Shown: piece after piece, positions 1-43,820 of the stretch
Numbering within the stretch: the stretch's first letter is position 1
Layout: each line of letters starts with the position of its first letter
Source of the DNA: an uncultured SAR116 cluster alpha proteobacterium
GTDB taxonomy: Bacteria; Pseudomonadota; Alphaproteobacteria; Puniceispirillales; Marisalimonadaceae
Assembly (NCBI GenBank): GCA_902630555.1
Contig: CACOVB010000004.1
Coordinates: forward strand, 1-43,820
Length of the DNA: 43,820 nt
Direction: 5' to 3'
The notes under the pieces: generated by a model
Database searches by the model: none
Seen by the model: the letters and a program-made list of their open reading frames with translations, nothing else
What the model was told of the DNA's origin: nothing
Position numbers and translations under genes: made by a program

Positions 1-2
1 GT

Positions 3-729
3 TTTTTTATCAGACAAAGTTTTCAACTGCCAAATGAATTAAGTATAGAAACTATTAACAAAGAATTTAAAAATTTATCAAATATTTTAAATGCTAATTA
101 TGAAATTAGACATATTCATAAAACACTTAAAACTCTTATTGGCATCAAAATTTGATCATTGTCTAATCGAACTTATTAATAAAACAAAAAATAAAAACTT
201 AAATCTTTTGATTGAAGCAGTCATATCAAACCATAATGATTTAAAAAAAATATCTTCGTTAGAAAATTTACCTTTTTATCACTTTCCAATCAATAATGAT
301 AAGTTGAAGCAGGAGAAACGAATTATTGAATTTATAGATGAAAAAAAAATTGATATTATAATTCTAGCTAGATACATGCAAATTTTGTCTAGAAATTTTG
401 TTGATCGATTTTATGGAAAAATTATAAATATTCATCACAGTTTTTTACCAAGTTTTAAAGGTGCTAAACCTTACCATCAAGCTTTTGAAAGAGGAGTTAA
501 AATAATTGGAGCAACTGCTCATTTTGTTAATCAAAATTTAGATGAGGGACCTATAATTGAACAGGATGTTGAAAAAGTTGATCATGAACTTAGCCCAAGT
601 GATTTAGTCACAATTGGAAAAGATATTGAGGCAAGAGTGTTGTATAAAGCTATAAAAAACTTTAGTGAGGGCAGAGTTTTTTTAAATGGGAAAAAAACTA
701 TTGTGTTTAAAGGAGACAAAATTTTATGA
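3..729 (+). pseudogene. purU: formyltetrahydrofolate deformylase (PurU), 5'-truncated by window edge and apparently frameshifted near 129-132
   Basis: Frame from nt 3 reads FFIRQSFQLPNELSIETINKEFKNLSNILNANYEIRHIHKTLK (PurU N-terminal half), and the 91..729 ORF continues LLLASKFDHCL...IINIHHSFLPSFKGAKPYHQAFERGVKIIGATAHFVNQNLDEGPIIEQDV in a different frame. Confidence 0.8.
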
Positions 730-1661
730 ATGATATTTTAAGAGATATTGTCATAATCGGCACAGGTTCTGCTGGACTTACTGCTGGAATTTATGCAGCT
801 AGAGCAAATTTAAAACCTTTAATTTTAGAAGGTCTTCAACCAGGTGGACAATTAACTATTACAACTGATGTTGAAAATTATCCTGGGTTCTCTGATGTTG
901 TTCAAGGTCCTTGGCTTATGGATCAAATGAAAGCACAAGCTTTAAACGTAGGTGCAGAAATAATAAATGAACTAGTTACGAGTGTAGACTTCAGTGAAAA
1001 ATATAAAATAATTAAATGTGATAGCGGCAAAATCATTAAAACAAAATCTGTCATAATTTGTACTGGAGCACAAGCTCGTTGGCTTGGAATAGAGAGTGAA
1101 AAAAAATTTAATGGTAGAGGTGTCTCTGCTTGTGCAACTTGTGACGGTTTTTTTTATAGAGATAAGAATGTTGCAGTTATTGGTGGTGGAAACACTGCTG
1201 TTGAAGAGGCATTATATTTATCTAAAATATGTTCAAAAGTAATTTTAATTCATAGAAGAGATAATTTGAGAGCTGAAAAAATATTGCAAGATAGAGTTTT
1301 TTCTAAAGAGAATATCAATTTTTTATGGAATTATGTAGTTGACGAGTTTATTGGAGATGATAAAGGCTTAAATTGTTTGAATTTAATGTCTACTAAAGAC
1401 AACTCAAAAAAAAGTATAAATGTTGATGGAGCATTTGTAGCTATTGGTCATGTTCCTTCTACTACATGTTTTACAAACCAAATTCTTTTAGACAAAGAAG
1501 GGTATATTGAAGTTAAAGAAAAGGGATCTACCTTAACAAATATTAATGGTGTATTTGCTGCTGGTGATTGTGTTGACAAAATATATAGACAAGCCATTAC
1601 AGCTGCTGGCATGGGTTGCATGGCTGCTTTAGATGCTGAAAAATGGTTACAAGAATCGTGA
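726..1661 (+). CDS. trxB: thioredoxin-disulfide reductase
   Basis: GTGSAGLTAGIYAARANL, CATCDGFFY redox motif, GGGNTAVEEALYL, GVFAAGDCVD; ATGA overlap with purU stop. Confidence 0.96.
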   Translation: MNDILRDIVIIGTGSAGLTAGIYAARANLKPLILEGLQPGGQLTITTDVENYPGFSDVVQGPWLMDQMKAQALNVGAEIINELVTSVDFSEKYKIIKCDSGKIIKTKSVIICTGAQARWLGIESEKKFNGRGVSACATCDGFFYRDKNVAVIGGGNTAVEEALYLSKICSKVILIHRRDNLRAEKILQDRVFSKENINFLWNYVVDEFIGDDKGLNCLNLMSTKDNSKKSINVDGAFVAIGHVPSTTCFTNQILLDKEGYIEVKEKGSTLTNINGVFAAGDCVDKIYRQAITAAGMGCMAALDAEKWLQES

Positions 1662-1662
1662 T

Positions 1663-2529
1663 TTATTTTAAACAAAGCTTCATTAAATCATAAATAATAT
1701 TTGCAGATACATAATCATAAGCATGAAAATTTTCTATTGGAGCATATTCAACATAATCAATGCCTATTATTTTTTTGTCTTCGATTAATTTTTCTAAAAT
1801 TAAAAATGTTTCATTATAATATAATCCATTTGGAACTGGTGTTCCAGTTGCAGGCATAATAGATGGATCTAAGCAATCTGAATCAAATGTAATATAAATA
1901 TTTTTTGGAAAGTTTTTGGGTAATCTAATATTTGGATTTTTTCTGTAATCTTCTATGCTTTTGTAATTAATATTGAATTGTTCTCTTAATTTAATCTCTT
2001 CATCAGATTGAGCTCTAACTCCAAATTGAAATATTGGAATATTTTCTTTATGTATTTTATACATCACAGTTGCATGAGAATTTACACTTTCATTATATTT
2101 TTTTCTTAAATCTGCATGAGCATCAAATTGTATTATGCCAAAATCTTCATTAATGTTATTAAATTTTTTTTTAAATCCCTTGATAACACCAAATGTTAAA
2201 GTGTGTTCGCCTCCTATACAAACAGGAATTTTATCTTTTTTTAAAATATCAAAAATTAAATTCTCTATATTTTTAAATATTGAGTTGAAATTTAATGAAC
2301 AATCAAATGGATCATGTGTATATATACCAAAATCACATGGACTGTTTTGATTTCTTTCAAGCTGATTACTGGCTTTAATTATAATTTCTGGAGCTTTAGA
2401 TGTCCCTGTACCATAAGATACAGTTTTTTCTAAAGGTATAGGTAAAATGTGAAATTTAGAAAAATTGAAACTCTTTTCTTTTTCAGATAATTCTTCTCCC
2501 AAAAATAAATTTTTTTTTAAATTTAACAT
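1663..2529 (-). CDS. speB: agmatinase / ureohydrolase family protein
   Basis: GGEHTLTFG, DAHADLR, SHATVMYKI, FDSDCLDPS metal-binding motifs; sits in cluster with arginine decarboxylase. Start MLNLKKNLFLGEE preferred over the upstream ATG at 2562. Confidence 0.88.
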   Translation of the reverse strand: MLNLKKNLFLGEELSEKEKSFNFSKFHILPIPLEKTVSYGTGTSKAPEIIIKASNQLERNQNSPCDFGIYTHDPFDCSLNFNSIFKNIENLIFDILKKDKIPVCIGGEHTLTFGVIKGFKKKFNNINEDFGIIQFDAHADLRKKYNESVNSHATVMYKIHKENIPIFQFGVRAQSDEEIKLREQFNINYKSIEDYRKNPNIRLPKNFPKNIYITFDSDCLDPSIMPATGTPVPNGLYYNETFLILEKLIEDKKIIGIDYVEYAPIENFHAYDYVSANIIYDLMKLCLK

Positions 2530-2530
2530 T

Positions 2531-3700
2531 TTAATTTCTTGTTTCAAAATCTTTGAAATCAAAAGATTTGATTATTTTAAAATCATTATTATCACTATTC
2601 CATAATACAATTTCAGGATGGTTAATCCCATTAAAGAAATTAGTTTTAACTAATGTATAATGCGCTTGATCCAAGAACACAACTTTATCTCCTATCTTAG
2701 GATTTTTTAAAAAATAATATTCTCCAATAATATCTCCAGCTAAACAACTTGGGCCACCTAAAACGACCCTTTTTCCTTTAAGTGGTTCATTCATTAACAT
2801 TGGTCTATATGGAGCTTCAATTACGTCTGGCATGTGACAAACAGGACTTATATCTGTAATGCCAATATTTGGAATTTTATTATTATCTCCTTGAATGTAA
2901 TCTAAAATTTCACCAACCAAAATACCTGATTCAAAAACAACAGCTTCGCCAGGTTCTAATATTATTTGACAATTTGTTTTTGCTTTTAATTCTAAAAGAA
3001 AATTAGTTAGTTTACTTAATTTATAATCTGATCTAGTTATGTGGTGTCCACCTCCTAAATTTATCCATTCTAAGTTTTTAACTACATTTTTTAAATAAGG
3101 CCAAATCTTATTCCATGTATTTTCTAAGGCATCAAAATTTTGTTCACATAAAGAGTGAAAATGAATTCCTTTAATATCGGAAAAGTCAATTTTATTTAAT
3201 TGATTTATATGAACACCTAGACGAGAATTTAAATTTGAAGAATTGTATTTCGACACTTCAACCTCAGAATATAAAGGGTTTATTCTAATACCAACATCAA
3301 TATTTTTATTTACACATAATTTTTTGTATTTATTGATTTGTGAAATAGAATTAAAAGTTACGTGTTGTGAACATTTTATAATGTCATCAAATTCAGAGTC
3401 TCTAAATGCAGGTGAATAAGTACTAATTAAACCTCCAAAGTATTTTTTACCAAGTTTTGCCTCATTTAAACCGGATGCACAAACACCATCTAATACATTT
3501 GAAATAATAGGAAGCAAACTTTTAAGAGAAAATGCTTTTAATGCTAAAAGAATTTTCACGTTCGTATCAGTTTTTAATTTATGAAATATTTTTAAATTAT
3601 CATTAATAACCTTTGTATCAATAACATAACTAGGAGAAGATATTTTAGATAAATCAAGGTTTTTAAAATATTTTTTATTGATTTTAACAGTTTTAAGCAT
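2531..3700 (-). CDS. nspC: carboxynorspermidine/carboxyspermidine decarboxylase
   Basis: PSYVIDTKVINDNLKIF, LALKAFS, INPLYSEVEVSKYN, HFHSLCEQ, EPGEAVV, GPSCLAGD; typical NspC fold-type III PLP decarboxylase. Confidence 0.92.
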   Translation of the reverse strand: MLKTVKINKKYFKNLDLSKISSPSYVIDTKVINDNLKIFHKLKTDTNVKILLALKAFSLKSLLPIISNVLDGVCASGLNEAKLGKKYFGGLISTYSPAFRDSEFDDIIKCSQHVTFNSISQINKYKKLCVNKNIDVGIRINPLYSEVEVSKYNSSNLNSRLGVHINQLNKIDFSDIKGIHFHSLCEQNFDALENTWNKIWPYLKNVVKNLEWINLGGGHHITRSDYKLSKLTNFLLELKAKTNCQIILEPGEAVVFESGILVGEILDYIQGDNNKIPNIGITDISPVCHMPDVIEAPYRPMLMNEPLKGKRVVLGGPSCLAGDIIGEYYFLKNPKIGDKVVFLDQAHYTLVKTNFFNGINHPEIVLWNSDNNDFKIIKSFDFKDFETRN

Positions 3701-3701
3701 T

Positions 3702-4907
3702 TTAAAAGCTTAAAGGTGTATCTAATTCAACAATTTTGTTTGGTAGTCCATATAGTTTTAAAGCATCTATAAATGGGTCAGGGTCAAATTGTTCTAAATT
3801 CCAAACACCAGGTTTAAACCATGTTTTATTTAATATTAACAAAGATCCAATCATTGCAGGAACTCCAGTTGTGTAAGATACAGCTTGACTTTCTACTTCT
3901 TCAAAACATTTCTCATGATCACAAACATTATAACAGTAAATTGTTTTAATTTTTTTGTTTTTTAGACCACTAATTATTGTTCCTATGCAAGTTTTACCTT
4001 CTGTATTTTTTCCTAAAGTTTTTGGATCTGGTAACACTTCTTTTAAAAACTCAAGTGGTATAATATCCATATTTTTGAATTTTATTGGTTTGATAGAAGT
4101 TAGACCAACATTTTCTAAAACATTTAAGTAATTCAAGTATTGATCTCCAAATGTCATCCAAAATCTTGCCTGTTTTAAATCTCTAAAATTTTTCACTAAA
4201 CTTTCAAGTTCTTCATGGTACATAAGATACATGTTTCTTTTACCAACCTCTGGAAAATCAAATTCAATTTTTTTAGATAATGGATCACCAATTATCCATT
4301 TACCATTTTTATAAAATTTACTTTTTTGTGTAATTTCTCTTATATTTATTTCTGGATTAAAATTAGTTGCAAAATGTTGACCATGATCTCCACCATTGCA
4401 ATCTAAAATATCCAAATAGTGAATTTCATCCAAATAATGTTTTTTAATATAAGCTGTATAAACATTCGTAACTCCTGGATCAAAACCAGAACCAAGTAAT
4501 CCCATCAAATTTTTTTCTTTAAATTTATTATTTAATTCCCATTGCCATTTATATTCGAATTTTGCTTCATCTCTGGGTTCATAGTTGGCTGTGTCTAAAT
4601 AATTAACATTTTTATTTAAACAAGCTTGCATTATATTTAGATCTTGGTAAGGCAAGGCTAGATTTACAACCAGTTCAGGAGTATATTTTGATATAATCTT
4701 TGATGTTTCAGAAATATTATCTGCATCCAATTCTTCTATATTAATATTACAATTATATTTTTTTTTTATTTGTTTTTGAATTTTTTTACAATTATCAATT
4801 GTCCTACTTGCCAAAGTTATTTCTTTAAAATCTTTTGATAATTGAGCCATTTTATGAATTGCTACAGAAGAAACTCCACCTGCACCGATGACAAGAATTT
4901 TACTCAC
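3702..4907 (-). CDS. carboxynorspermidine/carboxyspermidine dehydrogenase (saccharopine dehydrogenase family)
   Basis: MSKILVIGAGGVSSVAIHKMAQ, ASRTIDNCKKI, DTANYEPRDEAKFEYKWQWE, GSGFDPGVTNVYTAY; adjacent to nspC. Confidence 0.9.
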   Translation of the reverse strand: MSKILVIGAGGVSSVAIHKMAQLSKDFKEITLASRTIDNCKKIQKQIKKKYNCNINIEELDADNISETSKIISKYTPELVVNLALPYQDLNIMQACLNKNVNYLDTANYEPRDEAKFEYKWQWELNNKFKEKNLMGLLGSGFDPGVTNVYTAYIKKHYLDEIHYLDILDCNGGDHGQHFATNFNPEINIREITQKSKFYKNGKWIIGDPLSKKIEFDFPEVGKRNMYLMYHEELESLVKNFRDLKQARFWMTFGDQYLNYLNVLENVGLTSIKPIKFKNMDIIPLEFLKEVLPDPKTLGKNTEGKTCIGTIISGLKNKKIKTIYCYNVCDHEKCFEEVESQAVSYTTGVPAMIGSLLILNKTWFKPGVWNLEQFDPDPFIDALKLYGLPNKIVELDTPLSF

Positions 4908-4918
4908 AACGACCTCGA

Positions 4919-6793
4919 TTAATTTTCAAAATAGGTATAGCCATCTATAGACGCTTTAAAATTTTTTAACAATTGATTTTTTTCACTATTACTGATTAAA
5001 TTTTTTTTGTAAAATCTGTTAGTTTTTTCAGAAAATATTTTTAAAACTTCACTTGATGAATATTCAACATAACTCAAAACTTGAGATATTTTATCTCCAA
5101 TTTGTTCATGTACAATTTTGAATTTACCGTTATCTTCTAATTTTACTGTTGATATATTTGTGTCACCAAATAAATTATGAAGATCCCCTAGAGTTTCTTG
5201 ATAAGCACCAATAAAGAAAACACCTAAATAGTATTCTTCATTTTTTTTTATCTCATGTAATGGTAATGTATCTTTGATACCGTCATTTAAAACAAACTTT
5301 GCAATCATACCGTCACTATCACAAGTAATGTCATTAAGAATGACACGTTTACTTGGTTTACGATTTAGTTTTTGAATTGGTGCTATTGGATGTAACTGAT
5401 CTATTGCCCACATGTCAGGTAAACTTTGAAATAATGAAAAATTCCCATGATATATATCAGCTAAATTATTCAATTTGTTTGATATCGGATTAGAATTTAA
5501 TTTTTTTTCTTCTACAAATGCTTTAATTCTATTTAAAACAAATAAATATGTTTTTTCAATTTTAGATATTTCTGACAAACTTATTTGGCCATTCCTAAAT
5601 AAAACTCTCAATTCATCTCTGTAATAATTAAGGTCATTAAAACATTCTTGTATTCTATTTTCACTAATGTAATTTAAGATTTGTATCATATAAGATAAAT
5701 AAATATGGTCTTTTTTATTTAAAATAGGGCATGACTTTACATCAAAAATAGTTGTATCTAAGATATTGAAAATTAAAATAGAGCTTGGAGCTACTGTTGC
5801 TCTTCCAGATTCTGTTATTACTATAGGATGATTAATTTTTGCTTTATCGAATTCAAGTTTGAGAGTTTCAACTATATTAATACAATATTCTTCCATGGAA
5901 TAATTAATAGAATGAAATTTTGATTTGTTTTCGCCAGTATAATCAACACCAAGACCTCCACCCAAATCTATATATTTCAATGGCGCTCCAAAATTATAAA
6001 TTTCAACAAAAAATCTACAAGCTTCCTGAGTATATTTCCTTATTTCTATGATATCTGGTACTTGACTACCTAAGTGAGAATGTTGAAGAATTAAGCAATC
6101 TAATAATTGATTTTTTTTTAATTTATAAAGAGCTTCTGTTATTTTATCTACGGGGAGCCCAAAAGCACTTCTATCACCGCTTGATTGAGACCATTTTCCA
6201 CTTATTAAATTTGTTAGCTTAATTCTTATACCTAATAAAGGTTTTATTTTAAGTAAATTAGATATTTTGATAATCAAATCTAGTTCTTTAAGACTTTCAA
6301 TTACAAGTATAGTTTTGATATCAATTTTGTTTGAAAGTAATGATAACTTTATAAATTCTTCATCTTTGGTTCCATTGCAAATAATCAATGCATTTTTAGT
6401 TAAGTTTTGACTTAAAGCTATTAGTAATTCTGCTTTTGAACCAACTTCTAATCCAGAATTAAATTTTTTACTGTATTTGACAACGTTTTTTATAACTTGA
6501 GATTGTTGATTAACTTTTATTGGATAGATACTCTTAAATTTATTTTTGTATCCAATGGCTTTAATAGATTTATTAAAATTTTCATTAATTTCTTTAATCA
6601 TAAACTCTAAATAATCAGCAACACGAATGATATAAGGAGGGGATAGTTTTTGGTTTAGTTTCTTTACAATTTTTGTAAGGTCAATAGGCTTGCTTTGTTT
6701 TTTTTGAGGATTTAATAAACCTAGATTTCCATTTTCTAGTATTTTGAAGAAACCTTTACCCCATTTTTCTATGCCATAAATATCATTTGTCAT
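4919..6793 (-). CDS. speA: biosynthetic arginine decarboxylase
   Basis: 624 aa; YPIKVNQQSQVI, GLEVGSKAELL, LQHSHLGSQVPD, DLGGGLGVDYTG, ITESGRA, CDSDG; typical SpeA. Confidence 0.95.
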   Translation of the reverse strand: MTNDIYGIEKWGKGFFKILENGNLGLLNPQKKQSKPIDLTKIVKKLNQKLSPPYIIRVADYLEFMIKEINENFNKSIKAIGYKNKFKSIYPIKVNQQSQVIKNVVKYSKKFNSGLEVGSKAELLIALSQNLTKNALIICNGTKDEEFIKLSLLSNKIDIKTILVIESLKELDLIIKISNLLKIKPLLGIRIKLTNLISGKWSQSSGDRSAFGLPVDKITEALYKLKKNQLLDCLILQHSHLGSQVPDIIEIRKYTQEACRFFVEIYNFGAPLKYIDLGGGLGVDYTGENKSKFHSINYSMEEYCINIVETLKLEFDKAKINHPIVITESGRATVAPSSILIFNILDTTIFDVKSCPILNKKDHIYLSYMIQILNYISENRIQECFNDLNYYRDELRVLFRNGQISLSEISKIEKTYLFVLNRIKAFVEEKKLNSNPISNKLNNLADIYHGNFSLFQSLPDMWAIDQLHPIAPIQKLNRKPSKRVILNDITCDSDGMIAKFVLNDGIKDTLPLHEIKKNEEYYLGVFFIGAYQETLGDLHNLFGDTNISTVKLEDNGKFKIVHEQIGDKISQVLSYVEYSSSEVLKIFSEKTNRFYKKNLISNSEKNQLLKNFKASIDGYTYFEN

Positions 6794-6880
6794 AATCGCC
6801 TTATTAGAGGTAAAAATAATTTATTCAAGTAAATTTTAATAATTATTGAAACATCTAATTTACCGATATATATATCAATC

Positions 6881-7438
6881 ATGACTATTTCCAATGATGT
6901 ATATAAAAAGCCAATTGATTACGAACCATCATCCTCTGAAGTCATTTATTTTGGCATGGGATGTTTTTGGGGAGCAGAAAAACTTTTTTGGAACAGAAAT
7001 GGCATTCATGTAACAGCTGTTGGCTATTCTGCTGGTAATACAAAAGACCCAACATATAAAGATATATGTTATGGAGAAACTTATCATGCTGAAGTAGTTA
7101 AGCTAGTATACGATTCATATAAAATAGACACTTTCCAGCTTCTTAAAATTTTTTGGGAGGGGCATAATCCAACTCAAGGAATGAGACAAGGAAATGACAT
7201 TGGAACTCAATATAGATCTATTATAATAACTACAAATGAAAAACAATTTGAATTAGCTAAATCAACAAAGAACAAATATGAAGAATTATTAAAAAATAAT
7301 GGGTTTCCCAAAATAACAACAGAGATACAAAATTTTAAAAATTTTTATTATGCTGAAGAATATCATCAACAATATCTTTTAAAAAATCCAAATGGCTATT
7401 GTGGCATTGGTGGGTGTAATGTAACTTACAATAATTGA
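6881..7438 (+). CDS. msrA: peptide-methionine (S)-S-oxide reductase MsrA
   Basis: [61 protein letters not shown]. Confidence 0.95.
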
Positions 7439-7485
7439 TCTTGACCTTCACTTATATTTATTATATTGAATTCAATGAGGTTATT

Positions 7486-7611
7486 ATGAAAGTAGTTAGT
7501 TCACTTAAAACACTTAAAGTTAGAGATAGAAATTGCCAAGTTGTAAGACGAAGAGGAAGACTTTACGTTATAAATAAAAAAAACCCTAGGTTTAAAGCTA
7601 GACAAGGCTAA
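7486..7611 (+). CDS. rpmJ: 50S ribosomal protein L36 (41 aa; absent from supplied ORF track)
   Basis: Direct translation [41 protein letters not shown]; classic L36 sequence, preceded by a gagg motif. Confidence 0.95.
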
Positions 7612-7620
7612 ATTAATTTA

Positions 7621-8772
7621 ATGAACTATAAAAAATGCTATAATTTTCAAGATTTTAGAAGTCTTGCTAAATCTAAGCTACCTTCACCTATTTTTAATTA
7701 TATAGATGGTGCAGCTGACGATGAAGTTACATATCGAAGAAATACATCTTCGTTTGATGATGTCAGTTTGATACCAAATGTTCTATGTGGTGTAAAAGAC
7801 GTAGATATTTCGACTACTATTTTCGGAAAAAAACTTGAGATGCCAGTGTATTGTTCTCCAACCGCTGTACAAAGACTATTTCACCATGAAGGGGAGCGAG
7901 CTGTTGCAAAAGCTGCAGATAAATTTGGAACAATGTTTGGCGTATCTTCACTTGGAACAGTTAGTGTTGAAGAAGTATCAAAAATTTCATCATCCCCAAA
8001 AATGTTTCAGTTTTATTTTCATAAGGATAGAGGTTTAAATAACAGTATGTTAGAACGAGCAAAAGCAGCTAAATTTGATGTTCTTGCATTAACAGTCGAC
8101 ACTATTACAGGAGGCAATAGGGAAAGAGATCTTAGAACAGGTTTTGTGATCCCACCACGTTTCACTTTTAATAGCTTGTTGGAGTTTGTTTTAAAGCCTT
8201 ACTGGGGTATAAACTATGTAACAAGTCCTAAATTTGAACTTCCTCACTTACAAGACTATGTCGGAGCAGGAACATCTGCAATGACTTCTATTGGAGACTA
8301 TTTTACAAATATGCTTGATCAATCAATGAATTGGAAAGATGCTGAAGATCTTGGAAAAAAATGGGGCGGACATTTTGCACTTAAAGGTGTTGTAAGTGTT
8401 GAAGATGCTAAAAGAGCTATTGATATAGGTTGCACAGGAGTAATTGTATCAAACCATGGTGGAAGACAACTAGATGGTTCAGTTTCACCTTTCGATCAAT
8501 TAGCAAAAATTGTAGACGCAGTTGGTGATAAGATAGATGTCATTTGTGAGGGTGGAATTCAAAGAGGTACACACATTCTTAAAGCACTTTCTGTTGGTGC
8601 AAAAGCATGTGCAGGTGGAAGACTTTATTTATATGCATTGGCGTCAGCCGGTGAAAAGGGCGTTGAAAGAGCTCTTAGCTTGATTAGAGAAGAAATTATC
8701 AGAGACATGAAATTAATGGGATGTACTTCTATTAAACAATTATCAAGAAATAATTTGTTTTCTAAATTCTAA
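7621..8772 (+). CDS. lldD: FMN-dependent alpha-hydroxy-acid dehydrogenase (L-lactate dehydrogenase family)
   Basis: FNYIDGAADDEVTYRRN, SPTAVQRLFHHEGE, VSNHGGRQLDG, GGIQRGTHILKALSVGA; exact substrate not determinable from sequence. Confidence 0.85.
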   Translation: MNYKKCYNFQDFRSLAKSKLPSPIFNYIDGAADDEVTYRRNTSSFDDVSLIPNVLCGVKDVDISTTIFGKKLEMPVYCSPTAVQRLFHHEGERAVAKAADKFGTMFGVSSLGTVSVEEVSKISSSPKMFQFYFHKDRGLNNSMLERAKAAKFDVLALTVDTITGGNRERDLRTGFVIPPRFTFNSLLEFVLKPYWGINYVTSPKFELPHLQDYVGAGTSAMTSIGDYFTNMLDQSMNWKDAEDLGKKWGGHFALKGVVSVEDAKRAIDIGCTGVIVSNHGGRQLDGSVSPFDQLAKIVDAVGDKIDVICEGGIQRGTHILKALSVGAKACAGGRLYLYALASAGEKGVERALSLIREEIIRDMKLMGCTSIKQLSRNNLFSKF

Positions 8773-8786
8773 TTAAATACTTTTTG

Positions 8787-9953
8787 ATGAAAATCACCAA
8801 AATCATAGAAAAAACTAAGTTTATAAATTCATCTATGAAAAATGCTTATATTGATTTTTCAAAAATGACTTTAAGTTTAGTAGCTATTTGTTCAGATGTA
8901 AAAAAAAATGGCAGACAATTAATTGGTTATGGTTTTAATTCAAATGGAAGGTATGGCCAAGGTAATTTGATGAGGGAAAGATTTATTCCAAGAATTATGG
9001 AATCTAATCATAATGATTTACTAAATGAAAAAGGAAATAATTTTGATCCACATAAAATTTGGGATGTTATGATGAAAAATGAGAAGCCTGGTGGTCATGG
9101 AGAACGTTCAGTTGCAGTTGGTACAATTGATATGGCTATATGGGATTTAGTTTCCAAAATTGAAGATAAACCACTTTATCAACTTTTATCTGAGCGTTAT
9201 GGTAATAATAAACCAGAAAAAAAAGTATTTGTATATGCAGCTGGGGGTTATTATTGGCCAGATGGAGATCTCAATTCTTTAAAATCAGAGATTAAGAGTT
9301 ACCTTGATAGAGGTTACTCAGTTGTAAAGAAGAAAATTGGTGGGATGTCTCTTTCAGAAGATTGTAAAAGAATTGAGGCAGTTTTAAAAATATTAGGACC
9401 AAACCAAAAGTTAGCCGTGGATGCTAATGGAAAGTTCAACTTAAAAACTGCACTTGAGTATGCCCGTGAATTGTCTAATTACAATTTATTTTGGTATGAA
9501 GAACCAGGAGATCCACTCGACTTTGAATTACATTATAAATTGACAAAAGAATATAAAAATTCTTTAGCGACAGGTGAAAACCTTTTTTCTCATCAAGATG
9601 CAAGAAATCTCATTAGATATTCAGGAATAAGAAAAGATAATGATTATTTGCAATTTGATTGTGCCCTAAGTTATGGCTTAGTAGAATATTTGAAAATATT
9701 GGAAATAATTAAAGAGTATGGATGGTCCTTTGATAGATGTATTCCTCATGGAGGTCATCAAATGTCTCTAGCAATTGCTGCTGGATTAGGTCTTGGTGGT
9801 AATGAAAGCTATCCAGATTTATTTCAACCATACGGGGGATTTCCAGACAATGTTGAAGTGCAAAATGGTTACGTTGAATTACCTGATTTGCCAGGCATTG
9901 GATTTGAAGGTAAAAATGACCTTATAAGACAAATGAAAGAATTAACAAATTGA
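8787..9953 (+). CDS. tarD: enolase-superfamily dehydratase, D(-)-tartrate dehydratase (TarD)-like
   Basis: Closely resembles the Bradyrhizobium TarD sequence as recalled: NAYIDFSKMTLSLVA, YGFNSNGRYGQG, NEKPGGHGERSVAVGTIDMA, VDANGKFNL, GENLFSHQDARNL, CIPHGGHQMSL, GLGLGGNESYPDLFQPYGGFPD. ATG at 8787 preferred to the TTG at 8784. Confidence 0.85.
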   Translation: MKITKIIEKTKFINSSMKNAYIDFSKMTLSLVAICSDVKKNGRQLIGYGFNSNGRYGQGNLMRERFIPRIMESNHNDLLNEKGNNFDPHKIWDVMMKNEKPGGHGERSVAVGTIDMAIWDLVSKIEDKPLYQLLSERYGNNKPEKKVFVYAAGGYYWPDGDLNSLKSEIKSYLDRGYSVVKKKIGGMSLSEDCKRIEAVLKILGPNQKLAVDANGKFNLKTALEYARELSNYNLFWYEEPGDPLDFELHYKLTKEYKNSLATGENLFSHQDARNLIRYSGIRKDNDYLQFDCALSYGLVEYLKILEIIKEYGWSFDRCIPHGGHQMSLAIAAGLGLGGNESYPDLFQPYGGFPDNVEVQNGYVELPDLPGIGFEGKNDLIRQMKELTN

Positions 9954-10009
9954 TTTAATTTTAAATTTTTTAAAAAACTTATGCTAGAAATATTTAATAT
10001 GTTTTTAAA

Positions 10010-11401
10010 TTATTTAGAGGGCTTTATCATTTTTTCAGGTTTAACAATTTTGTCAAAACTATTCTCAGAAATAAAGCTGTATCTGACAGCAGCTTCCTTA
10101 AGCGTTAAACCTTCTTTGTGAGCAAGTTTAGCAACTTTTGTAGCATTATCATAACCAATTTGTGGGACCAAAGCTGTAACTAACATCAAAGATTTTTCCA
10201 TGAGTTGCTTTATATTTTTTTTATTGGGCGTAATGCCTATTAAACAATTAGTTGTGAAACTATTAATGCTGTCTGAAAGTAATTGCATAGATTGAATTAA
10301 ATTATAAAGAATTACTGGCTTATAAGCGTTTAATTCCATATGTCCTTGAGATCCAGAGAAACTGATTGTGGTATGATTACCAATAATTTGTGCACACACC
10401 ATGGTAAGAGCTTCACATTGAGTAGGATTTACTTTGCCTGGCATTATTGACGACCCAGGTTCATTTTCAGGTAAATTTAATTCTCCTAGTCCTGATCTTG
10501 GCCCAGATCCTAATAATCTTATATCATTTGCTATTTTATGAAGCGAAACTGCGACTGTATTTATCATACCTGACATTTCAACCATTGCATCATGAGTTGC
10601 AATAGCCTCAAATTTATTTTCTGCTGTTTTGAAATTAATACCAGTAAATTTAGATACATTAGAAGCAAATAATTTTGAGAAACTTTTTTTTGTATTTAAA
10701 CCTGTCCCTACAGCAGTTCCACCTTGAGCTAAATACTTTAGTCTAATTAGTGCTAATTCTACTCGCTTAATCCCAAACTCAATTTGTTTTTGAAAGCCTG
10801 AGAATTCTTGGCCTAAAGAAAGAGGCGTTGCATCTTGCAAGTGAGTCCTTCCAATTTTAATGATTTTATCCCATAATTTTACTTTTTTGGACATTTCTTT
10901 GTGTAAATATTTTAAAGAAGGAATGACTGATTTTGTAACTGTTTCGACGCAAGCAATATGCATCGCAGTGGGAAAGGTATCATTTGAAGATTGGCTTTTA
11001 TTACAATGGTCATTTGGGTGAACAGGAGATTTTGATCCTAAAATGCCCCCTAAAATTTGAATTGCTCTGTTTGAAATAACCTCATTAGCATTCATATTTG
11101 TTTGTGTTCCTGAACCTGTTTGCCATATAACTAATGGAAAATGTTCATTCAATTTTCCTTCGGCCACTTCTTTTGAAGCTTGCATTATTGCTTTACCAAT
11201 TTTTTTATCAATAATTCCCAGTTCTAAATTTGTTTTTGCTGAACAAAATTTTATTATTCCCAATGCTCTAACCAAAATGTCAGGCATAGTTTCATTTCCA
11301 ATTTTAAAGTTTTTTAAAGATCGCTGAGTTTGTGCTCCCCAAAGCATTTTATCTAAAACTTTTATTGATCCAAAACTATCATTTTCATCTCTAAAGTTCA
11401 T
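10010..11401 (-). CDS. fumC: class II fumarate hydratase
   Basis: [58 protein letters not shown]. Confidence 0.96.
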
Positions 11402-11416
11402 CTTATAATCCTATAG

Positions 11417-11905
11417 TTAATCTTCTTTTTTAGATCTAAATGCATCCAATGAGAATATTTCAGCATTAAACTTTTTCTTCTTATCTTCATTGAATTTATT
11501 TGAAGATAATTTTTTTTCTTTTTTTATATTTTCTGCTAGAAAATCTTTTTTAAATTGTAAACTAAAGCCGACTGAGGGATCTGAAAAAGATGTGATAGAA
11601 TTAAATGGAACAGAAATATTTTTTTTCTTTCCACTAAAAGAGAGAACAACTGAAAATTTATGATCATCAATAATGAGATCCCAGAACTGATGTTGCAGAA
11701 TAATCTTAATTTCGTTATCTTCTCCAGCCTTTAATTCAGACGGCACTTTTACTCCATTATATGTCGAATCAAATGAAATATAAAAATGATGATCACCAGG
11801 AAGTCCTTCCTCATTGACTAATTCTAATGATTTCTTGACAACTAATCTTAGTGTTTCCTCAACTATTTGATCATAATCAATGTTTTTTTTATCAATCTCA
11901 TCCAT
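11417..11905 (-). CDS. sspB: ClpXP adaptor protein SspB (alphaproteobacterial type)
   Basis: DYDQIVEETLRLVVKKSLELVNEEGLPGDHHFYISFDSTYNGVKVP...VPFNSITSFSDPSVGFSLQF; acidic/charged C-terminal tail. Confidence 0.9.
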   Translation of the reverse strand: MDEIDKKNIDYDQIVEETLRLVVKKSLELVNEEGLPGDHHFYISFDSTYNGVKVPSELKAGEDNEIKIILQHQFWDLIIDDHKFSVVLSFSGKKKNISVPFNSITSFSDPSVGFSLQFKKDFLAENIKKEKKLSSNKFNEDKKKKFNAEIFSLDAFRSKKED

Positions 11906-11972
11906 TTCAAACTCAAAAAAAAGATTATGTTTTTATTATATTTTATGAGAAACAATTTTTACAGATAAATTT

Positions 11973-12001
11973 AAAAAAAAAGGCAAGACCTAAGTCTTGC
12001 C
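11973..12001 (-). terminator. intrinsic terminator of the tmRNA transcript
   Basis: Stem ggcaagac-ctaa-gtcttgcc (8 bp, 11982-12001) followed on the minus strand by a U-run (A-run 11973-11981 on +). Confidence 0.85.
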
Positions 12002-12003
12002 CT

Positions 12004-12256
12004 TGAGTTTCTGTTGCCAGGCAGTTCAACCCCGCCGATCCTTGCTAGAGGATAGGACTTTAATTTCGGTTACTTTAGCTGCTAAGCAGCTGCTGCAACC
12101 GGAGCGTAGTTGTCGTTTGCAACTATTAAATAGCCCGATATCGGTGGTACAATGCCGAGTAAAAGTTTTATTTTTATCACACACGTCGATCCTATTTCAC
12201 CCCCGTAATTATTTTGGTGGAGGTGCCGGGTACTGCCCCCGGGTCCGCAGAGCTTA
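12004..12256 (-). ncRNA. ssrA: circularly permuted two-piece tmRNA (acceptor piece, ~10 nt intervening sequence, coding piece with tag ANDNYAPVAAAA)
   Basis: Minus strand: ...GGACCCGGGGGCAGTACCCGGCACCTCCACCA (acceptor end, CCA at 12217-12215), AAATAATTAC spacer, then GGGGGTGAAATAGGATCGAC (5' end at 12204) and GCA AAC GAC AAC TAC GCT CCG GTT GCA GCA GCT GCT TAG (12120-12082). GGGGGUG pairs with CACCUCC including the G3:U70-type pair. Outer boundaries approximate. Confidence 0.95.
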
Positions 12257-12377
12257 TTTTATAAAATGTTTATTACTATAGTCATTTAAGACTTAATAAA
12301 TATATATTAATTTCAAAAATTATTAAAGAGCAATGACAATTAAAATACTTTTTGTTATTAATGTTTAGAGGTTAAAA

Positions 12378-13169
12378 ATGATACAATACTTAGATTTACT
12401 AAAAAATGTTTTTGATAATGGTATAATAAAAAAAGATAGAACTGGTGTTGGAACAAAATCACTTTTCGGGTGGCAAATGAGATTTGATTTAAGTAAAGGT
12501 TTCCCTCTTTTAACTACAAAAAAACTTCATATTAAGTCAATTGTTCATGAACTTTTATGGTTTGTTAAAGGAGATACAAATATAAAATATTTGAATGATA
12601 ATAATGTACATATTTGGGACGAATGGGCAGATGATAATGGTAATTTAGGTCCAGTTTATGGAAAGCAATGGCGTTCATGGGAGAATAATGGAGTTGAAAT
12701 TGACCAGTTAAAAAATGCAATTGAATTAATTAAAAATGACCCAAGTTCAAGAAGAATTATTGTTTCGTCGTGGAATCCGGCAGATGTTTCAAAAATGGCT
12801 TTACCTCCTTGTCATTGCTTGTTTCAATTTCATGTTATTGACAATAAACTTTCTTGCCAACTTTACCAAAGAAGTGCAGATATTTTTTTAGGAGTTCCAT
12901 TCAATATAGCTTCATATGCTCTTCTCACTCATATGATAGCTGATTTAACAAATTTAAATGTTGGATTTTTTGTACATACGCTTGGTGATGCACATCTATA
13001 TCTAAATCACCAAGATCAAGCTAAAGAGCAATTAACTAGAAAACCTAAAGATTTACCTAAACTTGTTATTAACAAAAAAAGAAAAAATATTGATGAGTTT
13101 CAATTTGATGATTTTATATTTCAAAATTATTCACCAGATGCAAACATCAAAGCTCCAATAGCAGTTTAA
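12378..13169 (+). CDS. thyA: thymidylate synthase
   Basis: [56 protein letters not shown]. Confidence 0.97.
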
Positions 13170-13173
13170 TTGC

Positions 13174-13725
13174 GTGAAAACGATTAAAAAAAATAGATTT
13201 CGTATAGTTACAATTGTTGCTGTTTCTAAGGATTTTATAATTGGTGACGGTAATCAAATGTTATGGCATCTACCAAATGATTTAAAAAGATTAAAATCTA
13301 TAACTTTTGGTAACCCATTAATAATGGGGAGAAAAACTTTTGATAGTATTGGCAAACCTTTAGTAGGTAGAGCAAATATTATTTTAACAAATAAAAGAAA
13401 TTTTAAAGATGACATTGAATTAGAAAAATATTTTGTACAAAATTTTGAAGACGCAGTAATAAAAGCCAATGATTGGATTAATAAAAAATTTAAAAAAAAT
13501 GAACAGAGTTCAAAAAAAATTTTTATTTTTGGAGGAGGTGAAATATATAAATTAGCTCTAAGTTTTTGTAGTCAAATTGAACTTACTCTAGTCGATATTA
13601 ATTTAAAAAAAGGAGTTTCCTTTCCTTGTATCGATGAGAAAAACTGGGAAAAAAAATTGATTCAGAAAGTTGAAGGAAATGGAAGTTATCCACCTCATTC
13701 TTTTTGGGTTTATAATAGAAAATAA
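13174..13725 (+). CDS. folA: dihydrofolate reductase (GTG start)
   Basis: IVAVSKDFIIGDGNQMLWHLPNDLKRLKSITFGNPLIMGRKTFDSIGKPL; immediately downstream of thyA. Confidence 0.95.
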   Translation: MKTIKKNRFRIVTIVAVSKDFIIGDGNQMLWHLPNDLKRLKSITFGNPLIMGRKTFDSIGKPLVGRANIILTNKRNFKDDIELEKYFVQNFEDAVIKANDWINKKFKKNEQSSKKIFIFGGGEIYKLALSFCSQIELTLVDINLKKGVSFPCIDEKNWEKKLIQKVEGNGSYPPHSFWVYNRK

Positions 13726-13726
13726 A

Positions 13727-14518
13727 TTAAGTTTTAATTTTTTTTAGAATTTTTTGGCTTATGTCAAAAAAAGATTTGAAAATCACATCATCTTTTTTTT
13801 GTTTTATAATTGGGTGTTGAATATCATATTTTTTAACTAAATCTTCACTAAGTGGTAATTCCCCAAGTACTTCTAAGTCAAGGTTATTAGCCAGTTTAAA
13901 GCCTGATTTTTTCCCAAAAATATAATGTTTTTTTTTACATTCACTACAAATATAGTAACTCATATTTTCAATTAAACCTAGAATTGGTAGATTAACTTTT
14001 TTAAACATATTTATACCTCTTTTAACGTCTAATAAAGATAATTCTTGAGGTGTAGTTATTATTAATGCACCACTAACATCAATTTTTTGAGAAATTGTTA
14101 ATTGTACATCTCCGGTTCCTGGAGGAGTATCAATTATTAAAATATCTAACTCTCCCCAGGCTACATCTTTGAGTAATTGTGTGATTGCTTTAATGACCAT
14201 AGGCCCTCTCCATATATTAGCCGTTTCTTCTGGGATTAAATAGCCAATTGACATTGTTTTAAGACCATTAACTTCAATTGGTAAAAATTTTTTATTTTCA
14301 ATTTTGGGTTCTTTTTTTGTATCTAGTAATTTAGGTAAACTAGGACCATATATATCAGCATCTAATATACCTACTTTGAGTTTCAAATGGTGAAAAGTTA
14401 ATGCTAGGTTGAGAGCAAATGTTGATTTTCCAACACCACCTTTGCCACTTGCTACAAGCATTACGTGTTTAGCAAATTTTGGTATTTTTAAAAATTTATT
14501 AATATTAATATTTTCCAT
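13727..14518 (-). CDS. mrp: Mrp/NBP35-family ATP-binding iron-sulfur carrier protein
   Basis: VASGKGGVGKSTFALNLAL, DADIYGPSLPKLL, IIDTPPGTGDVQLTI, YYICSECKKKHYIFG. Confidence 0.93.
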   Translation of the reverse strand: MENININKFLKIPKFAKHVMLVASGKGGVGKSTFALNLALTFHHLKLKVGILDADIYGPSLPKLLDTKKEPKIENKKFLPIEVNGLKTMSIGYLIPEETANIWRGPMVIKAITQLLKDVAWGELDILIIDTPPGTGDVQLTISQKIDVSGALIITTPQELSLLDVKRGINMFKKVNLPILGLIENMSYYICSECKKKHYIFGKKSGFKLANNLDLEVLGELPLSEDLVKKYDIQHPIIKQKKDDVIFKSFFDISQKILKKIKT

Positions 14519-14649
14519 AATGTCATCATATAGATAATTTTATTAAAAATTAAAATTATAAATTTAATTTTTAAAAAAATAAAAGATTAAGCTTGAAATT
14601 TTTTTATTGAAACAAATATCTAAGACATATAGATATTTCGGGTGTTAAA

Positions 14650-15732
14650 ATGATCAACAATAATTCTGGCCCTTGGGGCAATAATGATAATAATCAAAAT
14701 CCTTGGGGAAGAAGACCAAATAACCAAACACCACCAGACGTTGATGAAATCATCAAAAATAGTAAAGATAAATTTAAAAAATTCATGCCAACAAATTTTG
14801 GAGGTGGAAAGGGTTTTTCAATTGTTTTTTTAATATTAATTGGTCTATGGTTGGCAACTGGTATTTATAGAGTAAACCCACAAGAACAAGGGGTTGTATT
14901 GAGATTTGGTGAATGGGTAAGAACTACAGAGCCAGGACTACATTATCATTTACCTTCTCCAATAGAAAAAGTAATTACACCAGATGTAACAAGAGAAAAT
15001 AAAATAGAAATAGGATATAGAGCTTTTGGCGGGGGAAACTCAAATAGAAGAGATGTTCCAGATGAATCAAAAATGATAACTGGAGATGAAAATAACATCG
15101 ACATTGATTTTGTAGTTTTCTGGAAAATATCTGACGCAGGCAAATACTTGTTTAATCTTCAAGATCCTCCTGAAACAGTTAAAGTTGCGGCTCAATCCAT
15201 AATGAGAGATATTATTGGTCAAACTAAAATCCAAACCGCATTGACCGAAGGTAGGCAAAATATACAATTAAAAGCTAAATCTTTATTACAAGACCTTCTA
15301 AATTCATATGAGGCAGGTGTTGAAGTTAGAGATGTTCAACTGCTTTCGGTTGACCCACCACAAGAAGTTATTGACGCTTTTAATGACGTACAAAGAGCTA
15401 GACAAGATCGAGATACTTTAATAAACGAAGCCCAAGCTTTTAGGAATGATATTGTCCCTAGAGCAAGAGGTGAAGCTGCTCAAATGATAAATCAAGCACA
15501 AGCATATGAAAGTGAAGTTGTTAATAGAGCAAAAGGTGACACTGATAGATTTTTGTCAATTTATGATAGTTATAAGGTTGACCCAGACGTAACAAGATCT
15601 AGGATTTACCTGGAAACCATGGAGAAAGTTTTATCAAATGTTAATAAGGTCATAATGGATAAATCGTCAAGTTCATCTGGGATTGTACCTTATTTGCCAA
15701 TAGACAAGTTTCAAGGAAAAGGATCTAAGTAA
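14650..15732 (+). CDS. hflK: FtsH protease modulator HflK
   Basis: N-terminal GPWGNNDNNQNPWG, TM, YRVNPQEQGVVLRFGEWVRTTEPGLHYHLPSPIE; paired with hflC. Confidence 0.95.
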   Translation: MINNNSGPWGNNDNNQNPWGRRPNNQTPPDVDEIIKNSKDKFKKFMPTNFGGGKGFSIVFLILIGLWLATGIYRVNPQEQGVVLRFGEWVRTTEPGLHYHLPSPIEKVITPDVTRENKIEIGYRAFGGGNSNRRDVPDESKMITGDENNIDIDFVVFWKISDAGKYLFNLQDPPETVKVAAQSIMRDIIGQTKIQTALTEGRQNIQLKAKSLLQDLLNSYEAGVEVRDVQLLSVDPPQEVIDAFNDVQRARQDRDTLINEAQAFRNDIVPRARGEAAQMINQAQAYESEVVNRAKGDTDRFLSIYDSYKVDPDVTRSRIYLETMEKVLSNVNKVIMDKSSSSSGIVPYLPIDKFQGKGSK

Positions 15733-16601
15733 TGAGTAACACTAAAATATTAACATATACTTTTGGAGTAATAACACTTTTTTTTATTTATAGTTCTTTC
15801 TTTACAGTTGATCAAACTAAACAAGCCATAGTTCTTCAATTTGGAGAACCAAAGAGAGTTGTAAATAAACCAGGTTTAAATTTTAAGATACCATTTATTC
15901 AAGATGTAACATACTTTGAGAAAAGAGTGTTATCTCTTGTTTCAAGTGATTCTGAAGAAGTGATCTTATCTGATCAAAAAAGATTAGAGGTTGATACATA
16001 CTCAAGGTTCAAAATTATTGATCCACTACTATTTTATCAAACAGTCAGAAATGAATCTGGTGCAAGACAAAGATTAGAATCAATTATCGATTCATCAGTA
16101 AGACGTGTTTTAGGTAAGTTAGAATTAGTATCTATATTATCAGATGCTAGACAAAATATTGTCGATGACATTGGAAACGAAGTTAATCAAATAGTTAAAA
16201 GACTTGGCATGGAAATTATTGATGTAAGAATCAGGAGAGCTGATTATCCTGAAGCCACAAGTCAAAATATTTTTAATAGGATGAGATCAGAAAGAGAACA
16301 AGAAGCTAAAGAATTTAGAGCTCAAGGTGCTGAAGAGGCTCAGAAAATTAGATCAGATGCAGAAAAACAAAAAACTATTTTATTAGCTGAAGCTAAACGA
16401 AAGTCCGAATCTATAAGAGGTAATGGTGATGGGCAAGCAATAAAAATATATGCGGATGCTTTCGGAAAAGATGCAAAATTTTTTAAGTTTTATAGATCAA
16501 TGTTAGCTTACGAAAAAACTTTTGTTGATAAAGATACAACAATGATTTTATCACCTGAGAGTGAGTTTTTTGATTTCTTTTCAGATAAAAAAGGGAATTA
16601 A
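15732..16601 (+). CDS. hflC: FtsH protease modulator HflC
   Basis: SPFH protein; VDQTKQAIVLQFGEPKRVVNKPGLNFKIPFIQDV; 1-nt overlap with hflK. Confidence 0.95.
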   Translation: MSNTKILTYTFGVITLFFIYSSFFTVDQTKQAIVLQFGEPKRVVNKPGLNFKIPFIQDVTYFEKRVLSLVSSDSEEVILSDQKRLEVDTYSRFKIIDPLLFYQTVRNESGARQRLESIIDSSVRRVLGKLELVSILSDARQNIVDDIGNEVNQIVKRLGMEIIDVRIRRADYPEATSQNIFNRMRSEREQEAKEFRAQGAEEAQKIRSDAEKQKTILLAEAKRKSESIRGNGDGQAIKIYADAFGKDAKFFKFYRSMLAYEKTFVDKDTTMILSPESEFFDFFSDKKGN

Positions 16602-16672
16602 ATTTCTTTTTTTAAACATATTTATGACATTTTTTACATGCCAAAATAAATTTCTATTTAATTGAGGGATAT

Positions 16673-18094
16673 ATGTTTCTAAATTACAAATTAAAAATAA
16701 TTTTACTTACTTTTTCATTTATATTTATACCTTTAAAAGGTTATGCCAAAAAAACTCCAGAAAGTTTTGCAAATTTAGCTGAAATATTGAGTCCATCCGT
16801 TGTAAATATTTCTACAACAACAATAATAGAAGATAGAAAACAAAATTTACCAGCTTTCCCTCCTGGTTCACCATTTGAAGAATTTTTCAAACAATTTCAA
16901 GATCCTAATCAAGGAAAAAGAAGAGCACAGTCGCTTGGATCTGGATTTATTATAGACAAAAAAGGTTATATTATTACTAACAATCACGTAATTGAAAACG
17001 CTGAAAAGATTATGGTTATTCTTCATGATGATAAATCTTTTGAAGCTGAAGTTATTGGCAAAGATCCAAAAACAGATGTTGCATTATTAAAAATTAATCC
17101 AAAAAACACGAATTTGAAAGCTGTAAAGTTTGGTAATTCTAACGATTTAAGAGTAGGTGATTGGGTTATGGCCATTGGAAATCCGTTTGGTTTTGGAGGT
17201 ACAGTGACAGCTGGAATTGTATCAGCAAGAGGAAGAAATATAGGTGGATCCTATGATGATTACATTCAAACTGACGCTTCAATAAATAGAGGGAATTCAG
17301 GTGGACCTCTATTTGATATGAAAGGTAATGTTGTAGGTATAAACACGGCAATATTTTCTCAATCAGGTGGATCTGTGGGTATAGGTTTTGCTGTATCGTC
17401 AAATTTAGCAAAACAAGTTTCAGATCAACTAAGAAAATATGGTCGTACAAAGCGAGGTTGGTTAGGCGTTTTAATTCAACAAATCACAAAAGAGATCGCA
17501 GAATCTTTAGGTTTAAAAAATACACATGGAGCTTTGGTATCATCAGCAACCGAAAATGGCCCAGCATTTAAGGCTGGCATAAAGTCTGGTGATGTTATTT
17601 TAAAATTTAATGGTATTAAAATAAAAAATATGAATGAACTACCTAAAGTTGTAGCAGGAACACCTGTTGGAAATTCTGTAAAGGTTGAAATTTGGAGAAA
17701 TGGTAAAATAAAGACTTTAAATGTAAAGTTAGGTGAATTAGAGCTGGCAGAAAATAATAACCTAATTGATAAAAAGCAAAACAAAAGCCTAACTAAATCA
17801 TTTCCTAAAATTGGTTTTGAAATAAAACAATTGGAAGATCAAGATATTAAAAAGTATAAATTAAAAAATTTTTCTAAAGGTATTGTAATTTCTAATGTTA
17901 AAAATAATAGTAAAGCTTTTAAAAGTGGTCTTAGAGAAGGAATGATAATAGTAAGAGTGGGGCAATCCGAAGTTTCAGATTTAAATGTAATAAGTAATGC
18001 TATAGAAAAGGCAAAAAAACAAAAAAGGAATGCGTTATTAATGTTAGTTAATTTTGAAGGTGCGGATAGGTTTGTTGCCGTTGAAATATTTTAA
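16673..18094 (+). CDS. degP: Do/DegP-family periplasmic serine endoprotease
   Basis: Signal peptide, GSGFIIDKKGYIITNNHVI, TDVALLKI, QTDASINRGNSGGPLF, two PDZ-like regions. Confidence 0.93.
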   Translation: MFLNYKLKIILLTFSFIFIPLKGYAKKTPESFANLAEILSPSVVNISTTTIIEDRKQNLPAFPPGSPFEEFFKQFQDPNQGKRRAQSLGSGFIIDKKGYIITNNHVIENAEKIMVILHDDKSFEAEVIGKDPKTDVALLKINPKNTNLKAVKFGNSNDLRVGDWVMAIGNPFGFGGTVTAGIVSARGRNIGGSYDDYIQTDASINRGNSGGPLFDMKGNVVGINTAIFSQSGGSVGIGFAVSSNLAKQVSDQLRKYGRTKRGWLGVLIQQITKEIAESLGLKNTHGALVSSATENGPAFKAGIKSGDVILKFNGIKIKNMNELPKVVAGTPVGNSVKVEIWRNGKIKTLNVKLGELELAENNNLIDKKQNKSLTKSFPKIGFEIKQLEDQDIKKYKLKNFSKGIVISNVKNNSKAFKSGLREGMIIVRVGQSEVSDLNVISNAIEKAKKQKRNALLMLVNFEGADRFVAVEIF

Positions 18095-18096
18095 AA

Positions 18097-18984
18097 CTAA
18101 ATTTGATAATCTTGTAAATATAGAATCCCTTTCAAATTTGTATGATTGAAAACAACATCTGCTACATTGTTTAGTATTTGTTTTCCTTTATATGATACAC
18201 CAATGCCAGTTTGTTTTATTAAATTAACATCATTGGCTCCGTCACCTACTGAAATTACATCATTTAGTGTAAAATTAAGCTTTTTTAAATAACTTTTAGT
18301 AATATCTAATTTTGCATTTTTATCTAAAATAGGGCTTTGCACACATCCATTAAGTACAATTTTGCCATCTTTTTTTTTATATAAAAAATTATTACAGTGG
18401 TAATAATCAAATCCGATTTTTTTTGCTATATAGCTTACCGAAGGAGAAAATCCACCTGAAATAAGTACAGTTATACATGAATTAGCTTTCATCTTTTCAA
18501 CTAGTTCTATTGCACCATCATTGATTTGAATTTTATTATTTAACTTGAAAATATTTTCTAAAGGATAGCTATTTAATAGATTTATTCTCTGTAAAAGTGC
18601 ATCTTTAAAATCTAACTCACCTCTCATAGCTCTTTTTGTAAAATTTTTTATTTCATTACCTATTCCAGCATCTTCAGCTATTTCGTCTAGACTTTCTTCT
18701 TCAATAATGGTGCTATCCATATCGCAGATTAGAATTTTCTTTTTTCGTGGGGATGAGATATTTAAAAAATTTATATCAATTGGTAAATTTTTAAAAATAT
18801 CTTCAATTTTTTTTTTTACATTATTATTAAATTTTTCTAGACACCATTCATAAAAATCATTTTTTACAATCTCTCTATTTGAAAATTCAATATTTTGATT
18901 ATTTAAAATCAAATTAATTTTATTAATCACATTATTATCAATTTTAAAATTTGACGAGTTTGATATAAATAAATAATTAGTCAT
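18097..18984 (-). CDS. serB: phosphoserine phosphatase
   Basis: DMDSTIIEEESLDEIAEDAGIG, LISGGFSPSVSYIAKKIGFD, SVGDGANDVNLI. Internal ATG at 18984 preferred to 19026, which overlaps miaA. Confidence 0.93.
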   Translation of the reverse strand: MTNYLFISNSSNFKIDNNVINKINLILNNQNIEFSNREIVKNDFYEWCLEKFNNNVKKKIEDIFKNLPIDINFLNISSPRKKKILICDMDSTIIEEESLDEIAEDAGIGNEIKNFTKRAMRGELDFKDALLQRINLLNSYPLENIFKLNNKIQINDGAIELVEKMKANSCITVLISGGFSPSVSYIAKKIGFDYYHCNNFLYKKKDGKIVLNGCVQSPILDKNAKLDITKSYLKKLNFTLNDVISVGDGANDVNLIKQTGIGVSYKGKQILNNVADVVFNHTNLKGILYLQDYQI

Positions 18985-19011
18985 CATATTTTTTAAAATA
19001 TTACATTTGAT

Positions 19012-19926
19012 ATGTCCATAACTCAATTAATAGAAAGTAAAATTTTAGATTCAAGTTTTAATGAAGCTCCAATTATAATAATTTCTGGCCCAACAGGAAT
19101 AGGGAAGTCAAACTTAGCTTTATCTTTAGCTAAAAAAATAAATGGAGTTATAATTAATGCAGACTCAATGCAGATATATAAAGAGTTAAAAGTAATATCA
19201 TCTCAACCAAGCAATAGAGATAAAAAAGTAGTTTCTCATGAACTATATAGCATAAGATCAATTTGCCAAGGTTTTTCAGTTATGGATTGGTTGGAATTAG
19301 TTGAAAAAAAACTTGATGAAATTTTTTATAAAAATAAGGTACCTATTATAGTTGGAGGAACTGGTTTATATATTAAATCAGCAATAAATGGAATATCAAA
19401 AATACCAAAGGTTGATAAAAAAGTTTTTGATAATTGCTTAAAACTTTTTGAAAAAATTGGAATAATAGAATTTAAAAAATTGGTAAAAAAAATAGATGAA
19501 AATTTTATTATTAAAAATATTGATAAACAAAGATTGATCAGGGCTTATTCAGTCTATTTACAAACTGGTAAAGCTATTTCTGAATGGCATAAAAGTTCTG
19601 AAATAAATAGAATATATAATACCTTTTTTTCAATTTTGTTAGAACAGGAAAGAGAAAAAAATTACAAAAATTGTGAAAATAGATTTGACGAATTTATTGA
19701 CAATGGCGCTATCGAAGAAGTGAGATATTTAAAAGAAAAAAATTTTGATAGATCTCTACCAGGATTTAAATGTTTAGGAGTTAATTGGATTTTAAAATAT
19801 TTAGATAAGGAAATTTCTCTTAATGATGCAATTTTATTGAGTAAACGTGATACTAGAAGATATGTAAAAAGACAATTAACTTGGTTTAGACATAATTTTA
19901 ACCCAGATCTAATTTTAAGAATATAG
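19012..19926 (+). CDS. miaA: tRNA dimethylallyltransferase
   Basis: ISGPTGIGKSNLALSLAK, INADSMQIYKELKVISSQPS, VGGTGLYIKSAINGI, LSKRDTRRYVKRQLTWFRH. Confidence 0.95.
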   Translation: MSITQLIESKILDSSFNEAPIIIISGPTGIGKSNLALSLAKKINGVIINADSMQIYKELKVISSQPSNRDKKVVSHELYSIRSICQGFSVMDWLELVEKKLDEIFYKNKVPIIVGGTGLYIKSAINGISKIPKVDKKVFDNCLKLFEKIGIIEFKKLVKKIDENFIIKNIDKQRLIRAYSVYLQTGKAISEWHKSSEINRIYNTFFSILLEQEREKNYKNCENRFDEFIDNGAIEEVRYLKEKNFDRSLPGFKCLGVNWILKYLDKEISLNDAILLSKRDTRRYVKRQLTWFRHNFNPDLILRI

Positions 19927-19988
19927 ATATCAAACAATAATATATTGACCAAATTAATAAACAAAGTTATTTAATACCGGGGATAATT

Positions 19989-21743
19989 ATGTTAAAAAAA
20001 AGTATGAATGGTGCCGAAGCGCTTATAAAAGCACTAATTGAAAATGATGTAGATACTGTATTTGGTTACCCAGGAGGGGCCGTATTACCAGTTTACGACG
20101 CTATTTTTAAAAATAATCGAATAAAACATATTCTTGTAAGACATGAGCAAGCAGCAGTTCATGCTGCCGAGGGTTTTGCAAGATCTACAGGAAAGGTTGG
20201 GTGTGTATTAGTAACTTCTGGTCCGGGCGCAACGAACGCCATAACGGGACTAACTGATGCATTAATGGACTCTGTACCATTGGTGTGCATTACTGGGCAA
20301 GTACCAACACATTTGATAGGAACTGATGCTTTCCAAGAAGCAGATACAACAGGAATTTCTAGGCCAGCAACTAAGCATAATTATCTCGTAAAAAAACCAA
20401 AAGATTTATGTAAAGTAGTTCATGAAGCATTTGAAATTGCAAGTACAGGTAGACCTGGCCCAGTTCTAATTGATTTACCAAAAGATATTCAACTTTCTGA
20501 AGTTAAATATGAAAAAAAAACTATAGTAATTAATAAAAAAATCATTACAAACCAATCGGTAAAAAATAGTGAAATAAAAAAAATAGTTGATTTAATTTTA
20601 AATTCAAAAAAACCAATTTTTTATGGTGGTGGAGGCATTATAAATTCTGGAGTGGAAGCGTCACAATATTTAAATAAAATTATAAATTTATTAAATGCTC
20701 CTGTCACACTTACTTTAATGGGGCTTGGAGCTATTGCTCATGACAATAAAAACTTTCTTGGAATGTTGGGTATGCACGGAACATATGAGGCTAATTTAGC
20801 TATGCATCATTGTGATTTGATGATCAATGTCGGTGCTAGATTTGATGATAGGGTCACTGGTAGATTAGATGCTTTTTCCCCAAATTCAAAAAAAATTCAT
20901 ATAGATATCGATCCTTCTTCGATTAATAAAATAGTTCAAGTTGATTTACCTATAATCGGCGATGTAAAAGTTGTCTTAAAAGTAATTTATAATGAGCTTA
21001 AAAAAAGAAATTTAAAAACATTTTCTTGTAAAAATTGGTGGTCAGAAATTAATAAATGGAAAGAAAAAAAATCTCTTTCATATTCAACCGATGAAGTAAT
21101 CATTAAACCTCAATATGCTATAGAAAAACTATATAACGTAACAAAATCAGCTGACCCATTTGTAACCACTGAAGTTGGTCAGCATCAAATGTGGGCGGCA
21201 CAATATTTTGGTTTTTCAAAACCTAATCATTGGATGACATCTGGAGGTTTAGGAACTATGGGGTATGGTTTGCCAGCTTCAATCGGAGTTCAAATAGCAA
21301 ATCCAAAATCTTTAGTTATAGATATAGCTGGAGAAGCATCGTTTTTGATGAATATGCAAGAATTATCTACTATCGTACAATATAATCTACCAATTAAGAT
21401 ATTTATTATTAATAATCAATGGATGGGCATGGTAAGACAATGGCAAGAGTTAATTCATGGATCTAGATATAGTGAGAGCTATACAGATTCTTTGCCGGAT
21501 TTTATAAAACTAGCTGACAGCTTTGGTATTAAAGGAATTAGAGCTGAAAAGATGAATCAGTTGCAAAGTGTTATCGATCAAATGTTGGAGCATAACGGTC
21601 CAGTGTTAGCAGATATTTGCGTTGCGAAAGAAGAAAATTGTTTTCCAATGATACCATCTGGGTCTGCTCATTATGATATGATTTTAAATAAAGAAGATAA
21701 AAAGAAACAAAAAGTTTCATCAGATGGATTGGCTCTTGTATAA
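19989..21743 (+). CDS. ilvB: acetolactate synthase large subunit
   Basis: [61 protein letters not shown]; followed by ilvH and ilvC. Confidence 0.96.
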
Positions 21744-21745
21744 TT

Positions 21746-22303
21746 ATGTCAATATATGAAAAATTAAATATAGAAGAGAAAGAGAGCATAAGAACTTTGA
21801 CAGTTGTTGTCAATAATGAGCCTGGTACTTTAGCAAGAGTGATTGGTTTATTTTCTGGAAGAGGATATAATATTGAAAGTTTAACCGTTACTGAAATTGA
21901 TAATAAAAGAAATCTCTCTAGAATTTCTATTGTAACTAAAGGTACTAGTAACACTATAGAACAAATAAAATCACAATTATCAAGACTTATACCTGTTCAT
22001 CTTGTAAGAGATTTGACACTTGAAGGTCCATTCATTAAAAGTGAATTAGCTTTGGTAAAAGTTGTTTCTTCTGGGTTAAATAGAGTTGAAGCTTTAAGAA
22101 TTGCAGATACTTTTAGAGCTAAAACTCTTGACGTTACATTAAAAAGTTTTGTTTTTGAACTAACAGGAAAACCTAATAAAATTGACGCATTTGTGGATTT
22201 AATGAAATCTCTAGGTGATATTGAAATTTCACGAACTGGTGTTTCTGCGATGTCCAGAGGATATGAAACTGAAACAAAAATAATTAATAAAATTTTTGAC
22301 TAA
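21746..22303 (+). CDS. ilvH: acetolactate synthase small subunit
   Basis: TLTVVVNNEPGTLARVIGLFSGRGYNIESLTV ACT domain; SRTGVSAMSRG. Confidence 0.96.
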   Translation: MSIYEKLNIEEKESIRTLTVVVNNEPGTLARVIGLFSGRGYNIESLTVTEIDNKRNLSRISIVTKGTSNTIEQIKSQLSRLIPVHLVRDLTLEGPFIKSELALVKVVSSGLNRVEALRIADTFRAKTLDVTLKSFVFELTGKPNKIDAFVDLMKSLGDIEISRTGVSAMSRGYETETKIINKIFD

Positions 22304-22311
22304 ATTAATAA

Positions 22312-23340
<1,029 letters not shown>

Positions 23341-23378
23341 TCTATATTATGTTAAGATATTTTTATATAGAAAGGTAA

Positions 23379-24416
<1,038 letters not shown>

Positions 24417-24446
24417 TTATTTGATTAATGATTATATATACTTTGT

Positions 24447-25340
24447 ATGCTTTTTGAAAAAAGTAAATTATATAAAAACAAACTATTTAATTCATTATTA
24501 ATTTTAATCTGCTTAATTCTAATATTTATAGGTAAGTTAGATTTAATCGCACTTAGAAATTTATCTTCTTTTTTAACTGACTTCTTTTCTCCAATTTCTA
24601 ATTTCGTAAGCAAACCAGCTTTAGAATTAGAGAATGTTATAAAAGATGTTCAATCTGCAACTTTTCTAAGGGATGAAAATATAAAACTTAAAAGTGAAAA
24701 TCGTAGACTTAAGATTATTGAAACAAAATTAGCAAATACAGAAAGTGAGTTAATTGAATTAAAAAAATTATTAAATTTTAAAATTGATCGTAATAAAATT
24801 ATTTTTACTGGGAGAGTATTAAATATTTCTGGAGGAACTTTTGCAAAGACTATGGTTATCAATGGAGGAAGTGTAGATGGCATAAAAAAAGGACAACCAG
24901 TAATTTCATCTTTAGGTTTAGTTGGCTCTATTATAAGTGTTGGACCATCCTCAAGTAGAGTATTATTAACAATAGATATTAATTCTATGATACCTTCATA
25001 TTTAACTCAAAGTGGTTGGCCAGCTATTGCTCAAGGTGAAAATGGAAAATTATTAAAATTAAGATTTTTATCTTCAGAAGCTAAACCTATTATTGGAGAA
25101 ATTATAGAAACTTCTGGACATGGTGGTGTTTTCCCATCTGGTGTAAATGTTGGAAAAATAATATCCATGTCAAATGGAAATTATTATGTTCAGCCACTTC
25201 CTAATCCACAAAAATTAAGATTTGTTTCTATAATCTCTAATGGTAATTTAGAGAATAGAAAAAAATCTACTGGATTTGCACCTCTTCAAGGAGATCAAAA
25301 CAAAATAAATTTGAAAGGTTTTAATAAATTTAGTAATTAA
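24447..25340 (+). CDS. mreC: rod shape-determining protein MreC
   Basis: N-terminal TM, coiled coil, VISSLGLVGSIISVGPSSSRVLLTIDINSMIP; position after mreB. Confidence 0.93.
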   Translation: MLFEKSKLYKNKLFNSLLILICLILIFIGKLDLIALRNLSSFLTDFFSPISNFVSKPALELENVIKDVQSATFLRDENIKLKSENRRLKIIETKLANTESELIELKKLLNFKIDRNKIIFTGRVLNISGGTFAKTMVINGGSVDGIKKGQPVISSLGLVGSIISVGPSSSRVLLTIDINSMIPSYLTQSGWPAIAQGENGKLLKLRFLSSEAKPIIGEIIETSGHGGVFPSGVNVGKIISMSNGNYYVQPLPNPQKLRFVSIISNGNLENRKKSTGFAPLQGDQNKINLKGFNKFSN

Positions 25341-25350
25341 ATTTATCTCA

Positions 25351-25863
25351 ATGGAAAAATATAACTCAGAATTTTTTTTTAATAATCTAATTTTTACCCT
25401 GATTATTTTAACTGCTTGTTTTTTACAAATTTCTTTAAATTTTCTATCGTTCTTTGTAATTTCGCAGCCATATATTTTAGCTATAGTATTATTTCTTACT
25501 ATAAGAAGAGTAGATTACGAGGTATCTAGTATTCTAATAATTTTGTATGGACTATTGTATGATTTGATAACAGGAGGACTAATAGGAATTCATTCTTTGC
25601 TTTTTTTATTTTTGAAGTTGTTTACATTAAATTTAAGTATAAGTAATAAGATCTTAAAAAAATATGGTGAATGGTTTTTATTTTCTTTTTCATATATCAT
25701 AAGTTTATTAATTATGAAGGTCATTTTTGTAATTGTAAATTTTAAATTTCCTGATATTTATGCAGTTTCTTTTAATATAGGAACAACTCTTTTACTTTTT
25801 CCAGTAATTTTATTTTTAATTGATGTACCAAAAATAGTTTTCAAGGTATTTGTGAGTAAATGA
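25351..25863 (+). CDS. mreD: rod shape-determining protein MreD (multi-pass membrane)
   Basis: Hydrophobic 170 aa protein between mreC and mrdA; LYDLITGGLIGIHSLLFL. Confidence 0.85.
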   Translation: MEKYNSEFFFNNLIFTLIILTACFLQISLNFLSFFVISQPYILAIVLFLTIRRVDYEVSSILIILYGLLYDLITGGLIGIHSLLFLFLKLFTLNLSISNKILKKYGEWFLFSFSYIISLLIMKVIFVIVNFKFPDIYAVSFNIGTTLLLFPVILFLIDVPKIVFKVFVSK

Positions 25864-27683
25864 AAAATCTAAATTTAAAAAAAAATATTGAAAGACGATT
25901 TTTTTTATTATCTGCTTTAAAAGGGATTTCTTTTGGAGTCCTGTCATGGAGATTATTTGACCTTCAAGTAATTGAAAATAAAAAGTATGATAAATTATCG
26001 AAAAACAATCAGTTTAATTTTAGTTTAGTTGTTCCAGAAAGAGGTGAAATTTATGATAGAAAAGGTAGAGTTCTAGCAGCGAATAGAGATGCTTTTAGTC
26101 TATACGTAAAATCATCTCAAAATTTAAATTTAAAGAAAATTTTAGATAAGCTTTTATTGATTACAAATCTTAACGAAGAAGATGTAAAAAATTTTGAAAA
26201 TAGATTTAAAAATTTAAAAAAAAATAATATTAATGTATTTATTACCGATAATCTTTCTCAAAGAGATATTTCTAAAATAGCTGTAAGATTACATGAGTTT
26301 CCAGAAATAAATTTTTTAATGACTAAAAAAAGAGTTTATCCTCAAGGAACGATAACAAGTCATTTAATAGGATATACCGGAAAATTGACTGAACAAGATT
26401 TAAAAAAAAATAAAAATCTAATAAACTTTTCTAATTTACGAATTGGAAAATATGGTTTAGAAAAATTTTTTGATAATATGCTGAGAGGTGAATTTGGAAG
26501 AAGAAGAGAAGAAGTTAATGCTAGAGGAAAAATTATAACTTCTAATTTGTATGAAAAACCTAATCCTGGAAAAAATTTAACTCTTAGTATTGATTTAAAC
26601 ATTCAATCATATTCATTAACTAGACTTCAAAACCTTAATTTAAAAAAATCAAAATTCAGTGAACCAGAAACAGGCTCTGTGGTGGTAATGGATGTAAATA
26701 CAGGAGAACTAATATGTTGTGTCTCATCACCTAATTTTAATCCAAATGTTTTCACTAGAGGCATTAAATCTAAAGAATGGAAATCTTTAATAAATAATAA
26801 AAAGGCGCCTCTTCTTAATAGAGCTGTTTCTGGCCTTTATCCACCTGGGTCTACAATTAAAATGGCTGTGGCACTTGCTGCTTTAGAAAATGGTATAATT
26901 GGTTATGATACAAAGTTTTTTTGCAACGGAGTTAAAGAATATGGTGATATGAAATTTCATTGCTGGCACAAACATGGCCATGGAAATATAAATTTGTCAC
27001 AAGCAATAGAAAGATCATGTGATGTGTTTTTCTATGAACTTGGATTAAAAGTAGGTATTGAAAAAATTGGTTTAATGCTAAAAAAACTTGGTTTAGATGC
27101 AAATATTAATTTAGAGTTAAATGAACTTCGAAAAGGTTTAGTTCCCTCTAAGAAATGGAAGTTAGATGTTAAAGGAACACGCTGGACTCCTGGAGAAACT
27201 ATTAATGCTTCTATTGGTCAAGGTTATATGCTTAGTAATCCTATTGAGTTAGCTACAATGGTTTCTAGAATAGCAAATTCAGAATTTTTAGTTGAACCAA
27301 CATTGCTATCTGGTAAAACAAAAAAATTTGCAAAATTAGATATAAATAAAAATCATTTGAATTATATTAAAAGTGCAATGTCAAATGTAGTCAATAGTGA
27401 AATGGGTACAGCATATAAATCTAGGTTAAAAATAAAAAATTTTAAAATGGCAGGGAAAACAGGAACTGTACAGGTTGTAAGAATTTCTGAAGATGAAAGG
27501 GAAAAAGGAATTATTAAAAATAAAGATCGTGAATGGAAAAAACGTGATCATGCTTTATTTGTAGGCTATGCGCCATTAGAAAAACCTAAATATTCAATTT
27601 GTGTCATTGTTGAGCATGGGGGAAGTGGTTCTACTATCGCTGCACCTATTGCAAAAGATATAATGGAAAAATTATTAGTTTGA
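25860..27683 (+). CDS. mrdA: penicillin-binding protein 2
   Basis: VPERGEIYDRKGRVLAAN, GLYPPGSTIKMAVALAALENG (SxxK), KTGTVQV; mre operon context. Confidence 0.95.
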   Translation: MKNLNLKKNIERRFFLLSALKGISFGVLSWRLFDLQVIENKKYDKLSKNNQFNFSLVVPERGEIYDRKGRVLAANRDAFSLYVKSSQNLNLKKILDKLLLITNLNEEDVKNFENRFKNLKKNNINVFITDNLSQRDISKIAVRLHEFPEINFLMTKKRVYPQGTITSHLIGYTGKLTEQDLKKNKNLINFSNLRIGKYGLEKFFDNMLRGEFGRRREEVNARGKIITSNLYEKPNPGKNLTLSIDLNIQSYSLTRLQNLNLKKSKFSEPETGSVVVMDVNTGELICCVSSPNFNPNVFTRGIKSKEWKSLINNKKAPLLNRAVSGLYPPGSTIKMAVALAALENGIIGYDTKFFCNGVKEYGDMKFHCWHKHGHGNINLSQAIERSCDVFFYELGLKVGIEKIGLMLKKLGLDANINLELNELRKGLVPSKKWKLDVKGTRWTPGETINASIGQGYMLSNPIELATMVSRIANSEFLVEPTLLSGKTKKFAKLDINKNHLNYIKSAMSNVVNSEMGTAYKSRLKIKNFKMAGKTGTVQVVRISEDEREKGIIKNKDREWKKRDHALFVGYAPLEKPKYSICVIVEHGGSGSTIAAPIAKDIMEKLLV

Positions 27684-27694
27684 TAAGGTTAGAA

Positions 27695-28804
27695 ATGTTT
27701 TCTTATAATAACAAGTTTTACAAACCTGACAGTATTTTAAAAAAACTCCTTAAAATTGATTGGTTACTATTATTTTTGGTTTTAATTGTATGTATAATAG
27801 GTATTGGTGCGCTTTATTCAGCAGGAGATGGTAGTTTAAATCCGTGGGCAATTAATCATATATATAAAATTATTTTGGGTTTCTTAATAATATTTATTTT
27901 AAGTCAGTTTAATATTAACTTTATAATGAATTTTTCAGTCGTTTTATATGTATTTTGTATTTTATGTTTAATCTACGTTATTTATTTTGGAGTTGGAGAC
28001 GTAAAAAGATGGATTAATCTTAAATATTTTTTTTTTCAACCATCAGAATTAGCGAAGATATCTATAATTTTATTGTTAGCAAAGTTTTTTACATATTATC
28101 CAAATAATTCAAAAAATTTTTTATATAACATTTTTGCAATTTTTTTAGTTCTTACACCTGGGTTTTTAGTTGTTAATCAACCAGATCTTGGTACTGGCTC
28201 TATGTTAATATTACTTGGTTTTGCTATAATTTTTGTAAATGGTTTATCATGGAATATTATTTTTTCAATAGTACTAGTATCCTTAATCTCTCTGCCTATA
28301 ATATGGCAAAATTTACTTGAATATCAAAAATATAGAATTTTAGTTTTTTTAAACCCTGAATTAGATACTCTTGGGAAAGGTTACCAGATAATACAATCAA
28401 AAATTGCAATAGGTTCTGGAGGAATGTTTGGTAAAGGGTTTTTAACTGGAAGTCAAAGTAGACTAGATTTTTTACCAGAAAAACATACCGATTTTGTATT
28501 TACTTTAATTTCAGAAGAAATGGGTTTTGTTGGTTCTATGTTAGTATTAATATTGTATTTTGTTATTAATCTTATTTTGATAAAAGAATTTTTGAAAGAG
28601 GAAAATGTTACTAATAAAATTTTAATTTTTGGTGTTTCATTTTTAATTTTTTTATATATTTTTTTTAATATTGGTATGGTAACTGGTTTAATACCTGTGG
28701 TAGGTGCTCCACTTCCTTTCATAAGTAATGGGGGAACTTCTCTTATAACAATCTTCATTGGATTAGGTATAATTCAAAGCATAAGAGTTAGTAGAAATGT
28801 TTAG
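27695..28804 (+). CDS. rodA: rod shape-determining protein RodA (SEDS glycosyltransferase)
   Basis: SEDS family: FQPSELAKISIILLLAKFF, VVNQPDLGTGSMLILLG, VVGAPLPFISNGGTSLITIFIGLGI. ATG 27695 preferred to the TTG at 27680. Confidence 0.95.
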   Translation: MFSYNNKFYKPDSILKKLLKIDWLLLFLVLIVCIIGIGALYSAGDGSLNPWAINHIYKIILGFLIIFILSQFNINFIMNFSVVLYVFCILCLIYVIYFGVGDVKRWINLKYFFFQPSELAKISIILLLAKFFTYYPNNSKNFLYNIFAIFLVLTPGFLVVNQPDLGTGSMLILLGFAIIFVNGLSWNIIFSIVLVSLISLPIIWQNLLEYQKYRILVFLNPELDTLGKGYQIIQSKIAIGSGGMFGKGFLTGSQSRLDFLPEKHTDFVFTLISEEMGFVGSMLVLILYFVINLILIKEFLKEENVTNKILIFGVSFLIFLYIFFNIGMVTGLIPVVGAPLPFISNGGTSLITIFIGLGIIQSIRVSRNV

Positions 28805-29807
28805 ATTTTTTAAAATTAAAAAATGGTTTTTATGGTCATGGTTAGGATCATTTTTAATTTTATTTTCATTATGGGTTCAAGTTAAAATTGACGTGAAAAT
28901 AAATGAGTGGTTTGGAAAGTTTTATGACATGATTCAAAAAGCTTTAGGTTCGCCTAATTCTATAACTATTGAAGAATATTGGGATAGTTTATTTTCTTTT
29001 ATTAGTTTAGCAGGAATGTATGTAGGCTTGTATGTAATAATAAGTTTTTTTACAGCTCATTATTTATTTAGGTGGAGAACAGCAATGGTTGAATGGTATC
29101 ATTCTGTATATAATACTGCTAGGAATATTGAAGGAGCCGCCCAAAGGGTACAAGAAGATACTGTTAAATTTGCAAGAATAATGGAATCACTTGGTACAAG
29201 TTTAGTAGAGTCTATAATGATTTTAATTCAGTTTATACCAATCTTGTTTGGGTTATCTTTAGGAATTCCAATTTATTTTTTCGGTGATTGGCAATATGGA
29301 TTAATTACTGGTGCACTTATATGGACCATTGGAGGGACAGTTTTTTTAATTGGACTTGGCTGGGTATTAAGGTTAGTAGGAGTTGAATATGATTTACAAA
29401 AAAAAGAAGCGGCATACAGAAAAATTTTAGTTATTGCAGAAGATGATAAGTATGTTCGACCAAAAAGTATAAATGAATTGTTTAGTGATGTTAAACAAAT
29501 ACATTTTTTAAGTTATTTGAGATACCTTTATTTTAATATTGGTAGAATGGCTTATTTACAAGCTAATGTGTTAAGTGCGTATGTTTTTCTTGCGCCAGCT
29601 ATTGTTGCTGGTGTCGTAACTTTAGGAGTTATGCAACAAATAATTAGAGCATTTGGTAGAGTTGAGGGATCAATGCAGTACTTATTAAAGGCATGGCCTA
29701 CAATTATAGAATTAGCAAGTGTTTATAAAAGACTGAGAGAATTTGAAAAACAGATAATATTAAATGGTGGAGATAACAAAGCTATCAAAGAAAATGAAAA
29801 GTCTTAA
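28797..29807 (+). CDS. sbmA: SbmA/BacA-family peptide transporter
   Basis: VKINEWFGKFYDMIQKAL, FTAHYLFRWRTAMVEWYHS, RNIEGAAQRVQEDTVKFA, KKEAAYRKILVIAEDD, YLYFNIGRMAYLQ; no ATP-binding domain. Confidence 0.88.
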   Translation: MFRFFKIKKWFLWSWLGSFLILFSLWVQVKIDVKINEWFGKFYDMIQKALGSPNSITIEEYWDSLFSFISLAGMYVGLYVIISFFTAHYLFRWRTAMVEWYHSVYNTARNIEGAAQRVQEDTVKFARIMESLGTSLVESIMILIQFIPILFGLSLGIPIYFFGDWQYGLITGALIWTIGGTVFLIGLGWVLRLVGVEYDLQKKEAAYRKILVIAEDDKYVRPKSINELFSDVKQIHFLSYLRYLYFNIGRMAYLQANVLSAYVFLAPAIVAGVVTLGVMQQIIRAFGRVEGSMQYLLKAWPTIIELASVYKRLREFEKQIILNGGDNKAIKENEKS

Positions 29808-30594
29808 TTTTTCGATTGGAATTTTAAGTTGGAAGGGTTATGCAAGCCTTTACAATTCATTAAAAAGTTATGAAGAAAATGGATTAAATTCTTTAACAAA
29901 TTCTAAATTTATTTGTTTGCCTGAATATAATAATGAAGGAATAAAAATCTGCGAAAACTTTGGATATAAACCTATTTTATTTAAAAAGAATATTGGCATC
30001 TTAAATGGGTTTAAATATTTAGCATTAAACATGCCAAAGGGACCTTTATTACTTTTAGAAAATGACTTGCTTTTAGTTGCGAATAGTAAGATAACACATA
30101 CTTTACTTAAACAGTCACTTGAACATTTGTACAAATATAAAGCAGCGCAAGTTAGATTAAGAAGTATTAAAGATCCAGGCGAACCTTTTCATGCTATAAA
30201 CAAATATAAAAAATATTGGAGTTGTGGAACTATAAAAAAATTAAAAAGATTGTTAAGGCCAAACAAAGCAAAAAAGTTAATTGGCACAGGAATATATACT
30301 GAAAATGATCCACACATAAAATTTCCTAAACATATATCAAAATTAGAAAATAATTCCTATTTGATTACATCTGAAATTATGAATTGGTCAAACTTAGCAA
30401 TTATGGTTGATAGAGATTTCTTTTTAAAGGTAATTATCAAAGAGGCTGAAATTACTGAGAGTAATAAAAAAATAAATGGATTTAAAAACATTGAAATTGA
30501 GCTAAATAAGAAGTGGTGGAGTGATAAAAGATGGAATTTGATTATAACAAATGGCTTGTTCAAACATTTAAGAGTTGATGATAGAGGATATTAA
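29794..30594 (+). CDS. glycosyltransferase-like protein (GT2/GT-A-like)
   Basis: MKSLNFSIGILSWKGYASLYNSLKSYEENGL...KKNIGILNGFKYLALNMPKGPLLLLENDLLL; overlaps the end of sbmA. Confidence 0.6.
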   Translation: MKSLNFSIGILSWKGYASLYNSLKSYEENGLNSLTNSKFICLPEYNNEGIKICENFGYKPILFKKNIGILNGFKYLALNMPKGPLLLLENDLLLVANSKITHTLLKQSLEHLYKYKAAQVRLRSIKDPGEPFHAINKYKKYWSCGTIKKLKRLLRPNKAKKLIGTGIYTENDPHIKFPKHISKLENNSYLITSEIMNWSNLAIMVDRDFFLKVIIKEAEITESNKKINGFKNIEIELNKKWWSDKRWNLIITNGLFKHLRVDDRGY

Positions 30595-31889
30595 CTTTTT
30601 TTCTTAGTAATTGATCTATCTTTTTTATTAACTTGTCTTTTCCTTCCAATCGCAAGCTCACCATTATTAACATCTTCGGTAATGACTGAACCGGCTCCAA
30701 TAGTACTATTATTACCAATTTTTAAGGGTGCAACCATAGTTGAGTTTGAACCAACAAAAGCATTAGAACCTATAAATGTTTTGTTTTTTTTATGACCATC
30801 GTAATTACATGTGATTGATCCTGCACCTATATTGCTAAATTTCCCAATTGAAGTGTCACCTATATATGAAAGGTGGTTAATTTTAACTTCTTTTCCTGAA
30901 ATTACATTCTTTAATTCAACAAAATTCCCAATTTTATTATTTTCATTTAAAATAGTATTACCTCTTATTCTTGCAAAAGGACCTATTAACACATTTTTTT
31001 TTATATAGCAGTTTTCTAAATGACAAAATGATAAAATGCTTGATCCACTGTCAATTTTAACGCCTTCACCAATAAATACATTGGGAAAGATTGTCACATC
31101 TTTTTTTATTATAGTATCATAAGAAAAGTAATTAGTTTCAGGATCAATTAATGTTACTCCCTTATTAAGAAAAAAATGTCTAAGTTTTGTTTGAATAATT
31201 TTTTCGGCTAAAGCTAGATCTTCTCTAGAATTAATTCCTAATATTTCTTGTTCATCAATATGAATTAGATCTGTTTGAAGATTATTTTTATAAGCAATTT
31301 CTACAACTTCGGTTAAATAATATTCTTTTGACATATTATCCGGTTTAATCTTTGATAGTAAATTGAACATAATGTCGCTACTAAAAGCCATTAATCCACC
31401 ATTACACAAAAGTGAGTTTAATTTTCCATTTCTATCTTCAGTAATTTTTACTGGTTTATTATTTTGAGATAAAATAATTTTTCCATATGAGTTCTTACGA
31501 TTATTTTTAAAGGAAGTTAATGCAATATCATTACCTTGTTCAATAGAGTTAATGAGTTTCTTTATGGTTTTTTTTGTGATAAAAGGAGTGTCAGCAAAGC
31601 ATATAACAATCACCCCTTTGAAATTTTTAAGTTCTTTTTTTGTTTCAATAACAGCATTACCTGTACCTAATTGATCATTTTGAATGACAATTCGATTAGT
31701 TTTAGAATATTCTGAATAATTAATATTTTTAGACGTTACTATTATTTTTTTGTCTATTTTAATTGAATTGAGAGTATTAAGAACCCAATCAATAAGTTTT
31801 AAGTTTGCAACTTTATGAAATGGTTTTGGAGTAATTGACTTCATCCTAGAACCTTTTCCTGCTCCAAGTATAACTGTACAAACATTCAT
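30591..31889 (-). CDS. glmU: bifunctional UDP-N-acetylglucosamine pyrophosphorylase / glucosamine-1-phosphate N-acetyltransferase
   Basis: VILGAGKGSRMKS, QNDQLGTGNAV, left-handed beta-helix hexapeptide C-terminal half, NHLSYIGDTSIGKFSNIGAGSITCNYDGHKKNKTFIG. Confidence 0.95.
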   Translation of the reverse strand: MNVCTVILGAGKGSRMKSITPKPFHKVANLKLIDWVLNTLNSIKIDKKIIVTSKNINYSEYSKTNRIVIQNDQLGTGNAVIETKKELKNFKGVIVICFADTPFITKKTIKKLINSIEQGNDIALTSFKNNRKNSYGKIILSQNNKPVKITEDRNGKLNSLLCNGGLMAFSSDIMFNLLSKIKPDNMSKEYYLTEVVEIAYKNNLQTDLIHIDEQEILGINSREDLALAEKIIQTKLRHFFLNKGVTLIDPETNYFSYDTIIKKDVTIFPNVFIGEGVKIDSGSSILSFCHLENCYIKKNVLIGPFARIRGNTILNENNKIGNFVELKNVISGKEVKINHLSYIGDTSIGKFSNIGAGSITCNYDGHKKNKTFIGSNAFVGSNSTMVAPLKIGNNSTIGAGSVITEDVNNGELAIGRKRQVNKKDRSITKKKS

Positions 31890-31949
31890 TATTTATTTAT
31901 ATATTTTAATATCAAAAATTCAAATTTATTATGTAAATAGGAAATATTT

Positions 31950-33785
31950 ATGTGTGGTATAGTTGGTATTGTTGGAAAATTAAATGCGTGTAAAAGTGCT
32001 TTAAATATTTTGAAAAACCTAGAGTATAGAGGTTATGATTCTGCTGGATTAGCTTATTTACAAAAGAACCACTTAAATACAATAAAAGCTCTAGGAAAAT
32101 TAAATAAATTAAAGTCTAAATTTGAAGTTTTAGAAGAAGATATAAAAGATATTTCAATTGCAATAGGTCATACTCGCTGGGCAACTCATGGAAAAGTTTT
32201 GTTAGAAAACACACATCCAATTTTATCTGAGAATATAGCTGTAGTTCATAACGGTATTATTGAAAACCATGATGAAATCCGTTTAGAATTAAAAGAAAAA
32301 AATGTTGTTTTTGAAACATCAACTGATACGGAGGTAATTCCACATTTATTAAGTATTTCAATGAAAAATACTAATAATTTCTTTAATGCTTGTGTTTCAG
32401 TAGTTGAAAAAATTGAAGGAGCATATGCCTTTGCTGCTATTCATAGTTTAAAAGAAGAGATTTTTGTTGCTCGAAAAACATCACCTTTAGTTATAGGATT
32501 AGGTGATGGTTATAATATTGTAGGCTCTGATGCTCAGTCCATTTCACATATGGTAAATGAAGTAATTTATTTAAACGACGGTGATTATGCTATTTTAAAC
32601 AAAACAAATTTCCAAATTTATGATCTTAACAATAATGAAGTTAAAAGAGAAAAGATAAATATTAAGTCAAATTTAAATTTTTTAAATAAAGATGGATATA
32701 AACATTTTATGGAAAAAGAAATCCATGAACAGCCTAATGTGTTAATTAACACTATTGGTAGTTTAGTAAGAGAAGAAAATGATTTAAATATTTTTCCAGA
32801 AAAAATGAATATACAAAAAAACTTTGGCATCACAATTTGTGCAGCTGGAACTAGCCACTATGCTGCTATGGTTGGAAAATACTGGATTGAAAAATTTTCA
32901 TCTATTCCAGTAAATGTAGAACTTTCATCTGAATACAGGTATAGAAGACCTGCTACAGCAATGTATTCATGTATGATTGTTATCTCTCAATCAGGAGAGA
33001 GTATTGATACTTTAATGGCGATGAGAGAAGCAAAAAGATTAAATTTGACAACAACAGCAATAACAAATGTAGAAAATAGTTCAATTGATAGAGAAGCTGA
33101 TTACTCTATTTTTACCCATGTTGGACCTGAAGTCGGTGTTGCAAGCACAAAATCTTTTACTTCTCAGTTAATAGTGTTGTTATCTATTGCAATGAAAATT
33201 GGAATATATAATAAAAAAATTACTTCAGAAAAATATCAGAGTTTTATCCAAAATTTAAAATTAGTACCAAACTTTTTATCTAAAATTTTATCACTTAATG
33301 AAGAATTTATTAACTTAGCTCAATCTATAAAAAATAGCCAAAATATTCTCTATCTTGGTAGAGGAATTCTTTATCCCTTGGCATTAGAAGGAGCATTAAA
33401 ACTTAAAGAATTAAGCTATATACACTCTGAGGGTTTTGCTGCTGGTGAGATGAAACATGGACCAATAGCTCTAATTGAAGAAGGTTTACCAATTATAATG
33501 TTTTTAACTTCTGATGGGATAGAAGAAAAATCAATTTCTAATCTTCAAGAGGCATTAGCAAGAGGGGGAGAAGTATTTTTGATTTCGGATCAAAAAAATA
33601 TAAATAAAATATCTTTTATCGAAAATAAAGTTTTAATTCCATCTTTTCATGATACTTGGAATGATGTTTTTTCTCCAATTTTTATGTCAATACCTGCACA
33701 ATTAATTGCTTATCATGTGGCAAGAGAAAGAGGAACTGATGTTGATCAACCAAGGAATTTAGCAAAATCTGTCACGGTGGAATGA
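31950..33785 (+). CDS. glmS: glutamine-fructose-6-phosphate aminotransferase (isomerizing)
   Basis: MCGIVGIVGK, LEYRGYDSAGLAY, HTRWATHGK, AAGTSHYAA, SQSGESIDTL, DQPRNLAKSVTVE C-terminus. Confidence 0.97.
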   Translation: MCGIVGIVGKLNACKSALNILKNLEYRGYDSAGLAYLQKNHLNTIKALGKLNKLKSKFEVLEEDIKDISIAIGHTRWATHGKVLLENTHPILSENIAVVHNGIIENHDEIRLELKEKNVVFETSTDTEVIPHLLSISMKNTNNFFNACVSVVEKIEGAYAFAAIHSLKEEIFVARKTSPLVIGLGDGYNIVGSDAQSISHMVNEVIYLNDGDYAILNKTNFQIYDLNNNEVKREKINIKSNLNFLNKDGYKHFMEKEIHEQPNVLINTIGSLVREENDLNIFPEKMNIQKNFGITICAAGTSHYAAMVGKYWIEKFSSIPVNVELSSEYRYRRPATAMYSCMIVISQSGESIDTLMAMREAKRLNLTTTAITNVENSSIDREADYSIFTHVGPEVGVASTKSFTSQLIVLLSIAMKIGIYNKKITSEKYQSFIQNLKLVPNFLSKILSLNEEFINLAQSIKNSQNILYLGRGILYPLALEGALKLKELSYIHSEGFAAGEMKHGPIALIEEGLPIIMFLTSDGIEEKSISNLQEALARGGEVFLISDQKNINKISFIENKVLIPSFHDTWNDVFSPIFMSIPAQLIAYHVARERGTDVDQPRNLAKSVTVE

Positions 33786-34110
33786 GTTCAAAGGTACTGT
33801 TCCTTCGTTAGATGATGGATACTTCTTTTCTAATATTTTAGATATAAAAAGTTCAATATTTTCCTTAGATTTTATTAATCCTTCAAATCAAAAAAGATTA
33901 GATTTAATATTTAAACTTCATAAAGAAGGTAAAACTAATAAAGAAATCGTTCATCATCTCAAAATCCATAAAATTAAAAGAAGAAATAAGGATGATAATT
34001 ATTGAGTAAAAGATGTATTTATGTGTATTAAAAAGTTAAAAAAAAGAGAAGAAAGAATGAAAGATATTAAATATAAATTAGGAAAGTGGAAACTTTGGAG
34101 AGAATATTAA
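33782..34110 (+). pseudogene. degraded small recombinase/HTH-like ORF downstream of glmS (one apparent 1-nt deletion and one in-frame TGA)
   Basis: ATG at 33782 overlaps glmS stop (MSSKVLFLR, stop TAG 33809). The -1 frame continues LDDGYFFSNILDIKSSIFSLDFINPSNQKRLDLIFKLHKEGKTNKEIVHHLKIHKIKRRNKDDNY, TGA at 34003-34005, then VKDVFMCIKKLKKREERMKDIKYKLGKWKLWREY* in the same frame. Confidence 0.6.
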
Positions 34111-34114
34111 TTAA

Positions 34115-34192
34115 ATGTGGGAAGTTTATAAAAAATTTTTAATGATGGTTGGAGTAAGTATAATTTTCGTTTTTATTCTTTATTCGTTATGA
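34115..34192 (+). CDS. tiny single-TM peptide (25 aa)
   Basis: MWEVYKKFLMMVGVSIIFVFILYSL*, hydrophobic; no clear Shine-Dalgarno. Confidence 0.35.
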   Translation: MWEVYKKFLMMVGVSIIFVFILYSL

Positions 34193-34199
34193 TTAAAAA

Positions 34200-34703
34200 A
34201 TGAAAAAACTATTTTGTATAAGTTTTCTACTATGTTCTTTTCTTTATAAAATGTCATATTCTGAAGAAAAAAAATTTAATTATGATCAACATAAAGAAAA
34301 ACTTATTGAAAAAAAACTTTTACTAAATTCATTTAAAAAATGTGAAGAATATATTAATGAAACATCTGTTGAATTGTTTTTGAATTGTACTGACGGAAAT
34401 GAATTTATAGGAAAATCAATAAAATGTGAAAAAAAAGAACCTACTATGAGAGGTTATCCATTTTATTTTTATTTTGAAAATCCAAAAACTTTGAACAGTT
34501 ATTTTTTATCAAATAAACAAATAAAAAGTAGAAATATAAATTATAATGAAAAAAAATCTCATATTGAAATAAGATATATTGGTACTGTTTACAAAGATAA
34601 TTTAATTTTAATACATTCAAAAGGTAGAAGAGAGTATAACTGTAGTTATTTGTCTTCAATTAAAGAAATAACTAAAGATTTAAAAAAGTATATTAAAAAA
34701 TGA
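34200..34703 (+). CDS. hypothetical secreted protein
   Basis: N-terminal signal-peptide-like MKKLFCISFLLCSFLYKMSYSEE; no recognised domain. Confidence 0.65.
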   Translation: MKKLFCISFLLCSFLYKMSYSEEKKFNYDQHKEKLIEKKLLLNSFKKCEEYINETSVELFLNCTDGNEFIGKSIKCEKKEPTMRGYPFYFYFENPKTLNSYFLSNKQIKSRNINYNEKKSHIEIRYIGTVYKDNLILIHSKGRREYNCSYLSSIKEITKDLKKYIKK

Positions 34704-34716
34704 AATCTGTAGAATT

Positions 34717-34809
34717 ATGAGAAAAGAACTTAAATTATTTTACAAAGTCATAAGTTTTGAAACTTTGTGTTGGGTTTTATTATTTATAAGTTTTATTTAT
34801 TTCTTTTAA
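34717..34809 (+). CDS. tiny single-TM peptide (30 aa)
   Basis: MRKELKLFYKVISFETLCWVLLFISFIYFF*, one hydrophobic helix. Confidence 0.3.
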   Translation: MRKELKLFYKVISFETLCWVLLFISFIYFF

Positions 34810-34810
34810 A

Positions 34811-35194
34811 TTACTTCTTAATTGAACAAATAAAATTATTAAAATATTCTCCTATAGAATTTTTTTGAATTGTAATCCATTCACCAACTTCATTTAGTGT
34901 TTTTGATTTTCCCATACCCATATGTTCTTCAAAATACATATCTCTTAAAAATCTTGTTTTGAATTTTTTACAATCTGTTTCAAAATAGATAATGTTTGAT
35001 TTTTCACCATATTTATCAATTTTTTTATAATCTCTTAACCTCAAAAAAAATCTTTTATCATTTTTTATAGTTAATGATTTCATATCTACATAAAAATCAC
35101 CATTTTCTGATTTAGTAATAAGTTTCCAATCATAATTACCCAAACAAATTGAGGGAAAAATAAAAATAATTAATGATATTAAAACTCTAAACAT
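34811..35194 (-). CDS. hypothetical secreted protein, possibly surface-adhesin protein E-like
   Basis: Signal peptide MFRVLISLIIFIFPSICLG then NYDWKLITKSENGDFYVDMKSLTIKNDKRFFLRLRDYKK...ETDCKKFKTRFL pattern. Confidence 0.6.
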   Translation of the reverse strand: MFRVLISLIIFIFPSICLGNYDWKLITKSENGDFYVDMKSLTIKNDKRFFLRLRDYKKIDKYGEKSNIIYFETDCKKFKTRFLRDMYFEEHMGMGKSKTLNEVGEWITIQKNSIGEYFNNFICSIKK

Positions 35195-35356
35195 ATGAAT
35201 AAGTTATTATAAAAATTAAATTGTTAATTATTTAACTTTATTTATATGTACCTTATAATTCATTTTTTTACTATAGAATAAATTTCAAATGACTACCTTT
35301 AGCATAAGTTTTACTTTCATTTTGACACATTAAAGTTTTAAGATTAAACAGTTTAT

Positions 35357-36307
35357 ATGATATCTGTAATAATACCCATATATAATGAAGAAGAAAACCT
35401 TACTACACTTATAACTCAATTAAATGGTGTATTAAAAGATATCGGCATTAGTCATGAAATTATTGCTGTTGACGACGGAAGTAATGATGGTTCTCTTAAC
35501 ATTTTAAAAAATTTAGTAAAAAAAAATAAATTATTAAAAATAGTTACGTTTAAGATTAATCAAGGTCAGACATCTGCAATAATGGCGGGTATTGAAAATT
35601 CAAATGGTAATATAATAATTCCAATTGATGGAGACCTTCAGAATGATCCTAATGATATAAAAAAATTAATAGAAAAATTAAATAAAGGTTATGATGTTGT
35701 TTCTGGTTGGAGAAAAAATAGAAAAGATTCTTTTTTTTCAAGAACTCTAGTAAGTATGATAGCTAATTGGCTTATATCAAAAGTTTCTGGTGTAAAATTA
35801 CACGATTATGGTTGTACATTAAAAGCTTATAAAAAAGATATTTTAAAAAATATTAAACTATATGGAGAAATGCATAGATTTATTCCGATTTATGCAAGAT
35901 GGCAAGGAGGAAAAGTAACAGAGATAGAAGTAAATCATTATCCAAGATTAAATGGAAAGTCAAAGTACGGCTTATCTAGAATTTTTAAGGTTATTCTAGA
36001 CATTTTTGTGGTAACCTTTTTAAACAAATATTTTACTAAGCCTATTTACATTTTTGGTGGTTTTGGTCTTTTCTTATTATTACTATGCTTTTTTTCAATT
36101 ATTTGCATGCTTGTTTTAAAGTTTTACTATAATTTATCTATGATACAAACACCACTTCCAATGGTAATTGTAATGACTTTTGTGTCTGGTATTTTAAGTA
36201 TATTAATGGGTCTTTTAGCAGAAATATTAGTGAGAACATATTATGAATCTCAAAATAAACCATCTTATCTAATATCTCAGTTAATTAATTTCAATAAGAA
36301 AAAATAA
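35357..36307 (+). CDS. GT2 polyprenyl-phosphate glycosyltransferase (GtrB/ArnC/DPM1-like) with C-terminal TM helices
   Basis: VIIPIYNEEENL, IIAVDDGSNDGS, FKINQGQTSAIMAGIE, DGDLQNDPNDI, GWRKNRKDSFFSR, then two TM segments. Confidence 0.9.
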   Translation: MISVIIPIYNEEENLTTLITQLNGVLKDIGISHEIIAVDDGSNDGSLNILKNLVKKNKLLKIVTFKINQGQTSAIMAGIENSNGNIIIPIDGDLQNDPNDIKKLIEKLNKGYDVVSGWRKNRKDSFFSRTLVSMIANWLISKVSGVKLHDYGCTLKAYKKDILKNIKLYGEMHRFIPIYARWQGGKVTEIEVNHYPRLNGKSKYGLSRIFKVILDIFVVTFLNKYFTKPIYIFGGFGLFLLLLCFFSIICMLVLKFYYNLSMIQTPLPMVIVMTFVSGILSILMGLLAEILVRTYYESQNKPSYLISQLINFNKKK

Positions 36308-38151
36308 TGTGTGCAATTATTGGATTTATTGGGTTGAGTAATTTAAAACATCTAATCCAAATGAGAGATGAAATGACACATAGAGGTCCAGATGATGATG
36401 GTTTTTACTTTGATAAGCAAAAAAATATATTTTTAGGTCACAGAAGACTCTCAATTATTGACCATGTTGGTGGAAAGCAACCAATGTGGGATAAGGAAAA
36501 AAATACATGTATTGTTTTTAATGGTGAAATTTATAATCATTTAGATTTAAGAAAAAAATTAATTTCCAAAGGACATGTTTTTCAAAGTAGCCATTCTGAT
36601 ACTGAAGTATTAATACATGGATATAAAGAATGGGGTAATGACTTACCTAAATATCTTAATGGAATGTATGCTTTTTGTATTTTTAATAGAGTAAAAAATA
36701 CAATGTTTTTAGCAAGAGATAGGTTTGGAGAAAAACCATTATTTTATTATCACAATAAAAATATTTTTGGGTTTTCTTCTGAAATTAAAACATTTAAAAA
36801 TTGTAAATTTCTAAATTTAAGTTTGAATATAATAAATCTCCAAAAGTACTTCGCTTATGGTTATTTTCCTTCATCTAAAACTTCATTTAAAAACGTTTTT
36901 AAATTAAAACCTGGTTGTTTTGTTGAATTCGATATAAGTGATATGAAATTTAGATTAGAAAAATATTGGGATTTTAAATTAAAGCCAAATTATGATTTAT
37001 TAAATTCTAATATTCATGAATTATCTGAACAATTTCAAGAATTAATGATTAAATCTACAAAAAGAAGATTAATGTCAGATGTTCCTCTCGGATTTTTTTT
37101 AAGTGGTGGTTTAGATTCTTCTAGTATACTAGCTTCAGCAAACAAACTTAATATAAATAAAAAACTTAATGCTTTTACGATAGGCTTTAAAGAAAAGACA
37201 TTTGATGAAATTCATTGGGCTAAAATAGTATCTAAAAGTTTTAATATAAATCATTACATAGAAAATTTAACTTATGATGATTTTAAAAGTAATGTTGATT
37301 TAATTTTAGATAAAAACAATATCCCTATTGCTGATTCATCTTTAATTCCAACTTTTTCACTCTGTAAATTAGCAAGTAAAAAAGTGAAAGTAGCTTTGTC
37401 TGGTGATGGTGCAGACGAAATATTTGCAGGTTATGATCCTTTTCTTGCGATTAAACCAGCTGAAATTTATTATAAAGTCATACCAAGGTATGTTCATGGC
37501 TATATATTAAAATTAGCAAATTTATTACCAGTTTCTAATAGAAATTTAAGTTTTGATTTTAAAGTAAAAAAAACTTTAAATGGTTTATCTTATCCTCAAA
37601 AATATAATTGTCCATTATGGATGTCTATACTTGATCCCAATGAAATTAATGAATTATTTAATACTAACATTTCTTTAGAAGAACTATATAGTGAGACTAT
37701 TGAATTGTTCGAATTACATAACTCAAAATCTGCATTTGAAAATATGTTGTATTTTTATACGAAGTTTTATTTATCAGATAATATATTAACAAAATTAGAT
37801 ACAGCCTCGATGGCTAATTCATTAGAAGCTAGAACAGTGTTTCTAGATAATGATATAATAAACTTTGTAGAAACTTTGCCACCAAATTTAAAATTAAAAA
37901 ATGGTAAAAGAAAATACATTTTAAAAAAAGCATTTACAAAATTAATACCAAATAAAATTATTAACAGAAAAAAGAAAGGTTTTGGTTCACCAATGTCTAC
38001 TTGGCTTTTAAATCAAAATTTAGAATTTAAAAATAGTAAAATTTTTGACATTAAAAAAATCAATAAGTTAAAAATGGAACACATTAGAAAGAAAAAGGAT
38101 AATTCAAGATCTTTATTTGGGTTGTTATCATTAACAAAATCATTGGAATAA
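36307..38151 (+). CDS. asnB: asparagine synthase (glutamine-hydrolysing)-like amidotransferase
   Basis: MCAIIGFIGL (catalytic Cys2), MTHRGPDDDGFY, GHRRLSIID, FNGEIYNH, DVPLGFFLSGGLDSS (PP-loop), ALSGDGADEIFAGY. Confidence 0.9.
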   Translation: MCAIIGFIGLSNLKHLIQMRDEMTHRGPDDDGFYFDKQKNIFLGHRRLSIIDHVGGKQPMWDKEKNTCIVFNGEIYNHLDLRKKLISKGHVFQSSHSDTEVLIHGYKEWGNDLPKYLNGMYAFCIFNRVKNTMFLARDRFGEKPLFYYHNKNIFGFSSEIKTFKNCKFLNLSLNIINLQKYFAYGYFPSSKTSFKNVFKLKPGCFVEFDISDMKFRLEKYWDFKLKPNYDLLNSNIHELSEQFQELMIKSTKRRLMSDVPLGFFLSGGLDSSSILASANKLNINKKLNAFTIGFKEKTFDEIHWAKIVSKSFNINHYIENLTYDDFKSNVDLILDKNNIPIADSSLIPTFSLCKLASKKVKVALSGDGADEIFAGYDPFLAIKPAEIYYKVIPRYVHGYILKLANLLPVSNRNLSFDFKVKKTLNGLSYPQKYNCPLWMSILDPNEINELFNTNISLEELYSETIELFELHNSKSAFENMLYFYTKFYLSDNILTKLDTASMANSLEARTVFLDNDIINFVETLPPNLKLKNGKRKYILKKAFTKLIPNKIINRKKKGFGSPMSTWLLNQNLEFKNSKIFDIKKINKLKMEHIRKKKDNSRSLFGLLSLTKSLE

Positions 38152-38152
38152 A

Positions 38153-38533
38153 ATGAAACACTTTAATATATTTTATGGGAGTGTATTTAGATTTATTTTA
38201 TCAACTTTAATAAACTTTTTAATTTCTTACCTACCTTATTTATTTTTAATTTATATTGGGACACATTACATTTTAGCATATTTGGTTGCTTTTATTTTAC
38301 TTTTAATATCATCATGTTTATTTCATATTAAGTTTTCCTTTCTTTCATCGATAACAATAAAAAAGATTTTTATATATTCAATTTATTATATCTTATATTT
38401 TTGTTTAGGATGTTTAATAATTTGGTATTGTGTAGAGATAATTAAATTTAGTTTCTATCTAGCCCCATTGTTTAGTATAATTTTATTGCCAGTACATTAC
38501 ATAATTTCAAAATTAATTATAGAAAAATATTAA
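38153..38533 (+). CDS. GtrA-like small multi-TM membrane protein
   Basis: 126 aa, ~4 hydrophobic segments, FGSV-F-RFILSTLINFLISYLPYLFLIYIG; linked to a GtrB-like GT2. Confidence 0.7.
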   Translation: MKHFNIFYGSVFRFILSTLINFLISYLPYLFLIYIGTHYILAYLVAFILLLISSCLFHIKFSFLSSITIKKIFIYSIYYILYFCLGCLIIWYCVEIIKFSFYLAPLFSIILLPVHYIISKLIIEKY

Positions 38534-40188
38534 TTTTTAAACTTATAAATTTCTACTGTTGGACCAAAACTATTAAAGTCAAAAATCTTATAAATTGGAA
38601 ATTTAAAGCCCTCAGTTGATTGTAAATCTGGAGTTGAGATCATAGAAAAATTAGATTCTATTTTTTTTTCAAGAATATAATTATTTTTTAATTCCTTATA
38701 AAATTTTTTGGATATTCTATAATGTTTATTATCTTTATATTTATAACTGATCAATATGTAGTCATATTTATTTGATATTAAATATTTTAACAAATGTAAA
38801 TTTGACTCTTTATTTAAAAATTTCTCAGATATATTTGAAAATGAAAAATTTTTTCTAAGTTCATTTTTATCTATTCCTATTAAATTTTCTCTAGAATGAT
38901 CACTTTGTGTTCTATATTTCTGATAATCTTTAACAATATAAATATTTTTTAAACCATTAGCAATTTTACTTTTTTTCTCTGCATTTTGATTTATCCAAAT
39001 TAATGCTTGAGTTCTAGTATCATTTTGCGATAGCAAATAATTTGTAAAAAAAGAAGTTATTAAAGGATAACTAAATAAAAATATTATTATAGGTACTTGA
39101 AATATAATTTGTTTGTTTTTTAAAATTTCGTTTAATCCAACACTTGAAATGATAGCTAATGCAGGTATTGTTGGCATTAAATATCTATGTTCACTATTAA
39201 CAGTAAAATGCAACAAAGTTATAAATGTTAGAAAAAATAACAAAAATATAATCAGTTCATTTAAAAAAAGTTTTTTATAAAAACAATATATTAATGAAAT
39301 TATTGTTAATAATATTAAAGTGGGATTTAAAAAGAACATGCTTTCTAAGTAATAAAAAATTGTATTTAGAAAACTATTGTCAACATATAAAGCTGTTACA
39401 TTATTAGCCTTATCTTCTATTAATCTTAATAATGGATATGGATGTATAAAGATGCTTATGAGACCTAACGTAATGAAAATAAAAATACTAAAAATCAAAT
39501 TTTTCAAAAATTTAATTTTATATTTCAGAAAATGAAAAATTGTAAAAAATATAAAACTAAATCCACCAAATATATAGCTTACACCAAACCCAATTCCACT
39601 TGATAAAGATGCATAAAAATAAATTTTATAACTGTTTGAATATAAAAGTTTAAATGCATAAAACATTGAAATCCATATAAATAGACTTGAAGTATTCCAA
39701 TGTCTTGCAAAATGACCTGTTAAATTAAAAGTGAAATCTGTAGCTAAAAAAATAATTGAGAACACAGCTATTCTTTTTGAATTAAATAGAAGCATACAAA
39801 TTTTATAGATAAAAAATATAGTTAACAAATTAAAAAAAACATTACCTACACGTGCTCCTAAAAAAAATAATTCAATATTATCTAAACAAATATTATTAAA
39901 TTGATTTATTTCTGGAAAACCACTTTTTATGTATAAAAAAAGAATAAAAGGTAAAATACCAATTAAATTTATAATCGGAAGGAATGGTGGGTAAATTAAA
40001 ATTTTCATTTCACTTGGATTTAAAATAGGAATAAGAGATTTTAGCTGAAGCATTTTTAAAGCACTACCTACTACCACCTCTTCATCAGAAACTAAAAAAA
40101 AAGGAAGACCGTAATCTATCCCAAATAATCGTAAACATAATATTGATAAAAATAAAATGTGGATACTATATTTTTTTATATAAAACAA
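38530..40188 (-). CDS. GT-C fold membrane glycosyltransferase (GT39/ArnT/PMT-like)
   Basis: 552 aa, many TM helices, early acidic DEE motif in first loop (LVSDEEVVVG), LGARVGNVFFNLLTIFFIYKI, HFARHWNTS, HRYLMPTIPALAI. Confidence 0.75.
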   Translation of the reverse strand: MFYIKKYSIHILFLSILCLRLFGIDYGLPFFLVSDEEVVVGSALKMLQLKSLIPILNPSEMKILIYPPFLPIINLIGILPFILFLYIKSGFPEINQFNNICLDNIELFFLGARVGNVFFNLLTIFFIYKICMLLFNSKRIAVFSIIFLATDFTFNLTGHFARHWNTSSLFIWISMFYAFKLLYSNSYKIYFYASLSSGIGFGVSYIFGGFSFIFFTIFHFLKYKIKFLKNLIFSIFIFITLGLISIFIHPYPLLRLIEDKANNVTALYVDNSFLNTIFYYLESMFFLNPTLILLTIISLIYCFYKKLFLNELIIFLLFFLTFITLLHFTVNSEHRYLMPTIPALAIISSVGLNEILKNKQIIFQVPIIIFLFSYPLITSFFTNYLLSQNDTRTQALIWINQNAEKKSKIANGLKNIYIVKDYQKYRTQSDHSRENLIGIDKNELRKNFSFSNISEKFLNKESNLHLLKYLISNKYDYILISYKYKDNKHYRISKKFYKELKNNYILEKKIESNFSMISTPDLQSTEGFKFPIYKIFDFNSFGPTVEIYKFKN

Positions 40189-40214
40189 AATACTACATCA
40201 TTGAATTTAATTAT

Positions 40215-41021
40215 CTATTTAGAACCCTTTAGTACCCAACTATAATTATTATATCTCTTAATTTTTATATTTTTAAAACCAACTAATTTCATAATTTCTA
40301 AACATTCACTTTTTTTATAATATTTTGAATAAGTGGGATTTAATTGATCAAAAATAATAAATTTTCTATGTTCTAGATTACATTTAGAAAAAACATTTTT
40401 TAAATACGAGTGCATAGGAAAGTGTTTACTTAATCTTGAAATATAAATGTATGGTATTAACAAAATATTAATTATACTGCTAACAATTTCTAGTAAATTA
40501 TCATTTATTTTAGTAGTAAAAATAGATAAAAATTTGTAAATAAAATAATATAATTCATTTCCTTCATAACCGTAAACCCACATAACAAATTGACCATTTT
40601 TCTTTAATGATTTGTGTATATTTTCAAGAGTTGGTAGTGGGTCTATAATATGATGAATTACACCAATTGAAAAGACATAGTCTAAATTTTTTAAATAAAA
40701 CTCATGACCCATCAAATTATGAATTTTTACATTTGGAATATTTTGAATGTTTTTTTTTAAAACTTTTATATTTTTAGAGGGTTCTACACAATTAATTTGT
40801 TTAGGCTCATATTTTTTTAACATATTCACAATTCTTCCTGAACCACTTCCTACTTCGCAAATAATTTTGTTTTTAATTAAGGTAAGGTCAAAAATGCCAT
40901 TACATATACTTTCAAGCCACTTTTTGTCAGTCCAAAATCCTTGTTTTAAATCTTTTTGTAATAGCCACTGATTAGAAAAATCATCAATATTTTTTTTTCT
41001 AATTGCATTAATATTTTTCAT
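40215..41021 (-). CDS. SAM-dependent methyltransferase
   Basis: ICEVGSGSGRIVNMLKKY, VEPSKNIKVLKKN, VFSIGVIHHIIDPLPTLENIHKSLKKNGQFVMWVYG. Confidence 0.85.
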   Translation of the reverse strand: MKNINAIRKKNIDDFSNQWLLQKDLKQGFWTDKKWLESICNGIFDLTLIKNKIICEVGSGSGRIVNMLKKYEPKQINCVEPSKNIKVLKKNIQNIPNVKIHNLMGHEFYLKNLDYVFSIGVIHHIIDPLPTLENIHKSLKKNGQFVMWVYGYEGNELYYFIYKFLSIFTTKINDNLLEIVSSIINILLIPYIYISRLSKHFPMHSYLKNVFSKCNLEHRKFIIFDQLNPTYSKYYKKSECLEIMKLVGFKNIKIKRYNNYSWVLKGSK

Positions 41022-41231
41022 TTTAATAGTGTAAATTGTTTATTGATTATTTTTACAACACAAATATATTAAATGTCTAAGGACTAATCAATTGCAAAAT
41101 TTATATTTTAAGCTATAAAATTTAAATTCAATTAAGTAAGTTTAGTTTAAATTATTTAATTTATTCTATTGTTAATAAAAGAACAATTTTAAATTCATTG
41201 AAAATTAAATTTTTAAAAATAAAATATACTA

Positions 41232-42197
41232 ATGCGTAGTTCAAAAAAAAATATACTTACCAAAACTCTTAAACTTCTTAGATGTCCTAAAACTTTTCAA
41301 TCTTTAGAATTGACAAAAAACAATCTTATTTCAATTGATAAAAAAAATAGGTATAAAATAGAACAACCAAATATACCTGTCTTTTTTTCAGATGAAGCAT
41401 TTACTGACACATCAATACAAAAAGATCATTACAATAATATTTATAAAACTTATATTGAAAACTTATCGTATCCACATACGATTGAATATTATGATTATTT
41501 AGATAAAAAATTCATCAATCTTATAAAAAATAAAAAGTTTAATGTTTTTCTTGAACTTTGCTGTGGAAGCGGGGAAGGAATAAAATTATTTGTAAATAAT
41601 TATGGCCATGCAATAGGTGTTGATATTTCAATTAAAATGCTAAATAAGGCTTATGCCTCAAAACCAACTTCAAATATTCAATATTTACAGGGCGATGCAA
41701 TCAACTTGCCCATAAAAGATAATACTATTGATTGTTTAGTTATGTTAGGAGGAATTCATCATATTTCTGATAGAAATAAATTATTTAAAGAAGTTAGTAG
41801 AGTTTTAAAATCTGATGGCATTTTTCTTTGGCGAGATCCAGTAGATGATTTTATTTTTTGGAGACTTATTAGAAAAATCATTTACAAATTTTCTCCTTTA
41901 TTAGATGAAAAAACCGAAGAACCACTTAGATTTAATTCAACAAAAAAACAATTATCTAGAAATGGTTTAAATCTAAAAAAATGGGAAACAGTTGGTTTTT
42001 TTGGTTATTGTTTGTTTATGAATAGTGATGTACTATTTTTTAATAGATTTTTTAGTAAAATACCAAAAATAAGAACAATTGTTAAAATGTTTATTCAAAT
42101 AGATGAATTTATTACTAATTTAAATTTTATGAAAAATAGAGGACTAATTGTCATTGGTATGGCAAAAAATACCAAAGTCAACCATAATTTTAAATAA
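41232..42197 (+). CDS. SAM-dependent methyltransferase with Trm112-like N-terminal segment
   Basis: LLRCPKTFQSLELTKNNLIS...YKIEQPNIPVFF then FLELCCGSGEGIKLFV, GVDISIKMLNKA, LVMLGGIHHISDRNKLFKEVSRVLKSDGIFLW. Confidence 0.85.
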   Translation: MRSSKKNILTKTLKLLRCPKTFQSLELTKNNLISIDKKNRYKIEQPNIPVFFSDEAFTDTSIQKDHYNNIYKTYIENLSYPHTIEYYDYLDKKFINLIKNKKFNVFLELCCGSGEGIKLFVNNYGHAIGVDISIKMLNKAYASKPTSNIQYLQGDAINLPIKDNTIDCLVMLGGIHHISDRNKLFKEVSRVLKSDGIFLWRDPVDDFIFWRLIRKIIYKFSPLLDEKTEEPLRFNSTKKQLSRNGLNLKKWETVGFFGYCLFMNSDVLFFNRFFSKIPKIRTIVKMFIQIDEFITNLNFMKNRGLIVIGMAKNTKVNHNFK

Positions 42198-42201
42198 AGG
42201 T

Positions 42202-43017
42202 TTATTGAATTTTATTTTTTTTGACCATCTCGTTTAAAAAATCTAATATTATATCATTAAATATTTTAGGGTTTTCAATGTTAGTGAGGTGACCAGCACC
42301 ATCAATAACAAATAATTTACTATTTTTAATTAATTTATGAATTTTTAATGCCATAGATGGTGGTGTTAATGTATCCTTTTCACCAACTATTACTAAAGTT
42401 GGGACATCAATTTTTTCAAAAATATGTTGATGAGAAGTAGACATAGAAGCGTCTATAGTTTTTAAATAGCTTTCTTTGTGTAATTTACTCATAGAATTTA
42501 CTAATTCTTCAATAGCAGCTTCATTATTTAAATCACCTACTAAGGTCTTTGTTACTGGGAGGGCAATATCTTTAGGTTGTAATCCATCCAAAAGAGGTTT
42601 TTTTCTACTATTAATAAATTTGTCTATTTCATCTTTTTCCAAATTTCCTAAGCCGAAATGAGTATCACATAGTACCATAGATTTAACTTTGTCAGGATGT
42701 TTTTCAAAAAATAAACATGCAATTTGTCCACCCATAGACAAGCCGATGATATGTGCTTTTTTTTTATCAAAATATTTATAGATACTTAATAAATCATTTA
42801 TGACATCGTCGAATAAAAGTTCACCTTTATAATCTTCACTTTCACCATAACCTCGTGTGTCCCAGGCAACACATAAAAAATTTTTTGATAGTATAGGGAA
42901 ATTTAAATCCCAATTGTCTTTGTTTCCACCTATTCCATGTAAAAAAATTAATAGATCGCCTGTCCCATCATATTTGATGCTTATTTTAGGTTCATTAGAA
43001 ACAAAAGTTTTTTTCAT
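42202..43017 (-). CDS. alpha/beta hydrolase (3-oxoadipate enol-lactonase-like)
   Basis: LIFLHGIGGNKDNW, AWDTRGYGESE, IIGLSMGGQIA nucleophile elbow, VPTLVIVGEKDTLTPP, IDGAGHLTNIENP. Confidence 0.88.
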   Translation of the reverse strand: MKKTFVSNEPKISIKYDGTGDLLIFLHGIGGNKDNWDLNFPILSKNFLCVAWDTRGYGESEDYKGELLFDDVINDLLSIYKYFDKKKAHIIGLSMGGQIACLFFEKHPDKVKSMVLCDTHFGLGNLEKDEIDKFINSRKKPLLDGLQPKDIALPVTKTLVGDLNNEAAIEELVNSMSKLHKESYLKTIDASMSTSHQHIFEKIDVPTLVIVGEKDTLTPPSMALKIHKLIKNSKLFVIDGAGHLTNIENPKIFNDIILDFLNEMVKKNKIQ

Positions 43018-43093
43018 AAATTATTAAATATCTTTTTAATTTAAAATTATCTAAAAGATATATATTATAACTATAAATTTTTATAAAATTAAA

Positions 43094-43312
43094 ATGAATT
43101 TATTTAAATTAAGCAGAATTATATCTCTAATTAGTTTTTTTTGTATAATAATATCATTTTACTTATTAATTTTTGAAAAAAAAAGTGCCACAATAGATGA
43201 ATTAGTTTTAGTCGTATTAGTATCAATTGTATATTTGGTGCCAATTTTGATTTTTAATTATGTTTGTTTTAGAGAAATTACTTTCTGGATAAAAAAGACT
43301 AGAGACGAATAG
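43094..43312 (+). CDS. hypothetical two-TM membrane protein
   Basis: 72 aa, two hydrophobic segments; no recognised family. Confidence 0.45.
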   Translation: MNLFKLSRIISLISFFCIIISFYLLIFEKKSATIDELVLVVLVSIVYLVPILIFNYVCFREITFWIKKTRDE

Positions 43313-43682
43313 AATTTAAATAAATTTTAATTTTTTTTTCATAAGAAAAACATGAATTATTTTTAAACTTTTGAAAATATTTTTCCGTTTCACCTTTAAT
43401 TTCGTAGTTAATAAAATTTACACAGCTTTTGATATAATTATTTATTTCAATAAGTAAATTTTCATTTATACCATCAATTGTTTTATCATTTGTAAGTTTA
43501 ATTAATTGTAATAATTCATTTTGTGTAAAGGTATTAAAAACAAAACTCAATTGTAAATAAGTATCTTCATACATATAATCGTGGGGAATTTCTTCGTTCC
43601 ATATTTCGTTAGGTAAAGTCCAATTTTGGTTTAAATTAAATTTTAGAAGTTTAAGTTTTAATTCTTGAAAAGTATCTATCAT
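43299..43682 (-). CDS. hypothetical protein
   Basis: 127 aa soluble ORF MIDTFQELKLKLLKFNLNQNWTLPNEIWNEEIPHDYMYEDTYLQLSFVF...; no recognised family. Confidence 0.5.
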   Translation of the reverse strand: MIDTFQELKLKLLKFNLNQNWTLPNEIWNEEIPHDYMYEDTYLQLSFVFNTFTQNELLQLIKLTNDKTIDGINENLLIEINNYIKSCVNFINYEIKGETEKYFQKFKNNSCFSYEKKIKIYLNSIRL

Positions 43683-43697
43683 TTAATATTCAAAATC

Positions 43698-43717
43698 ATG
43701 GGGAATAAATTCCCCAT
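43698..43717. other. perfect 8-bp inverted repeat (atggggaa-taaa-ttccccat), terminator-like on + strand (followed by TTTTAATTTTT)
   Basis: Direct reading of sequence; orientation of function uncertain. Confidence 0.5.
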
Positions 43718-43734
43718 TTTAATTTTTAAGTTTT

Positions 43735-43808
43735 CACTTTCCTATATTTGACTATAGGAAGTGGTAACGAATAAAATTATAATAGACATAGACCACCTCC
43801 TTTCTAAA
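43735..43808 (-). promoter_or_regulatory. putative translation/attenuation leader: extended Shine-Dalgarno, 15-codon ORF, mutually exclusive hairpins
   Basis: Minus strand TTTAGAAAGGAGGTGGTCTATGTCTATTATAATTTTATTCGTTACCACTTCCTATAGTCAAATATAGGAAAGTG; AGGAGGTGGT can pair with ACCACTTCCT, and CACTTCCTATA can pair with TATAGGAAAGTG (one bulge). Confidence 0.5.
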
Positions 43809-43820
43809 GTTAAATTATTT

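Follow-up and report, generated by a model that had tools for sequence, protein, structure and literature searches.

The DNA analysed here (hereafter the window) is an entire contig of 43,820 bp (G000:C4) from a 57%-complete genome of a SAR116 alphaproteobacterium. The element of interest sits at the very end of the window on the minus strand, so that its promoter has been cut off. Read along that strand, what the contig retains of it begins with the 3' arm of an AU-rich hairpin (43806-43820), which is followed by a full-length Shine-Dalgarno (SD) sequence, AGAAAGGAGGUGGUC (43791-43805), and by an ATG start codon (43789-43787) located 6 nt after AGGAGG. The start codon opens a 15-codon ORF that encodes MSIIILFVTTSYSQI and ends with a stop codon (43742-43789). 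Two helices can be drawn on this region. In helix A, the SD segment AGGAGGUGGU (43801-43792) pairs with ACCACUUCCU (43765-43756) inside the ORF through 10 bp including one G-U, and in helix B (43735-43764; arms 43753-43764 and 43735-43746), CACUUCCUAUA pairs with UAUAGGAAAGUG through 11 bp with a bulged A, a GUCAAA loop and the stop codon within the 3' arm. Because helix B joins the ORF segment of helix A to the downstream UAUAGGAAAGUG, the two helices compete. Helix B is further lengthened by pairing of UAAUUUUA with UAAAAUUA (about 43772-43779 with 43720-43728). The original prediction had read this arrangement, from the letters of the window, as a possible RNA switch, and all the sequence features that it named were located on the minus strand.

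Beyond that description, a terminator-like hairpin, AUGGGGAAUUUAUUCCCCAU, with the weak tail GAUUUUGAA lies at 43698-43717 on the minus strand; it is terminator-like on the plus strand also, and the relatives described below have strong U-tract terminators. It is followed by a co-directional gene for a 127-aa protein (43299-43682, minus strand), which lacks an SD of its own, follows the element only in the window's genus and lies outside the RNA shared by the wider family. Note that the contigs of two independent genomes (the window, at 43806-43820, and L009) break inside the element; its stable hairpins may hamper assembly.

We compared the SD with the 16S genes of genus members, which end with GGAUCACCUCCUUUCUAAGGA. 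The predicted anti-16S segment, AGAAAGGAGGTGGTC at 43791-43805, pairs with this real tail even further than had been proposed, so that the entire free tail is covered by 15 nt with one G-U. The free energy of the SD:16S duplex was -28.3 kcal/mol; among the 42 start sites in the window, the runner-up reached -12.1 and the median was -3.25. The 12-mer AGAAAGGAGGTG occurs only once in the 0.98 Mb genome to which the window belongs. The SD match is far beyond chance, its rarity being judged from this one motif count and from the window's own genes. That the sequence might be a plus-strand 16S fragment or pseudogene was considered and rejected, because the conserved unit is a minus-strand series of promoter, SD, ORF and terminator and its conservation falls precisely on the positions that pair with 16S. 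In a comparison of 43791-43820 with the end of the 16S gene of G057 (L047), complementarity seemed to extend into the 16S-23S spacer (AUUAAAUUAUUU). This extra pairing (AAUUUAACUUUAG, resembling the G057 spacer) was absent when G055 was compared with its own spacer (L048 versus L008), and it is therefore probably a chance product of AT-rich sequence.

The element was present as a single copy in 8 of the 13 genomes of the genus, the other five being incomplete genomes. A search with the 127-aa protein retrieved six loci, their annotation being either SAR116-cluster or alphaproteobacterial, all of which carry a nearly unchanged element upstream. The conserved block runs from a sigma-70-like promoter through the terminator-like hairpin into the 127-aa gene, and sequences further upstream are less conserved. 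The promoter-like motif is TTGTCA-N16-TAAAAT in L003, with variants across L003-L008, and falls beyond the contig end in the window; transcript boundaries as given here rest on such promoter-like and terminator-like sites. AGAAAGGAGGUGGUC was invariant in all eight genus copies. Its left edge coincides with the expected mature 16S end, and the preceding base varies. Within the genus alone, two-sided covariation was found in neither helix A nor helix B because the sequences are too similar. An Rfam search of L003 at lax thresholds yielded chance matches only, and viral contigs, scanned once with an exact pattern for a phage origin, gave 0 matches.

A covariance model built from the eight genus copies (R1) retrieved more distant copies from another family within the order (f2; L059-L061 and L063) and one copy in another genus, g4 (L062). 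L059 and L061 can form helix B from other sequence than the genus does, and their SD partner (CCUCC or ACUUCCU) is found at the same place. Between the genus and f2, five pairs of helix B have changed on both sides (CG/GC/UA, AU/UA, UA/CG, AU/CG and UA/AU; aligned by eye). One side of helix A is fixed by 16S, and its changes were G-U or one-sided only. According to the original prediction, a lack of homologues, or of compensatory substitutions in either helix, would speak against a switch; homologues and, by hand alignment against the sister family, two-sided changes in helix B were both found, so that this objection fails. Note that the partner in helix B lies 3' of the stop codon in the window and upstream of it in the hairpin of most relatives.

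We next asked whether the SD could be masked by its own RNA. In the window, SD-to-ORF pairing reached -16.7 versus about -9.5 in shuffled sequences (p 0.005; 0 of 100 in a second run), and the hairpin region had a z-score of -3.9 against shuffles. Among 63 copies, the intramolecular partner of the SD was better than in shuffles by a mean of -2.3 kcal/mol, with a combined p of 1.6e-11 that, like any combined p-value here, overstates the evidence because copies and lineages are related. The signal is modest on average, only 21% of the 63 copies being individually at p<0.05. The SD partner lay within the ORF in 53 of the 63 copies versus 37.9 expected, and the stop codon was positioned at a median of 9 nt 3' of that partner. 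Relative to shuffles, the ORF region likewise had more structure (mean z -1.0 +/- 0.15, compared with the -3.9 of the window).

A search for the motif in related genomes, as the original prediction had suggested, gave matches across the order and the class. Specifically, 78 of 136 genomes in the order contained AAGGAGGTG-N2-6-ATGTCTA and 55 of 386 genomes sampled evenly across the class contained AAGGAGGTGRTC-N1-3-ATGTC, with 0 matches for the reversed-pattern control in each case; AAAGGAGGTGATCC-N0-3-RTG was found in 59 of the 386 class genomes, many with GTG starts. In a phylum-wide draw, a related pattern occurred in 64 of 126 alphaproteobacterial versus 5 of 253 other genomes, indicating that it is specific to Alphaproteobacteria. 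A sequence-only model (R2), constructed from 22 copies with the window's genus left out, found the window element as the sole match in its genome (E 2.5e-6) and matched 109 of the 386 class genomes, nearly always with one copy. A few of the weakest matches (15-16 bits, confined to positions 9-25) probably represent antisense 16S, since the antisense of 16S genes matches R2 at 14.5 bits, and about 105 genomes is therefore the fairer count. A typical copy consists of AACAA-N3-GAAAGGAGGUGAUCC-N-AUGUC, an ORF of 15-36 codons, a hairpin and an intrinsic terminator. The start codon is followed by a UCN codon, and nearly all peptides begin with MS. Three minor observations were made. First, G147 carries two different family copies (L154 and L155), nearly all other genomes having one. 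Second, in L116 and L214 the same full-length SD precedes ORFs of 56-57 codons that resemble secreted proteins; ordinary gene starts may thus at times capture the element or look like it. Third, an ACGAAA/CACGGAA box recurs just before the terminator in many copies (L098-L112 and others).

The family led us to CC2171, a Caulobacter sRNA that reportedly originates from the 2008 study of Landt et al. The window did not match the Rfam model of CC2171 (RF01867) at its gathering cut-off of 75 bits, and its genome gave no match up to E=10. One relative (L125 in G411) scored 78.8 bits, the only one above the curated 75-bit cut-off, and other relatives gave CC2171 matches of 13-73 bits; for most of the 40 genomes tested, the CC2171 match coincided with the place located by pattern. 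Matches in SAR116 genomes included G124 (E 9e-6), G108 (1e-5) and G126 (7e-4). The CC2171 consensus starts with cAAcaAucGAAAGGAGGUGAUCCAGUGUCUCAU, carries the 5' motif AACAA-N-GAAAGGAGGUGAUCC-N-RUGUC and has a terminator at its 3' end. The window bears this 5' motif, as recognized by the leave-genus-out model R2, in the variant GGUGGUC with a spacer 1 nt shorter. However, its RNA body, helix B and weak terminator are its own, and the genus as a whole is unmatched by CC2171. The claim that the element is undescribed thus held for the window copy itself, but not for its relatives, which a catalogued model matches. Given that the window fails the defining score while relatives match, it is related to CC2171 rather than a curated member. 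Judged by sequence, the window carries a divergent SAR116 representative of a CC2171-related family that is specific to Alphaproteobacteria and of which a genome usually has a single copy. In the literature searched, we found no role for CC2171, mentions being table entries only. CC2171 can now be seen as an RNA that is apparently alpha-wide and usually single-copy, with an SD complementary to the full 16S tail, a putatively translated ORF indifferent to its peptide and predicted internal SD masking, and a simple signature annotates the family, also in streamlined marine genomes that the Rfam model misses.

To see what selection keeps in the ORF, we examined non-redundant copies. The ORF ran without a stop for 13 or more codons past the start in all 45 copies versus 22.9 expected from dinucleotide shuffles, and the other two frames were open in 22 and 9 of the 45. 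In the four larger genus-level groups, substitutions were spread evenly over codon positions (e.g. 0.33, 0.32 and 0.34) and pN/pS was 0.74-0.89; two small groups of 3-4 sequences gave values near 0.5. Peptides of different lineages were unalignable, a recurrent hairpin, GGAGCAGCCUCC, reads as EQP in one frame and as SSL in another, and a frame shift shortens the ORF in L082. Neither a codon bias nor a stalling motif was seen. An open frame combined with even substitutions suggests that translation matters and the peptide does not, so that translation itself appears to be selected.

Taken with the family anatomy, that is, a predicted promoter of its own, a full-tail SD, a start codon plus UCN codon, an ORF of 15-36 codons, a hairpin and an intrinsic terminator, these results are best explained, in our opinion, by a divergent CC2171-related RNA whose SD is masked by itself and opened by ribosomes, an explanation that we believe and doubt in about equal measure and whose mechanism we infer. 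A segment within the ORF would mask the very strong SD that precedes it, and a 30S subunit that outcompetes the mask would start translation. The translating ribosome would then traverse the masking segment and halt just past it, leaving the SD open for the next ribosome. Since the ribosome would clear the mask and stop just after, initiation would be self-reinforcing, and occupancy of the RNA could respond steeply to free ribosomes, in the manner of a switch. Candidate outputs are protection or decay of the RNA, a pairing segment freed in trans, or titration of 30S subunits, and in the window's genus leakage through the weak terminator may feed the 127-aa gene too. This self-masking model would explain at once why the SD matches the 16S tail in full, why the frame is kept open while the peptide varies, and why the stop codon lies where it does. 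Sensing of ribosomes is plausible. Its extension to a ribosome sensor across the class, in which a mask resembling the 16S tail within a peptide-irrelevant ORF would set a threshold on free 30S subunits and the fate of the RNA would be the read-out, is put forward tentatively. In this way, an unexplained sRNA becomes a testable hypothesis on how Alphaproteobacteria may sense ribosome supply.

An RNA that acts by base pairing in trans is a somewhat improbable alternative. Here the GGAGG-rich region or the loop of the hairpin would pair in trans, for example as a sponge for CCUCC-containing sRNAs, and the SD look would be secondary. Rfam files CC2171 as an sRNA, and sRNAs with anti-SD loops are known in Alphaproteobacteria: the sponge CrfA titrates the anti-SD sRNAs SisA-D, which have the core UUUCCUCCCU (PMC12559287), and rhizobial sRNAs carry CCUCCUCCC loops (PMC3927594). 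These are, like the element, short alphaproteobacterial RNAs built on SD/anti-SD pairing. However, the polarity of SisA-D and of the rhizobial CCUCCUCCC RNAs is opposite, as the element itself bears the SD, start codon and ORF. Moreover, the match to the 16S tail is full length, reaching past GGAGG to include GAUC, and a correctly spaced start codon and an open frame are conserved too.

The original prediction also held that the element is a leader coupling ribosome availability to the downstream gene, i.e., that translation of the leader ORF sets the choice of helix and thereby terminator read-through into the 127-aa gene. Translation attenuators and uORF leaders, such as rbfL of S. aureus (PMC13009471), share with the element an extended SD, a short ORF, competing structures and the use of short-ORF translation as the signal. 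In the window's genus and f2, a co-directional gene begins just after the terminator (the 127-aa gene, and a PqiA-like gene in f2), and in the genus the U tract is weak, the 127-aa gene is without an SD and all seven genomes having this gene carry the element before it. However, the downstream gene varies by lineage (127-aa, PqiA-like and others), and a ribosome on the stop codon would be too far away to touch the terminator stem. According to ORF tables rather than curated annotation, g4 has a strong terminator followed by an apparently convergent gene, as do many relatives, and neighbouring genes differ throughout the class, often being convergent or unrelated. The element was absent directly upstream of 127-aa homologues in other genera, and a conserved downstream gene was found within the genus only, not across the family. 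With such variable neighbours, and homologues elsewhere without the element, a cis leader is not the general function. A leader role is thus unlikely as the explanation of the element, and read-through into the 127-aa gene is possible in the window's genus. Of the original interpretation, what stood is that the element is selected and structured, that its full-length SD precedes an ORF that looks translated, and that its pairings exclude one another; the general leader role did not stand. Because a terminator of its own is usual and the neighbour often convergent, the sequences suggest a small autonomous RNA that is not mainly a leader. The 127-aa protein itself had no Pfam match. In g4, the region homologous to it forms the N-terminal part of proteins of about 276 aa, which end in a gamma-glutamyl cyclotransferase-like (GGACT) domain.

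Two further readings fare worse than the self-masked, ribosome-opened RNA. A ribosome decoy, whose strong SD would titrate or park 30S subunits, for example during slow growth, is quite unlikely: pairing of -26 to -28 kcal/mol over the whole 16S tail and an ORF without peptide conservation would suit it, but a single-copy RNA would need very high abundance, and masking of the SD is odd for a pure decoy. A small mRNA for a functional micropeptide, to which the conserved start codon, SD and ORF length and the recurrent MS would point, is very improbable and was rejected, given the near-neutral pN/pS of the four larger groups, with no purifying selection on a peptide that is unalignable between lineages and partly read in two frames. 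Elsewhere in the window, an alphaproteobacterial two-piece (permuted) tmRNA with the tag ANDNYAPVAAAA was observed at 11991-12331 on the minus strand.
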